Assembly (NCBI RefSeq): GCF_013297935.1
Contig: NZ_JAAFIX010000013.1
Span: forward strand, 1-64,000
Length of the DNA stretch: 64,000 bases
From: Rhodoferax sp.
GTDB lineage: Bacteria > Pseudomonadota > Gammaproteobacteria > Burkholderiales > Burkholderiaceae_C
Direction of reading: 5' to 3'
Of this stretch, positions 1 to 64,000 are shown one piece after another (the first letter of the stretch is position 1; each line of letters starts with the position of its first letter). The notes beneath the pieces are model-generated. The model saw only the letters and a program-made list of their open reading frames with translations, was not told the origin of the DNA and ran no database searches. The position numbers and the translations under genes are program-made.

Positions 1-123
1 TGGAGTGTGTTTGTGACACGGCCGCTGTCTGCTTCTCTGTTGGTAGCAGCTCTTGCTTTGCTGGTGGTGGTGATGCTGCCGTCTATCAAGGCTAAGCGGG
101 AGGAGGCGTTTGTGGAGGATTGA
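1..123 (+). CDS. C-terminal end of a TctA-like tripartite tricarboxylate transporter permease (5' truncated by window)
   Basis: Open frame from base 1 (WSVFVTRPLSASLLVAALALLVVVMLPSIKAKREEAFVED*), resembling TctA C-termini. Confidence 0.6.
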   Translation, partial: WSVFVTRPLSASLLVAALALLVVVMLPSIKAKREEAFVED

Positions 124-182
124 TGTTGGGCTAGCCCGGGCAGACATGATGTAATTTCGCATCAAAAATAAAGGAGACCCCG

Positions 183-1289
183 ATGACTGCACTACGTTGG
201 ATACTGATTGGATTGTGTTTAGCCACCACCGGAATGACGGCGTCGGCCCAAATCAAAATTGGCCAGACCACGGGGGTCACCGGTGCGGTGGCCGCCACCG
301 TCAAGGAAAGCAGTCTCGGGGCTCAGCTCTACCTGGACGCCACCAATGCCAAAGGTGGCGTGAATGGCGAAAAAATCGAACTCATCACCCTGGACGATAA
401 GTTCGACACCCAGCTGGCGGCCACCAATGCCCGCGAGCTGATAGAGCAACGCGGTGTGTTGGCGCTTTTCATGACGCGCGGCACCCCTCACACCGAAGCC
501 ATTCTCCCCTTGCTCGATCAGCATGGCGTGGCACTCATTGCACCCTCCACCGGCGCCATGGTGCTGCACCAGCCGCTGAAGAAACATGTGTTCAACGTGC
601 GCGCCACCTACCAACGGGAGGCCGAGCGGGCCATCACCCATTTGGCCGCTACCGGTGTGACACGCATCGGAGTGATTCACGTTGATGACAGCTTCGGTGC
701 GGACGGACTGGAAGGCACCCAGAAAGGGCTGACTGCTGCCAAGCTCAACGCGATTGCCGTTTCCAAATTCGACCGTAGCAAGCCGGACTTTTCACAGATA
801 GTGCCAGCCATGGCCAAACTCAGCCCGCAGGCCGTGATGGTGATCGGATCGGGTACTGCAGTGGTCGAGGCGATACGCGGCCTCAAAGCGGCGGGCAGCG
901 GGGCACAGTTTGTGACCCTGTCCAACAACGCATCGGGCGGCTTCATCAAGCTGCTGGGCGACGACGCGCGAGGAGTCATCGTGAGCCAGGTGCTGCCGCA
1001 ATCCCAGAACTACGCCATCGTGCAAGAGGCCGCCGGCCTGGCCAAGGCGAGAGACATTCTCGACGTCAGCCCCGCCATGCTGGAAGGCTTTGTATCGGCC
1101 AAGGTGCTGGTCGAAGCCTTGCGCCGCGCCGGGCCGAAAGCGACACGGGAGAAACTGCAAACCGCCCTGGAGGGCATCAGCCGCTTCGATCTTGGGGGGC
1201 TGAGCCTGAGCTTCAGCACCACCGACCACACCGGCCTGGATTTTGCAGACCTCTCCATCATTACCGCATCGGGCAAATTCCGTCGCTGA
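183..1289 (+). CDS. ABC transporter substrate-binding protein, branched-chain amino acid type (periplasmic binding protein)
   Basis: 368 aa ORF with signal peptide, IKIGQTTGVTGAVAATVKE...; type I PBP fold pattern. Confidence 0.9.
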   Translation: MTALRWILIGLCLATTGMTASAQIKIGQTTGVTGAVAATVKESSLGAQLYLDATNAKGGVNGEKIELITLDDKFDTQLAATNARELIEQRGVLALFMTRGTPHTEAILPLLDQHGVALIAPSTGAMVLHQPLKKHVFNVRATYQREAERAITHLAATGVTRIGVIHVDDSFGADGLEGTQKGLTAAKLNAIAVSKFDRSKPDFSQIVPAMAKLSPQAVMVIGSGTAVVEAIRGLKAAGSGAQFVTLSNNASGGFIKLLGDDARGVIVSQVLPQSQNYAIVQEAAGLAKARDILDVSPAMLEGFVSAKVLVEALRRAGPKATREKLQTALEGISRFDLGGLSLSFSTTDHTGLDFADLSIITASGKFRR

Positions 1290-1409
1290 GCACTCGCTAG
1301 CAAAACGCTCAACAGTTGCTTTACAAAGTTTTACGCGAGGGCGGTAAACGGCCAATTGCTCTAAGGGGTTAAGTACACATGGCAAGTTCGCCATGCACTG
1401 AAACTGAAT

Positions 1410-1712
1410 ATGTTGAAACAATCTCTGATCGCTACTGCTTTGGTTATCTCCACGTTTGGCGCTTTTGCCCAAGCACCTGCTGCGACGCCCGCAGCACCTG
1501 CCGCCGCGACAGCACCCGCTCCCGCAAAGGCACCTGAAGCCGCGAAAGAGAAGCACGCCGAACACAAGGAAAAACACGATGCGATGAAGGCCAAGCACGA
1601 AGCCCGCAAAGCTGAACGTGCAGCCAAGAAAGCCAAGCATCTGGAAGCCAAGGGCACCATGCCGGCAACTCCTGCAGTGCCTGCAGCACCAGCGGTACCT
1701 GCCGCCAAATAA
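1410..1712 (+). CDS. Small secreted Ala/Pro-rich and Lys/His-rich low-complexity protein
   Basis: 100 aa ORF with signal peptide (MLKQSLIATALVISTFGAFAQA), KEKHAEHKEKHDAMKAKHEARKAERAAKKAKH core; intrinsic terminator follows. Confidence 0.7.
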   Translation: MLKQSLIATALVISTFGAFAQAPAATPAAPAAATAPAPAKAPEAAKEKHAEHKEKHDAMKAKHEARKAERAAKKAKHLEAKGTMPATPAVPAAPAVPAAK

Positions 1713-1742
1713 AGCGCCCCGTGGCGATCTGCGCCGCAGCGA

Positions 1743-1769
1743 AAGGCCATCTCCGGATGGCCTTTTTTT
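1743..1769 (+). terminator. Intrinsic terminator
   Basis: Stem AAGGCCAT(C)/(G)ATGGCCTT followed by T-run. Confidence 0.8.
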
Positions 1770-1874
1770 GTTGCTTGGGGTGGAGCGCCGGCCAGGTGCC
1801 TGACCGGTGCGACAGGGACCGGCGAAGACAACCGGTATATTGAGACTCGTCTCTTTCTAACGGGGTTCTATCTC

Positions 1875-2297
1875 ATGCGCATCTGGCAAAAACCGGTCTC
1901 TGTAGAGATCCTCACCCGCATCAGCAAAAACACTGCCGTCGAGCACCTCGGGCTCGAATTCACAGAGGTCGGCGACGACTATCTGGTGGGCCGCATTCCG
2001 GTGGACCACCGCACGCACCAACCCTTCGGCCTGCTGCACGGCGGCGTGTCTGTGGTGCTCGCAGAAACACTGGGCTCGTGCGGCGCGGGCTTTGCGATTG
2101 CGGAAGGCTACAACGCGGTAGGACTGGACATCAATGCCAACCACCTCAAGGGGGTGAAGACAGGCTGGGTCACCGGCATCGCCCGTCCGGTGCACATCGG
2201 GCGGACGACCCATGTGTGGCAGATCGACATGCGCAACGAGGCGGGCGAAATGACCTGCGTGTCACGCCTGACCATGGCCATCTTGGCACCCCGCTGA
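1875..2297 (+). CDS. Hotdog-fold thioesterase (PaaI/YbdB-like)
   Basis: HQPFGLLHGGVSVVLAETLGS motif. Confidence 0.9.
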   Translation: MRIWQKPVSVEILTRISKNTAVEHLGLEFTEVGDDYLVGRIPVDHRTHQPFGLLHGGVSVVLAETLGSCGAGFAIAEGYNAVGLDINANHLKGVKTGWVTGIARPVHIGRTTHVWQIDMRNEAGEMTCVSRLTMAILAPR

Positions 2298-2400
2298 AGA
2301 TTGCATACGCGCTGCCCGGCGCATGGCCTTGTACAAGAAGACAAGCCACGCCATACTGCACTGACAAGCTCCCCCCCTGACCGTGATCACCAGCCCAAGC

Positions 2401-3261
2401 ATGACCCGCAGAACCGCGCTGATGGCAGCCGGCGCACTGGCTTGTGCCGGTGAAAGCGGGGCAAAAGGCACCGCTCTCAGAATCACAGCGCCTGCGGATG
2501 TTTTTCTGGACTACGGACTTTTTCTGGCGGGGCGCGATATTGCAGATATCCGGAGCTTTGACGGCCCCTACGCCCGGCGCGATGTCATGGAACTGGCAGT
2601 GCTGGTCCGCGAAATACGCCGGCAATTGCCCGGCATGGCGACCGAGTTTGTGCCCATCGACAGCTACCAACGGGCCTTGCTGGAACTGCGCGCCGGACGC
2701 ATCAGCGCACTGGGCACCACCGTCTGGCGGTCGGACCTGGAGGCACTGGGTCAAGACGTTATTCCCTCGCCCGCGCTATTGCAGAAGGGCGAATTTGTTG
2801 TGGGGCTGTTTACCGGCCCGCTCAATACCCGGGCCAAGCGGGCGCGCAGTCTGGCAGAGCTGCGAACACTGACCGCTGTTTCAAATAGCGACTGGAGCGT
2901 GGACTGGCAAACGCTGCAGGGCTTGGGCTTTCGGGTAGTCAACGACGTCAAGACCTGGCGCCAAATGGTGCTCTCCGTCGCCCGGGGCCGGGCCGACGTC
3001 CTGCTGGCCCCCTTCCCCAACCGTGAGGACCTGTTGCTGGAGGCGGAAGGTGTGAGCCTGCACCCGATCAACAACGTGGCGCTGGCCCTGCAGGGCTCAC
3101 GGCACATGGCCGCAGCAAACACGCCCGAAGGACAAGCCATTGCAGCTAAGGTGTTCCCGGCCTTGGCCGCAATGGCCGGCAAAGGCCAACTCCAGCGCGC
3201 GTACCAGGAATGCGGCTTTATCCACCAGCGCACCGCCAAGTGGCCGGTGCTCAACGCCTAA
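2401..3261 (+). CDS. Periplasmic solute-binding protein (SBP_bac_3-like)
   Basis: N-terminal RR signal, LRAGRISALGTTVWRSDLEAL; ORF 2383..3261 with probable start at 2401. Confidence 0.65.
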   Translation: MTRRTALMAAGALACAGESGAKGTALRITAPADVFLDYGLFLAGRDIADIRSFDGPYARRDVMELAVLVREIRRQLPGMATEFVPIDSYQRALLELRAGRISALGTTVWRSDLEALGQDVIPSPALLQKGEFVVGLFTGPLNTRAKRARSLAELRTLTAVSNSDWSVDWQTLQGLGFRVVNDVKTWRQMVLSVARGRADVLLAPFPNREDLLLEAEGVSLHPINNVALALQGSRHMAAANTPEGQAIAAKVFPALAAMAGKGQLQRAYQECGFIHQRTAKWPVLNA

Positions 3262-3268
3262 GCGTGTC

Positions 3269-4060
3269 GTGAGGCAACGGACCCTGCCCCCTTGCCACTC
3301 GCCGTATGCCCGGGGCGGGCTGGCATATTCGCTACTGGTTTGTGCGCTGCTGGTTTGGGCGCCTGCAGCGCTGGCACAGCCGGACAACGAAGACCCCGCC
3401 AACCACTACTACCGCTACACCAACGCCCAGCTGGAGGCGGTGTGCGACGCCATGTCCCCGAGCCGTTACATCAGTGGCTTAACCGACGGCGGCTGGGGCT
3501 CGCTGGGCATCGGTGGGAGATCCTATTTTTACCGCTCGGCCTGCTACCTGGAGCTGGTGCGGCGCACCGGCCGGGCCGAACTTTGCCCCAAGGTCATAGA
3601 GCGCCGCTCCCTGCTGGGTGATGGCTCCGCCCACTCACCGAAAGCCTGCGCTGAGGTGGCGGCGGCTTACCAGGCACGCGAGACACAAAGCGCACAAAGT
3701 CTGGCGGCCTTCAAGGCATCGGTAGAGGGGGCCTTTAAGCCCACCGGGCTGCAGGTGCAGCCACTGCCGGGAGGAGGCTGGCGCGTAGAGGTGCAAACCG
3801 AGGGCCAGCGTGCGGGCAACTATCAGCTGCAACTCATCAAGGTGCGTGATGGCACGGTCTTGCGCCAGGAAAACCTAGCCCTGCCCGGGCCGCAAGCGTT
3901 TCACTGGGAGCTGAGCCGCACCGAGGTGATTGGCGCCAGACCGCTGCCCGACATTTTCCCGATGGCGGTTTTGATGGACTACCTCGTGCCCGCCAGCGCC
4001 AGCCGGCCTGCCGGCACGCACAGCACCGGCATACGCAACTTCACGCTCTCTGCCGAGTAG
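3269..4060 (+). CDS. Hypothetical secreted protein
   Basis: ORF in frame with supplied 3140..4060; probable GTG start at 3269 followed by hydrophobic signal. Confidence 0.6.
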   Translation: MRQRTLPPCHSPYARGGLAYSLLVCALLVWAPAALAQPDNEDPANHYYRYTNAQLEAVCDAMSPSRYISGLTDGGWGSLGIGGRSYFYRSACYLELVRRTGRAELCPKVIERRSLLGDGSAHSPKACAEVAAAYQARETQSAQSLAAFKASVEGAFKPTGLQVQPLPGGGWRVEVQTEGQRAGNYQLQLIKVRDGTVLRQENLALPGPQAFHWELSRTEVIGARPLPDIFPMAVLMDYLVPASASRPAGTHSTGIRNFTLSAE

Positions 4061-4067
4061 CCCGCCC

Positions 4068-4652
4068 TCAGGCGGACTCGCCGCTGCTGCGGGCCATGCG
4101 CTCGCTTTTCCAGTACACATCGTCGCCCACCGTGCCATCGGTCCGGTAGCGGTTGAGCACACGGGAGAACACAAACATCAGGTCGCTGAGGCGGTTGAGG
4201 TACTGGCGGGGGGTGTCTTTGAGGGCCTCTTCGTTACCCAGTGCCACCACCGCGCGCTCGGCGCGGCGGGCCACGGTGCGGCACACATGCGCCAGCGATG
4301 CTGCGCGGGTGCCTGCGGGCAAAATGAACTCCTCCAGGCGCGGTAGCGCGGCGTTGTGTTCTGCCAAAGCCTCGTCCAGGGCCAGCACCGCTTCGTGCTT
4401 GAGCAATTCAAACCCGGGGATCGACAGTTCGCCCCCCAGATTAAAAAGCTGATGCTGGATTTCAACCAGCAGGTCGCGCACCGCAGGCGGCATGTCTTCG
4501 CACAGCAGCACACCGAGGTGACTGTTGAGCTCGTCCACATCGCCCATGGCGTGCACGCGCAAGCTGTTTTTAGAAACACGGGTGTTGTCGCCCAGCCCCG
4601 TGGTGCCGTTGTCCCCGGTGCGGGTGGCGATTTGTGTGAGTCGGTTTGCCAT
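4068..4652 (-). CDS. Cob(I)yrinic acid a,c-diamide adenosyltransferase, PduO type
   Basis: TRTGDNGTTGLGDNTRVSK and CRTVARRAERAVV motifs. Confidence 0.93.
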   Translation of the reverse strand: MANRLTQIATRTGDNGTTGLGDNTRVSKNSLRVHAMGDVDELNSHLGVLLCEDMPPAVRDLLVEIQHQLFNLGGELSIPGFELLKHEAVLALDEALAEHNAALPRLEEFILPAGTRAASLAHVCRTVARRAERAVVALGNEEALKDTPRQYLNRLSDLMFVFSRVLNRYRTDGTVGDDVYWKSERMARSSGESA

Positions 4653-4753
4653 GGGCCCATTGTGGCAGGCACCTAGGCTGCGTGCCCGCCATCAAAGTGA
4701 CAGCCCTGCGCGCTGCACAGATTCCTACAATGGCGAAAACTAGGAGACACGCC

Positions 4754-6178
4754 ATGAACGCCCCCACCACCCTGAACCACCTCTTGCCCCAGGTGAACTT
4801 GCGCGAGGTGCCCACTGCTTTGCTAGACGCGCTCAAAGCCCGCTTTGGCGACCAGCTTTCCACCGCGCTGGTGGTGCGCGAGCAGCACGGGCGGGACGAA
4901 TCGGCGTTTGATGTGCCGCCGCCGTCGGCCGTGGTGTTTGCCCAGAGCACACAAGATGTGAGCGATGCGGTGGCCTTGGCTGCGCAGTACCGCGTTCCGG
5001 TGATTCCTTTCGGCGTGGGCTCCTCGCTCGAAGGGCACTTGCTAGCGGTACAAGGCGGCATCAGCCTGGATGTGAGCCGCATGAACAAGGTGTTGTCCAT
5101 CAACGCCGAAGACCTGACCGTGACCGTGCAGCCCGGCGTGACGCGCAAGCAGCTCAATGACGAGGTCAAGTCCACTGGCCTCTTCTTCCCCATCGACCCC
5201 GGCGCGGACGCGACCATTGGCGGCATGAGCGCCACGCGCGCCAGCGGCACCAACGCCGTGCGCTACGGCACCATGCGCGAAAACGTGCTGGCGCTCGAAG
5301 TGGTAACCGCCAGCGGAGAAGTCATCCGCACCGGCACCCGCGCCAAGAAAAGCAGCGCCGGCTACGACCTGACCCGCCTGATGGTGGGCAGCGAAGGCAC
5401 GCTGGGCGTGATTACCGAGGTCACCGTCAAGCTCTACCCGCTGCCCGAGGCGGTGATGGCAGCCACCTGCTCATTCGCCAGTCTGGCCGATGCGGTGAAC
5501 ACCACCATCCAGATCATCCAGATGGGCGTGCCGATTGCACGCTGCGAGCTGCTGGACGAGAACACCATCCGCATGGTCAACGTGCATTCCAAACTGAGCC
5601 TGCCGGAGAGCTCGATGCTGCTGCTGGAGTTCCACGGCTCACCCGATGGCGTGAAAGAGCAAGTGGCCGTGGTGCAGGAGATTGCGGGCGAGCATGGCGC
5701 TGCTGCTTTCGCCTGGGCCGAGACGCCCGAGGAGCGCACCCGCCTGTGGACGGCGCGGCACAACGCCTACTTTGCCGGCGTGCAGTCGCGCCCGGGTTGC
5801 AAGGCGATTACCACCGACACCTGCGTGCCCATCTCCAGCCTGGCCGACGCGCTGCTGGACTCGGTCACCGAGGCGCAAGAGGCCGGCCTGCCCTACTTCA
5901 TGGTGGGCCATGTGGGCGACGGCAACTTCCACATGGGCTACCTGATTGACCCCGCGAAACCCGAAGAGCGCGAACTGGCCGAGAAGCTGAACCACCAGCT
6001 GGTGGAGCGCGCGCTGAAGCTGGGTGGCACCTGCACCGGCGAACACGGTGTGGGCCTGCACAAGCAGGGCTTTCTGGTGGACGAGACCGGCGTGGGCGCG
6101 GTGGACATGATGCGCACCATCAAGCGCGCGCTGGACCCGCACAACATCCTGAACCCCGGCAAGATCTTTTCGCTATAA
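4754..6178 (+). CDS. FAD-binding oxidase (GlcD/D-lactate dehydrogenase family)
   Basis: PFGVGSSLEGHL, DPGADATIGGM, TGEHGVGLHK motifs; probable ATG at 4754. Confidence 0.93.
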   Translation: MNAPTTLNHLLPQVNLREVPTALLDALKARFGDQLSTALVVREQHGRDESAFDVPPPSAVVFAQSTQDVSDAVALAAQYRVPVIPFGVGSSLEGHLLAVQGGISLDVSRMNKVLSINAEDLTVTVQPGVTRKQLNDEVKSTGLFFPIDPGADATIGGMSATRASGTNAVRYGTMRENVLALEVVTASGEVIRTGTRAKKSSAGYDLTRLMVGSEGTLGVITEVTVKLYPLPEAVMAATCSFASLADAVNTTIQIIQMGVPIARCELLDENTIRMVNVHSKLSLPESSMLLLEFHGSPDGVKEQVAVVQEIAGEHGAAAFAWAETPEERTRLWTARHNAYFAGVQSRPGCKAITTDTCVPISSLADALLDSVTEAQEAGLPYFMVGHVGDGNFHMGYLIDPAKPEERELAEKLNHQLVERALKLGGTCTGEHGVGLHKQGFLVDETGVGAVDMMRTIKRALDPHNILNPGKIFSL

Positions 6179-6180
6179 AT

Positions 6181-6230
6181 TTTGTAGCTGCTGGCGCATA
6201 TTCCACGAGGGCTAGCAGCCGTTTTGACAC
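6181..6230 (+). repeat. Dispersed intergenic element copy 1
   Basis: TTTGTAGCTGCTGGCGCATATTCCACGAGGGCTAGCAGCCGTTTTGAC. Confidence 0.85.
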
Positions 6231-6253
6231 TTAATGCAGGCAAGGAGTTAGCC

Positions 6254-6820
6254 ATGGGAATCATGTTCTGGATCGTTCTGGCGGTCGCGGTGTTTTACCT
6301 GATCAGCCTCTACAACGGGCTGGTCGAAGTCAAGAATGCGGTGTCCAAGGCCTGGTCCAACATCGACGTACTGCTCAAACAGCGCCACGACGAGCTGCCC
6401 AAGCTTATTGACACCTGCAAGCAGTACATGCAGCACGAGCAGGCCACCCTGGAGAAGGTGATTGCCGCGCGGGCCCAAGTGTCCAGCGCCCGCGAATCGC
6501 AGAATGTGGCGGCGGTCGGCCGGGCAGAAACCGGCTTGCGCAGCGGCCTGGGCCAGCTGTTCGCTTTGGCCGAGAGCTACCCCGACCTCAAGGCCAACGA
6601 GCAGTTTGTGCAGCTGCAGGCCCGCATCAGCAGCCTGGAAAACAGCATTGCCGACCGGCGCGAGTTTTACAACGAGTCGGTCAACATCAACAACGTGCGC
6701 ATCGAGCAGTTTCCCGGCGTGCTGGTGGCGCGCTTCTTCAACTTCAAGGCCTTTGACTTGCTCAAGTTCAGCGCCGAGGAGCTGACCGACGTGGACATCG
6801 GCGCCCGCTTCAAAGCCTGA
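6254..6820 (+). CDS. LemA family protein
   Basis: YNGLVEVKNAVSKAWSNIDVLLKQRHDELPKLIDTCKQYM. Confidence 0.93.
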   Translation: MGIMFWIVLAVAVFYLISLYNGLVEVKNAVSKAWSNIDVLLKQRHDELPKLIDTCKQYMQHEQATLEKVIAARAQVSSARESQNVAAVGRAETGLRSGLGQLFALAESYPDLKANEQFVQLQARISSLENSIADRREFYNESVNINNVRIEQFPGVLVARFFNFKAFDLLKFSAEELTDVDIGARFKA

Positions 6821-6831
6821 GCGGGGGCGGC

Positions 6832-7743
6832 GTGGACTTGGGACTCACAGGCCTGCGCTGGCTGCGCAGCCAGAGCCTGAACGGCCTGCTGGCGGCGGCC
6901 TATTTCGGTGCTGCGGGCGCGGCCATGCAGGTGGGGCCGGGGCCCGCGCAACGCTGGTGCCTGGCCGCGACCAGCGCCATCGGACTGCTGGCGTGGGGCG
7001 CGGCCCTGCGCCGTGCCCGGGCGATTGCCAACATCGCCACCTCGCGCATTGCCTCGGCCGCGCAGGGCTATGTGGAGCTGCAAGGCCGCACCACGACCAC
7101 CGACCTGATCTACAGCCCGCTGTCCCGGACGCCCTGCATCTGGTACCGCTACCGGACCTACGCGCGCGACAACCGCGAGAAAGAATGGCGGGAGATAGAC
7201 AGCGGCATCAGCAGTGCCACCTTTGACCTGCTCGACGGGAGCGGGAGTTGCACCATTGACCCCGACCACGCCGAAGTCATAGGGGCCGAGGTGACGACCC
7301 GCTACGCCGACGAGCACAAGCACGTTGAAGAACTCTTGCACGGCGGCCGCACCCTCTACGCGCTGGGCGAGTTCATCACGATCGGCGGCGCCAACTCCGC
7401 GCTGAGCCTGCGCGAAGACGTGAACGCCCTGCTCGCCAGCTGGAAACAAAACCCGGTGGACTTGCAACGCCGCTTCGACCTGAACCGCGACGGCGAGATC
7501 GACCTCCAGGAGTGGGAGCTGGCCCGCCGCTTGGCCACCCGCACGGTAGAGAAAGAGCACCGCAACATCCGCGCGCAAGCCGGCGTGCATATGCTGCGGG
7601 CGCCCCAAGATGGGCGCTTGTTTTTGCTCTCCCCCCTTTCACCCCAAGCCCTGCGCAGGCGCTACCTGTGGTGGAGCGCCCTGCACCTGGGTGTGTGCCT
7701 TGGCGGGGCCTTCATGGCGATGAAAGTGCTCCTAATTGAATAG
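6832..7743 (+). CDS. Membrane protein with GIDE/MULAN BAM-like domain and one EF-hand loop
   Basis: SPLSRTPCIWYRYRTYARDNREKEWREIDSGISSATFDLLDGSG plus DLNRDGEIDLQE calcium-loop consensus; adjacent to lemA-like gene. Confidence 0.75.
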   Translation: MDLGLTGLRWLRSQSLNGLLAAAYFGAAGAAMQVGPGPAQRWCLAATSAIGLLAWGAALRRARAIANIATSRIASAAQGYVELQGRTTTTDLIYSPLSRTPCIWYRYRTYARDNREKEWREIDSGISSATFDLLDGSGSCTIDPDHAEVIGAEVTTRYADEHKHVEELLHGGRTLYALGEFITIGGANSALSLREDVNALLASWKQNPVDLQRRFDLNRDGEIDLQEWELARRLATRTVEKEHRNIRAQAGVHMLRAPQDGRLFLLSPLSPQALRRRYLWWSALHLGVCLGGAFMAMKVLLIE

Positions 7744-7786
7744 CTAAAAGCGCAATATCTGCGAGGGCTAAGCCCTTGTTTTGCCC
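7736..7786 (+). repeat. Dispersed intergenic element copy 2
   Basis: TTGAATAGCTAAAAGCGCAATATCTGCGAGGGCTAAGCCCTTGTTTTGCCC. Confidence 0.8.
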
Positions 7787-7795
7787 TCAATATGC

Positions 7796-10615
7796 TCAAT
7801 AAGGCCACACCGGGTTGGCCACCGACATGTCGACCTTGCGCACCGTGCTGTGGTCGTTGGTGGAGGTGTTCGCGTACAGCAGGGCGGGTTCAGCGGCAAA
7901 CCCGAAAGCTGCCACCTGAGCCGCAGCCGCTGCGGAGTAGCGCACGCCCCACACATCAAACGTCGCACGGTGGTCCCGCCCGGTGATCCACGACAGGGTG
8001 ATCAGCAGGTTGTCGTTGCCGCTCGGGCTGGGCTTGGTGGCATAGGTGCTGTAGCCTAGCTTGGCGCGGTTGGCGGCCCAGTCTGCGGCGGCTACCGCGT
8101 CAAACTGGCGCTGATGCAAGTAGAGCAAGGTCACGATGTCCCAGCCCGTTGCAATATCGGCCTGGCGCTGGGCCCAGTAGTGCACCCATTGCATGTAGAA
8201 AGCCATGCGCTCGCCGTTTTGCACCGCATAGGCGGCATCGCCCCAGATGCGCTGGTAGGCCCCCTCGACCGGGTCGGCCTCCGCTTTGGCGGCCTTGATC
8301 ATGTTGAAGGCGCTCAAGTAGGCCACCCGGTTGTTCGAGCGGTTGTCGCCCAACTCCCGCAACATGCGCCAGCCCTTGCGCAGGGGGAACAGGTTGTTAG
8401 ACACCTCGGTACTGCGGTCGTCGTAGACCTTGTGCATGCCCTTTTGCAGGTTGTGCCCGACTTCGTGGCTTTCGCCCCAGCCACGGGGGTTCAGGCCCCA
8501 GTCCTGGTCGTAGGGGTTGCCGGAGCAGCCGCTGCCACAGGCGGCGTAGTTGTCCACGTTGATGTGCTGGGTGCCCGGCATGCGATGCATAGCGGCATCG
8601 GTGCAGTTCCAGCCGAGTTGGGTACACATGGCTTGCACATGGGCTGTGAGGGTTTTGCCCGGCACCGCAAAGCCGGCCAGTTGGTACAGGTCTTCAAAAA
8701 AGAGGGTTTTCACCTCGGACAAGAAGCGGTCAATATCGCCGCCAAAGTCCGTGTTGATCACGGCGCGCATTTTGTCCGCACGGGAATGGATTTCGATGCC
8801 CGCCAGTTTGATCTCCGCCCACTCGTGCTGGGCCGTATTGAGCGCCGCGACAAAGGCCGGCTGGTCGCCGGCACCGGCCGATTGGTCCAGGAACGGATGG
8901 CGGGCCACCCCACGCAGCCGCAGGCGCACGGTCTGGGCCGGTGTCGCCGCGCTGAACACGAGCTGCAGTGTGCCGCCGTAGGGGCTGTTGATCTGCACCG
9001 GCTGCCCGGAGGTCAGGGCCATATCCGGGCTCGCCAGAAAGCGGGGGCGGTTGTAGCGGTTCGGGTCCCACAAGCGTGTGGAGCCTGACCGCTGCGTATT
9101 CAAGCGCAAGGCCACGGTGGCGCTACCCGCGCTGAGCAGCTCCACCGTCACCGGCTTGCCCGGAGCCGCCAGGCGGCCGATGGCGGTGAAACCGCTGGCG
9201 GACGGTAGGGTGACGTCCACTGTTTCGTCGGTGCCGCTCACGGCCATGCCGGTAGTGAGTGCACTCGCAAAGCTGCCAAGGTCGGCCTGTGCCGTGGCGG
9301 TCGGGCGCACATAGGCCACCAGGGCATCGGCAATCAGGGCTTTCTGAAAAGCGGCCGGCTGGCTGGTTTTGTCCAGGGGGTAGCGCATCTGGCGGCGCAC
9401 CACATCACCCCAGAGCACCAGATAGCGCAGCACCTCAGTGTCGACAGTGGCAAACAGGTTCTGTCCGGCGCGGTTGAAGGTGTCAATCTGGCTGCGCAAG
9501 GCATCCACCGGCGTCAACAGGCCGGACTGCAGGCCCGCGACACCGGAGCAATCTGTTTTGCCCGCATTCACCGTGCAAGGGCCCCAGTCATACGACATGC
9601 TGAAACTGTCAGACGCCAGCAGACTCAGCATCACGCGGGTCTTGGCGAACTGGTCACTCGCGGTTGCGTTGGTGGCCGCGCTCCGGCCCGGGGCCACTTT
9701 GTCACTCGCCCAGTAGTTGCCGCCATAGGGGCCGAACTGCAGGCCCATGCCGGCCAGCACCTGGATGGCCGAGTCACTGGTCCAGTTGGACTTGGTGTGC
9801 ACATAGAGCACCGGCCGGCCCGCGGCCACCAAGGCTCGCACGGAGGCCTCCAGCCCGGCATTGGCGCTCAGGTCGCCGCCCACCACCAACAGATGCGCAG
9901 TGGCGGCACACGCCGGGGTGGTGATGAAGTCACAGGCGATGGTGGTGACCGGCACACCGGCTTTCACAAAACCTGCAGCAGCTTGGGTCGCAGGGATGCC
10001 CGCAAACGCGACCTTCAGACTCGCGGGCAAGGCGGCCGCCGCATCCGCCGACACCAGCCAGGCCAGCAGGCGCTGAAAGGCCGGGCGGTAGGCCACCAAC
10101 TCGTTGTTATTGAACTTGGCTAGGACCTGCACGCCAAAACCTGCACTGCGGCCACCACCGGCCACGCTGATGCTAGCCAAGGCGTTGCCCTGGTCGCCCA
10201 CGATCAGGGGTTGCGCTGTGGCGGTGTTGCGGGGCTGCACCCAGTAGCTCCACTGGCTGGGGTCGTATTCGGTACTCACCCCTTGGTAGAGGCTGCTGGT
10301 GCGGGCAGCTTGCGCCTGGGTGATTTGCTGCTGGGCGTATTGGGCGTGTTGCGCCACGACCTTGGCATCGGTGAGTGCCGAGGCATCGCCACTGGCCAGT
10401 GCCTGGGTCACTGCGGTGTTGGCAGCGGGGGCCGGTACGGGGGCCGACACGCCCGCCGGCGTGGAGCCGGAGCCTCCTCCGCCATCGCCACCGCCGCCGC
10501 AGGCAACCAGAAAGGCGGTAAGACAGGCGGTGGCGGCAGCCCGCGCTGAAATAAGGGCGGGGCTGCGCTCAGGGACAGCCTGGCTAAGGGGGCTGATAGG
10601 GCTCACGGGGTTCAC
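7796..10615 (-). CDS. ImpA-family M60-like zinc metalloprotease, predicted lipoprotein
   Basis: Lipobox LVAC followed by GGGGDGGGGSGS; HEVGH zinc motif in WGESHEVGHNLQKGMHKV. Confidence 0.88.
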   Translation of the reverse strand: MNPVSPISPLSQAVPERSPALISARAAATACLTAFLVACGGGGDGGGGSGSTPAGVSAPVPAPAANTAVTQALASGDASALTDAKVVAQHAQYAQQQITQAQAARTSSLYQGVSTEYDPSQWSYWVQPRNTATAQPLIVGDQGNALASISVAGGGRSAGFGVQVLAKFNNNELVAYRPAFQRLLAWLVSADAAAALPASLKVAFAGIPATQAAAGFVKAGVPVTTIACDFITTPACAATAHLLVVGGDLSANAGLEASVRALVAAGRPVLYVHTKSNWTSDSAIQVLAGMGLQFGPYGGNYWASDKVAPGRSAATNATASDQFAKTRVMLSLLASDSFSMSYDWGPCTVNAGKTDCSGVAGLQSGLLTPVDALRSQIDTFNRAGQNLFATVDTEVLRYLVLWGDVVRRQMRYPLDKTSQPAAFQKALIADALVAYVRPTATAQADLGSFASALTTGMAVSGTDETVDVTLPSASGFTAIGRLAAPGKPVTVELLSAGSATVALRLNTQRSGSTRLWDPNRYNRPRFLASPDMALTSGQPVQINSPYGGTLQLVFSAATPAQTVRLRLRGVARHPFLDQSAGAGDQPAFVAALNTAQHEWAEIKLAGIEIHSRADKMRAVINTDFGGDIDRFLSEVKTLFFEDLYQLAGFAVPGKTLTAHVQAMCTQLGWNCTDAAMHRMPGTQHINVDNYAACGSGCSGNPYDQDWGLNPRGWGESHEVGHNLQKGMHKVYDDRSTEVSNNLFPLRKGWRMLRELGDNRSNNRVAYLSAFNMIKAAKAEADPVEGAYQRIWGDAAYAVQNGERMAFYMQWVHYWAQRQADIATGWDIVTLLYLHQRQFDAVAAADWAANRAKLGYSTYATKPSPSGNDNLLITLSWITGRDHRATFDVWGVRYSAAAAAQVAAFGFAAEPALLYANTSTNDHSTVRKVDMSVANPVWPY

Positions 10616-10781
10616 AACGGGTCTCCGCCCCGCGTCTCCATTGCGCAGGGTCGGGGGGATTCTCCGGGCGATCCGGCGCCCCCGACCGTCAGGCTGACAG
10701 CCCGCAACACGGCTTACAAACCCTTACCTGCCCCGGGGTAAAGCCTTCACAAGCGCCACTTAGGCGCTGGTTGCCGGTGGC

Positions 10782-11528
10782 TCAGAGGACCGCGACTTCG
10801 GCAATCGCGTTGGCTAGGTACTCGATTTTTTGCTGCATATCGGCATCGGTGTCGGCATGGCGCACCGCAATGCCGCGGAAGGTGTCTTGCACCGCCAGGA
10901 ACGCATCGACCACCGCCGGATCAAAGTGAGCGCCCCGGCTCTCGGTGATGATGGCCACCGCGCGGTCGACCGGCACGCCGTCTTTGTAGACCTTGTTGCT
11001 GATGAGTGCGTCAAACACATCGGCCAGCGCCACGATGCGGGCGGACAAGGGAATTTGCTCCCCCCACAGGCCCTTGGGGTAGCCGGTGCCGTCCCATTTT
11101 TCCTGGTGGCAGAGCGTGAGCTCTTTGGCTACCGTGAGCAAAGGGGACACGCGGCCCAGTGTTTTTTCGGCGCGCACCAGCGCGTCGTGGCCCAGGGTGG
11201 TGTGGGTGCGCATGATGGCGACCTCATCCGGCGTCAGGCGGCCGGGCTTGAGCAGAATGCGGTCCGGAATACCCACCGTGCCCATGTCATACATCGGCAC
11301 GCTGCCCACCAGCAGCTCGACGTAGGCGGGAGACAGCGCGTCGGTGTAGAGAGGATTCTTTTGCAATTCGCCGCACAAGGCCCGCACATACTGCTGCACC
11401 CGCACCAGATGGCTTTCGGTGTCGGAGTCGCGCAATTCGGCCAACGTGGCCAAAGCAAACACCACGACCTGCGCGGCGTGCAGGGCTTCGTCGGCTTCAA
11501 CAACAGAGGCTGGGCTCGGATGGGTCAT
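10782..11528 (-). CDS. HD-GYP-related phosphohydrolase-like protein with degenerate active site
   Basis: VGIPDRILLKPGRLT and CHQEKWDGTGYP...ARIVALADVFDAL; HD replaced by YD, HHE replaced by HQE. Confidence 0.85.
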   Translation of the reverse strand: MTHPSPASVVEADEALHAAQVVVFALATLAELRDSDTESHLVRVQQYVRALCGELQKNPLYTDALSPAYVELLVGSVPMYDMGTVGIPDRILLKPGRLTPDEVAIMRTHTTLGHDALVRAEKTLGRVSPLLTVAKELTLCHQEKWDGTGYPKGLWGEQIPLSARIVALADVFDALISNKVYKDGVPVDRAVAIITESRGAHFDPAVVDAFLAVQDTFRGIAVRHADTDADMQQKIEYLANAIAEVAVL

Positions 11529-12304
11529 GCAGTTTCTCCTGAGGGCACCGGCAGAGGCGCCTGGTACAGCCACACCATTTTGCCACCGGGTGCGCGCCAG
11601 CTGGCGTGTGGTGTGGAAGTTGTTGCTTCAAAGTCCAAACTCACCAGCCACGCGCCGGGCCGCAGCTCGGCACGGGCTTTGGCGACCGCACGCGCCATGC
11701 TCTCGGGGCGCTGGAACAGGTAGACCATCTGGAAGGCGGACCAGTCCGCCTTCCAGATGTCGCCACGCGTGACACGGGCCCAAGGGCAGCGCAGCCCGCA
11801 CAGCAGGCGCAGCGGCCAGCTCCACTCCATACCGTGCAGCGCGGCCTGCGGGTAGGCCAGGCGCAGCGCCTGCAGGCCATGGCCCAGGCCGCAACCGGCA
11901 TCCAGCACCTGGGCACCCGCCGGCAGGGGCGCATGCGCTGGCAAGTCGGTGAACGCATCGCGTGGCGTAGGAAACAGTGGCGCATCGCGCCAGGCATTCA
12001 CCGGGTACACCAGCAGCAGCAGCCCCAAAGGGAGCAACCAGGCCCAGGCGGGCATGGCGTCGGTACCGAGAGTGGACAAGGTCACCGCCAGGGACAAGGG
12101 GAAGCCCCCCGCTATCAGCAAGCGCCGCCACCAGGTGGCGCCCCACAGGCTCAGCGCCACCCCCAGCGCACTGCTCAGGCCCAAAGCCCAGTCCAGTGCG
12201 ACGCCCTCCCCCAGCAAGGCGCGAAACAAAGCCCAGCAAGCAGCCCAGGCCAACACCGCAGGCAGCGGCCATTGCCAATGGGCGGGATTGAGGCGGCGCA
12301 TCAT
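11525..12304 (-). CDS. Class I SAM-dependent methyltransferase with N-terminal TM helices
   Basis: VLDAGCGLGHGLQALRLAYP motif; 4-bp overlap with downstream HD gene. Confidence 0.82.
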   Translation of the reverse strand: MMRRLNPAHWQWPLPAVLAWAACWALFRALLGEGVALDWALGLSSALGVALSLWGATWWRRLLIAGGFPLSLAVTLSTLGTDAMPAWAWLLPLGLLLLVYPVNAWRDAPLFPTPRDAFTDLPAHAPLPAGAQVLDAGCGLGHGLQALRLAYPQAALHGMEWSWPLRLLCGLRCPWARVTRGDIWKADWSAFQMVYLFQRPESMARAVAKARAELRPGAWLVSLDFEATTSTPHASWRAPGGKMVWLYQAPLPVPSGETA

Positions 12305-12317
12305 GTTTAATGGACCA

Positions 12318-12368
12318 ATAAGCCTCTAGCCCCTGTGGAATATGCGCAGAATGCTCTCATTTTCATAG
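12318..12368 (-). repeat. Dispersed intergenic element copy 3 (reverse)
   Basis: AATAAGCCTCTAGCCCCTGTGGAATATGCGCAGAATGCTCTCATTTTCATAG. Confidence 0.8.
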
Positions 12369-12378
12369 CGTGTTGCAA

Positions 12379-13344
12379 TTACCGGTTACCGCCGGGTGCC
12401 AGACGGTCGATCAAGCCATTGAGCTCTTCGAGGGAGCCGAACTGGATCACGACTTCGCCCATCTCTTCCATGCGGCCGTGGCGCTTGACGCGCTTTTTGA
12501 TATGCACATCGACCTGTGCCATGAGCAGGTCGGAGAGTTCTTCTTCCACCCGCTTGATGTCGCGTGACTTCTCTTTGGTGGGCTTTTGCGGGGTGAGCGA
12601 AAACTCGGCCCCCAGCTTCTTGACCAGGCTCTCCGCCTCGCGCACCGACATTTTTTTGGTGGCAATCTGGTTGGCGGCCGTGATCTGGGTGGCCCGGTCC
12701 AGCGCCAGCAAGGCACGGGCGTGGCCCATGTCGATATCGCCCGCCATGAGCATGGTTTGCACCGGGTCGGCCAGATTCAAAAGGCGCAGCAGGTTGCTCG
12801 CCGCGCTGCGGGAGCGGCCCACCGCTTGGGCGGCGGTTTCGTGCGTGAGGCCGAACTCCTTGATCAGGCGCTGCAAGCCCTGCGCTTCTTCCAGCGGGTT
12901 CAAGTCTTCGCGCTGGATGTTTTCAATCAGCGCCATGGCGGCGGCGGCCTCGTTGGGTACGTCGCGCACCAGCACCGGCACCTCGCTCAAGCCGGCCAGC
13001 TTGGCGGCGCGGAAGCGGCGTTCACCGGCGATGATTTCATAAATGGCGCGCTTGCGGCCGTCGCCCAGATGCTGAGCGGCGTCGGCCTCATCGAGCTTGC
13101 GCACCAGAATCGGCTGCATGATGCCCTGGGCCTTGATGCTCTCGGCCAGCTCGTACAAGGCACCCTCGTCCATGTGGGTGCGCGGCTGGTAAACACCCGC
13201 CACCATGTCGGTCAGCAACAAAGTGCTGGGGTTGCCTGCACTGCTCGCAGCCGTGTCCGGGGTGGCAGCGGGCACATCTACGACTTTGGGGCCCAGCAGG
13301 GCTTCGAGACCCATGCCCAGGCCTTTGGGTTTTTTGGTGACCAT
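12379..13344 (-). CDS. parB: Chromosome partitioning protein ParB
   Basis: KPKGLGMGLEALLG, GERRFRAAKLAGL, ENIQREDLNPLEEA. Confidence 0.97.
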   Translation of the reverse strand: MVTKKPKGLGMGLEALLGPKVVDVPAATPDTAASSAGNPSTLLLTDMVAGVYQPRTHMDEGALYELAESIKAQGIMQPILVRKLDEADAAQHLGDGRKRAIYEIIAGERRFRAAKLAGLSEVPVLVRDVPNEAAAAMALIENIQREDLNPLEEAQGLQRLIKEFGLTHETAAQAVGRSRSAASNLLRLLNLADPVQTMLMAGDIDMGHARALLALDRATQITAANQIATKKMSVREAESLVKKLGAEFSLTPQKPTKEKSRDIKRVEEELSDLLMAQVDVHIKKRVKRHGRMEEMGEVVIQFGSLEELNGLIDRLAPGGNR

Positions 13345-13354
13345 GTTCTTTTCC

Positions 13355-13957
13355 TTATGAGATAGCTTGTTCGCTCGATGTGCCACCCGGCAGCACGCAG
13401 TTTCTGAAGAGGGTTCGGGCGCTCAGTGCCTGCAAGCGGGCATGGCCCTCGGGCCAGTCGCCCAGACCGGAGTCGGCATTCAGGTGGCCGGCGTTGCCGC
13501 AGTCCACCCATTCAGCACCCCAGGCAGAGGCGAATTGCTGCGCCCGCGCAAAGGTGCAATAGGGGTCGTTGCAGCTGCCCAGCAGCTCCGCCGCAAAAGG
13601 CAGCCGGTCCATGACGACGGGCCACCAGCTCTTGAGCGGAGCCTGCAATTCTTCGCGCTCCGGGTCCCCGGGTCCGACGAGCCAGGCCGCTTGCACGCGG
13701 TGGGTGTTTTGAGAATGCTGCGCCCAGGCCGCGGTGAGCATGCAGCCCAGACTGTGCGCCACCAACACCACCGGAGTGGGGGCGGCCAGCACGGCTTCTT
13801 CGAGCTGCATCATCCAGTCGCCGCGCAGGGGCTGCATCCAGTCGTGCTGCTGCACGCGGGTGTAGCCGTACAAGGCTTCCCAGCGGCTTTGCCAGTGGGC
13901 GGGGCCGGAGTTTTGCCATCCGGGCAGGAGAAGGACTGTCGGGGCGGAGGGTGCCAT
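13355..13957 (-). CDS. RBBP9/YdeN family alpha/beta hydrolase
   Basis: VLLLPGWQNSGPAHWQSRWE; LVAHSLGCML. Confidence 0.9.
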   Translation of the reverse strand: MAPSAPTVLLLPGWQNSGPAHWQSRWEALYGYTRVQQHDWMQPLRGDWMMQLEEAVLAAPTPVVLVAHSLGCMLTAAWAQHSQNTHRVQAAWLVGPGDPEREELQAPLKSWWPVVMDRLPFAAELLGSCNDPYCTFARAQQFASAWGAEWVDCGNAGHLNADSGLGDWPEGHARLQALSARTLFRNCVLPGGTSSEQAIS

Positions 13958-13960
13958 GGT

Positions 13961-14022
13961 TTGCTATCTATTCAGGAGCTGTTTGCGCAGGTTCCAAAAG
14001 GGCTGGAGGCCTATGGGGCTTA
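13961..14022 (+). repeat. Dispersed intergenic element copy 4
   Basis: TTGCTATCTATTCAGGAGCTGTTTGCGCAGGTTCCAAAAGGGCTGGAGGCCTATGGGGCT. Confidence 0.75.
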
Positions 14023-14026
14023 GAAA

Positions 14027-14812
14027 CTACATGGTCCCGATGCGATCGACCATTTCCTGGGCGAAGGTCACAAAGGACTGCGCGCCCTTGGACTGGGGGT
14101 CGAACACCACGCCCGGCACACCGTAGCTCGGCGCTTCGGCCAGGCGCACGTTGCGGGGTATGACGGTGTTGAACACTTTGTCTCCGAAGTGCGCCTTGAG
14201 CTGCTCGCTGACCTGATTCTGGAGCGTGATGCGCGGGTCGAACATAACCCGCAACAGGCCGATGATCTGCAAGTCGTCGTTCAGGTTGGCTTTGACTTGC
14301 TTGATGGTGTTGACCAGATCGGTGAGCCCTTCGAGTGCAAAGTACTCGCACTGCATCGGCACGATCACGCCATGCGCGCAGCACAGGCCATTGAGGGTGA
14401 GCATGCTCAAGGATGGCGGGCAATCGATGAGCACAAAGTCGTACTCATGGTCCACCGCGGCCAGCGCCTGCTTGAGGCGGCGCTCACGCCGCTCCAGCTC
14501 CACCATTTCTACCTCGGCACCGGCAAGCTCGCGGTTGGCGCCCAGAATGTCGTAGCTGCAACCGCCCTCCACCAGCTTCTCGCTTTTTGCGCGGGCTTCG
14601 GCCACGGTGGCGGATTCGAGCAGCACGTCGTAGACGGTGAGTTCCAGCTTGCGCTTGTCGACACCGGAGCCCATGGTGGCGTTGCCCTGCGGGTCGAGGT
14701 CGATCATCAACACCCGCTGCCCGACCTTGGCCAGTCCGGCCGCCAGGTTCACAGTGGTAGTGGTTTTGCCGACGCCACCTTTTTGGTTGGCAACGCAGAA
14801 GATTTTGGCCAT
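14027..14812 (-). CDS. parA: Chromosome partitioning ATPase ParA
   Basis: [22 protein letters not shown] deviant Walker A. Confidence 0.97.
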   Translation of the reverse strand: MAKIFCVANQKGGVGKTTTTVNLAAGLAKVGQRVLMIDLDPQGNATMGSGVDKRKLELTVYDVLLESATVAEARAKSEKLVEGGCSYDILGANRELAGAEVEMVELERRERRLKQALAAVDHEYDFVLIDCPPSLSMLTLNGLCCAHGVIVPMQCEYFALEGLTDLVNTIKQVKANLNDDLQIIGLLRVMFDPRITLQNQVSEQLKAHFGDKVFNTVIPRNVRLAEAPSYGVPGVVFDPQSKGAQSFVTFAQEMVDRIGTM

Positions 14813-14857
14813 AAGACGCTCAGGGTAGGGAAACGGATAACGAAGACAGTGAAAGAC

Positions 14858-15478
14858 TTACTTGGCGGACTGCAGGGCCAGCTTGATGCCGAAGCCCACT
14901 AGAAACACCCCGGCCAGCTTTCCCAGCACCTGACCGATACGGGGGTTGGCCCGCACGCGCTCTGCCAGAAAATGGGTCAGCAAGGTAGCGCCCAGGCCAT
15001 AGAGAAAAGTGAGAAAGGCAATGGTCGCAGCCATCAGCCCATAGGTCACCAGACCTTGCTGGGTGGCACGGTCCACAAACAAAGGGAAGAAGGCCATGTA
15101 AAACAGAATAGCCTTGGGATTGAGCAAGGTGATCAGTAAGGCCTGGCGCAGGTAGTGCCCGGCCTTGATGTTCAGCACCGGCGCGGCACCGGGTTTGGCA
15201 GTCAGCATCTTGAACCCCAGCCACGCCAGGTAGGCGGCTCCCGCCCACTGCACGGCATGAAAGGCTTCGGGGTAGGCGGCCAGCAATGCCGCCACGCCGG
15301 CCACCGCCGACCACATCAACACCTGGTCCCCGAGGATGACGCCCAGCGTAGCCGCCAGCCCACCGCGGATACCGCCCTTGCTGGTCGACGTGACCAGCGC
15401 CAGGTTACCCGGTCCGGGGATCGCCAGAAACACGATGATGGTGATGACAAAGGTGCCGTAATCGGTGACGCCGAGCAT
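14858..15478 (-). CDS. LysE family translocator
   Basis: FLAIPGPGNLALVTSTSKGG. Confidence 0.92.
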   Translation of the reverse strand: MLGVTDYGTFVITIIVFLAIPGPGNLALVTSTSKGGIRGGLAATLGVILGDQVLMWSAVAGVAALLAAYPEAFHAVQWAGAAYLAWLGFKMLTAKPGAAPVLNIKAGHYLRQALLITLLNPKAILFYMAFFPLFVDRATQQGLVTYGLMAATIAFLTFLYGLGATLLTHFLAERVRANPRIGQVLGKLAGVFLVGFGIKLALQSAK

Positions 15479-15575
15479 GGATTTTCTTTCGGGGGGAAGG
15501 CGTCGAGTTTACGTTGGAAACTTCGTGGCGGGCGTGGGGTTCTAGCGGGCCGCTGTGAACTGGGTAACGGAGTGT

Positions 15576-15591
15576 TGTTTCACGTGAAACC
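15576..15591. promoter_or_regulatory. parS site (intergenic), TGTTTCACGTGAAACC
   Basis: 15/16 match to parS TGTTNCACGTGAAACA, ~0.8 kb from parA. Confidence 0.9.
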
Positions 15592-15675
15592 TCTTTGGCG
15601 CACCTTGCTCATTTGACGGTTGCTCGGGGGCTTTGGCTCTGGGCTCGCGACGTGACAGGGGCACACCCCGCCGTT

Positions 15676-15883
15676 CGTGTCCCCCGCCCGCTGCGCGGGC
15701 TCCTCCTTGACCTCACTTTGGGGTATGCCCCTGCCACATCGCTGCGAAGAGGACTCGAAGGTGCCGACCGCAGCTTTGCCAGCACTTTCGCTAGATGGGT
15801 CGGGGTTGGCGTTTTGCGCAGGTCAAGGAGGAGCCCGCACAGCGGGCGGGGGACACGGAGCAAAACGCCAACCCCGACCCATC
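15676..15883. repeat. Interleaved long inverted repeats (A-B-A'-B')
   Basis: A 15676-15713 pairs with A' 15820-15857 (38 bp, 1 mismatch); B 15794-15817 pairs with B' 15860-15883 (24 bp, perfect). Confidence 0.9.
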
Positions 15884-15901
15884 TCCACAGGCTACAAGAC
15901 C

Positions 15902-16579
15902 TTAGGCGACTGCCCTCTTCCGCATCCACACAATGCACCGCTCTGCATCCAACCCCGGCACAGACAGTTGTTCCACGTGAAACACGTCCACCGATGCAGG
16001 CAGCGCAGCCATCTCATCCGCAGGGTGCTTGCCCTTCATGCCCATCCACACGCCGTGCTCTGCCAAGGCTTTTTCAGACCAGGTGGTGAAATCCACCAGT
16101 GAAGCAAAAGCCCGCGAGCTCACCACATCGTAGGGCTCCGCCAAACTCTCTACCCGGGCATGAATGCCCCGCAGATTCGGCAACTTGAGCGTCACCGCCA
16201 CCTGCTGAATGAAGGCGGCCTTCTTGGCCACCGTGTCGACACAGTGCACCGTGATGTGCGGGCAGCAAATAGCGATCACGATGCCCGGCAAGCCCGCACC
16301 GGAACCCACATCCAGCAGACGCGGCTTGTCGCCACACAGACCGGCAGACTGCTGCGCCGCCAACTGCTTCTGCAACGGTGGGATGGCGGCCAGACTGTCA
16401 AACAAGTGGTGCGTCAGCATTTCGGCCGGGTCCCGCACGGCAGTCAGGTTGTAGACCTTGGTCCACTTCTGGATCAAGGCCATGTATTCCAGCAAAGCCG
16501 CAGACTGCTGCGACTCCAAGACCAGGCCTAGCGCAGCGCAAGCTTGCGCCAACTGATCAGCGTGCCCTGCCCCGCTCAT
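15902..16579 (-). CDS. rsmG: 16S rRNA (guanine(527)-N(7))-methyltransferase RsmG
   Basis: [38 protein letters not shown]. Confidence 0.96.
15969..15984. promoter_or_regulatory. parS site inside rsmG, TGTTCCACGTGAAACA
   Basis: Full match to TGTTNCACGTGAAACA. Confidence 0.92.
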
Positions 16580-18633
16580 ACCGACTCCGCCTTCTCAACG
16601 AAGCCGCGGAAGTTGCCTTTTTTCAAGTGAATCATCAGCAAGGAAATAGTGGCGGGGGTGATGCCGGACAGGCGCGATGCCTGGCCCAGCGTCTCTGGTT
16701 TGAATTTGCTCAAGCGCTGGCGCGCCTCAATGCTCAGGGCCGTGACCTGCATGTAGTCCAGGTCTTCAGGCAAGCGCAGGTTCTCATAGTGGGCCGCGCG
16801 CTCCACCTCATCTTTCTGGCGGTCGATATAGCCGGAGTACTTGGCGGCAATCTCCACCTGCTCCACCACCGCCGCCACAAAGGCCGCCTCCGCCAGATCC
16901 GTGGTGGGCAGGCCGGATGTTTCACGTGAAACAGTGTCCAGCAAATCGCGGTTGGCGTATTTGCCGTGGTCCAAAGACATCAGGCCGCCGTAGCTCACAT
17001 TCGGTCTGCGCAACAAGTCGGCAAGGTTGTACTCATGCTCGATCGACTTGCCCAGCACCCGCTCGGATTCTTCAGCCGCCAGGTTGCGGGGGTTGACCCA
17101 GATGCTGCGCAGACGTTCTGTTTCACGTGAAACAGCGTCCCGCTTGCGGCAGAAAGCATCCCAACGGGCGTTATCCACCAACCCCAGCTCGCGACCTACT
17201 TCGGTCAAACGGGCATCGGCATTGTCTTCACGCAGCTGCAAGCGGAACTCCGCGCGGCTGGTGAACATGCGGTAAGGCTCGGTCACACCCTTGGTGATCA
17301 GGTCGTCGACCAGCACACCCAGATAAGCTTGGTCCCGGCCGGGCAACCAACTGTCGCCGCTGTAGCTGGCCGCACCGGCAGCGCTCAGCGCCACATCGCC
17401 GCCGCCCATGGCGCGTACTTGCAGCGCAGCGTTGATGCCGGCAAACATGCCTTGCGCCGCCGCCTCTTCATAGCCGGTGGTGCCGTTGATCTGCCCGGCA
17501 AAAAACAGCCCTCCAATCTGGCGTGTCTCAAAACTGCTCTTCAGGCTGCGCGGGTCAAAGTAGTCGTACTCGATGGCGTAACCGGGCCGCAAAATATGAG
17601 CGTTCTCCAAGCCGGCCATGCTGCGCACCAGGTCGTACTGAATGTCGAAAGGCAGGCTGGTGCTAATGCCGTTGGGGTAGTACTCGTGGGTCGTCAGGCC
17701 CTCGGGTTCCAGAAAAATCTGATGGCTGTCTTTGTCGGCGAAGCGGTTGATCTTGTCTTCCACGCTCGGGCAGTAGCGCGGGCCCACGCCCTCGATCTTG
17801 CCGGTGAACATGGGGCTGCGGTCGAAGCCGCTGCGAATGATGTCGTGCGTGCGCTCGTTGGTGTGGGTAATCCAGCATGGCACTTGTTGCGGGTGCATGG
17901 CCACATTGCCCATGAAGCTCACCACTGGCATCATATCGCTCATGCCACCGGGCACGCCGTCGCCGGGCTGGATGATGCACTTGCTGAAGTCAATGCTGCG
18001 GCCGTCAATGCGCGGCGGCGTGCCGGTCTTGAGGCGGCCTTGGGGCAGCTTCAGTTCTTTGAGTCGGGCAGACAGCGACACGGCAGGCGGGTCCCCTGCC
18101 CGTCCGGCGGCGTAGTTGTTCAGGCCCACATGGATCTTGCCGTCCAGAAAAGTACCCGCCGTCAGCACCACGGTCTTGCCGCGGAACTGAATGCCCACTT
18201 GGGTCACCGCGCCCACCACGCGGGCGCCGTCACCATCGCCCTCGACCATCAAGTCGTCCACCGCTTGTTGGAACAGCCACAGGTTGGGCTGGTTCTCCAG
18301 CATGCGGCGGATGGCGGCCTTGTAGAGCACGCGGTCAGCCTGCGCACGGGTCGCTCGCACCGCAGGCCCCTTGCTGCTGTTAAGAATGCGGAACTGAATA
18401 CCCGCCTCATCGGTGGCCAGCGCCATCGCGCCGCCCATGGCGTCGACCTCTTTCACCAGGTGGCCCTTGCCGATACCGCCGATGCTGGGGTTGCAACTCA
18501 TCTGCCCCAGGGTTTCGATGTTGTGGGAGAGCAGCAGGGTTTTGCTGCCCATGCGGGCAGCCGCGAGCGCAGCTTCGGTGCCGGCATGGCCGCCGCCGAC
18601 AACGATGACGTCGAATTCTTGTGGGTACAACAT
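16576..18633 (-). CDS. mnmG: tRNA uridine-5-carboxymethylaminomethyl synthesis enzyme MnmG (GidA)
   Basis: [38 protein letters not shown]; start inferred at MLYPQEFD. Confidence 0.97.
16918..16933. promoter_or_regulatory. parS site inside mnmG, TGTTTCACGTGAAACA
   Basis: Perfect parS palindrome. Confidence 0.95.
17119..17134. promoter_or_regulatory. parS site inside mnmG, TGTTTCACGTGAAACA
   Basis: Perfect parS palindrome. Confidence 0.95.
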
Positions 18634-18688
18634 GGCAAGGGGGCGCGGGGGCGGACCTCGGTGCGAGTCCGGCCGGCGCAAAAAGAAA

Positions 18689-18721
18689 GGGAGTTGCCTA
18701 TTTTAACGGCAGCTCCCCTTT
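18689..18721 (-). terminator. Intrinsic terminator between crp-like gene and mnmG
   Basis: Stem GGGAGTTGCC/GGCAGCTCCC with flanking A/T runs. Confidence 0.6.
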
Positions 18722-18771
18722 TTGCCGAGTGCGGGGACTTGGCCCTGCCCAACGGCGCGGGACCGAAGAAC

Positions 18772-19467
18772 TCAGGCCAGCGCACCCTCGCGCTTCAAGG
18801 CGTCGGGCTCCACGATATCGATGCGGCCATAGCCCAGCGCCAACACGCCTTGGCGAACAAAGTACTTCAGCTCCTTGGCCAGGGTCTGGCGGGTCACCCC
18901 GAGCATCATGGCCAGCTCCTCGTGCGACACCTGCACGCCCAGCCGGGTGTGAACCGACATGCTCATGTCACCCCGGGCCAGAGAGATCAGGCGTCGGGCC
19001 ACCCGCATCCGGATCGAGCGCAACATGGTGTCTTCCACCAGCCCGAAAAGACCCCGCACCCGCGCTGCCAGCAGGCGGCTGATGCCCTGCACAAACCCGA
19101 TGCGCTGCATGAGCGCCTGAAAGTCCTGCGGCGCCACCACCAGCAACGTGCCGGCCTGCAGGGCCGTGACATCGTGGGGACGCTGCTGCCCGTCGAGCAG
19201 GGTGGTTTCGCCGAACCAGGTGCCGGCCTCCAGTACCGACAAAATGCCCTCCCGCCCATCCTCACCCGAGGCAGACACGCGAAACACACCCTCCAGCACG
19301 CCATAAAACCCGCCGCTGAGCTCGCCACGGCGGTACACCACCTCTCCCGCCTGCACCTTCTGGGCCGAGGCGACCGCCAGCAATGCCTTGCGCTCCGCCA
19401 GTGGCAGACCTGCAAACCAGGGGTTGCACGACATTCTTTTTAAAAACTCTGTTTTGGAGTGTGTCAT
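18772..19467 (-). CDS. Crp/Fnr family transcriptional regulator
   Basis: cNMP-binding-like N-terminus plus HEELAMMLGVTRQTLAKELKYF helix-turn-helix. Confidence 0.92.
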   Translation of the reverse strand: MTHSKTEFLKRMSCNPWFAGLPLAERKALLAVASAQKVQAGEVVYRRGELSGGFYGVLEGVFRVSASGEDGREGILSVLEAGTWFGETTLLDGQQRPHDVTALQAGTLLVVAPQDFQALMQRIGFVQGISRLLAARVRGLFGLVEDTMLRSIRMRVARRLISLARGDMSMSVHTRLGVQVSHEELAMMLGVTRQTLAKELKYFVRQGVLALGYGRIDIVEPDALKREGALA

Positions 19468-19495
19468 CCATTCCCCTACGGTAAATACCCTGAAT

Positions 19496-19511
19496 TGTTA
19501 ATTTTTTAACA
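19496..19511. promoter_or_regulatory. Candidate operator, perfect inverted repeat TGTTAA-TTTT-TTAACA
   Basis: Lies in the divergent intergenic region between crp-like gene and aldolase operon. Confidence 0.5.
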
Positions 19512-19554
19512 GTTTATCAACCTCGATGCCAGTACGCTGAGACCAGTTTTAACC

Positions 19555-20325
19555 ATGGAGGCAGTTATGCCCGCAACATCCGTGCAATCACAGGTCAGCG
19601 AACAAGAGTGGCAACTCCGCCTGGACCTGGCCGCTTGCTACCGCCTTGTCGCGCACTACGGCTGGAGCGACCTGGTGTTCACCCACATCAGTGCGCGCAT
19701 CCCCGGCCCCGAGCATCACTTTCTCATCAACCCCTACGGGCTGATGTTTGACGAGATCACTGCGAGCAGTCTCGTCAAAGTCGATCAGCATTGCAATAAG
19801 CTGAATGACTCACCCCACCCCGTCAACCCGGCCGGTTTTGTCATTCATAGCGCCATCCACGAAGCGCGGGAAGACGCGGGCTGCGTGCTGCACACCCACA
19901 CCCGCGCCGGCGTGGCCGTGAGCGCGCAGCAGGCCGGCATATTGCCGCTGAGCCAGCAATCCACCTTCGTGCTGGCGTCGCTGGCGTACCACGACTACGA
20001 AGGCGTGGCTTTCCGTCCCGAAGAGAAGCCCCGTCTGCAAGCCGACCTCGGGCAGGCCAACTTCATGGTGCTGCGCAACCATGGCCTGCTGGTGGTGGGC
20101 AAAACCATTGCCGACGCCTTCTTGAGCATGTACACCTTCGAGGCCACCTGCCAGATCCAACTCGGTGCGCAGACCGGAGGCGGGGCGCTCACGCGTGTGG
20201 ACCCCCGCATCGTGAGCGGTGTGGCCGAGGCCATGCGCGTCCAAACCGGCGGGCTGGGCGGCGCCTTTGTCTGGCCTGCGCTGATTCGCAAACTCCAACG
20301 CATAGACCCCAGCTACCAGGATTGA
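19555..20325 (+). CDS. Class II aldolase/adducin family protein
   Basis: THISARIPGPEHHFLINPYGLMFDEITASSLVKVD; HSAIHEAREDAGCVLHTHT. Confidence 0.93.
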   Translation: MEAVMPATSVQSQVSEQEWQLRLDLAACYRLVAHYGWSDLVFTHISARIPGPEHHFLINPYGLMFDEITASSLVKVDQHCNKLNDSPHPVNPAGFVIHSAIHEAREDAGCVLHTHTRAGVAVSAQQAGILPLSQQSTFVLASLAYHDYEGVAFRPEEKPRLQADLGQANFMVLRNHGLLVVGKTIADAFLSMYTFEATCQIQLGAQTGGGALTRVDPRIVSGVAEAMRVQTGGLGGAFVWPALIRKLQRIDPSYQD

Positions 20326-20333
20326 ACCCTTCC

Positions 20334-21971
20334 ATGACCCCTACTGAATTTGATTACATCGTCGTTGGCGGCGGCTCAGCCGGCTGCGTGCTGGCAGGCC
20401 GCCTGAGCGAAGACCCGGCCGTCACCGTCTGCCTGCTGGAAGCCGGCGGCCCCGACACCAGCGCTTTCATTCACGCGCCCCTGGGCTTCGCGGCCACCGC
20501 GCCCCTGGGCATCTTCAACTGGAACTACGAGAGCGTGCCCCAGCCCGGCCTGGGCGGGCGGCGCGGCTTCGCACCCCGCGGCAAAGTGCTCGGCGGCAGC
20601 AGCTCACTCAATGCCATGGTCTACACCCGTGGCAACGCGGCCGACTACGAGCGCTGGGCCGGCCAGGGCAACCCCGGCTGGAGCTACCAGGACGTGCTGC
20701 CCCTGTTCAAGCAATCAGAAAACAACCAATGTTTCGGCGCTACCGCATTGCGCGGTGTGGGCGGCCCCCTGAACGTGTGCTACTTGCGCAGCCCCAGCCC
20801 GCTAAACGAAGCGTTTTTGCAGGCCTGCGAAAGCCAGGGCCTGCCCCGCACGCCCGACTACAACGGCCTGCAACAGTGGGGCTGCGCGCCGGCCCAGGTC
20901 ACGCAAAAAGACGGCGAACGCTGGAGCGCCGCCAAAGGCTATGTGACCCCCCACCGGCAGCGCCCCAACCTCACCGTCATCACCCAGGCCCACACCCACA
21001 AGGTCGTGCTCGACGGCACCCACGGCGACCCGCGCGCCACCGGCGTGCACTACGACCACCAAGGCCGCACGCACGAACTGCGCGCCCGCCGCGAGGTGCT
21101 GCTGAGTGCCGGTGCCTTCGGCTCACCCCAGTTGCTGATGCTCTCGGGCGTCGGCCCGGCCGAGCACCTGCGCCACCACGGCATTCCGGTGCGGCACCCA
21201 CTGCCCGGCGTCGGGCAGAACCTGCAGGACCACGTCACCACCGTGCTCATTTACCGCACCCAGCACCAGCAGGAGACCCTGGGCTTTTCGCTCAAGGGTG
21301 CGCTCAACATGGTGAAGTCGGTGTTCGAGTGGCGCGCCAAGCGCACCGGCTGGATCACCACCAACGTGGCCGAATCCCAAGCCTTCATGAAAACTCGCCC
21401 CGATGTGGAAGTGCCCGACATTCAGCTCGCGTTTTGCACTGGCATCGTGGACGACCACACCCGCAAAGCCCACCTGGGCCACGGCTACACCCTGCACGTC
21501 ACGCTGATGCGCCCCAAGAGCCGCGGCAGCGTCACGCTGCAAAGCACCAAGCCGACCGACGCCCCCCTGATCGACCCGGCCTACCTGCAAGACCCTGACG
21601 ACCTCGACACCCTGGTGCGCGGCACCCAGATGGGCCTGGACATCATGGAGGCCGCCGCCCTGCAGCCCTACCGCGGCAAGATGCTCTACCCCGTAGAGCG
21701 CAACAACCGGGCCCAGATCGAACAGTTCCTGCGCGACCACTCCGACACCGAGTACCACCCCATAGGCACCTGCAAAATGGGACCGGCCAGCGACCCCATG
21801 GCTGTGGTGGACGCCGAGTTGCGGGTCCACGGTATTCGCGGGCTGCGGGTGGTGGACGCGTCCATCATGCCCGACCTGGTCACCGGCAACACCAACGCCC
21901 CCACCATCATGATTGCGGAAAAAGCCGTGCAGCACATCCGGGCCGACAAAGCCGCTAGCATGCAAGCCTGA
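20334..21971 (+). CDS. GMC family oxidoreductase (choline dehydrogenase-like)
   Basis: [40 protein letters not shown]; probable ATG at 20334. Confidence 0.94.
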
Positions 21972-21989
21972 CCCAACCCGAGGACGTTT

Positions 21990-22598
21990 ATGAAGCTGTA
22001 CTACTCCCAAGGCGCCTGCTCGCTCTCCCCGCATATCGTGATGCACGAAGCCGGCCTGGCGTTTGAGGCCATTCCGGCCCCCACCAAGACCCACCAGTTG
22101 CCCGACGGCACCGACTTCTACACCATCAACCCGCTGGGCTATGTGCCCTACCTGACGCTGGACGACGGCCGCAGCCTGCACGAAGGCCCGGCCATCGTGC
22201 AGTACCTCGCCGACCTGGTGCCCGAGAAAAAGCTGGCCCCGGCCCACGGCACTTTTGAGCGCTACAAGCTGCAAGAGTGGCTCACTTTCATCGGCACCGA
22301 GCTGCACAAGGGCTTCAGCCCCTTGTTCAACCCCGCCGCGCCAGACGAAACCAAAGAGCAGGCCAAGCAAAACCTGGCCAAGCGCCTGGCGTGGGTAGAC
22401 AGCGAACTCGCCGGCAAAGACTACCTGCTGGGCGAACAATTCACCGTGGCCGACGCCTACCTGTTCACCGTGACCAACTGGGCTCGCATCGTGAAGGTGG
22501 ACTTGAGCAGCTTTGCCAACCTGCTGACCTACCGCACCCGCGTGGGCGAACGCCCCGGTGTGCAAGCCGCCATGCGCGCTGAAGGCTTGCTGAAGTAA
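21990..22598 (+). CDS. gstA: Glutathione S-transferase, GstA/beta-class-like
   Basis: [37 protein letters not shown]. Confidence 0.9.
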
Positions 22599-22614
22599 AG
22601 CGCTGCAGCCCCAT

Positions 22615-22644
22615 GCAAAAAGGGCCCGCGAGGGCCCTTTTTGC
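22615..22644. terminator. Bidirectional intrinsic terminator
   Basis: Perfect 13-bp stem GCAAAAAGGGCCC/GGGCCCTTTTTGC between convergent genes. Confidence 0.85.
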
Positions 22645-22700
22645 TATTGTTTTAGTAGCTAATTGCGCATACAAACAAAGGGCTACAAGGCTTTTTGACG
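22641..22700 (+). repeat. Dispersed intergenic element copy 5
   Basis: GTTTTAGTAGCTAATTGCGCATACAAACAAAGGGCTACAAGGCTTTTTGACG. Confidence 0.85.
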
Positions 22701-23834
22701 TATAGCCAAGGCTGCCCCGAGCCACAGCGCCCCCGCCGAAAACACCAAGCCTCGTGCCAAGCCACCGGGGCCATCGGCAATCCAGCCGACCACGGTGGGG
22801 CCCACGATCTGGCCCGCAGCAAACACGGTCGTGAACGCGCTGATGCCCGCGGCCCAGGCCGTGGGCGGCAGGTTGTGCCGCACCAGCGCCGTGGTGGAGG
22901 CCACCACCGACAAAAACACCGCCCCGAACAACAAGCCGGAAGCCACCACCACCGGCCACCACGCGGTGAGCGCCGGCAGAATAATGGCCACCCCCAGCAG
23001 CGCATTGAGCGTAGCGAGTGGCCGGCCATCACGGTGCTTGTCGAGCAAACGCGCCCAGATGCGGCTGGACGCGATCACCGCTACCCCGAGCAGGGCATAA
23101 AACACGGTTACCGCGGTGGCCGATATGCCTTGCGCCCGCAACAAGGCCACCACAAAGGTCATGTAGCCGATGTAGCCCACGCCAAACAAGGTGTAGCCCG
23201 CCAGCCCGAAGCGGAAGTCCGACCAATGAAACTGTTGCGGTCCGCCGGCTGCCGCTTGCGCGGCCGGCAGCGCCCAGCGCGACATCACCCGCGCCGGCCA
23301 CACCAGCACAGCGGTGCACACCGCACAGGCCAGCGCCATCGCCCACCACGACCACTGCCAACCATGCGGCTGCGCCGCAAAGCGCTCCAGCAACCACGGC
23401 ACCAGCAAAGCACTCAGCACAATGCCCACGCCGGTCCCCCCGTAGTACATGCCCAGCAACAAGCCACTGTGCCGCGGGTACCTTGTGCCCAGCCGGGCCG
23501 CCAACAAGCCCCCGGCCACAAACACCAGCGCGCTGGCCACGCCGGCCAACAAGCGCTGCACCAGCAGGGTGTTCGCATCGGTAAAAAAGCCGCTCAAGGC
23601 CATGAAGACAGACGCCAGCAACGCACCACCCCACAGCAGATCGCCGGGCCCACGGCTGCGCAACAAGCGGGGGGTGAGCAGCGCGCCGATAAAGTAGCCC
23701 AGCGCGTTGGCCGTGTTCATGGCGCCGGCGAGGGTGTAGGTCCAGCCCAAGTCCGCGCGCATGGCCGGCAACAGCAGCCCGTAGGCGAAACGGGTGATGC
23801 CCAGTGACACCGCCGCACCCAGCGACAGTGCCAA
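22683..23834 (-). CDS. YbfB/YjiJ-like MFS transporter
   Basis: GITRFAYGLLLPAMRADLGW; multiple TM segments. Confidence 0.85.
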   Translation of the reverse strand: MALSLGAAVSLGITRFAYGLLLPAMRADLGWTYTLAGAMNTANALGYFIGALLTPRLLRSRGPGDLLWGGALLASVFMALSGFFTDANTLLVQRLLAGVASALVFVAGGLLAARLGTRYPRHSGLLLGMYYGGTGVGIVLSALLVPWLLERFAAQPHGWQWSWWAMALACAVCTAVLVWPARVMSRWALPAAQAAAGGPQQFHWSDFRFGLAGYTLFGVGYIGYMTFVVALLRAQGISATAVTVFYALLGVAVIASSRIWARLLDKHRDGRPLATLNALLGVAIILPALTAWWPVVVASGLLFGAVFLSVVASTTALVRHNLPPTAWAAGISAFTTVFAAGQIVGPTVVGWIADGPGGLARGLVFSAGALWLGAALAIRQKAL

Positions 23835-23905
23835 TGCCAGGCACCACGCCTGTGCGTCGATAGGGGGTTGCGCGGGCGCCTGGGGCGGCGCTTCGGGGCG
23901 CGCGC

Positions 23906-25480
23906 TCAGACTGCGCTGCCTTGCAGGCGGAACTGGCGCACCACCTGGGCCAAAGCATCGGCCTGCTCGCGCAGACCTTGGGCGGCGGCGGCGCTTTGCT
24001 CGACCAAGGCCGCGTTTTGTTGGGTGGCCTGGTCAATCAGGCCCACCGACTGGTTCACCTGCGCAATGCCGCTGGACTGCTCGGTGGAAGAGGATGAAAT
24101 CTCGCCAATGATCTCGCCCACGCGCTGCACACCGTCCACCATCTCCTTCATGGCGGCACCGGCTTCTTCCACCAGCTTCACCCCGCCATCGACCGCGTGC
24201 ACGCTGGTGCTGACCAGGCCTTTGATTTCTTGCGCGGCGGCGGCCGAGCGCTTGGCCAGCATGCGCACCTCAGAAGCCACCACGGCAAAGCCCCGCCCCT
24301 GCTCGCCGGCGCGGGCGGCCTCTACCGCCGCGTTCAGCGCCAGGATGTTGGTCTGGAAAGCAATGGAGTCAATCAGGCCGACGATGTCGTTGATCTTGCT
24401 GCTGCTGGCGGCAATCTCGTGCATGCTGCCCACCGCTTGCGTGACCACCTGGCCACCGCGGGCCGCCAGGGTAAAAGCCGAGTCGGACAACTGCCGCGCC
24501 GTCTGGGCCGCGTGGGCGGTTTGCTGCACGTTTTCGGTCAGCTCGGCCAAAGAGCCCACCGTGTCTTGCACGCTGCTGGCAGACTTTTCGGTGCGCTCCG
24601 ACAGGTCCTGGTTGCCTGAGGCGATTTGTTGGCTGGCCGTGGCCACGCTCTCGCTGGCGTTGCGCACCTGGAAGACCAGTGCGCTCAATCCGTCTTGCAT
24701 CGCTTTTTGTGCGTGCTGCAAATCCGCAACCTCGTCTTTGCCATGCACCTCGATGTGCTGTGACAAGTCACCCCCGGCAATGGCCTGAGCCAGCAAGCGA
24801 GCCCGCTCCAAGGGCTGGCAGATGGAGTTCATGTTGAGAATAGTGAGCGGCACCACCACCACGGTGGCCACCCCCAGCGCGGCAATAAAGAGCCACTGGA
24901 TCACGTCACTGACCTTGTGCTGCTCGTTGACAGCGGCATTGGCCTCATCCTGCAACACGTCTTCGAGCGACTTCATGCCTTTCATGACCTTGTCGATTTG
25001 GGCAAGTGCCTTTTGGCTCATGCGGTTGGCAATGGTGGCCGATTCGTAACCGCTGGACTTGAGCTGCCCCGCCACCGGCTCAAACAACTTGACGTATTCC
25101 TTCAGGTCGGCCTGCATTTGGCGCACCACCGGGTTGTCGGTGTCTTCCACGCCTTCCAGAAAGTGGTTGGTAATGCCCTCCACTTCCACAAGCTGCGACT
25201 TCCAGCGCGTGTAGGCTTTTTCCACCTCTTCCGGCTTTTCGTACTGGATGATCATGTCCTTCTCTGCCTCGCGCACCTTGCTCATGGCTGCCTGCAGGCG
25301 GCCCAGGTGCTGCATCTCGGCGAAGGAGTTGTCGAGAAAAGCGTCGCTCTGGTCCTGGATCTTGCCCATGCCCCACAAACCGCCGCCGCCCAGCATGAAC
25401 AGCAGCGCCAGCACCATTGCAATAGCGCCCAGCATGCGCAGCCGGATCGTGAATTGGCGCATCATGGTCATCATGGTCAT
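23906..25480 (-). CDS. Methyl-accepting chemotaxis protein
   Basis: [42 protein letters not shown]. Confidence 0.96.
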
Positions 25481-25644
25481 GTCGTATTCCTCGGGTGGGC
25501 CGCAGCCAGTGTGCGGCCATTCTTTCAGAGTCTATGGGGGCTTACAAGTTGTAAACCAAGGCAAAACCCCTGTGTTGCCTGCCTTTTCAAACCAATACCC
25601 GCCCCGAGAATCGCACACGGCCAGCAAGCGCGTCTTGACTTGCG

Positions 25645-25983
25645 TCAGGCCTGCGCGCGAGGCGCCCACACCAACACGGCCATGCCCGCCAACGACAGGC
25701 CCGCACCCAGGTAATCCCAGCGGGTCGGGGCAATGCCGTCCATCCACCACAGCCACACCAGTGCCGTGGCCACGTACACCCCGCCATAGGCCGCATACAC
25801 CCGGCCGCTGGCCGCGGGGTGTAGGGTGAGCAGCCACACAAACAAGGCCAGCGATGCCGCCGCAGGCAGCAGCACCCAGGCAGGCGCGCGCTGCTGCAGC
25901 CACAGCCACGGCAGATAGCAACCCACAATTTCAGCCACGGCGGTGAGCAGGTAGAGGCCGGTCGTCGTCAACAAGTGTTTCAT
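25645..25983 (-). CDS. YnfA family small membrane protein
   Basis: [51 protein letters not shown]. Confidence 0.93.
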
Positions 25984-25999
25984 GCGCACTCCAGAATGC

Positions 26000-26055
26000 T
26001 CACATTTTAGGAGCTGCTTGCGCAATCAACACGAGGGCTAGAGGCAGATTTGACT
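26000..26055 (+). repeat. Dispersed intergenic element copy 6
   Basis: ATTTTAGGAGCTGCTTGCGCAATCAACACGAGGGCTAGAGGCAGATTTGACT. Confidence 0.85.
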
Positions 26056-26076
26056 ATAAATTGCCTCCGATGCAGC

Positions 26077-28326
26077 CTACTTGCCGCCCTCATCCGGCGT
26101 CCAGCGCTTGAGCAGCAGGGCATTGGTCATCACGCTCACCGAGCTCAGCGCCATGGCCGCACCCGCTACCACCGGGCTGAGAAAACCCAGCGCTGCCAGC
26201 GGAATGCCCGCCGCGTTGTAGGCAAAGGCCCAGAACAGGTTTTGCCGGATCTTGGCCACGGTGCGGCGGCTGATGTCAAGCGCCGCCGCCACCAAGAGCG
26301 GGTCGCCGCGCATGAGGGTGATGCCGGCCGCGTGCATGGCCACATCGGTGCCGCCGCCGTTGGGGTTGGCCATGGCCATGCCCACATCGGCAGCGGCCAG
26401 GGCGGGCGCGTCGTTCACGCCGTCCCCTACGAAGGCTATGCCCTCACGCTGGGCCGCCTTCAACGCCACCACCTTGGCGGCCTTGTCGCCGGGCAGCACC
26501 TCGGCCAGCACATCGCGGGCGTCCAGCCCGAGGCGCTTTGCCATGGCCAGCGCAGCGCCCCGGTTGTCACCGGAAATCATCACGGTCTGGATGCCGCGCG
26601 CCTTCAGGGTGGCCAGCGCCTGCGCGGCGCCGGGTTTGGGTTCGTCGGCAAACGCCAGCAGGGCCAGCAACACGGGCGCGGTGTCCTCCGCCGCCTGCTC
26701 GGCCATGGCCGACACCGTGGCACCTTCGGCTTGCAGCGCAGCCGCTTGGGCCGCGACCGGGGCCAGGTCCACGCCCAGCTCGGCCATCCAGCGCAGGCTG
26801 CCCAGCAGCAGGGTGCGCCCGGCCACTTGGCCTTGTGTGCCCCGGCCAGCCACGGCTTGCACGTCCGTAGGCGCCACCATGGCCAGGGCTTTGTCGTGGG
26901 CGGCCTGCACCACCGCGTGGGCCAGCGGGTGTTCGCTCCCGCTTTGCAAGGCAGCCGACAACGCCAGCGCGTCGGCCTCGGCCAAGTCCACGGGCACCAG
27001 TGCAGTCAGGCGCGGGCGGCCCACGGTGAGCGTGCCGGTCTTATCAAACGCAACCACCTTGACCGTGTGGGCCAGCTCCAGCGCCTGCGCGTCTTTGACC
27101 AAAATGCCGTGCTTGGCCGCCACCCCGGTGCCCGCCATGATGGCGGCCGGTGTGGCCAGGCCCAGCGCGCAGGGGCAGGCTATCACCAGCACGGCCACCG
27201 CATGAATCAGGGCCGTCTCAAAGCTGTGGCCTGTGAGGTACCAACCCAGCAGCGTGACCAGCGCAATCACCAGCACCACCGGCACAAACACCGCGCTCAC
27301 CTGGTCCACCAGCCGCTGGATGGGCGCCTTGGCGGCCTGCGCGTCTTCCACCAGGCGGATGATGCTGGAGAGCACCGTGTCCACCCCCACCGCCCGCACC
27401 TGCAGCACCACGCGGCCCTCGCCATTAATGCTGCCGCCGGTGAGCTTGGCGCCCACGTCTTTGGCCACCGGCAGCGGCTCACCGGTCAGCATGGATTCGT
27501 CTACCTGCGTGCGGCCTTCGAGCAGCGTGCCGTCCACCGGAAAGCGCTCGCCGGGTCTGACCACAATCTTGTCGCCCACCAGCACCTCCGCCACAGGAAC
27601 ATCCACTTCGCCGTCGCGGCCCATCAGGTGCGCGGTGTCCGGCCGCAGGCTGTGCAGCGCGCGGATGGCCGAGGTGGTCTGCCGTTTGGCGCGGGCCTCC
27701 AGCCACTTGCCCAGCAGCACCAAGGTCACCACCACGGCGCTGCCCTCAAAGTACAGGTGCGGCTCCATGGCGGGCATGCCATGTGCGCTGTGGTCGGGGG
27801 CGGTCAGCCACAGCCAGACCGACAAAGCCCAGCCCGCCGTGGTGCCCAGCGCCACCAGCAAATCCATATTGCCGGTCAAAGCCTTAGCAGCGGCCCAGCC
27901 TGCTTTGTAAAACCGCGCGCCCAAGATGAACTGCACGGGCGTAGCCAACAAAAACTGCCACAGCGGGGGCAGCATCCAGTCCTTGCCAAACAGGTCCCCC
28001 ACCATGGGCAGCACCAGCGGGGCCGACAGAGCTAGGCCAATACCCACCGGCATGAAGCCCGCCCAAGGCGATATGTCTTCGGCATCAATCGCCGAACTAG
28101 GCGCCAGCGGCTCATAGCCCGCGTCCCGCACCGCACGGCGCAGGCGGGCTTCCATACCCGCATCGTGCACCGCTATGCGCGCGGACTCGGTGGCCAGGTT
28201 CACCGTGGCGTTGTCCACGCCGGGTACTTTCTTCAGGGCTTTTTCCACACGCATCACACACGATGCGCAGGTCATGCCGCCAATGCCGATATCGATGGTG
28301 GAGATAGTGGTGTTTTCAGTGCTCAT
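26077..28326 (-). CDS. copA: Copper-translocating P1B-type ATPase
   Basis: [39 protein letters not shown]. Confidence 0.95.
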
Positions 28327-28340
28327 GGCGCAAGCTTAGG

Positions 28341-28364
28341 CCTTACCATGGTGGGAAGGTCAAG
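28341..28364 (-). promoter_or_regulatory. Candidate CueR operator/promoter of copA
   Basis: Reverse strand CTTGACCTTCCCACCATGGTAAGG; MerR-type dyad next to -35; overlaps the stop of the GNAT gene. Confidence 0.85.
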
Positions 28365-28815
28365 CGGCCACCCAACGCATGGGCACAAACGCAATGCCTT
28401 TGGTCTCCACCCGCGGCCCGGTGGCAACGAACCCGAAGCGCTCGTACACCGGCTGCGCATAAGGCGTGGAGTTGACGGTGAAGTAACCGGGGCTCGCCTC
28501 ACCCACCGCTGCACGGGCATGGCCCCACAACTGGCGGCTCAACCCACGGCGCTGGAATGACTCGTCCACAAACAAGTGATAGACGTGGCTACCGTCGCGC
28601 ACCGCCACCACGCCAGCCAGCGCGCCGTTATCGACCGCCTTGAAATACGCGAAACGTGGATCGACCAGGTAGCTGGCGACTGCCTCAGGCGAGATCGTCT
28701 TGAGGAAGTCTTCCGCGCCTAGGCCATCGGGTTGCAAAGTAAAGAATCTGGCCACGCTACCAATCAGGCGGCTGATGGCTGAAGCGTCTTCGATCATGGC
28801 CCTTGAAATTCTCAT
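28360..28815 (-). CDS. GNAT family N-acetyltransferase
   Basis: HVYHLFVDESFQRRGLSRQLWGHAR. Confidence 0.88.
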   Translation of the reverse strand: MRISRAMIEDASAISRLIGSVARFFTLQPDGLGAEDFLKTISPEAVASYLVDPRFAYFKAVDNGALAGVVAVRDGSHVYHLFVDESFQRRGLSRQLWGHARAAVGEASPGYFTVNSTPYAQPVYERFGFVATGPRVETKGIAFVPMRWVAA

Positions 28816-28827
28816 ATTGCTACAACT

Positions 28828-30246
28828 TTATGGTTTGGTGAGCAATGTATGGGCACTCCACCCCTCCACCTCCAGCGACCTCAACCCAAAGCGCACCGCC
28901 TTCCCCGGGTGCAATGATTTGAGCTCGGCCAGCACCAGCGCAACGAAGGCTGCCTGATCCGCTTGCGCCACTTCTGAGGGCACACGCGCACGCACCAAGA
29001 CCTCAGCCGCTGGCTCCATGGCTTGCACCATGGCAGCTACCACCGCCCCCAACTCACGCCGGTAGCGCATGCGAAACATGTCCGGCTTGCCGATGTTTTG
29101 CTGCACCGCCACGTACTGCTGGCACGAGCGCACATAGGCCCACACAAACACATCGCGCAACAGCTCCACTTGGTTGAGTTCGTACACGCCCAGCATGGCG
29201 TCCACATAGGCTTGCTGGGGCACATCGATGAACGACAGCGGGCACAGGTTGTGCCGGATGAAAGGAATGTTGGCCGCCAAGCGCGAGACGCGTTTGTTCA
29301 CATCTTCAAACGGCTGCAGATACGGCAGGTGCACCATCAAAAAGAAGGCTTGCTCGAACGGGTCGGCAATCTCGGCGGCGATTTCCAGCACAAAGCCAAA
29401 AATATCGTGAATGCCTTGCGGTGACGCCAAAGGCAAAAACACGCTCCCCCCGATGCCGACCGCCCTTTCCCGCAAACGACCTTCTGCCATGGGGTCGGCC
29501 ATCAATCCATTCGACAAAAAAGCGTGCAGTGCAATCACCGTGTCGGGCGTCAGGCTGGCGCGCTCGGGGTCGTGCACCAAATATTCGATAGCCTCTTTGT
29601 GGTTCAGGATCATCTGGGTTTCGACCGCATCTTTGCCCTCTGCCACTTGGCCTTGGGCAATCAGGCGCTCAGTGTCCAAGCGGCTGTAGGTGTTGCCTTC
29701 CAGCCGCGACGAGGCCCACGACAGGTCGATCAACAACCGGTTCAAGATGTCACGTGCAAAGGTGCCTGCCGGCGTTTGCGCGGCGGGCGACTGGCCCAAG
29801 GTGTGCAACTGGGCGCGCAACTCGGGCGGCAGGTAGGCCGTGACGTTGGGTACGTAGGCCTCCAGAAACGCCGGCTGGTAGCCCACCGGTTTGCGCAGGT
29901 GGCGCGGCTGCCGCACATAGGCTTTGATGGCCTCGCCCTCCGGCGAGGTGGGCACATAGGGGTCGGTGGGGTAGTCGGCGCCGGGCTCTTGGACCGACAA
30001 GTGCGCAAATGGCGCGACCGATGCGCGAACCGGCGGGTTGGCAGGCGCCAGGTACCGAGCACCCCGGCCTTTGCCTTCCAAAACCACACGCCGCTCTCGC
30101 ACCAGAGTAGCCATATTCCGCTGGAGGGTGCGCCTGGGCACAGCCGCAAAGGTGCCACACAGCGCGTCCATGCCCAAGCCGTCGGGGCTTTGGGCAATCA
30201 GCTGGATCACATCGGCAGCAGTGAAGGCGGGAGTTGGCGTATTCAT
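28828..30246 (-). CDS. Fic family protein with N-terminal winged-helix-like domain; catalytic His replaced
   Basis: LPYLQPFEDVNKRVSRLAAN in place of HPFxxGNGRxxR; SSRLEGN inhibitory-type motif. Confidence 0.85.
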   Translation of the reverse strand: MNTPTPAFTAADVIQLIAQSPDGLGMDALCGTFAAVPRRTLQRNMATLVRERRVVLEGKGRGARYLAPANPPVRASVAPFAHLSVQEPGADYPTDPYVPTSPEGEAIKAYVRQPRHLRKPVGYQPAFLEAYVPNVTAYLPPELRAQLHTLGQSPAAQTPAGTFARDILNRLLIDLSWASSRLEGNTYSRLDTERLIAQGQVAEGKDAVETQMILNHKEAIEYLVHDPERASLTPDTVIALHAFLSNGLMADPMAEGRLRERAVGIGGSVFLPLASPQGIHDIFGFVLEIAAEIADPFEQAFFLMVHLPYLQPFEDVNKRVSRLAANIPFIRHNLCPLSFIDVPQQAYVDAMLGVYELNQVELLRDVFVWAYVRSCQQYVAVQQNIGKPDMFRMRYRRELGAVVAAMVQAMEPAAEVLVRARVPSEVAQADQAAFVALVLAELKSLHPGKAVRFGLRSLEVEGWSAHTLLTKP

Positions 30247-30297
30247 TGGCGCATTTATTCTTAATTGCGCCATTATTGCGCCAACTATGGTGGCGCG
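30246..30297. promoter_or_regulatory. Candidate operator of the fic gene (TTGCGCCA repeats)
   Basis: TTGCGCCA at 30265 and 30276 (11-bp spacing) plus inverted TGGCGCA at 30247. Confidence 0.4.
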
Positions 30298-30312
30298 CAA
30301 ATCCAAGCTGCG

Positions 30313-30336
30313 CTTGACCCTCCCACTATGGCAAGG
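30313..30336 (+). promoter_or_regulatory. Candidate CueR operator/promoter of copZ-cueR
   Basis: CTTGACCCTCCCACTATGGCAAGG, same architecture as the copA site. Confidence 0.85.
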
Positions 30337-30371
30337 TTCAAAATACTCTCATCTAACCACTAGGAGCCTTT

Positions 30372-30569
30372 ATGAACCAAGTTTTCTCCGTCACCGGCAT
30401 GACCTGCGGCCACTGCGAGAAGGCGGTGACCCGCGCTATCCAAGAAGCCGACCCGCAAGCCCAAGTGAAGATCGACCGCAGCGCTAACCTGGTAGAGGTC
30501 GAGTCCACCCAAGCCCGCGAAACGCTGGCCCACGCCATTGCCGAAGAAGGCTATGCCGTCGCAGCCTAA
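30372..30569 (+). CDS. copZ: Heavy-metal-associated (HMA) copper chaperone
   Basis: FSVTGMTCGHCEKAVTRAI. Confidence 0.93.
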   Translation: MNQVFSVTGMTCGHCEKAVTRAIQEADPQAQVKIDRSANLVEVESTQARETLAHAIAEEGYAVAA

Positions 30570-30987
30570 GCCTGCCGAGGTGTCCAGCCAGCCCGTCAAC
30601 ATTGGCGAGGCAGCACGGCAAAGCGGCGTGTCCGCCAAGATGCTGCGGCACTATGAGTCGCTGGGCCTGCTGGGCACGGTCACGCGCACCGACAGTGGCT
30701 ACCGGCTCTACAGCGCGGCCGATGTGCACACGCTGCGCTTCATCAAACGCTGCCGCGACCTCGGCTTCTCGATGGCCGAGATTGGCGAGCTGGTGGGCCT
30801 GTGGCAAAACCGGCAGCGCACCAGCAGCCAGGTCAAGCAGATCGCCCAGCAACACCTGGACGAGTTGAGCCAGCGCATTCAGGCGCTGCAAAGCATGCAG
30901 CGCACATTGCACGGGCTGCTAGGCTGCTGCCATGGTGACGAGCGGCCGGACTGCCCCATCCTCGACGACCTGGCCGGGGCCGCCTGA
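30538..30987 (+). CDS. cueR: Cu(I)-responsive MerR-family regulator
   Basis: NIGEAARQSGVSAKMLRHYESLGL; C-terminal CCHGDERPDCPILDDL. Confidence 0.92.
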   Translation: MPKKAMPSQPKPAEVSSQPVNIGEAARQSGVSAKMLRHYESLGLLGTVTRTDSGYRLYSAADVHTLRFIKRCRDLGFSMAEIGELVGLWQNRQRTSSQVKQIAQQHLDELSQRIQALQSMQRTLHGLLGCCHGDERPDCPILDDLAGAA

Positions 30988-30994
30988 CCGCTAC

Positions 30995-31046
30995 GTAATT
31001 GATAGCTGCTTGCGCATGATCCACGGGGGCTAGAGGTCATTTTTAC
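30995..31046 (+). repeat. Dispersed intergenic element copy 7
   Basis: TAATTGATAGCTGCTTGCGCATGATCCACGGGGGCTAGAGGTCATTTTTAC. Confidence 0.9.
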
Positions 31047-31061
31047 GTCACAATGCGCCCC

Positions 31062-31802
31062 ATGGCCCTGAAACCGCGCATCCTCCTTGTTGAAGACGAA
31101 TCCGGCATTGCCGACACGCTGCAGTACGTGCTGTCCACCGACGGCTTCGCGCCCGTGTGGTGCAGCACCGCCGAAGAAGCCATCCGCCAGTTCCAGACGG
31201 AGCCACCCGCGCTGGCCGTGCTGGACGTGGGTCTGCCAGACATGAATGGCTTTGAACTGTTCCGCCGCCTGCAGGCCCTGCCCGGTGGCAACCAGGTGCC
31301 GATGCTGTTCTTGACCGCGCGCAGCGACGAGATCGACCGCGTGGTGGGCCTGGAGCTGGGCGCCGACGACTACATTGCCAAACCCTTTTCCCCGCGCGAG
31401 CTGGTGGCGCGCGTGCGCACCATTCTGCGCCGCAGTGCGCGGCCCGTGGTGCCCGCCGCAGCGCCTGCGCCGGTAGCAACGCCGGCCAGCGCAGCCCCGG
31501 TGTTTGCGCTGGACGAAGAGCGCCACCAGATCCGCTTCTACGGCCGCGCGCTGGAACTGTCGCGCTACGAGTACGGCGTGCTGCGCCTGCTGGTGCAAAA
31601 GCCCGGCCGCGTGTTCACCCGCGACGAGCTGCTGCTGCAGGTCTGGGGTGGCGACAACGACAGCTTTGACCGCACGGTGGACGCCCACATCAAAACCCTG
31701 CGCGCCAAGCTCAAGACCGTGGCCCCCACGCTGGAACCCATTCGCACCCTGCGCGGCACGGGCTACGCGCTGAACGAAGAACTGCCGGCCACTCCAGCAT
31801 GA
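31062..31802 (+). CDS. creB: Two-component response regulator, CreB-like (OmpR family)
   Basis: KPRILLVEDESGIADTLQYVL; C-terminal winged helix GDNDSFDRTVDAHIKTLRAKL. Confidence 0.88.
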   Translation: MALKPRILLVEDESGIADTLQYVLSTDGFAPVWCSTAEEAIRQFQTEPPALAVLDVGLPDMNGFELFRRLQALPGGNQVPMLFLTARSDEIDRVVGLELGADDYIAKPFSPRELVARVRTILRRSARPVVPAAAPAPVATPASAAPVFALDEERHQIRFYGRALELSRYEYGVLRLLVQKPGRVFTRDELLLQVWGGDNDSFDRTVDAHIKTLRAKLKTVAPTLEPIRTLRGTGYALNEELPATPA

Positions 31803-31817
31803 CCGGTAGCACAGTGC

Positions 31818-31895
31818 AAGTCCGCGCCGGGCCGCCCCAAGCGGACTTAGCCCCCTGGGGGGGCAGCGACCCGCGCAGCGGCGGAGCGTGGGGGC
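31818..31895. repeat. Structured intergenic element between creB and creC
   Basis: AAGTCCGC/GCGGACTT stem, CCCCC-T-GGGGG stem, then GCGACCCGCGCAGCGGCGGAGCGTGGGGGC. Confidence 0.55.
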
Positions 31896-31898
31896 AAC

Positions 31899-33365
31899 AT
31901 GTCTAAACGCAGCCGCATCTTCATCGCGCTGCTGCTCATCTATGCGGTGGGCATGGCCGCGGTGCTGTACCGCGTGGTCTCCGACCTGGACCCGCGCTAC
32001 CGCGAGTCGGCCGAAGAGTCGCTGGTAGAAACCTCGCAAATTCTCGCCGCGTTAGTGGAGCAAGACGTGCGCGATGGCGCCATCGACACCGCCCGGCTGG
32101 ACGCGCTTTTCAAATCGGCCTACGCCCGCGAATTCGATGTGCAAATCTTCAGCGTCACCAAAATCCGGGTGGAGCTGCGCGCCTATGTGACCGACCGCCA
32201 CGGCACCGTGGTGTTCGACTCTACCGGCCTCACCACGGGGCAAGACTTCTCGCAGTGGCGCGACGTGCGTCTGGCGCTCAAGGGCGAATACGGCGCCCGC
32301 ACCACGCTGGACCTGCCCGGCGACCCCAACTCCGCCGTCATGTACGTGGCAGCGCCCGTGCACTGGGTCAACACGGCGCAGGGCGCGGGCAGCGGCGAGA
32401 TCGTGGGCACGCTCACCGTGGGCAAGCCGGTGCAGAGCTTCGGCCAGTTTGTGGTGGCCGCACGCAGCCGCACGCTGTATGCGGGCGTGCTCTCGGTGCT
32501 GGCCGTGCTGGTGCTGGGCGTCACCGTGTCGGTCTGGCTGGTGCGGCCCTTTGGCCTCATCACCGACTACGCGCGTTATGTGAAAGCCCAGCCCGGCTTC
32601 TACCCCGGCCGCCTGCTGCGCCGCGCCTGGGACTTGCTGCGCGCCGCCTTTGATGAAATGCGCGACGCGCTGGCCGGGCGCAACTACGTGGCCGACTATG
32701 TGCAAACCCTCACGCACGAGGTGAAGAGCCCCCTGTCCGCCATCCGCGGCGCGGCCGAGCTGCTGCAAGAGCCCATGGACGAAGCGCAGCGCCAGCGCTT
32801 CCTCACCAACATCCAGCGCGAGACCCAGCGCATCCAGGAGATGGTGGACCGCATGATGGAGCTCACCGCACTGGAAACCCGCCGCGTGCTCGACACCGTG
32901 GAGCCCGTGGCCCTGCTGCCCCTGCTGGAGGAGCTGGCCCATGCCTCCCAGGGCGTGGCCGCGCAGCGCGGCATCCACATCAGCGTGCAGGCACAGAGCG
33001 ATGCCACGGTCGAGGCCGACCCCTTTTTGCTGCGCCGCGCCGTGAGCAACCTGCTGGACAACGCACAGGACTTCTCCCCCGAAGGCGGCCAGATCGAACT
33101 CGGCCTGAGCGTGCAAGGCCGCTGGGCCCAGATGAGCGTGCGCGACCAAGGCCCCGGCATCCCCGGCTATGCGCAGGACAAGGTGTTTGAGAAGTTCTAT
33201 TCACTGGCGCGCCCGCACTCCAAGAAGAAGAGCACGGGGCTGGGGTTGAGTTTTGTGAAGGAGATTGCTTCGCTGCATCGGGGGCGGGTGGAGCTGGGGA
33301 ATCGGGAAGAGAAAGAAGGCTCGGGGGCTTGCGCAGTGTTGTGGTTGCCGCGTACCCCGGTCTGA
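31899..33365 (+). CDS. creC: Sensor histidine kinase, CreC-like
   Basis: YVQTLTHEVKSPLSAIRGAAELL (H-box), DQGPGIPGYAQDKVFEKFYS, STGLGLSFVKEIA. Confidence 0.9.
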   Translation: MSKRSRIFIALLLIYAVGMAAVLYRVVSDLDPRYRESAEESLVETSQILAALVEQDVRDGAIDTARLDALFKSAYAREFDVQIFSVTKIRVELRAYVTDRHGTVVFDSTGLTTGQDFSQWRDVRLALKGEYGARTTLDLPGDPNSAVMYVAAPVHWVNTAQGAGSGEIVGTLTVGKPVQSFGQFVVAARSRTLYAGVLSVLAVLVLGVTVSVWLVRPFGLITDYARYVKAQPGFYPGRLLRRAWDLLRAAFDEMRDALAGRNYVADYVQTLTHEVKSPLSAIRGAAELLQEPMDEAQRQRFLTNIQRETQRIQEMVDRMMELTALETRRVLDTVEPVALLPLLEELAHASQGVAAQRGIHISVQAQSDATVEADPFLLRRAVSNLLDNAQDFSPEGGQIELGLSVQGRWAQMSVRDQGPGIPGYAQDKVFEKFYSLARPHSKKKSTGLGLSFVKEIASLHRGRVELGNREEKEGSGACAVLWLPRTPV

Positions 33366-33399
33366 TGCTGGACTTCAAGCTCGGCATGCGGAGTCCTTG

Positions 33400-33438
33400 T
33401 TTCTGCAAATCCGCATATATTTCGCGGATTTGCAGAAA
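33400..33438. repeat. Perfect 15-bp inverted repeat upstream of the DUF4143 ATPase gene
   Basis: TTTCTGCAAATCCGC-atatatttc-GCGGATTTGCAGAAA. Confidence 0.95.
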
Positions 33439-33455
33439 ATCATTATGATCCGCAC

Positions 33456-34631
33456 ATGATCACCCGCAACATCACGCCCATACTCCAGCGGCTGGCAAGC
33501 CAGTATCCGGTGATTACCTTGACCGGCCCCCGGCAAAGTGGAAAAACCACCTTGGCAAAAGCCCTGTTTCCCGACAAGCCCTACGTCAGCCTGGAAGACC
33601 CTGACATACGGCGTTTTGCCATGGATGATCCGCGTGGCTTCCTGGCGAACTACCCGCAAGGCGCCATTCTGGACGAGGTACAACGCGCACCCGATCTGCC
33701 CTCCTATCTCCAGGGCATGGTGGATGCCGATGCCCGACCGGGCAGATTCATCCTGACGGGCAGCCAGCAATTCGAGCTCATGACACAGGTCACCCAGTCT
33801 CTGGCCGGACGCACAGCGGTGTTGCGCCTTTTGCCATTCACTCTGGCCGAGACGCAACGCCTGCGGGGGAAAGGCCCTCATCCTGACCTGCCGCAGACCC
33901 TGCTCAACGGGTTTTACCCACGCATCCATGATCGGCGGCTCGACCCCAGCCAGGCACTCGCCGACTATTTCGCAACTTACGTTGAGCGCGACCTGCGCCA
34001 ACTCGCTGCGGTGCACGATTTGCAGCGCTTCGAACGCTTTGTGCGGCTGTGCGCTGGGCGAACCGGCCAACTGCTCAACCTGGACAGTCTGGGAAACGAC
34101 GCTGGTGTGTCGCATGCCACTGCCAGGGCCTGGATCGACCTGCTGCAAACCAGCTATATCGTGCACCTACTGCCACCCTGGTTTACCAACTCAGGCAAGC
34201 GCCTCATCAAGTCGCCCAAGCTGTATTTTTATGATGTGGGCCTGGCCTGCTGGCTGCTGGGCCTGCGCACACCGGAGCAAGTCTCACGCGACCCGCTGTG
34301 GGGCAGCTTGTTTGAAAACTTCGTCATCATGGAAGCGCTCAAAGACCGGTTGAATGCAGGCGAAAGCCCTGAGATGTATTTCTACCGTGACTCCGATGGC
34401 AATGAGGTGGATTTGTTGCTGCCTACAGGTGGCAAACTGCACGCCATCGAAATCAAGGCCGGCGCCACGGTCAACCCGGACTACTTTAAGGGCCTGAAGA
34501 CCTTTGCCGCCCACAACCCCCAAGCGGTGGCCGGTGGAGGTGTGGTTTATGGTGGTACGCAAAGCCAAAGCCGCAGCGACTGGCATGTGCACTCCTGGCA
34601 GGATTTGCAGAATGACTCGCCCATCCATTAG
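33456..34631 (+). CDS. AAA ATPase with DUF4143 domain (COG1373-like)
   Basis: TLTGPRQSGKTTLAKALFPDKPYVSLEDPDIRRFA; GAILDEVQRAPDLPSYLQ; RFILTGSQQFELM. Confidence 0.93.
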   Translation: MITRNITPILQRLASQYPVITLTGPRQSGKTTLAKALFPDKPYVSLEDPDIRRFAMDDPRGFLANYPQGAILDEVQRAPDLPSYLQGMVDADARPGRFILTGSQQFELMTQVTQSLAGRTAVLRLLPFTLAETQRLRGKGPHPDLPQTLLNGFYPRIHDRRLDPSQALADYFATYVERDLRQLAAVHDLQRFERFVRLCAGRTGQLLNLDSLGNDAGVSHATARAWIDLLQTSYIVHLLPPWFTNSGKRLIKSPKLYFYDVGLACWLLGLRTPEQVSRDPLWGSLFENFVIMEALKDRLNAGESPEMYFYRDSDGNEVDLLLPTGGKLHAIEIKAGATVNPDYFKGLKTFAAHNPQAVAGGGVVYGGTQSQSRSDWHVHSWQDLQNDSPIH

Positions 34632-34655
34632 TACAGACACTTCCAAGATAGAGCT

Positions 34656-34892
34656 CAGATCAGCGTGCACGACCAGGGCCCCGGCATCCCCGGCTACGCG
34701 CAAGACAAGGTGTTTGAGAAGTTCTATTCATTGGTGCGCCCGCACTCGAAGAAGAAAAGCACGGGGTTAGGCCTAAGCTTTGTGAAAGAGATTGCTTCAA
34801 TGCACCGGGGGAAGGTGGAGCTGGGAAATCGGGCGGAGAAGGAAGGCTCGGGGGCTAGTGCGGTGTTGTGGTTGCCACGAGCCATAAGTTAG
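34656..34892 (+). pseudogene. Duplicated, diverged 3' fragment of creC
   Basis: 34656-34879 aligns without gaps to 33129-33352 (224 bp, about 29 differences by hand count); encodes HDQGPGIPGYAQDKVFEKFYS... Confidence 0.93.
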
Positions 34893-34999
34893 GCAACCCA
34901 ACCGCTCTAGGAAGGCTGTTTGAATAGCTGGAATGGTCGATGCGCGCATCCATCTGAAGTGCGCATTTAGGTTCCCTGTACAAGAAAACATGAAAGGAC

Positions 35000-35701
35000 A
35001 TGCCGATGAACAAACCTAATCTATTGGTATTGATCACCATTCTTTGGAGTCTGCTATCTCCAGCATTAGCCGGGGATACCCTCAAAGTGGGCCGTCCGAG
35101 TGGCCCTGAGGGTAAGGTCAGCTACACCTTGACCCAATATGCAATCGAGAACAGTGCAGAAGGGAAAACATTGGTTTTCGGTAAGGAGTCCATGGAAATC
35201 ACACTCCCGCGTGCCGCAAGCCACCTCACAGTCGAACAGGTAGATTGCTGGGGAGATGTCGCGCAAGATGAGGTAGCGACTGACAACTGCTCAGGCTTTG
35301 TGAAGACCAAAGGGAACCTTCGCATCAGAGCTAAAGTGCGCTATGGCTGGTTTGATGGTTTTCAGTCCTACGACAACAGGCTCCCAATTCTTGAACTATT
35401 CATCCACAAGGACAGCGAAAAAAACTTGCCGCGCAACACCAATTGGACGCCGGGGGGCATCCACGAGTTCACGGTAACCAACGAAACCCAAGTGTTGAAA
35501 CAACTGTTTGCCCCTCAACAATTGAAGCTGGTCAGAAGCAAGAAAAAACTATTCATTGAAGTGGATTCAGACCTGCTCCTTAGCGACATCAATTTTGGGG
35601 ATGAGTGTGGCATTCGATACTTCGCCAAGGTGATCACTGCGAAACCATGGGTGGATGCCCAAGTGGTCGCAAAATCCAAGGGCTGGGACGGACATTGCTA
35701 G
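35000..35701 (+). CDS. Hypothetical secreted protein, no family recognised
   Basis: 233 aa ORF with signal peptide MNKPNLLVLITILWSLLSPALAG. Confidence 0.7.
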   Translation: MPMNKPNLLVLITILWSLLSPALAGDTLKVGRPSGPEGKVSYTLTQYAIENSAEGKTLVFGKESMEITLPRAASHLTVEQVDCWGDVAQDEVATDNCSGFVKTKGNLRIRAKVRYGWFDGFQSYDNRLPILELFIHKDSEKNLPRNTNWTPGGIHEFTVTNETQVLKQLFAPQQLKLVRSKKKLFIEVDSDLLLSDINFGDECGIRYFAKVITAKPWVDAQVVAKSKGWDGHC

Positions 35702-35873
35702 AAAAAGCAACCTATCCATAGCCTCCCACGATATGCGGACAGCTGAAACAACTTGCCAAGTGTTTAGGTGGAAGACCTCAGTCCAAGGCCGTCCCAACTT
35801 GCGTCCCAAGAAGTAGCTATTAGCTCAATAGCTCACAAAAGGTCCCGTGCGGCCCTAAAGCCAATAGCTCGCT

Positions 35874-35900
35874 TTCACCCCGTTTTCACACAAACTTCAC
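35874..35900 (+). promoter_or_regulatory. Three tandem TTCAC direct repeats at 11-bp pitch (CreB cre-tag-like)
   Basis: TTCAC-N6-TTCAC-N6-TTCAC at 35874, 35885 and 35896; ~94 bp upstream of probable start at 35994. Confidence 0.85.
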
Positions 35901-35993
35901 ATAGCCCCCTAGCCACTTCAAAGTAGCTTCTCCCTCCGGCGGGATGCTCTCTTCACCGTGCAATGTCGCACGATGAACCGCAAGAGATGCACC

Positions 35994-38078
35994 ATGGCTA
36001 TCGCCGTTTTGTCAGAACCCGCACAGCCCACCCGCCTGTCCCGCTGGCTGTGGCTGGCTACCACCACCCTGTCCACCGTGTGTTTTGTGGCGCTGGTCAG
36101 CCACCCTGTGCATGCGCAAGACGCTGACAACCCACGCCTCAAAACCGAGAGCCCCTACTTCTTTGTCAAAAGCGACAACCCTGGCGTGGACCAGTTGCCG
36201 CTCAAATCCACGCAAGTCAACGTAAAGGTCAGCGGCGTGATTGCCGACGTGACCGTGGTGCAAACCTACAAGAACGAAGGCCAGCGCGCCATTGAGGCCA
36301 AGTACGTGTTCCCCGGCTCCACCCGCGCCGCCGTGCACGGCATGAACGTGCGCCTGGCGGACCGCCTGATCACCGCCAAGATCCGCGAGAAGCAGCAGGC
36401 CAAGAACGAGTACGACGCCGCGAAGGCCGAGGGCAAAACCGCCGCCCTGCTGGAGCAGCACCTGCCCAATGTGTTCCAGATGAATGTGGCCAACATCATG
36501 CCCGGCGACGACGTGAAGGTGGAGCTGCGCTACACAGAGCTGCTGCTGCCCACCGATGGCAAGTACCAGTTCGTCTTCCCCACCGTGGTGGGCCCGCGCT
36601 ACAACAGCCCGCAAAGTTCTCAAGCCAACGCCACCTGGGTGGCCCAGCCTTATCTGCCCCAGGGCCAGCAAACGCCCACCAGCGCTGCAGCGCCTGCGTT
36701 TGACATCCACGTTACCTTGAACACGCCCATTGGCGTGAAGGAAGTGCGCTCCAACTCGCACACCATCAACAGCTACACCGAGCAAAGCGGCGCCACCGTA
36801 GTGGGCCTGAACCCCACCGCCGAGCCCACCAACAACCGCGACTTCATCTTGGACTACCGCCTGGCCGGCGACAAGATTGAAAGCGGCGTGATGCTCTACA
36901 AGGGCAAGGACGAAAACTTCTTCCTCGCCATGGTGGAGCCACCCAAGGCCCCCGCGGCCACCGCCATCACCCCGCGCGAATACATCTTTGTGGTGGACAT
37001 CTCGGGCTCGATGCACGGCTTTCCGCTGGACACGGCCAAAGGCGTGCTGCGCGAACTGATTGGCGGCCTGCGCCCCAGTGACACCTTCAACGTATTGCTG
37101 TTCTCGGGCAGCAACAACTTTCTGAGCCCGCAATCAGTGCCGGCCACGAAGGCCAACATCGACCAGGCCATCCGCACCATCGACAAACAGGGCGGCGGTG
37201 GCAGCACCGAGCTGATCCCCGCGCTCAAGCGCGTGTATGCCCAACCCAAAACCGCCGATGTGTCACGCACCGTGGTGGTGGTCACCGACGGCTATGTGAC
37301 CGTGGAGCGCGAAGCCTTTGAGCTGGTGCGCAACAACCTGTCGAGTGCCAACGTGTTTTCGTTTGGCATCGGCTCCAGCGTGAACCGCCACCTTATGGAA
37401 GGCCTGGCCCGTGCGGGCATGGGCGAACCCTTCATCATCACAAAACCCGCCGAGGCCGCCGAACAAGCCGCCCGCTTTCGCAAAATGATCGACTCCCCCG
37501 TGCTCACCAATGTGAAGGTTCGTTTTGAAGGCCTGGACGTGTACGACGTGGAGCCCCGCCAGCTGCCCGACCTGCTGGCGCAGCGCCCCCTCATCGTGTT
37601 TGGCAAATGGCGTGGTGAAGCCAAGGGCACGCTGGTCGTGGATGGCAACTCTGCCAACGGCCCCCTGCATTTCAGCCAACCCATCAGCGCGGGCAATGGC
37701 ACCGACACGGCGGCCCTGCGCCACCTGTGGGCCCGCCACCGCATCGCCGCACTCAGCGACCAGGAAGCCCTGGAAGGTGGCAGCGACGCTCGCCAGGCCA
37801 TCACCGACCTGGGCCTGAAGTACAGCCTGCTCACGCAATACACCAGCTTCCTGGCCGTGGACCAGGTGGTGCGCAACAAGGCACCGGCCGACAGCACCAG
37901 CGTGAACCAGCCCTCGCCCCTGCCGCAGGGTGTGGAGAACAGTGCCTTGGGTGCTGAAGTGCCCAGCACGCCTGAGCCTGCTACCTGGGGCGCCATGTTG
38001 GTGACGCTGTCGGTGCTGGCCATGCTGGCGCACCGCCGCCGCCGCGCCGCCCTGCGCGCCCACCACTACACGAGCTGA
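35994..38078 (+). CDS. VIT/vWA domain protein with PEP-CTERM-like sorting signal
   Basis: VIT-like SGVIADVTVVQTYKNEGQRAIEAKYVFPG; vWA MIDAS FVVDISGSMHG; C-terminus TPEPATWGAMLVTLSVLAMLAHRRRR. Confidence 0.92.
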   Translation: MAIAVLSEPAQPTRLSRWLWLATTTLSTVCFVALVSHPVHAQDADNPRLKTESPYFFVKSDNPGVDQLPLKSTQVNVKVSGVIADVTVVQTYKNEGQRAIEAKYVFPGSTRAAVHGMNVRLADRLITAKIREKQQAKNEYDAAKAEGKTAALLEQHLPNVFQMNVANIMPGDDVKVELRYTELLLPTDGKYQFVFPTVVGPRYNSPQSSQANATWVAQPYLPQGQQTPTSAAAPAFDIHVTLNTPIGVKEVRSNSHTINSYTEQSGATVVGLNPTAEPTNNRDFILDYRLAGDKIESGVMLYKGKDENFFLAMVEPPKAPAATAITPREYIFVVDISGSMHGFPLDTAKGVLRELIGGLRPSDTFNVLLFSGSNNFLSPQSVPATKANIDQAIRTIDKQGGGGSTELIPALKRVYAQPKTADVSRTVVVVTDGYVTVEREAFELVRNNLSSANVFSFGIGSSVNRHLMEGLARAGMGEPFIITKPAEAAEQAARFRKMIDSPVLTNVKVRFEGLDVYDVEPRQLPDLLAQRPLIVFGKWRGEAKGTLVVDGNSANGPLHFSQPISAGNGTDTAALRHLWARHRIAALSDQEALEGGSDARQAITDLGLKYSLLTQYTSFLAVDQVVRNKAPADSTSVNQPSPLPQGVENSALGAEVPSTPEPATWGAMLVTLSVLAMLAHRRRRAALRAHHYTS

Positions 38079-38080
38079 AC

Positions 38081-38926
38081 ATGAGCCGCCTTTTGCAGAT
38101 GCCCCGCTTCGTGCGCTTTGGCATCGCCATCGACACCACCCCCGAGTGGCGCTGGCTGGCCCTGCTGGCCTTGGCGCTGTGGCCCACCTGGTGGTGGATG
38201 GGCCAGCGCATGGCCGATGGCTCGGACGACCCGCTGGGACTGCTGGCCCTGGCGGCCCTGGGCGGGCTGCTGTGGCAACACCGCCTGCACTTGCGCGCGG
38301 CGCCGCGCCTGGGCTTTCAGGCTGCCGCACTGGCGGGTGCCGTGCTCACCACGGCCTTGCACCAGCAGCTGCCGGACTTGGTGGTGGCGCTCATCGGCCT
38401 GCTGTCTATCGCGGCTGGGCTCATCGCCTTTCTGCCGGCACGCGTCGCCACGGCACCGGTGCTGGGCCTGTCAGTGTTGTCACTGCCACTGCTCGCCTCG
38501 CTGCAGTTTTATGCGGGTTTTCCGCTGCGCGTGGTGACGGCGGAAGCCAGCCGCTGGCTGCTGTCCCTAGTCCACACGGTAGAGCGCACGGGCAGCAGCT
38601 TGGTCGTCAACGGACAACTCGTCATCGTGGACGCACCCTGCTCGGGCGTGCAGATGGCATGGTTGGGTTATTTCACGGCCTGTGTGGTGGCGTTGGCTGC
38701 CAGGCAAAGCAACCCAAGCTTTCTGCTGCGCCTGCCCCTGGTGGGCGTGCTGGTGCTGCTGGGCAATGTGCTGCGCAACACGGTGCTGGTGGCGACCCAA
38801 GCGGGGGGCGCGCCGCTGCCCGGCTGGGGCCATGACGCCGTGGGCCTGCTGGTGCTGGCAGCGGTGTGTGGCGGCATTGCCTGGGCTATGGGCCGCACGG
38901 GCACTTTAGGGCGGACGGCATCATGA
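38081..38926 (+). CDS. Exosortase family protein
   Basis: Multi-TM; DAPCSGVQMAWLGYF (Cys), GNVLRNTVLV (Arg), GWGHDAVGLLVL (His). Confidence 0.88.
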   Translation: MSRLLQMPRFVRFGIAIDTTPEWRWLALLALALWPTWWWMGQRMADGSDDPLGLLALAALGGLLWQHRLHLRAAPRLGFQAAALAGAVLTTALHQQLPDLVVALIGLLSIAAGLIAFLPARVATAPVLGLSVLSLPLLASLQFYAGFPLRVVTAEASRWLLSLVHTVERTGSSLVVNGQLVIVDAPCSGVQMAWLGYFTACVVALAARQSNPSFLLRLPLVGVLVLLGNVLRNTVLVATQAGGAPLPGWGHDAVGLLVLAAVCGGIAWAMGRTGTLGRTAS

Positions 38927-39474
38927 GCTTTCTGGCCAATCGGTTTTTGAACCGCGTGTTGCACAAGACACTGTGGACACTCGTGCTGCCTCTGTGCGCG
39001 CTGTGGGGCATGGCCCAAGCACTGACGGGGCACGTTGCCATGCGCGACCCCGACACACCGCATGTGGAGTTGCCCACCGAATGGCAAGGCGCGCCGCTAC
39101 GGCCGCTGGCGCTGAGCGAGGTGGAGCTGCGCTTTGCCCGCCACTTCCCCGGCACGCTGGCGCGCCTGACCGATGGTCGGCAGGTGCTGGTGCTGCGCAC
39201 CGTGACCCAGCCCACGCGCATGCTGCACCCCGCCACCGATTGCTACCGCGGCCTGGGCTACCGCATCCGCAACGAGCAGCTGGAAGAGCACGCCGACACC
39301 ACCCGCTGGCGCTGCTTCATTGCAGAGCGGACTGGCCGCGCGGTGCGCGTGTGTGAACGCATTGAAGACGCGCAAGGGCAGGGCTTTACCGATACCTCGG
39401 CCTGGTACTGGGCCTCGGTAGCCGGCCAGTCCACCGGCCCGTGGAAGGCCATCACCGTGGCCACGCCGCTGTAA
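38923..39474 (+). CDS. Exosortase-associated small protein, EpsI-like (inferred)
   Basis: ATGA overlap with exosortase; signal/TM N-terminus; MLHPATDCYRGLGYRI resembles EpsI H-P-C-G-G pattern. Confidence 0.65.
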   Translation: MSFLANRFLNRVLHKTLWTLVLPLCALWGMAQALTGHVAMRDPDTPHVELPTEWQGAPLRPLALSEVELRFARHFPGTLARLTDGRQVLVLRTVTQPTRMLHPATDCYRGLGYRIRNEQLEEHADTTRWRCFIAERTGRAVRVCERIEDAQGQGFTDTSAWYWASVAGQSTGPWKAITVATPL

Positions 39475-39500
39475 GTGTGTTGTTTGGAAGGAATGATGCT

Positions 39501-40796
39501 GTGCGCAAATGGGTATGGGCTGCGGCCCGTATGCTTGTCTTTACTGCGGTGCTGGCCATGCTGGGGCTGAGCGCCTTGCTGTTTACGGCGCGGGCCATCG
39601 TGCGCCCGGCGCCGGGCGACTGGGCCACCACGCTGCGGGTCGGCCCGCTGAGCCTGGACGTCGGTGTCGCGGCCCTCGTCCAGTGGGGCAGCACGCCTTG
39701 GATTGCCAAGCAACTGCATGGCCACACCCTGCCCACCCGCCTCGGCAATGTGCACTTGGCGTGGGACGAAACTACCCAGCAACTCAGCCTGCACTGCCAA
39801 CCCTGTACGCTGCGCAGCAGCAGCTGGGGCGGTGAGCCGATCCACCTGCACGGCGCGCGCATGACCGTGCGCCGCAACGCCACCGAGCTGCGCGGCACGC
39901 TGCAGAGCGGCACGGTGGCCGCCACCTGGCATGGCACGCTGCGCTCCTCTGGCATCACACTGCACATCGATGTGCCCAGCACCCCGGTGGCCGACGGCTA
40001 CGCCCTGTTCGCCAACGCTATCCCCGAGGTCGCCAGCGCGCAGATCGGCGGCACGTTTTCCCTTAAGGCCACGCTGGAACTGCCCGGCAAGGCGCTGACC
40101 GTGCAGCCGCGTATCAGCGGCATGGCCGTGCAGGGCCTGGGCACCGAGGCCTGGGCGCAAGCGCAAAGCCAGTGCAACCAAGGGCTGCCCGCGGCCATGG
40201 CACGCACCTCCCTGCGGGCCGACAGCCTGCTGGCGCGCGCCGTGCTGGCGGCGGAAGACCAGCGCTTTTATGAACACCCCGGCTACGACCTCGTGGAAAT
40301 GGGCAAGGCCCTGCACAGCAACCAGGCCGAAGATGCCATGCTACGCGGTGCCAGCACCCTGTCGCAGCAAGTGGCCAAGCTGCTGGTCACAGGCGGCGCG
40401 CGTTCACCGGTGCGCAAGCTGCGCGAGCTGCTCTACGCGGTGGAGATGGAGCAAACCCTGGGCAAGGCGCGCATCCTGCGCCTCTACCTGGACCACGCAC
40501 CCTGGGGTGCCACCGTGTGCGGCGCCCAGGCCGCGGCCCACACCTACTTTGGCAAACGCGCAGACCAGCTCACCACCGCCCAAGCCATCTGGCTGGCCGC
40601 CATGCTGCACAACCCGGCCTTGGAGGCCCAGCGCTGGAAGGCGCGCGGCAGCATCAACCTGGAACGTGCCCAGTGGGTGGCTGCGGGCCTGCGGCCTTTG
40701 CCCAAGCGGGAGCGGGCCCAGTTGCGGGCCGACCTGGCAGCCATGGGCCCGGCAGACCCGACCGGCGCACGCACCCAAGCACTATCAAAACAATAG
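39501..40796 (+). CDS. Transglycosylase domain protein (GT51) with N-terminal extension
   Basis: AVLAAEDQRFYEHPGYD, RGASTLSQQVAKLLV, RKLRELLYAVEMEQTLGKARILRLYLD; GTG start at 39501. Confidence 0.9.
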   Translation: MRKWVWAAARMLVFTAVLAMLGLSALLFTARAIVRPAPGDWATTLRVGPLSLDVGVAALVQWGSTPWIAKQLHGHTLPTRLGNVHLAWDETTQQLSLHCQPCTLRSSSWGGEPIHLHGARMTVRRNATELRGTLQSGTVAATWHGTLRSSGITLHIDVPSTPVADGYALFANAIPEVASAQIGGTFSLKATLELPGKALTVQPRISGMAVQGLGTEAWAQAQSQCNQGLPAAMARTSLRADSLLARAVLAAEDQRFYEHPGYDLVEMGKALHSNQAEDAMLRGASTLSQQVAKLLVTGGARSPVRKLRELLYAVEMEQTLGKARILRLYLDHAPWGATVCGAQAAAHTYFGKRADQLTTAQAIWLAAMLHNPALEAQRWKARGSINLERAQWVAAGLRPLPKRERAQLRADLAAMGPADPTGARTQALSKQ

Positions 40797-40836
40797 CTGC
40801 TTGCGTACACACTATATGGGCTATAGGCCGATATGA
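40781..40836 (+). repeat. Dispersed intergenic element copy 8
   Basis: CTATCAAAACAATAGCTGCTTGCGTACACACTATATGGGCTATAGGCCGATATGATG. Confidence 0.8.
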
Positions 40837-40845
40837 TGCCTAAAC

Positions 40846-41499
40846 ATGCACACCCACCTGCTTAGTCTCTACCCCACCTTGGAACCCCTGGCCCCGGCAC
40901 TCGCTGCGCTGCAGACGCGGTCACCGGCGGTATCGGTACCTGCTGGCACGCCACTGTTTGCGCAGGGCGCACCGTGCAAGGGCTTTCCGCTGGTGCTGGG
41001 GGGCGAGGTACGGGTGGCCTGCCATTCGGCCGACGGGCGGAGCCTGGAGCTGTACCGCGTGCTGCCAGGCGAATTGTGTTTGGTGAGCAGTGCCAGCCTG
41101 TTTCGCGGACTGCCGCTGGGGGCCGAGGGAACGAGCACCCAGGCCAGTACGCTGCTGATGATTCCACCCCCGGTGTTTGAAGAGTGGCTGGAGGCCCCCG
41201 CATTCCGCAACCTGGTGCTGGGCCTGTTTGCCGAGCGCATGGCCGACCTGACCAGCCTGATTGACGCGGTGGCGTTTCAGAAGCTGGACCAGCGCTTAGC
41301 CTCCGCCCTGCTGGGCCGGGGGCCGGACCTGCACCTCTCGCACCAGACGTTGGCAGACGAGCTGGGCACAGTGCGCGAAATCGTGACCCGCTTGCTGCGC
41401 CGCTTTGAACGCGAGGGTTGGTTGGCGCTGGGGCGCGAGCACATCCACATCGTCAACAGCCAAGCACTGCGCGCGCTGGCCGGCGGCGGGCAGGCCTAA
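40846..41499 (+). CDS. Crp/Fnr family transcriptional regulator
   Basis: PLFAQGAPCKGFPLVLGGEVRV; HQTLADELGTVREIVTRLLRRFEREGW. Confidence 0.92.
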   Translation: MHTHLLSLYPTLEPLAPALAALQTRSPAVSVPAGTPLFAQGAPCKGFPLVLGGEVRVACHSADGRSLELYRVLPGELCLVSSASLFRGLPLGAEGTSTQASTLLMIPPPVFEEWLEAPAFRNLVLGLFAERMADLTSLIDAVAFQKLDQRLASALLGRGPDLHLSHQTLADELGTVREIVTRLLRRFEREGWLALGREHIHIVNSQALRALAGGGQA

Positions 41500-41526
41500 C
41501 GCACCCCGGCAGCCCGAGCGGGCTGC

Positions 41527-41540
41527 GTGACCTAGGTCAC
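41527..41540. promoter_or_regulatory. Perfect palindrome GTGACCTAGGTCAC, candidate operator
   Basis: Between Crp/Fnr gene and DUF2892 gene. Confidence 0.6.
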
Positions 41541-41597
41541 ATACAAAAGCCGTCGTGCAGCGCCTAATCACTCCAACACAAACCAAGGAGTGATTCC

Positions 41598-41789
41598 ATG
41601 AAAGCAAATGTTGGCGGTATCGACCGCATCGCACGTATCGGCGCAGGCGCCGTGCTCATCGGCCTGGCCGCCACCGGCAACGTGGGCTGGTGGGGTTGGC
41701 TGGGCGCTGTGCCGCTGGCCACCGGCCTGATGGGCTGGTGCCCGCCGTATGCCATCTTCGGCTTCAGCACCTGCAAGATGAAGAGCTGA
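41598..41789 (+). CDS. DUF2892 (YgaP-like transmembrane) protein
   Basis: NVGGIDRIARIGAGAVLIGLAATGNVGWWGWLGAVPLATGLMGWCPPYAIFGFSTC. Confidence 0.93.
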   Translation: MKANVGGIDRIARIGAGAVLIGLAATGNVGWWGWLGAVPLATGLMGWCPPYAIFGFSTCKMKS

Positions 41790-41799
41790 GCGCAGAACA

Positions 41800-41860
41800 A
41801 AACGCTATCAAATCAGGAGCTGGTTGCGCTATTTCTGTGTGGGCTAGCGCTTGGTTTTAG
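41800..41860 (+). repeat. Dispersed intergenic element copy 9
   Basis: AAAACGCTATCAAATCAGGAGCTGGTTGCGCTATTTCTGTGTGGGCTAGCGCTTGGTTTTAG. Confidence 0.8.
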
Positions 41861-41869
41861 CACAAAACA

Positions 41870-42205
41870 TTAAAGCAAACGGGCTTGCAAAGACGCGTCT
41901 GCCAAGGGCCGCAACCGTGCGTAATCCAGCAACTCCGTCAGGCGCGCACCCTTGGCCTGCCGCTCGTAGATCACGTTTTCTGCCAACAGCACACAATGCC
42001 ACGGCGGGCCGCCGCGTTGTTCGGGCGTGACCGCATTGATGCGCTCGCACCGAGCCAGCGTTGCCTTGAGCTTGCGCTGCACGTTCGGGTACATGGTTTG
42101 CTGCTGCGCCTTGGTCTCCACCAAATACACGGCATCCGCCGTGCGCACCAGAAAGTCGGGTGAAAAGAAGGCCGGTAAACCGTTTTCCTTCACGTAACGC
42201 AGCCC
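41870..42205 (-). pseudogene. C-terminal remnant of a type III restriction/helicase subunit (Res-like)
   Basis: LRYVKENGLPAFFSPDFLVRTADAVYLVETKAQQQ... with no upstream helicase domain. Confidence 0.7.
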
Positions 42206-42220
42206 TCAAGAAGTTTCCCC

Positions 42221-42595
42221 ATGGCTGACGATCTGAAAGACACCCTCTCCACCACTGCCCCGATGCATCGCCGGAGCTTGCTCAAAGGCACGGCAGGCAT
42301 CCTGGCCGCTGGCATGTTCCCCGCAGTGCACTCTGCAGAACCCATCGTGCTGCGCTACCTGGGCACCGCGGTGAACCAGAACAAGGCCATTGGTGAAAAG
42401 CTTGAAAAAGACACCGGCATCAAGATCCTGTACGTGGCCGTCACCACCGACAACGTGACCAAGCGCGCTGTGACTGCGCCCAACAGCTTCGACCTGATCG
42501 ACACCGAGTACTTCTCGCTGAAGAACATCGTACCCAGCGGCGACCTGAAGGGCATCGACACCAAGCACATCAAAAACGCTGACACGCAGGTTTAG
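42221..42595 (+). pseudogene. N-terminal fragment of a PotD-like ABC transporter substrate-binding protein
   Basis: TAT-type RRSLLKGTAGILAAGMFPA; IVLRYLGTAVNQNKAIGEKLEKDTGIKI...; stops at ~124 aa. Confidence 0.75.
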
Positions 42596-42804
42596 CCGGC
42601 GTAGCGGCCTTGATTCAGCCACACGCGCTCCGCGCCCTGAAGTGCAATGTCAGAACATGTCTCCCGAGTTAACGGCGCTGGGCCGGAAGTAAGCAGACTG
42701 CTGCAGGCGTAAGAGGCTGTAATCGGCGTCATCCGCCTGCTCTGCCGCACGTTGAAAGTGCATAAACCGTTACTTTTAACGGTACGGGCCTCGCCCCTCA
42801 TGGC

Positions 42805-43338
42805 ATGTTGAACTTGTCTACTTCCCGTCTTTGGGCAGCGCCCTTGGTTGCTGCCGCCTTGTACACCGCGGCACTTGCCCATGCAGAAGACTGGACACCG
42901 CTGCTCGGTAGTGGTGCCGGCGCTGCGGCGGGGGCGGTTTTGGGACAAAGTGTCGGTGGCAAGAACGGTGCGGTAATCGGTGGTGCTATCGGAGGCGCCG
43001 CGGGTGCCGCGGTCACCAGCCCGGGCCGCAATCAAAGTGGCGCCGTGATCGGCGGTGCTGTCGGTGGTGCCGCAGGCGCGGCAGTCGGTCAGTCGGTGGG
43101 GGGGCGTTCAGGTGCGGTGGTGGGTGCGGGGATTGGTGGTGCCGCGGGCACGGGTATTGCCCGTAGCATGAACCAACAACATGCTCCTGAACGCTATGCA
43201 CAGCGCGGACCCCGCCATCCGGGCTATCAGGCCGGCTACCGCGACGATGACCACGGTTATCGCCGGGGTCACGGTCATCAAAAACACCACCATGGTCATC
43301 GCGGCAAGGGTCACGGTGGTGACCGGTACCGGGACTGA
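42805..43338 (+). CDS. Glycine-zipper protein with His/Arg-rich C-terminus
   Basis: Repeated GAVIGGAIGGAAGAAV units; C-terminal RRGHGHQKHHHGHRGKGHGGDRYRD. Confidence 0.85.
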   Translation: MLNLSTSRLWAAPLVAAALYTAALAHAEDWTPLLGSGAGAAAGAVLGQSVGGKNGAVIGGAIGGAAGAAVTSPGRNQSGAVIGGAVGGAAGAAVGQSVGGRSGAVVGAGIGGAAGTGIARSMNQQHAPERYAQRGPRHPGYQAGYRDDDHGYRRGHGHQKHHHGHRGKGHGGDRYRD

Positions 43339-43341
43339 GCT

Positions 43342-44232
43342 CTAGCCTTTTAGTGTCTGGCCAAAGAACGCCATGGTGCGTTCCCAGGCCAGCTTGGCAG
43401 CTGCTGCGTCAAACCGGGGCGTGGTGTCATTGTTAAAGCCGTGCTGGGTTCCCGGGTATTGGTGCGCGGTGTAACGGGTCCCCGCTGCCTTCAATGCGGC
43501 CTCATAAACCGGCCAGGCGGCATTGATACGCTCATCCACCCCGGCAAAGTGAATCAACAAGGGCGCTTTGACTTTGACGGCATCTTCAGCCGCCGGGTGG
43601 TTGCCATAAAACGGCACCGCCGCTGACAAGCCGGGCAAGCGCACTGCCAAGGCATGGGCAACGCCTCCGCCATAACAAAAGCCGACCGCGCCGAGCTTGC
43701 CGCTCGAATCAGGGTGCGCCTGCAACCACTGCGCGGCAGCCACAAAGTCTTCGGCAGTTTTCTTTTGTTCCAGGGTCGCAAACAGGGTTCGTGCTTTGTC
43801 TTCGTCGCCGGGGTAGCCGCCCAGTGGCGCCAGCGCGTCAGGCGCCAGTACCAGATAGCCTTCCAGGGCCACCCTGCGGGCAATGTCTTCGATATGCGGG
43901 TTGAGCCCCCGGTTTTCATGCACGACAAGCACCACCGGCAGTTTGCCGCTGATGCCCGCCGGCCGCGCGAGGTAGCCCTTGACCATGCCGTAACCTGCGG
44001 GCGATGGAAGCTCCACCGTGCTGGTGGTCAAGCGCTTGTCATCTTTGGGAACCTGCTGAGCGGCTGCAAAGTCGGGGCTGAGTGCCGCCAACAGGCCCGC
44101 AGCCGTCAGACCCCCCACTGCGAACTTCTGGGCTTTTTCCAGAAAGCCACGCCGGTCGACCGTGCCGTGGACATAGGCATCAAACAGAATCAAAAGTTCT
44201 TGATCAAAGTCTTGCGCAGTTTGGCGTGGCAT
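43342..44232 (-). CDS. Dienelactone hydrolase family protein
   Basis: VVLVVHENRGLNPHIEDIARR; GAVGFCYGGGVAHALA. Confidence 0.93.
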   Translation of the reverse strand: MPRQTAQDFDQELLILFDAYVHGTVDRRGFLEKAQKFAVGGLTAAGLLAALSPDFAAAQQVPKDDKRLTTSTVELPSPAGYGMVKGYLARPAGISGKLPVVLVVHENRGLNPHIEDIARRVALEGYLVLAPDALAPLGGYPGDEDKARTLFATLEQKKTAEDFVAAAQWLQAHPDSSGKLGAVGFCYGGGVAHALAVRLPGLSAAVPFYGNHPAAEDAVKVKAPLLIHFAGVDERINAAWPVYEAALKAAGTRYTAHQYPGTQHGFNNDTTPRFDAAAAKLAWERTMAFFGQTLKG

Positions 44233-44320
44233 AGGGCTCCCTTGAAGAAGGTCACAGCGTATCGGAAGCCGCTAAAACCGGGTTCACCGGCAGTCGGAAG
44301 ACCCTTGTTGAACCACGCCT

Positions 44321-45256
44321 TTACACCGTAGCAGGTACGCCGGGCATAGCCCCCAAGGGCACCTCTCCACCGAGCGCCTCCATGAGGTCGGGAATCAGCT
44401 GTGACAACTCACCGGTGGAGATCACCACATCGGCATCAAAGTTGTCTTCTTTGCGGTCGCCAGCGGACTTGGGAGAGTCTTCGAACACGGTATCCAGAAA
44501 CGTCAGCTTTTTGAGCTGCAGCGCTTCGGTCAACACAAAAGAAACCCGGTCGTTCCAGGTCATGGCCAAACGCGTCGGCATTTTTCCCAAGGCAATGTGC
44601 TGGCTCACTTCTTCCGTGTCCAATGGGTGGCGGGTGTAGCGGACAACGGCCTTGGACTCGTCTGATGCTTTGAGCTCGCATTCACGGTCTACTGAAAAAT
44701 CAGACGGTGACTCGCGCGTGGACAACCACACGGCCATGGCAGCGGCCGGTGAAATCTGGGTGTTCACCAATTGCACCGCAAAATTGGGGATCGCTTTGAT
44801 CAGCGCAGTCATCACCTCATCGGCTCGGCTTTGGCTGCCGGCATCCAGCACCAGTAAACCGTCTTTGGGGTCAATCCAGACGCCGACACTGCCTTGTTTG
44901 GTGAATGCCATCGGCAACAGGGCCAAGCGGGCATCGTCGCGAAGTTCACGGACTTCTTTCTTGCCGGGTTTGCGGCCGGTGCTGATTTCGATCTGGGCGA
45001 CCTGCTCCTCGACCTTGCGTTTGACCACCGAACCGGGGACCGATTTCATCTCCATCATGAGCTTGAGCACCCACTGCCCGCCAACGACCTCCACGAGCGG
45101 GCCGTGGGCTTGTCCGCGTGGCTCGACCCAACCGACGGATTTCTCCTGGCTCGCACCGCATTCAACGAAGCGGTCTGGCTGCAAAGCATCTTCCAACGCC
45201 GCTTGGGTCACAGTCCAGGGCGATACCAAGCGGTACACGATCACGTTTTTAAACAC
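44321..45256 (-). CDS. rdgC: Recombination-associated protein RdgC
   Basis: MFKNVIVYRLVSPW...ECGASQEKSVGWVEPRG. Confidence 0.95.
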   Translation of the reverse strand: MFKNVIVYRLVSPWTVTQAALEDALQPDRFVECGASQEKSVGWVEPRGQAHGPLVEVVGGQWVLKLMMEMKSVPGSVVKRKVEEQVAQIEISTGRKPGKKEVRELRDDARLALLPMAFTKQGSVGVWIDPKDGLLVLDAGSQSRADEVMTALIKAIPNFAVQLVNTQISPAAAMAVWLSTRESPSDFSVDRECELKASDESKAVVRYTRHPLDTEEVSQHIALGKMPTRLAMTWNDRVSFVLTEALQLKKLTFLDTVFEDSPKSAGDRKEDNFDADVVISTGELSQLIPDLMEALGGEVPLGAMPGVPATV

Positions 45257-45406
45257 ACAACACCTATCGATTTGTTAATGGAGCATTTTCACGCATCTTT
45301 ACAAACCACCATGTGCCGGCCACATCGCAGTTACATGCGGAGATCACACTTGCTTTCAACCTGCACGCGATTCCCGCCACCAGGTACACAAACAAAGGAC
45401 ACTTCT

Positions 45407-45892
45407 ATGAAACCCGTATTCAAGACTTTGGTCGTGGCAGGCCTGTTGGCAACCGCCGGCTTCTCGGTTCTGGCACAAAAGAACAGCGGCCCCGATGACT
45501 CTATGGGTGGCCGCCCCGGCATGCAGCGCATGAACCCCGAGAAGATGGAAGAAATGCACGCCAAGCGCAGTGCCGAGCTCAAAACCAAGCTGAAAATTAC
45601 TGCAGCCCAAGAAGCCAGCTGGACCACGTTTTCTAACGCGATGAAACCGGCACCGCGTGCCGACAAGCCCAAAATGGACCGCGCCGAGTTGGCCAAGCTC
45701 CCGACACCAGAGCGCTTGGACAAAATGAAGGCAATGCACGCTGAGATGGTGAGCGAACGCACTAGCCGCATGGAACAACGCGACCAGGCGGTGAAGGCTT
45801 TTTATGCAACGCTGACACCGGAGCAGAAAAAGGTTTTTGATGCGGAGTCTGCCAACCACAAGGGCCCGCATGGCGGCAAGGCCAAGCACTAA
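45407..45892 (+). CDS. Spy/CpxP-like (LTXXQ motif) periplasmic protein
   Basis: Signal peptide; ATLTPEQKKVFD. Confidence 0.8.
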   Translation: MKPVFKTLVVAGLLATAGFSVLAQKNSGPDDSMGGRPGMQRMNPEKMEEMHAKRSAELKTKLKITAAQEASWTTFSNAMKPAPRADKPKMDRAELAKLPTPERLDKMKAMHAEMVSERTSRMEQRDQAVKAFYATLTPEQKKVFDAESANHKGPHGGKAKH

Positions 45893-45976
45893 GCTGCAAC
45901 GGTCGGGCGCTTTCAGCGCTTGAATTGATCTTCATCAATTGACCCCGGGATGGGGCGCCATAGACTGGCTCCCACT

Positions 45977-46789
45977 ATGGCCCTCATTCCCGGTTCCCGT
46001 ATTTCCGTTCGCCAAGTTGGCTTCATGCAGCCACTGGTGTGGCTCGGCTTAGGTTGGCGGGATTTGCACAGAGCAGGTATCGCCAGTCTGACGCATGGCT
46101 TAGTTTTAACTTTCATTGGCGCTGCCATCGTTGCTTTTGCCAACCATAAGTTTTGGCTCTTAGCCGGTGCCTTGAGTGGTTTCCTGGTCATCGCACCCGT
46201 GCTCGCAACCAGCTTGTATGCGCTAAGCCGCGCTCTCGAGCGAGATGAACCTGCCGACTGGGAAGTGATTGCCCAAACCTGGCTCAACTGGCAGAACCAA
46301 CGCCTGAACCGTTGGAGCGAAGAGTATTGGTGCATGGTGCGCTTTGGCATTTTGCTTGCGGCTGCAGCCACGACGTGGGTGCTGACATCGGCCGCTTTGA
46401 TCACCTTGTGGGCGCCATCCCCTGTTAACTCACCTGTCGACTTTGTCCGGTTTGTCATACTGGCCCGTGATGGCTGGTTGTTCGAAGTCTGGCTCGCCCT
46501 GGGTGCAGTGCTCGCGGCACCCATGTTTGCCTCCACGGTCGTTTCCATGCCCCTGCTCTTGGACCAGCAGGTCTCTCTCAAGACAGCCATTTTGACCAGC
46601 TGGAGAGTGGTACTGGAAAACCCCGGCGTCATGGCCTGGTGGGCGGCGCTCATCATGGGCTTTACCTTGCTCGGGCTCGCCTCTCTGTTGCTCGGTTTGA
46701 TTCTGGTGATCCCGATCTTGGGGCATGCCAGTTGGCACGCTTACCGGGATTTGGTCCGTGTCGAGCCCACTCCTCCCGGAGCCGGCTGA
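45977..46789 (+). CDS. DUF2189 family membrane protein
   Basis: LGWRDLHRAGIASLTHGLVLTFIGA; multiple TM segments. Confidence 0.85.
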   Translation: MALIPGSRISVRQVGFMQPLVWLGLGWRDLHRAGIASLTHGLVLTFIGAAIVAFANHKFWLLAGALSGFLVIAPVLATSLYALSRALERDEPADWEVIAQTWLNWQNQRLNRWSEEYWCMVRFGILLAAAATTWVLTSAALITLWAPSPVNSPVDFVRFVILARDGWLFEVWLALGAVLAAPMFASTVVSMPLLLDQQVSLKTAILTSWRVVLENPGVMAWWAALIMGFTLLGLASLLLGLILVIPILGHASWHAYRDLVRVEPTPPGAG

Positions 46790-47004
46790 TGTGGGGTTTT
46801 TCTGAAGATCAGATTGCCACTTTCGGGCTGACGTTTGGCGTCGGTGCTTTTATGCTTTATATGCTGTTCATCATCGGACAGCTTGCATGGGAATCGAAAG
46901 CCGGCAAGTTCGGTACGTTTGTACTCTTTCTCGGGCTGGCTTTCGGCATGGTGGGTTTTGCCGCCAAGTTTCTGATTCAGTGGTTTCTGAGCGGTAGTCT
47001 TTAA
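46789..47004 (+). CDS. DUF2788 family protein
   Basis: FGLTFGVGAFMLYMLFIIGQLAWESKAGKFGTFVLFLGL; TGATG overlap with preceding gene. Confidence 0.85.
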   Translation: MWGFSEDQIATFGLTFGVGAFMLYMLFIIGQLAWESKAGKFGTFVLFLGLAFGMVGFAAKFLIQWFLSGSL

Positions 47005-47012
47005 CCCAACGT

Positions 47013-48632
47013 TTAAGCACCCAGCACTCTGTTTTTTCCTGCACGCTTTGCCAAGTACATGGCCTGATCCGCCCGCCGGATGGCTTCTGCGGGCGTTTCC
47101 CCGTCGGTCATTTGCGCAACGCCCGCGCTGAAGGTAATTAACACCTTCTCGGTACCGGCCAAAAAGAACCTCTTGGTGAGCTCGCGCTGCAAACGGGTCA
47201 TCGCCTCAATCCCCTTGTCCAGCACGGTATCGGGCAGAAGAATCACAAACTCCTCACCACCATAACGGGCCAAGGTGTCTTGGGGGCGCATGCATTCGCG
47301 GGCAACTGCCGCAAGATGGGTCAAAGCAATATCGCCAGTTGCATGTCCGAGGGTGTCATTGAGCTTCTTGAAGTTATCAATATCCAGGAGCGCAACACTC
47401 AACACGCTGGCATTACGCCGGGTGGTGGACACTTCGCGATTGAGTGCTTCGTCCAAGCCTTTACGGTTTAACGCCCCAGTCAGCGCATCGTGACGAGCCT
47501 GCAGGCTTACCCGATCCAGCTCTTTGTGCAGTTTGGCGAGCTCTGCTTCAGTTTGCTTGGCACGTTCCTGCATGGCGCCCAACTGGTCGCGGGACAACTG
47601 GCTTTCTTGCGCCATGCCACGCGTCGTACCGACGACCTCTTTAAGAACAGGTGCAATATCAGCAAGACTCTTGGCTTGTTCGATGAGTTTGGCACTTTCT
47701 TCGAGCTTGCTCTGGAAACTCCCGGTAGATTGGGTCATTTGAGCCAAACGCTCAATAAAAACCGCCAACATCTTGCGCATCTCGTCTTGGGCTTCGAGCG
47801 TCTTGAACTTAGCGTCTTTCTGTTTAAAGATCACATCGCCCAATAAGCGCTCCAACTCATCAATACGGCGCAAGCTCAGCGGTGGTGTGGCCACCTGCAT
47901 CAGTGCATCCATCTGGCCTTTGAGCCATTGTTCATCCAGACTGAGTTCGCCAATATTCACAAATACGAGATGCAGGAGCTTGAGCAGACCATTCCGGATT
48001 TCAGCCTGATCCTCTGCTGCAAACGACAAACGATGGCTATAGGCCGACAACAAGCTCTTGAGCGTGAACGCATCCGCCTGAGGATCGCGCATCGCTTTGA
48101 GCAGGTTTTGTGTTTGCTCCACAAACCGCGCATCGTCTGAACCGAGAGCTGGTTGCGCGTATTCGATCAATCGCGCTATTTGCACAAAAAATTCAGTTGT
48201 CAGGGCTGCAGGATTGCTGGACGCGGTGACGACCACGCTGTCAGATCCCGTCGATGAAGGACTACTTGCTTCATCTGGCCCCGCTGCCGGCACAAAACCA
48301 CCGTAGCCCACCAACGCTGTCTTGACGCCATCCCAACTCAGGCGATCAATGGCGTAGTCCAGCAAGCCCTTTTGCTTTTGTTGACCCGGAGTCTTTAAAG
48401 GCAAGGTTTGCGACAAGTCCCGAAAGAAATCGGCAGGAAAGGGCTGGACAGAGGGGATTCCGGCGATTTCGTTGTAGACCGACTGGTAGTTCGCTGGGGT
48501 TGGCACCAGTTTTCTGGCGGTGAGTTGCTTCAGTGTCTCTCTGGCAATCTCAAAAGAACGTTTTTCGACCATGTGCACTTCTCTCTTTGACACACCCTGA
48601 ACCAGGCGGACTCCATTGTCCGTCGAATCCAT
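47013..48632 (-). CDS. GGDEF domain diguanylate cyclase
   Basis: LLDIDNFKKLNDTLGHATGD; ARYGGEEFVILLP. Confidence 0.95.
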   Translation of the reverse strand: MDSTDNGVRLVQGVSKREVHMVEKRSFEIARETLKQLTARKLVPTPANYQSVYNEIAGIPSVQPFPADFFRDLSQTLPLKTPGQQKQKGLLDYAIDRLSWDGVKTALVGYGGFVPAAGPDEASSPSSTGSDSVVVTASSNPAALTTEFFVQIARLIEYAQPALGSDDARFVEQTQNLLKAMRDPQADAFTLKSLLSAYSHRLSFAAEDQAEIRNGLLKLLHLVFVNIGELSLDEQWLKGQMDALMQVATPPLSLRRIDELERLLGDVIFKQKDAKFKTLEAQDEMRKMLAVFIERLAQMTQSTGSFQSKLEESAKLIEQAKSLADIAPVLKEVVGTTRGMAQESQLSRDQLGAMQERAKQTEAELAKLHKELDRVSLQARHDALTGALNRKGLDEALNREVSTTRRNASVLSVALLDIDNFKKLNDTLGHATGDIALTHLAAVARECMRPQDTLARYGGEEFVILLPDTVLDKGIEAMTRLQRELTKRFFLAGTEKVLITFSAGVAQMTDGETPAEAIRRADQAMYLAKRAGKNRVLGA

Positions 48633-48695
48633 GAATGGATAGCGACTAATGCTTTCATTGTCACAGAGTGTGATCCAGCGCCATGAGCATAACTC

Positions 48696-48850
48696 TGTGA
48701 ATAAAGTTCAGAACAACTATAAGTTATCCACAAAAATTTTGAAAAATCAGAAGTTATTCATAGAACGGGTACAACTCAGAAGCACGGTCACTCACAAGAC
48801 TAGAAATAACGTAACTTATTGATTTTTAACAAAAAAAAAGGCTTATCAAC
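48696..48850. promoter_or_regulatory. DnaA-box-like cluster in AT-rich intergenic region
   Basis: TTATTCACA (minus, 48696-48704), TTATCCACA (plus, 48725-48733), one-mismatch TTATTCATA near 48754 and TTATCAACA near 48843. Confidence 0.5.
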
Positions 48851-49059
48851 AGAAGAGGGCAATCCTTATCTACTACTACTATTTTGAATTTAAAGAATTA
48901 AGACAATAGCAGTGAACTTCTTTTCCACTTTTTTGAGCATTCTTTTTTGAATGAAAAAAACATGTGTACATCTGAAATTTCGTGGCCTGAATCAGTCAAA
49001 TACGACCGACGATCAAGTAAGATTTGCACATCCGAACTGTCCCCACCGCACAAGCCTTC

Positions 49060-49824
49060 ATGCCAGCCAACTCTGCAGCGCAAACGCGTCAAACGTTTGA
49101 AATCAAAAGCGCTCAAATGAATTTGGTCGCTTTGCTGGTGAAATCCGCAAACTTAGACCTGTTGGCCAAAGACATGGCAACCGCGTTTGGCCCTACCGGT
49201 GAGACACCTGATTTTTTTGACAACGACGCATTGGTCATTGATTTCTCTCAAGTGCCCGAGAGCGAGGCACCGCAAGAGCTTGGTCCCTTTGTTCAGTTTC
49301 TCAAGACATGCCGCTTAGTGCCGGTTGCAGTCCGTGGAGGACATCCAGCTTGGAAAGACTTTGGGTTGAAAGCAGGCTTGGTGGAAGCGGAGCAAGATGT
49401 GCAACTCGCCAAGCCCGCGATGAAGCAACCCGCGGTGAGGGAAACCGTCATTCAGGAGGTGGTTCGCGAAATACCCGGGCCTGCCACCATGGTGGTCGAC
49501 AAACCGCTGCGCTCGGGTCAAAAAATTTACGCCAGAGCCTGTGACCTGGTGGTGCTAGCCATCGTGAACCAAGGTGCTGAAGTAGTGGCAGACGGTAATA
49601 TCCACGTGTATGCCCCACTCCGCGGTAAAGCAATGGCAGGTGCGCGTGGAAATACCAAGGCGCGTATTTTTGCTTTGCAGCTGGAACCTGAATTGGTGTC
49701 TATCGCCGGTGTGTACCGGACCAGCGAGAATCCCTTACCCCCAGATATTCATGGGAAACCGGCGCAGATTCGCTTAAGCGAAGACGGGCAGGAAAAGCTA
49801 CTGATTGAAGCCCTGAAGGCTTAA
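49060..49824 (+). CDS. minC: Septum site-determining protein MinC
   Basis: FEIKSAQMNLVALLVKS; RSGQKIYARACDLVVLAIVNQGAEVVADGNIHVYAPLRGKAMAGARGN. Confidence 0.96.
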   Translation: MPANSAAQTRQTFEIKSAQMNLVALLVKSANLDLLAKDMATAFGPTGETPDFFDNDALVIDFSQVPESEAPQELGPFVQFLKTCRLVPVAVRGGHPAWKDFGLKAGLVEAEQDVQLAKPAMKQPAVRETVIQEVVREIPGPATMVVDKPLRSGQKIYARACDLVVLAIVNQGAEVVADGNIHVYAPLRGKAMAGARGNTKARIFALQLEPELVSIAGVYRTSENPLPPDIHGKPAQIRLSEDGQEKLLIEALKA

Positions 49825-49855
49825 CGTTCCACACCTTTCGAAAGATTCATTTTTC

Positions 49856-50671
49856 ATGACCAAGATTATTGTTGTCACATCAGGTAAGGGTGGCGTTGGA
49901 AAGACAACGACCAGCGCGAGCTTTGCCACCGGCCTGGCGCTTCGTGGCGCAAAAACTGCCGTGATTGACTTTGATGTGGGTTTGCGCAACCTGGACTTGA
50001 TCATGGGTTGCGAGCGCAGGGTGGTGTACGACTTGATCAATGTGATCCAGGGCGAAGCCAATCTGAACCAAGCGCTGATCAAGGACAAACAGTGTGACAA
50101 CCTGTACATCCTGGCCGCCTCCCAAACGCGCGACAAAGATGCTTTAACACAAGAAGGTGTAGAGAAAGTTCTCAAAGACCTTGCAGCCATGGACTTTGAA
50201 TTCATTGTCTGCGACTCACCTGCCGGCATTGAGACTGGCGCCTTGATGGCCATGCACTTTGCCGATGAGGCTTTGGTCGTGACCAACCCGGAAGTGTCTT
50301 CAGTGCGGGATTCCGATCGCATTCTCGGCATGCTGTCCAGCAAAACCAAGCGGGCCATGGAAGGTGCAACGCCGATCAAAGAACATTTGTTGATCACCCG
50401 TTACAACCCGGCGCGCGTGGATCAAGGGCAAATGCTGTCTTTGGACGATATTCAGGACATTTTGCGGATCCCACTGATTGGCGTTATTCCCGAGAGCGAA
50501 TCGGTATTACAAGCTTCTAACCAAGGCGTGCCTGCTGTTCACATGCAGGGCAGTGATGTGTCTGAGGCTTATAAAGACGTGATCGATCGTTTTATGGGCA
50601 ATGAGAAACCGATGCGTTTTACTGAAGCACCTAAACAAGGTCTGCTCAAACGCCTGTTCGGAGGCAAATAA
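49856..50671 (+). CDS. minD: Septum site-determining ATPase MinD
   Basis: [25 protein letters not shown]. Confidence 0.98.
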
Positions 50672-50675
50672 GGCT

Positions 50676-50936
50676 ATGTCATTTCTTTCCTTTTTGCTGG
50701 GTGAAAAGAAAAAAACGGCAAGCGTCGCCAAAGAGCGGCTGCAGATCATTCTTGCCCATGAACGCAGTGGTCGCAACGCAGCTGAACCTGACTACTTGCC
50801 AGCACTTCAGCGTGATTTAGTTGCTGTTATCAGCAAATACATCCATATCAACCCGGATGACATCAAGGTGAACCTGGAGCGACAAGACAACCTTGAAGTT
50901 CTGGAAGTCAAGATCGAACTGCCAGACGCTCGTTAA
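50676..50936 (+). CDS. minE: Cell division topological specificity factor MinE
   Basis: [48 protein letters not shown]. Confidence 0.97.
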
Positions 50937-51406
50937 TGGCCTGCGTTGACAGGCAAGGCAGTTCTGTCGATCACTCGGCGCAATACAAAGCTGGAGTGAA
51001 CGCCTGTAACTCCTTCAATACGGGTCAGTTTATTGAGTAGCAACGCCTGGTAGTGGTCCATGTCTTTGACAGCTACCTTGATTTGGTAATCAGCATCCTG
51101 GCCGGTAATCAGCAGGCACTCCAGCACTTCCGGAAGCACTGCAACGCTGCCTTCGAAATTGGCAAATCTCTCGGGGGTGTGGCGATCCATCGAAATGTAA
51201 ATCAGAGCGATAAGCGACAGCCCCAACTTTTTGGCATCCAGCATGGCCCGGTATCCTGTGATCAGACCGGAATCCTCCAGAGCCCGGACACGTCGCAAGC
51301 AAGGAGACGGCGACAAACCGATCTTGTCAGCCAGGTCCTGATTGGCAATCCTCCCATCTGTCTGGAGTATTTCTAAAATCTGTTGGTCATAGCGATCAAT
51401 TTGCAT
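50933..51406 (-). CDS. Lrp/AsnC family transcriptional regulator
   Basis: [41 protein letters not shown]. Confidence 0.95.
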
Positions 51407-51592
51407 TGGATTCTAATTTCTGGTGACTATTTAAAATATTCTGCCATTAATCTGGGCTTAGAAGAAAACTTAGCAATAAACTACCCCTTGCTCCGCGCTA
51501 TATTTGATCCATGGATTGCACAATGATCCAGTTCAACGAAGTGTGCTGAACCTGTTCACTTTGCTAGGAAATCTGACACCCAGAAGACCTGT

Positions 51593-51633
51593 AAAAATGC
51601 CCTGACCTCCGGATGGAAGTCAGGGCATTTTTT
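51593..51633 (+). terminator. Strong intrinsic terminator with no upstream CDS
   Basis: AAAAATGCCCTGAC ... GTCAGGGCATTTTTT. Confidence 0.85.
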
Positions 51634-51652
51634 TCGGCGCTAGGATGCAGCA

Positions 51653-52141
51653 ATGGCTGATCACCCTACTTACCTTGACGTATTGCGCAATCTTCTTTTA
51701 CTGGAAAAGGTAGCGACTCTCGCGACCACCGACCGGGAAGGTCATCTCCAAGTCTCTATGGTGCCCTTTGCGATGGACTCGCATGCTGGGGACATGATTG
51801 TTCATGTGAGCACTCTCGCCTCTCACACCACAAACCTCCAAAGCCATTCCGTTGCGGCGGTGCTGGTGATGCAGGCGGATCAGTTAAACACCAATGTCCA
51901 TGCTCTGCCGCGTGTATCCATCCAAGTGGAGAGCCGTTTTGTAGAAAGACACACGGCTCTCTATGAGCTCACCAAGAGTCTGTACCTTGCAAAATTTGCA
52001 GACATGGCATTCATGACTGAATTTGCTGATTTTTCATTCGTGCGGTTAACGCCCCACACGGTCCGCCTTGTCTCGGGATTCGGTGCAGCTAAAACTTTGC
52101 AGCTTGAGCAGTGGCAGCAAGCAATGGCTCAGGCCTGTTGA
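51653..52141 (+). CDS. Pyridoxamine 5'-phosphate oxidase-like (HugZ-type) protein
   Basis: LLLLEKVATLATTDREGHLQVSMVPFAMDSHAGDMIVHVSTLASHTTNLQSH. Confidence 0.85.
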   Translation: MADHPTYLDVLRNLLLLEKVATLATTDREGHLQVSMVPFAMDSHAGDMIVHVSTLASHTTNLQSHSVAAVLVMQADQLNTNVHALPRVSIQVESRFVERHTALYELTKSLYLAKFADMAFMTEFADFSFVRLTPHTVRLVSGFGAAKTLQLEQWQQAMAQAC

Positions 52142-52911
52142 ATAAACCGGACCATAACCTTGGCAAATTCGGACCCTTCATGGCCGAATTCCAAACTTTC
52201 CATGCTTTCGGTGAAATGGGCATCACCAAGTAGGTGCTTGCGCTTTTCTAGGAGGTAGGCGCTGTAGTCTTCTACAAATTCCGGGTGAGGCTGGATACAC
52301 AAAACCTCATTCCCCCTTGAGTAGGCGGCTATCGGGCACCTGTCGCTACTAGCGAGTAGGCGCGCACCTTCAGGCAGTTCTAACACTTGGTCCTGGTGGC
52401 TGGCGAGCAAAGCAAATTGCTCACGGCTATCCCCCACGATATCGTCACCATGCCATGCGTAGGTGTTGCGTCCGGTTACCCATCCCTGAGGTGCTCTTCC
52501 GACTTTCGCGCCAAGGCAATAGGCAATCAGCTGGTGACCGAAACAAATACCCAGCAGCTTCGTATCGGTGCGCAAAAGCTCCGTGACCCTGCGGCGCAGT
52601 TCCACAACCCAGGCATCGTCCGAAAAAGAATCTGCCTTGCTCCCCGTCAAGATGACGGCGTCGTAACTGTCGAATGACTCCGGGTAGTGCTGGTGGGGGG
52701 TGCTGAAACGCTCCATAGTCCACCCCTCAGCGCCGGCTTGTCGTAATACTTTTTCCAACATTGCGCCATAGCTGCCATAGACAGGGATCAACGCTTCGTC
52801 GATCGTGTCGTTGTCCAAAATACAGATCTTCATCATTCCACCTGTCGCAATTTCGCTAGAAAACCACACAGCAACCAGCGGAAAATACCGCCGTATATCG
52901 CATTTAAGCAC
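52129..52911 (-). CDS. Class I glutamine amidotransferase
   Basis: LLGICFGHQLIAYCLGAKVGRAPQGWVTG; IQPHPEF. Confidence 0.92.
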   Translation of the reverse strand: MLKCDIRRYFPLVAVWFSSEIATGGMMKICILDNDTIDEALIPVYGSYGAMLEKVLRQAGAEGWTMERFSTPHQHYPESFDSYDAVILTGSKADSFSDDAWVVELRRRVTELLRTDTKLLGICFGHQLIAYCLGAKVGRAPQGWVTGRNTYAWHGDDIVGDSREQFALLASHQDQVLELPEGARLLASSDRCPIAAYSRGNEVLCIQPHPEFVEDYSAYLLEKRKHLLGDAHFTESMESLEFGHEGSEFAKVMVRFIQQA

Positions 52912-53371
52912 TCCATGCTACATTAGCCAGTTGCCTAAAAGCGATTGGCAGTGTGAATGCGTGATGCAAAAACACAATTCTCCACGATAGTGGGGAGTCC
53001 CATCCGGCTAAGTGATGATCACAATCAGCAAAGATTTTGCACAACAGCTTGTTGCTTTCCGGAGTGCTCCAAGCCAGTTGTTCAAAAGCATGTTTGTGTT
53101 TTTAATGACTCAGAATCAAAATTAGATTGAAGTTTCGCAATCAAACACTGTTGGCATTGCCGCTGGCGCCTCGCCTCAACATGGTGAGTTTGTCGCACCA
53201 CTTGCGGGTATTGCAGACACGAAGCTCAAAGCGCTGAGCAAATGAATCTCGTGCGAAACAACAACCAATGTATTCCGCCTGGTGCGTCCGAGAAAGCGGC
53301 ACCGGCACACAGTAATCATGGGGTCCAGTCGATTTCGGCCCCCAACAACACCTAAGTTTAGAGGACGAAAG

Positions 53372-53620
53372 ATGGCTAAAGAAGACCTGATTGAAATGAT
53401 GGGCGTGGTGAACGAAGTGCTGCCCGATACACGTTTCCGCGTGACTTTGGATAACGGTCACCAGTTGATCGCCTATTCCGCAGGCAAGATGCGCAAGAAC
53501 CACATCCGGATTTTGGCCGGTGACCGTGTTTCTTTGGAACTGTCGCCCTACGATCTGAGCAAGGGTCGTATCAACTTCCGTCACATCGAGGGCCGTGGCC
53601 CCATGACTCCACGCCGCTAA
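53372..53620 (+). CDS. infA: Translation initiation factor IF-1
   Basis: [66 protein letters not shown]. Confidence 0.97.
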
Positions 53621-53674
53621 GCGAGTGGATCGCCCGCCTTTCAGGCGGGTGAGTTAATGCTGGTGGCTGCCATC

Positions 53675-53725
53675 AATAAAGTAGCTGCCAGCGAACAATC
53701 AGCGGGGGCTAGCCCCCGCTTTTCT
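53675..53725 (+). repeat. Dispersed intergenic element copy 10
   Basis: ATAAAGTAGCTGCCAGCGAACAATCAGCGGGGGCTAGCCCCCGCTTTTC. Confidence 0.65.
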
Positions 53726-53727
53726 TT
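53701..53727. terminator. Terminator built on perfect 20-bp palindrome AGCGGGGGCTAGCCCCCGCT
   Basis: Palindrome 53701-53720 followed by TTTCTTT; between convergent infA and mcp; part of a dispersed element copy. Confidence 0.75.
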
Positions 53728-55267
53728 ATACTTTGAAGACCGCCACCACCTGCACCAGGTCGTTGGCCTGACTCTTCAAGCTGCTTGCAGCGGCTGCCAT
53801 TTCTTCTACCAGCGCAGCGTTTTGTTGCGTGGCTTGGTCCATCTGGGTGACGGCTTCTCCCACTTGGTTGACGCCTGCGCTTTGCTCCGAGCTGGCTGCG
53901 CTGATTTCGCCCATGATGTCGGTCACTCTGCGGATGCTGCTGACCACTTCGGTCATGGTCTCTCCAGCTTTGTCGACTAGGTTGCTGCCTTGCTCGACCC
54001 GCTCTACGCTGGCGTTGATCAGGATTTTGATTTCTTTGGCGGCTTCTGCAGATCGCCCGGCCAGTGAGCGCACCTCAGAAGCTACTACGGCAAAGCCACG
54101 GCCTTGTTCTCCGGCTCTAGCGGCTTCTACGGCTGCGTTCAGGGCCAGGATGTTGGTTTGGAAGGCGATGCCGTCAATCACGCTGATGATGTCTGCAATT
54201 TTGCGGCTGGCTTCGTTGATGCCTTTCATGGTCTCGACCACTTGGCCGACGACTTCTCCACCTTGAATCGCGACGGTAGAGGCGTTCATGGCGAGTTGGT
54301 TGGCCTGGCGGGCGGAGTCTGCGTTTTGTTTGACGGTGGAGCCGAGTTCTTCCATGCTGGCTGCGGTTTGTTCCAGGGCGCTGGCCTGGCTTTCGGTGCG
54401 GGCGCTGAGGTCGTGGTTGCCTTGGGCGATCTCAGAGCTGGCGGTGGCCACGGCCTCTGAGCCTTGGCGCACGTTGGACACCACGTCGGCCAACTTGGCC
54501 TGCATGCGCTGCAAAGCTGCCAGGAGCTGGCCGGTTTCATTGGCTGAGTCCACTATGATGGTCTTGGACAAATCACCGTCCGCAATGTTGTCCGCCAGAT
54601 TGATCACCGTCGAAATAGGACCGGTAACTGATTTGGTAACCCAAAGGGTGGCAAAAACCGCAGCGAGTGCACCCAGCACCAGTGCCGTGAGCATGGAAGC
54701 GCGTGCGGTGTTGAAACTTTTCTCTGTCTTGTTGCTGGCAAACGTAGCACCGGCTTGGTTGTACTCAGAGATCTTTTTGGTGGTGACAATAATCTTGTCG
54801 AACAAAACTTTGGCATCACCCTCGAGCAACTTGCGAGCCGGAAACTTTTCCCGTTTGGTCGACATATCGATCAATTGCGCATGCAGCGCTTGGTATGCTT
54901 TCCAATCGGTTTCAAGTGCACCGAACAAGGTTTTCTCGTCGGGTTCATCCACGAGTTTTCCGTATTCCTGCCGGGTGGCCTCTACGGTTGCGACAGCCTG
55001 CGACGCTAGCTTTTCTATGCGCTCCATAGCACCCTCGTCGGTGTTGAGCACGTGCTGGCTTTCCCATGCGCGCAAGTCCGCCAAGCCCGCTTTCAGATCC
55101 CCTACTAGACCGACGCTCGGTAACCAGTTGGTGGTGATCGCAGCGGTATCACTCCGCATGGCCTGCATCTGCGAGATCGCAAGCACTACAACGGCGACCA
55201 GCAACGCAGTCAGACCGCCCATCACCGCTATGAGGCGGGTGGAAATTTTCATGTCTTTGATACTCAT
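53726..55267 (-). CDS. Methyl-accepting chemotaxis protein
   Basis: [42 protein letters not shown]. Confidence 0.96.
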
Positions 55268-55354
55268 GGCCGGTCTCCTTATGGTTATATCGGGGCCAAA
55301 TCCTGCACCTATGTAGGTACATTGGGCGCAACTTAACACGCTTCGCAACGACAA

Positions 55355-55396
55355 AAAAGGCCCATAACAACGGTGTTCCCGTCACTATGGGCCTTT
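55355..55396 (-). terminator. Intrinsic terminator of the dehydratase gene
   Basis: Reverse strand GAAAGGCCCATA...TATGGGCCTTTTTT. Confidence 0.75.
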
Positions 55397-55419
55397 CAAG
55401 GCTTCAGGCAGTGTGCAAC

Positions 55420-57144
55420 TTAATGGGAGTCACGCGGAACGGCAGCCCCGCTTCCACCCACCAAAAAGTCCAAGTCAGCACCTAAGTGCGCTTGCTGCAC
55501 GGTTTCTACATACAGCTTGTACCAGCCACGCTTGGGCTTCTCAGGCGCCTTCCAGAGGGCGAGACGGCGAGCGAGCTCTTCATCCGAAATTTCCAGGTGC
55601 AGCTTGCGCTCGGGCACGTTGAGCTCAATGATGTCGCCGTTTTGCACGACCGCCAGAGGACCGCCTGCAGCCGCTTCCGGAGAAGTGTGCAGAACTGTTG
55701 TGCCGTAGGCTGTGCCACTCATGCGGGCGTCTGAAATTCGGACCATGTCCGTAATGCCCTTTTTGAGCACCTTGGGTGGCAGAGGCATGTTGCCCACTTC
55801 GGCCATACCGGGGTAGCCGCGCGGGCCACAGTTCTTCAAGACCATGACGCTGTTCTCGTCAATATCCAGATCCGGGTCATCAATCTTGGCGTGAAACTCT
55901 TCAATAGATTCAAACACTACCGCCGGGCCCCGGTGTTGCAGCAAATGCTTGGATGCTGCAGATGGCTTGATCACCGCGCCGTTGGGCGCCAGGTTACCGC
56001 GCACCACCGCAATGCCGGCTGCCGGCATAAATGGATCTTCCACGGTCTTGATCACATCACGGTTGTAGCAAGGTGCATTGGCCACGTTTTCGCGGATAGT
56101 TTTGCCGTTCACCGTGAGCGCGTCACCATGCAACATCGGCAAGATTTCGCGCATAACGGCAGGCAAGCCACCGGCGTAGCAGAAGTCTTCCATCAAGTAC
56201 TTGCCCGAGGGTTGCAGGTTCAAAATGTTGTTGACTTCGGAACCCAACTTATCGAAATCTTCGAGCTTCAGTTCTACGCCGATCCGGCCGGCAATCGCCA
56301 GCAGGTGGATCACGGCGTTGGTGGAGCCGCCAATTGCGGCGTTAGTGCGGATGGCATTTTCAAAAGCCTGACGCGTCAGGATCTGAGACATCTTGATGTC
56401 CTGCTTAACCATTTCCACAATGCGGCGGCCGGTGAGTTGGGCCAAACGCTTGCGGCGGGTATCTGCAGCGGGAATCGCGGCGTTTTCAGGTAAGGAAATA
56501 CCCAGAGCTTCGACCATGCTGGCCATGGTGGAGGCGGTCCCCATGGTCATGCAGGTGCCGCTGGAACGGTGCATATCACTCTCGCAGGAGGAGAACTCCG
56601 CCATGGTCATCTCACCGGCGCGCACCATTTCAGACATTTGCCAGACGCCGGTGCCGGAGCCTACATCTTTGCCACGGAACTTGCCGTTCAGCATAGGGCC
56701 GCCCGACAGGCCAATGGTGGGCAGGTCACAGCTGGCAGCACCCATCATCAAAGAGGGAGTGGTTTTGTCACAGCCCATCAACAGCACGACGCCATCAATG
56801 GGATTGCCACGGATACTTTCTTCGACATCCATCGATGCCAGGTTGCGAAACAGCATGGCAGTAGGCCGCAGCTGGGTTTCACCCAGCGACATGACCGGGA
56901 ACTCCAGTGGGAAGCCACCCGCTTCATAGACGCCACGCTTCACAAACTCGGCGAGCTCACGGAAGTGGCCGTTGCACGGGGTTAATTCACTCCAGGTGTT
57001 GCAAATGCCGATGACCGGCCGGCCGTCGAGTAGGTCGTGCGGGTAGCCCTGATTTTTGATCCAGCTGCGATGAACAAAACCATCGCGGTCCTGGCGGCCG
57101 AACCACGCTTGGCTGCGGCGTAATGGGGTTTTTTCGGAACTCAT
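55420..57144 (-). CDS. IlvD/Edd family dehydratase, probable sugar-acid (L-arabonate-type) dehydratase
   Basis: GICNTWSELTPCNGHFRELAEFVKRGVYEAGGFPLEFPVMSLGE; MGCDKTTPSLMMGAAS. Confidence 0.88.
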   Translation of the reverse strand: MSSEKTPLRRSQAWFGRQDRDGFVHRSWIKNQGYPHDLLDGRPVIGICNTWSELTPCNGHFRELAEFVKRGVYEAGGFPLEFPVMSLGETQLRPTAMLFRNLASMDVEESIRGNPIDGVVLLMGCDKTTPSLMMGAASCDLPTIGLSGGPMLNGKFRGKDVGSGTGVWQMSEMVRAGEMTMAEFSSCESDMHRSSGTCMTMGTASTMASMVEALGISLPENAAIPAADTRRKRLAQLTGRRIVEMVKQDIKMSQILTRQAFENAIRTNAAIGGSTNAVIHLLAIAGRIGVELKLEDFDKLGSEVNNILNLQPSGKYLMEDFCYAGGLPAVMREILPMLHGDALTVNGKTIRENVANAPCYNRDVIKTVEDPFMPAAGIAVVRGNLAPNGAVIKPSAASKHLLQHRGPAVVFESIEEFHAKIDDPDLDIDENSVMVLKNCGPRGYPGMAEVGNMPLPPKVLKKGITDMVRISDARMSGTAYGTTVLHTSPEAAAGGPLAVVQNGDIIELNVPERKLHLEISDEELARRLALWKAPEKPKRGWYKLYVETVQQAHLGADLDFLVGGSGAAVPRDSH

Positions 57145-57280
57145 GGGTTTGCCTCTTTATTCGTGGAGGCAGTGCCTCCGGTTCTTGACAGCAGGCATGG
57201 TAACAATGCACAGTGATAATAGAAAATGAATTTAGAGACAGTTCATATATCTATATTGCAATCAAACAAGAGAAAAATCC

Positions 57281-58057
57281 ATGCCAGAACCCACAAAACT
57301 TGCCCGTTATCTGAGTCTGGAGGGCATAAATGTATTCATTACTGGCGGTGGAACCGGCATCGGTGCCGCCATCGTGACTGCATTTGTCGACCAAGGTGCT
57401 AACGTCGCTTTCGTGGATGTAGCAGAAGCAGAAAGCCGCGAGTTGGCAGAGCAACTGAGCGCCCGGAGCGCGGCCCGTGTCTGGTGGCGCACGTGCGATG
57501 TGCGTGATGTTGCGGCCCTGCAGACCGCCAGCGCTGATGCGGCTCGCGAGCTGGGCGACTTTTCGGTACTGGTCAACAACGTCGCCCGGGACGACCGCCA
57601 TTCCCTGGAGTCTGTGACACCCGAATACTGGGACGAGCGCATGGCAGTTAACCAGCGCCCCGCATTTTTTGCGATTCAAGCCCTCGTGCCAGGGATGAAG
57701 CGGCTGGGGGGTGGCTCCATCATCAACCTCGGCTCCACCGGTTGGCAAACCAAGGGTAGTGGCTACCCCTGTTATGCCGTGGCCAAATCGTCGGTTAATG
57801 GCCTGACCCGCGGCTTGGCAGATACGTTGGGTGCGGATCGCATCCGCATCAACACGGTATCGCCGGGGTGGGTCATGACCGAGCGGCAAATCAAAATGTG
57901 GCTCAACGCTGAAGGCGAAGCCGACATTCAGCGCAACCAGTGCCTACCCGATAAACTCACACCATCCGACGTGGCGCGCATGGTGTTGTTTCTGGCATCC
58001 GACGACGGCGCCATGTGCACCGCCCAGGAGTTCAAGGTCGACGCCGGCTGGAACTGA
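57281..58057 (+). CDS. SDR family oxidoreductase (probable aldose dehydrogenase)
   Basis: VFITGGGTGIGAAIVTAFVDQGANVAFVD; YAVAKSSVNGLTRGLA. Confidence 0.88.
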   Translation: MPEPTKLARYLSLEGINVFITGGGTGIGAAIVTAFVDQGANVAFVDVAEAESRELAEQLSARSAARVWWRTCDVRDVAALQTASADAARELGDFSVLVNNVARDDRHSLESVTPEYWDERMAVNQRPAFFAIQALVPGMKRLGGGSIINLGSTGWQTKGSGYPCYAVAKSSVNGLTRGLADTLGADRIRINTVSPGWVMTERQIKMWLNAEGEADIQRNQCLPDKLTPSDVARMVLFLASDDGAMCTAQEFKVDAGWN

Positions 58058-58083
58058 TACGCCCCCGCCGGATCTACACCGCT

Positions 58084-59058
58084 TCAAGCCGAGGGCGCCG
58101 GGTCTACGCTGAACGCCTTGCCATACACCGTCATGGCAGAAGCCTTCAGTGCCCGCAGCACCACTTCCCCGGCCGGCGACAAAAGCCGGTCCCGCCGGGT
58201 GATAAAGCCGAAAGGCTCCATTTCACACGGCATGGCGACCGGCAAGATCGACATTAGCCCGTGATTGGCGTAGTAGCGGGCTACATCCACCGCCATCACA
58301 CTCACCATGTCACTCTGCTGCATCATCTTGCTGATGAACAGCAAGGCGCTGGTCTCCACGCTGTTGGACGGCTGCTCTAAACCGAGTTCCTGAATCATCA
58401 AGTCGAACCGGTGGCGCAACATGCTTCCTGCCGGCGGCAGTATCCAGCCGTACTTGAACACATCGTCCAAACCGGGCTTGATGGCGGTGAGTAAGGGGTG
58501 GCCTGGTCGCGCGACTGCACAAATGGGTTCCTCGGCCACCATCTCGTAGCGCAACGCCGCCTTGTCGTGCTCAGGGGACAGGCGCCCGACCACGATATCC
58601 AGCGTCCCGCGGTTGAGCTTTTCAATCAACACATTACTGGGTTCGATTTGGATCGTGATTTGCAGATTCGGATGTGCTTGTTTCACCGCCGCGACGGTGG
58701 GCGGCAAAAGCGCCAGTCCCGGAGCGGTGATGGAGCCGATATTCACCTGCCCGAACTGCCCGTTTTTAGCGGCCTGCAACTCCTCATGGGCCTGGTTCAG
58801 GCTTGCCAGAGCGGCCCGCGCATGCCGGATCATGGTGTCGCCATACCAAGTTGGCCGCATGCCTCGCGGCAAACGTTCGAACAATGACACCCCCAAAACG
58901 TCTTCCAAGTCTTTAAGCAGCTTTGACGCCGCGGGCTGGGTCATGTTCAATACTTGGGCAGCACGGTGGATATTTCCCTCTTCCGCCAGAGCGACCAATA
59001 GCAAAAGTTGTCTGGTTTTAAGCCTTGCACGCAGGAACCAATGGGTGTAATTCGTCAT
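58084..59058 (-). CDS. LysR family transcriptional regulator (GbpR-like by context)
   Basis: LKTRQLLLLVALAEEGNIHRAAQVLNMTQPAASKLLKDLEDVLGVSLFERLPRGM. Confidence 0.93.
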   Translation of the reverse strand: MTNYTHWFLRARLKTRQLLLLVALAEEGNIHRAAQVLNMTQPAASKLLKDLEDVLGVSLFERLPRGMRPTWYGDTMIRHARAALASLNQAHEELQAAKNGQFGQVNIGSITAPGLALLPPTVAAVKQAHPNLQITIQIEPSNVLIEKLNRGTLDIVVGRLSPEHDKAALRYEMVAEEPICAVARPGHPLLTAIKPGLDDVFKYGWILPPAGSMLRHRFDLMIQELGLEQPSNSVETSALLFISKMMQQSDMVSVMAVDVARYYANHGLMSILPVAMPCEMEPFGFITRRDRLLSPAGEVVLRALKASAMTVYGKAFSVDPAPSA

Positions 59059-59206
59059 ATAGGGTTAGCACCAATCCTGATTTGCATATCGAATAAGCCC
59101 CAAACTATATTGGAAATAAATCAATGTGGTAATTAAGATTCGCCGCCTGAGCCGAAAAAAAGGCGAAGACGCATCTGACAGAAGCAACTAACACAGGAGA
59201 CATTTC

Positions 59207-60283
59207 ATGACAGCACGTAGAACCACCCTCAAGGTACTTGCAGCAAGCCTTGCCATGGGTCTGGCCTTCGGCACCACCGTAGCCAACGCACAAGACAAAG
59301 GCCTGGTCGGCGTCGCTATGCCGACCAAGAGCTCTACCCGCTGGATCGCCGATGGCAACAGCATGGTCGCCGCCTTGGCTGCGAAAGGCTACAAAGCCGA
59401 TTTGCAGTACGCGGAAGATGACATCCCCAACCAGTTGGCCCAGATTGAAAACATGATCACCAAGGGCGCCAAGGTCCTTGTGATTGCCGCTATCGATGGC
59501 ACCACACTGACCAACGTACTGCAAAAAGCTGCTGACAAAGGCATCAAGGTTGTTTCTTATGACCGCCTGATCGTCGGCTCTAAAAACGTTGACTACTACG
59601 CCACCTTCGACAACTTCCAAGTGGGTGTGTTGCAGGCACAAACACTGGAAAAAGGCTTGGGACTGAAAGAAGGCAAGGGCCCTTTCAATATCGAACTGTT
59701 CGGCGGTTCCTCTGACGACAACAACGCGTTCTTCTTCTACGACGGCGCCATGTCCGTGTTGGACCCGTACATCAAGTCCGGCAAGCTGGTGGTTCGCTCC
59801 AAGCAAACCGGTATGCAAAAAGTGGCAACCCTGCGTTGGGACGGCCAAGTTGCCCAGGCCCGCATGGAAAACCTGTTGAGCGCTTACTACGGCAAAGACA
59901 AAGTGCACGCAGTGTTGTCTCCGTATGACGGTATCTCCATCGGTATCCTCTCCGCACTCAAAGGTGTGGGCTACGGCACAGCGGCACAACCCATGCCATT
60001 CGTGAGCGGCCAGGATGCGGAAGTGCCTTCGGTGAAGTCCATCATCCGCAAAGAACAGTACTCCACCATCTTCAAAGACACTCGCGAACTCGCCAAAGTG
60101 GCAGCCAACATGGTGGACGCTGTAATGGCCGGCAAGCAGCCTGAAATCAACGACACCAAGACCTACAACAACAAGGTCAAGGTAGTGCCTTCCTACCTGC
60201 TCAAGCCCGTGGCAGTGGACTTGTCTAACTACAAGCAAGTGCTGGTAGGTAGCGGTTACATCAAAGAAGAGCAACTGAAGTAA
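59207..60283 (+). CDS. chvE: Multiple sugar ABC transporter substrate-binding protein (ChvE-like)
   Basis: [67 protein letters not shown]. Confidence 0.93.
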
Positions 60284-60303
60284 TCTTCAGTCTCGAAAAA
60301 GAG

Positions 60304-60332
60304 GCCCTGTGCCCCACAGCACAGGGCTTTTT
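60304..60332 (+). terminator. Terminator/attenuator between chvE-like and ATPase genes
   Basis: GCCCTGTGC-cccaca-GCACAGGGC followed by TTTTT. Confidence 0.8.
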
Positions 60333-60370
60333 ACATTCTCCCGGTTCAAGAGACAGATCGTTGAGGCACC

Positions 60371-61903
60371 ATGGCTGAACCCATTCTAGAAATGCGCGGG
60401 ATGCGCAAAACCTTCCACGGGGTGACTGCGCTAAGCAATGTCAATCTCACCGTGCAAGAAGGCCAGATCCACGCCGTTGTCGGCGAAAACGGCGCGGGCA
60501 AATCCACCCTGATGAAAGTGCTGAGCGGCGTCTATCCCCACGGTGATTACGAAGGCACCATCCGCTACCAGGGCGAGGAATGCCGGTTTCGCGGCATCCA
60601 CGATAGCGAGGCTAAAGGCATCATCATCATCCACCAGGAGTTGGCGCTGGTCCCGCTGCTGTCCATCACTGAGAACATTTTTCTCGGCAATGAGCAAGCC
60701 CGTGGCGGTGTCATCGACTGGAATAGCTCCTACGTCAAGACACAGGCCTTGTTGACCAAGGTAGGGCTGAAAGAGTCGCCCAACACCCTGATCACTAACC
60801 TCGGCGTCGGCAAACAACAGCTGATCGAAATCGCCAAGGCACTGTCTAAAGAGGTCAAACTCCTCATTCTGGATGAGCCCACTGCCAGCTTGAATGAAAC
60901 GGACAGTGATGCGCTCCTCGAACTCTTGCTCGAACTCAAGCGCCAGGGTATCTCCTGCATCCTGATCTCGCACAAGCTCAACGAAATTTCCAAGGTGGCT
61001 GACGCCATTACCGTGCTGCGCGATGGCGCCACGGTGGCGTCGCTCGACTGCCATGCCGAACCCGTGAGCGAAGACCTGATCATCCGCCACATGGTCGGAC
61101 GCGAAATGGAAGACCGTTACCCCAAACGCACCCCGAATGTGGGGGACACAGTCTTTGAAGTGCGGGACTGGGTGGTGCACCACGCCATCCACGCCGAACG
61201 CAAAGTCATCAAAGGTGTCAACCTGCACGTCAAGCGTGGCGAGATCGTAGGTATTGCCGGCCTTATGGGCGCAGGCCGCACCGAGCTGGCCATGAGCATT
61301 TTCGGCCGCACCTACGGCCAGAACATCAGTGGCAAGGTGCTGCTTAACGGCAAAGAGGTCGACACCAGCACGGTGCAAAAAGCCATCGACCACGGCATTG
61401 CCTATGTCACCGAAGACCGCAAAGGCTATGGCCTGGTGCTCGACGAAACCATTGCCTGGAACACCACGCTGGCCAATTTGTCTGCGGTGTCCCGCAACAC
61501 CGTGATCAACGAAGGCAAAGAGTTCAGCGTAGCCCAGGACTTCCGCAAGAAGCTCAACATCCGCAGCCCCAACGTGTTTGCCCGCACCGTCAACCTGTCG
61601 GGCGGCAATCAGCAAAAAGTGGTGCTCAGCAAATGGCTGTTTTCCGAGCCGGAAGTGCTCATCCTCGATGAGCCCACCCGCGGCATCGACGTGGGTGCGA
61701 AATACGAGATTTACACCATCATCGCGCAGCTCGCTGCCGAGGGGAAATGCGTACTGATGATCTCCAGCGAAATGCCCGAACTTTTGGGCATGTGTGACCG
61801 GATCTGTGTACTGAATGAAGGTGCTTTTGTGGCCGAATTCCCGGCAGCAGAAGCGACACAAGAAAAAATTATGCGTTCTATCGTGACGTCAGGAGTGAAC
61901 TGA
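60371..61903 (+). CDS. gguA: Multiple monosaccharide ABC transporter ATP-binding protein (GguA/MmsA-like)
   Basis: Two ABC domains; [38 protein letters not shown]. Confidence 0.93.
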
Positions 61904-61904
61904 A

Positions 61905-63098
61905 ATGACAAGCACCACCCCGGAAACCAAGGCCCCCGCAAGCGGCGGAGGCATGGCCTTTTTAAAAAACAACCTGCGTGAATACGGCTTGCTGATGTCG
62001 CTCGTCATCATCATGGTGTTCTTCCAGGTCAAGACAGACGGCACTCTTTTCCAACCCCTCAACCTCACCAACTTGATCCTGCAAAACAGCTACATCATCG
62101 TGATGGCGCTGGGCATGTTGCTGGTTATTGTGGCGGGCCATATCGACCTGTCGGTGGGCTCTGTGTGCGGCTTTGTCGGTGCGGTGGCTGCCGTGCTCAT
62201 GGTGAACTACAACTGGCACTACGTGCCAGCCACCATCGTCTGCCTTATCCTGGGCGGTGTTATTGGCGCGGCGCAAGGGTACTGGGTCGCGTTTTACAAA
62301 ATACCGTCGTTCATCGTGACCCTCGCGGGCATGCTGGTCTTCAAGGGCCTGGCCCTGGCCGTGCTCGAAGGCGCTTCGGTGGGCCCTTTCCCACCTGAGT
62401 TCCAGCTGCTCAGCACCGGCTTCATTCCCGATCCGTTTGCCGGTGAAACCTTGCGCGTCACGACCCTGGTCATCGGCATGCTGATTGCGTTGGTCATGTT
62501 GGTGAGCAAAGTGCGTGGCCGCGCCGACCGTGCCGCACACGGCATGGAAAACGAACCCGTTGTTTTCTTTGCGATTGCTAACTTGGTTTTCATCGGAATG
62601 ATCGTGGCCTTCAGCTACCAACTCGCCTCCTACAAGGGCCTGCCTAACGTGCTGGTGGTTATGTTGTTGTTGATGTTGGCCTACGACTTTGTGGCCTCCC
62701 GCACCACCATCGGCCGCCGTATCTACGCACTGGGCGGTAACGAGAAAGCCGCCAAGTTGTCGGGCATCCGCACCGAGCGCCTCACCTTCTACACCTTCAT
62801 CAACATGGGTGTGTTGGCCGCACTGGCCGGCTTGATTTTCGCGGCCCGTTTGAACACCGCCACGCCCAAGGCCGGCTTGGGTTTTGAACTCGACGTGATC
62901 GCAGCCTGTTTCATCGGTGGTGCATCCGCCTCCGGTGGTGTGGGCAAAGTGCTGGGCGCAGTCATCGGCGCTTTCATCATGGGCGTCATGAACAACGGCA
63001 TGTCCATCATGGGCATCGGCATCGACTGGCAACAAGTCATCAAGGGCCTGGTCTTGCTGGCCGCCGTCTGCTTCGACGTCTACAACAAAAACAAATAA
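61905..63098 (+). CDS. gguB: Multiple monosaccharide ABC transporter permease (GguB/MmsB-like)
   Basis: LLVIVAGHIDLSVGSVCGFVGA; ALGGNEKAAKLSGI. Confidence 0.92.
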   Translation: MTSTTPETKAPASGGGMAFLKNNLREYGLLMSLVIIMVFFQVKTDGTLFQPLNLTNLILQNSYIIVMALGMLLVIVAGHIDLSVGSVCGFVGAVAAVLMVNYNWHYVPATIVCLILGGVIGAAQGYWVAFYKIPSFIVTLAGMLVFKGLALAVLEGASVGPFPPEFQLLSTGFIPDPFAGETLRVTTLVIGMLIALVMLVSKVRGRADRAAHGMENEPVVFFAIANLVFIGMIVAFSYQLASYKGLPNVLVVMLLLMLAYDFVASRTTIGRRIYALGGNEKAAKLSGIRTERLTFYTFINMGVLAALAGLIFAARLNTATPKAGLGFELDVIAACFIGGASASGGVGKVLGAVIGAFIMGVMNNGMSIMGIGIDWQQVIKGLVLLAAVCFDVYNKNK

Positions 63099-63107
63099 GG
63101 CCTCGCC

Positions 63108-64000
63108 ATGTACTCTGCGACTAATGCCCGTTACAAGGGCGTGTTCCCTGTCGTCCCTACGACCTTTAACGACGCCGGTGAACTCGACCTGGAGAGCCAG
63201 AAACGCTGTGTCGATTTCATGATCGACGCCGGCTCCACCGGGCTGTGCATTCTGGCCAACTTCTCCGAGCAATTTGTGCTCGGCGATGCTGAGCGCGAAG
63301 TGCTCACCCAAACCATTCTGGCGCATGTGAACGGCAGGGTGCCGGTCATCGTGACCACCACGCACTTCAGCACCCAAGCCACTATGGCCCGCAGCGTGCA
63401 GGCTCAGGAGTGGGGTGCTGCCATGGTCATGGTCATGCCGCCATACCACGGCGCCACCATCCGCGTGCCTGAGGCGCAAATCTACGAGTACTTCACGCGC
63501 TTGTCGGACGCGATCAACATCCCCATCATGATCCAGGACGCACCGGTGAGCGGCACGCCGCTGTCGGTGCCATTCCTGGCCCGCATGGCGCAAGAGATCA
63601 AGCAGGTGTCGTACTTCAAGATAGAGACTGCGGGCGCGGCCTCCAAGTTGCGCGAACTCATCCGTGTGGGCGGTGCCGCCATTGAAGGCCCGTGGGATGG
63701 CGAAGAGGCCATCACCCTCATGCCCGATCTGGACGCCGGTGCCACCGGCGCCATGACCGGCGGCGCGTACCCTGATGGCATCTGCAAAATTGTGGATGCC
63801 TATGCGGCCGGCCGCCGTGAGGAGGCGGCTGCCCACTACCAGCAGTGGCTGCCCCTGATTAACTATGAGAACCGCCAGGGCGGCATACTGACCGCCAAGG
63901 CCCTGATGAAGGAAGGTGGCGTGATCGCCTGCGAAGCCGGTCGCCACCCCTTTCCCGCCATGCACCCCGACACCCGCGCTGGTCTTATCGACACCGCTAA
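63108..64000 (+). CDS. DHDPS/NAL family aldolase/dehydratase, probable 2-keto-3-deoxy sugar-acid enzyme (3' truncated by window)
   Basis: YKGVFPVVPTTFNDAGELDLESQKRCVDFMIDAGSTGLCILANFSEQF; open to window end. Confidence 0.88.
   Translation, partial: MYSATNARYKGVFPVVPTTFNDAGELDLESQKRCVDFMIDAGSTGLCILANFSEQFVLGDAEREVLTQTILAHVNGRVPVIVTTTHFSTQATMARSVQAQEWGAAMVMVMPPYHGATIRVPEAQIYEYFTRLSDAINIPIMIQDAPVSGTPLSVPFLARMAQEIKQVSYFKIETAGAASKLRELIRVGGAAIEGPWDGEEAITLMPDLDAGATGAMTGGAYPDGICKIVDAYAAGRREEAAAHYQQWLPLINYENRQGGILTAKALMKEGGVIACEAGRHPFPAMHPDTRAGLIDTA

Follow-up and report, generated by a model that had tools for sequence, protein, structure and literature searches.

A tripled TTCAC tag in a larger putative CreB operator upstream of a VIT/vWA-exosortase Q operon in Rhodoferax

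CreBC is known elsewhere as a cell-wall-stress regulator, and its physiological role is still debated. In the 64-kb stretch of Rhodoferax sp. DNA analysed here (the window), three TTCAC units stand in tandem upstream of an operon for a VIT/vWA protein, an exosortase and a GT51 peptidoglycan polymerase, which raises the question of whether CreB controls this operon directly. The original prediction held that it does, and that reading is supported at the level of sequence by promoter conservation, the rarity of the tag in the genome, the CreB recognition helix and the co-occurrence of the exosortase with CreC. The prediction had missed a second TTC block, a fixed -10 element, the absence of creD and the identity of the exosortase as exosortase Q (XrtQ).

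Architecture and conservation of the TTC array

The distal block (35874..35900, forward strand) comprises TTCAC units at 35874, 35885 and 35896 with a period of exactly 11 bp and the spacers CCCGTT and ACAAAC. Its end at 35900 lies 94 bp before the ATG at 35994, so the triple, its period and its distance from the start are as predicted. TTCAC-N6-TTCAC is the published CreB/BlrA tag (cre/blr-tag), needed for BlrA induction in Aeromonas (PMC3660660). The array is the only such site in the window even at one mismatch, and it is also the single near-triple. The one-mismatch pair count is not unusual, because 2.7 matches are expected in the shuffled window; the exact triple is unusual, with base composition predicting 0.06 exact pairs and approximately 4e-5 triples per 64 kb. 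The creBC pair, which the original prediction placed next to the triple, is not directly adjacent to the tag. For the 3.61-Mb genome, 3.5 exact pairs and 0.002 triples are predicted. Seven exact pairs are present, two from the triple and five others at about the chance level, and the motif is not abundant genome-wide. Four of the five others lie within ORFs; the fifth falls in a 33-bp gap immediately ahead of a start codon. The genome-wide search for exact tags found no other promoter-like site, and a wider CreB regulon built on exact tags was rejected on these positions.

Searching genome contigs for XrtQ gave 59 related loci, which share ancestry and whose counts are not independent events. 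An exact tag precedes the VIT/vWA gene in 56 of them (at least three units in 18), and L025 and L027 carry TTCAC-N6-TTCAT, one base off the exact tag. L063 is without the exact tag, and its VIT/vWA match is only partial. In 1.08 Mb there are 74 exact pairs, every one of them on the operon strand upstream of VIT/vWA, against 0.63 predicted by composition on both strands. The 42 more distant loci share 24% identity with the window, which is chance level, over the stretch 25-70 bp upstream of the last unit, so the tag is conserved in orthologous promoters within flanks that have diverged. In genome G080 the tag is present only in degraded form. Four tandem TTCAC units stand before the VIT/vWA gene of L129 (1501-1538, genome G016).

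By its sequence, the TTCAC tag is part of a larger predicted operator. Downstream lies a proximal block (35917..35930, forward strand) with TTC at 35917 and 35928, again 11 bp apart, and such a pair occurs in 55 of 59 promoters, the window's included, against a mean of 0.7 and a maximum of 3 in shuffles. Other TTC spacings are near background, except for 22 (double of 11; 23/59) and, weakly, 24 and 7. The distance between the distal and proximal blocks varies across promoters. The start of the -10-like hexamer GATGCT (35943..35948, forward strand) falls exactly 15 bp after the last TTC, and in 54 of 55 promoters the hexamer at this distance carries A as its second base and T as its sixth. Those two positions are the most conserved of -10 elements. 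A -35 consensus was looked for in these promoters and none was found. Among further XrtQ promoters, some of which may come from the same species as loci among the 59, the +15 rule holds for L129, L154 and L155 but fails for L148 and L149.

An inverted repeat, CGTGC-N6-GCACG (35957..35972, forward strand), lies at the predicted transcript start, which is expected near 35955-35958. Its arms form at least five pairs in 37 of 53 promoters, compared with 10.5% in shuffles, and some relatives show paired changes (CATGC/GCATG in L028 and L053). The repeat folds as a 5-bp stem, and the stability of the whole region does not exceed that of shuffles (z -0.99). It may be a 5' mRNA hairpin or a second control site. 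No plasmid relatives of the promoter were found.

The operon and the creBC pair

The operon is on the forward strand, and its genes are separated by a few bases or overlap. The first gene (35994..38078) encodes a VIT/vWA protein (Pfam VIT, 121 bits; VWA) that ends in a conserved VPSTPEP sorting tail, a membrane span and a basic end (PF07589 PEP-CTERM, 22.9 bits, cut-off 20.7). It is followed by xrtQ (38081..38926; NF012182, 384 bits, cut-off 270), whose catalytic residues Cys187, Arg232 and His251 are invariant in 60 sequences. The third gene (38866..39474, true start probably near 38926) encodes an EpsI-like protein that resembles the C-terminal portion of the exosortase T model (NF033770 positions 315-448) and is a conserved member of the operon in related loci. 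The last encodes a GT51 peptidoglycan transglycosylase with a large N-terminal extension (39441..40796; PF00912, 144.5 bits) and belongs to the operon in most related loci. The locus therefore has what marks an exosortase Q system, namely an XrtQ above the curated cut-off with its Cys/Arg/His residues and an operon target with a PEP-CTERM-like tail. The genome has a second exosortase, XrtB, and the VIT/vWA protein is the weakest of its ten PEP-CTERM matches over cut-off. This fits a pairing of XrtQ with the VIT/vWA protein; XrtB may serve the other PEP-CTERM proteins of the genome.

A close parallel in layout is the proteobacterial dedicated sortase system (TIGR03785 kinase, TIGR03787 regulator, TIGR03788 VIT/vWA). 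In both, two-component genes accompany a VIT/vWA protein that is anchored in the membrane and has a sorting enzyme of its own, and the window's VIT/vWA protein resembles TIGR03788 along its length. However, the window has an exosortase instead of a sortase and CreBC instead of that system's dedicated pair. Membership in the sortase system was rejected, since the window's three counterparts score below the TIGR cut-offs (435 vs 552, 114 vs 612 and 128 vs 336 bits) and the sorting enzyme is an exosortase.

Both members of the two-component pair are on the forward strand, approximately 2.5 kb upstream of the tag. The response regulator gene creB (31053..31802; NF008296, 305.6 bits, cut-off 273) encodes a protein 50% identical to E. 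coli CreB, with which it has the recognition-helix region DRTVDxHIKTLRAKL in common. The sensor histidine kinase gene creC (31899..33365; NF008312, 572 bits, cut-off 356) encodes a protein 38% identical to E. coli CreC. Between the end of creC at 33365 and the tag lie an AAA_14/DUF4143 ATPase gene (33456-34631) and a 233-residue ORF without family matches (35000-35701). Neither was found by tblastn in the 59 related loci, in which creC often directly precedes the tag, and the two (33456-35701) are probably a recent insertion.

Across 151 genomes of the family, CreC is over cut-off in 25 of the 26 genomes with XrtQ and in 36 of the 125 others (Fisher p 7e-11, ignoring relatedness); the 26 include contig-end fragments and leave out a weak match in G034. 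The sole XrtQ genome without CreC, G105, is 76% complete. By hand count from the tables, creD is found in 49 of the 151 genomes, creD or XrtQ in 60 of the 61 CreC genomes, and XrtQ with CreC but without creD in 13. The window's own genome is without creD.

A model of CreB control and its rivals

CreB very probably switches this surface system on, because the same word precedes these genes in almost all relatives found. Phosphorylated CreB would bind the TTC array and activate the VIT/vWA-XrtQ-EpsI-like-GT51 operon. The strong TTCAC units would probably load CreB head-to-tail, as PhoB-type regulators load on 11-bp direct repeats, and the weaker proximal TTC units would position the last CreB next to RNA polymerase, 15 bp upstream of a -10 unaccompanied by a -35. 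The sensor of envelope or peptidoglycan disturbance would be CreC. In other bacteria, Pseudomonas CreBC responds to PBP4 loss (PMC2654508), and genes of the E. coli CreBC regulon respond to colicin M, a peptidoglycan-precursor hydrolase (PMC3599342). The predicted output is an XrtQ-processed surface VIT/vWA protein together with a peptidoglycan polymerase, a plausible combination for CreBC to control.

The known CreB/BlrA promoters (E. coli creD, cbrA and cbrBC; Aeromonas beta-lactamase genes) have the same word TTCAC-N6-TTCAC, and the recognition-helix region of the window's CreB is near-identical to that of E. coli CreB. NANNNT also stands 15 bp after a TTC in E. coli creD, cbrB and cbrA, with an ambiguous register in cbrA. 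The creD promoters of the family fit the +15 rule only in part. The window's promoter thus combines an upstream tag and a -10 at TTC+15 with an E. coli-like CreB recognition region in the same genome. It differs from the known promoters in having three distal units instead of two and a separate proximal block of weak units, and its genome differs from known CreB regulons in lacking creD.

The alternative that keeps most ground is that CreB binds but represses the operon, or is mainly one of several inputs, which we consider unlikely. Control can run in different directions in different species, because in Stenotrophomonas creD rises on creBC loss (PMC4689548). A Crp-like regulator gene downstream of the operon and the inverted repeat near the start, as a possible further control point, would suit additional inputs. 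Against repression, the strong and weak units all lie upstream of the -10, the last TTC at a distance of 15 bp, and no -35 consensus is present; this is the usual layout of an activated promoter, and the E. coli targets have the same spacing. We infer from this layout that CreB acts as an activator.

Somewhat less likely again is that the array is an operator for a different regulator of the OmpR/PhoB family, with creBC nearby by chance or involved only through cross-talk. The use of 11-bp direct repeats is general among PhoB-type regulators, and creC is not near the operon in two genomes: in G006 it lies on another contig, with the tag still present, and in G018 it is away from the operon. 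What speaks for CreB instead is that the repeated word is the published CreB/BlrA tag itself (PMC3660660), that CreC is almost always present in XrtQ genomes, and that the recognition-helix region is common to the window and E. coli. The persistence of the tag in G006, where creC is elsewhere, also counts for CreB. In G126, a genome of the same genus, the parts are missing together: there is neither a CreC over cut-off nor XrtQ, a VIT/vWA gene or an exact tag. A chance arrangement, to which the five other exact pairs at about their expected number might point, is ruled out by the same position of the tag in 56/59 loci despite diverged surroundings and by the 4e-5 triples expected per window. 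CreB as activator therefore remains the preferred reading.

CreBC without creD, and tags in other genomes

CreBC in the window's genome may serve this operon almost alone, because creD is absent and no other promoter-like exact tag is present; this near-dedication could fail if weaker tags work, since the genome-wide search was for exact tags. The broader proposal is that Burkholderiaceae without creD use CreBC, as a regulator of envelope or peptidoglycan stress, almost exclusively for a surface system that consists of a VIT/vWA protein processed by an exosortase and a peptidoglycan polymerase of its own. Such a system would be the exosortase equivalent of the dedicated sortase system, and CreBC would act on it through a two-block TTC array and a fixed -10. 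We regard the chances for and against this proposal as evenly balanced. In the open-licence literature, no description of the VIT/vWA-XrtQ-EpsI-GT51 operon as a CreB target was found, nor anything on XrtQ or its regulation or on a link between CreB and exosortases. CreBC would gain a conserved target outside its known regulons, and a little-studied exosortase system would gain a testable regulator together with likely inducers. The extended operator, with strong distal units, weak proximal units and a -10 at +15, offers a concrete criterion for recognising CreB promoters, and in genomes without creD the signal sensed by CreC can be studied in a simple setting.

Tags were also seen elsewhere in relatives. 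Two additional triple TTCAC arrays occur in genome G127, in L133 (~1501) and L150 (minus strand, ~1480), one of them before a small secreted-looking protein; these are possible additional CreB targets in that genome. In G123 an exact tag (L151, minus strand from ~1291) precedes a geranylgeranyl-reductase-family gene; E. coli CbrA, which is among the known CreB targets, belongs to this superfamily. The gene is treated as no more than a lead, since its product is only 25% identical to E. coli CbrA and scores better against a general reductase family. In G036 a PBP1A-like gene (mrcA) has an exact tag (L139 1501-1516) approximately 50 bp ahead of it; if this tag is functional, another peptidoglycan synthase would be under CreB.
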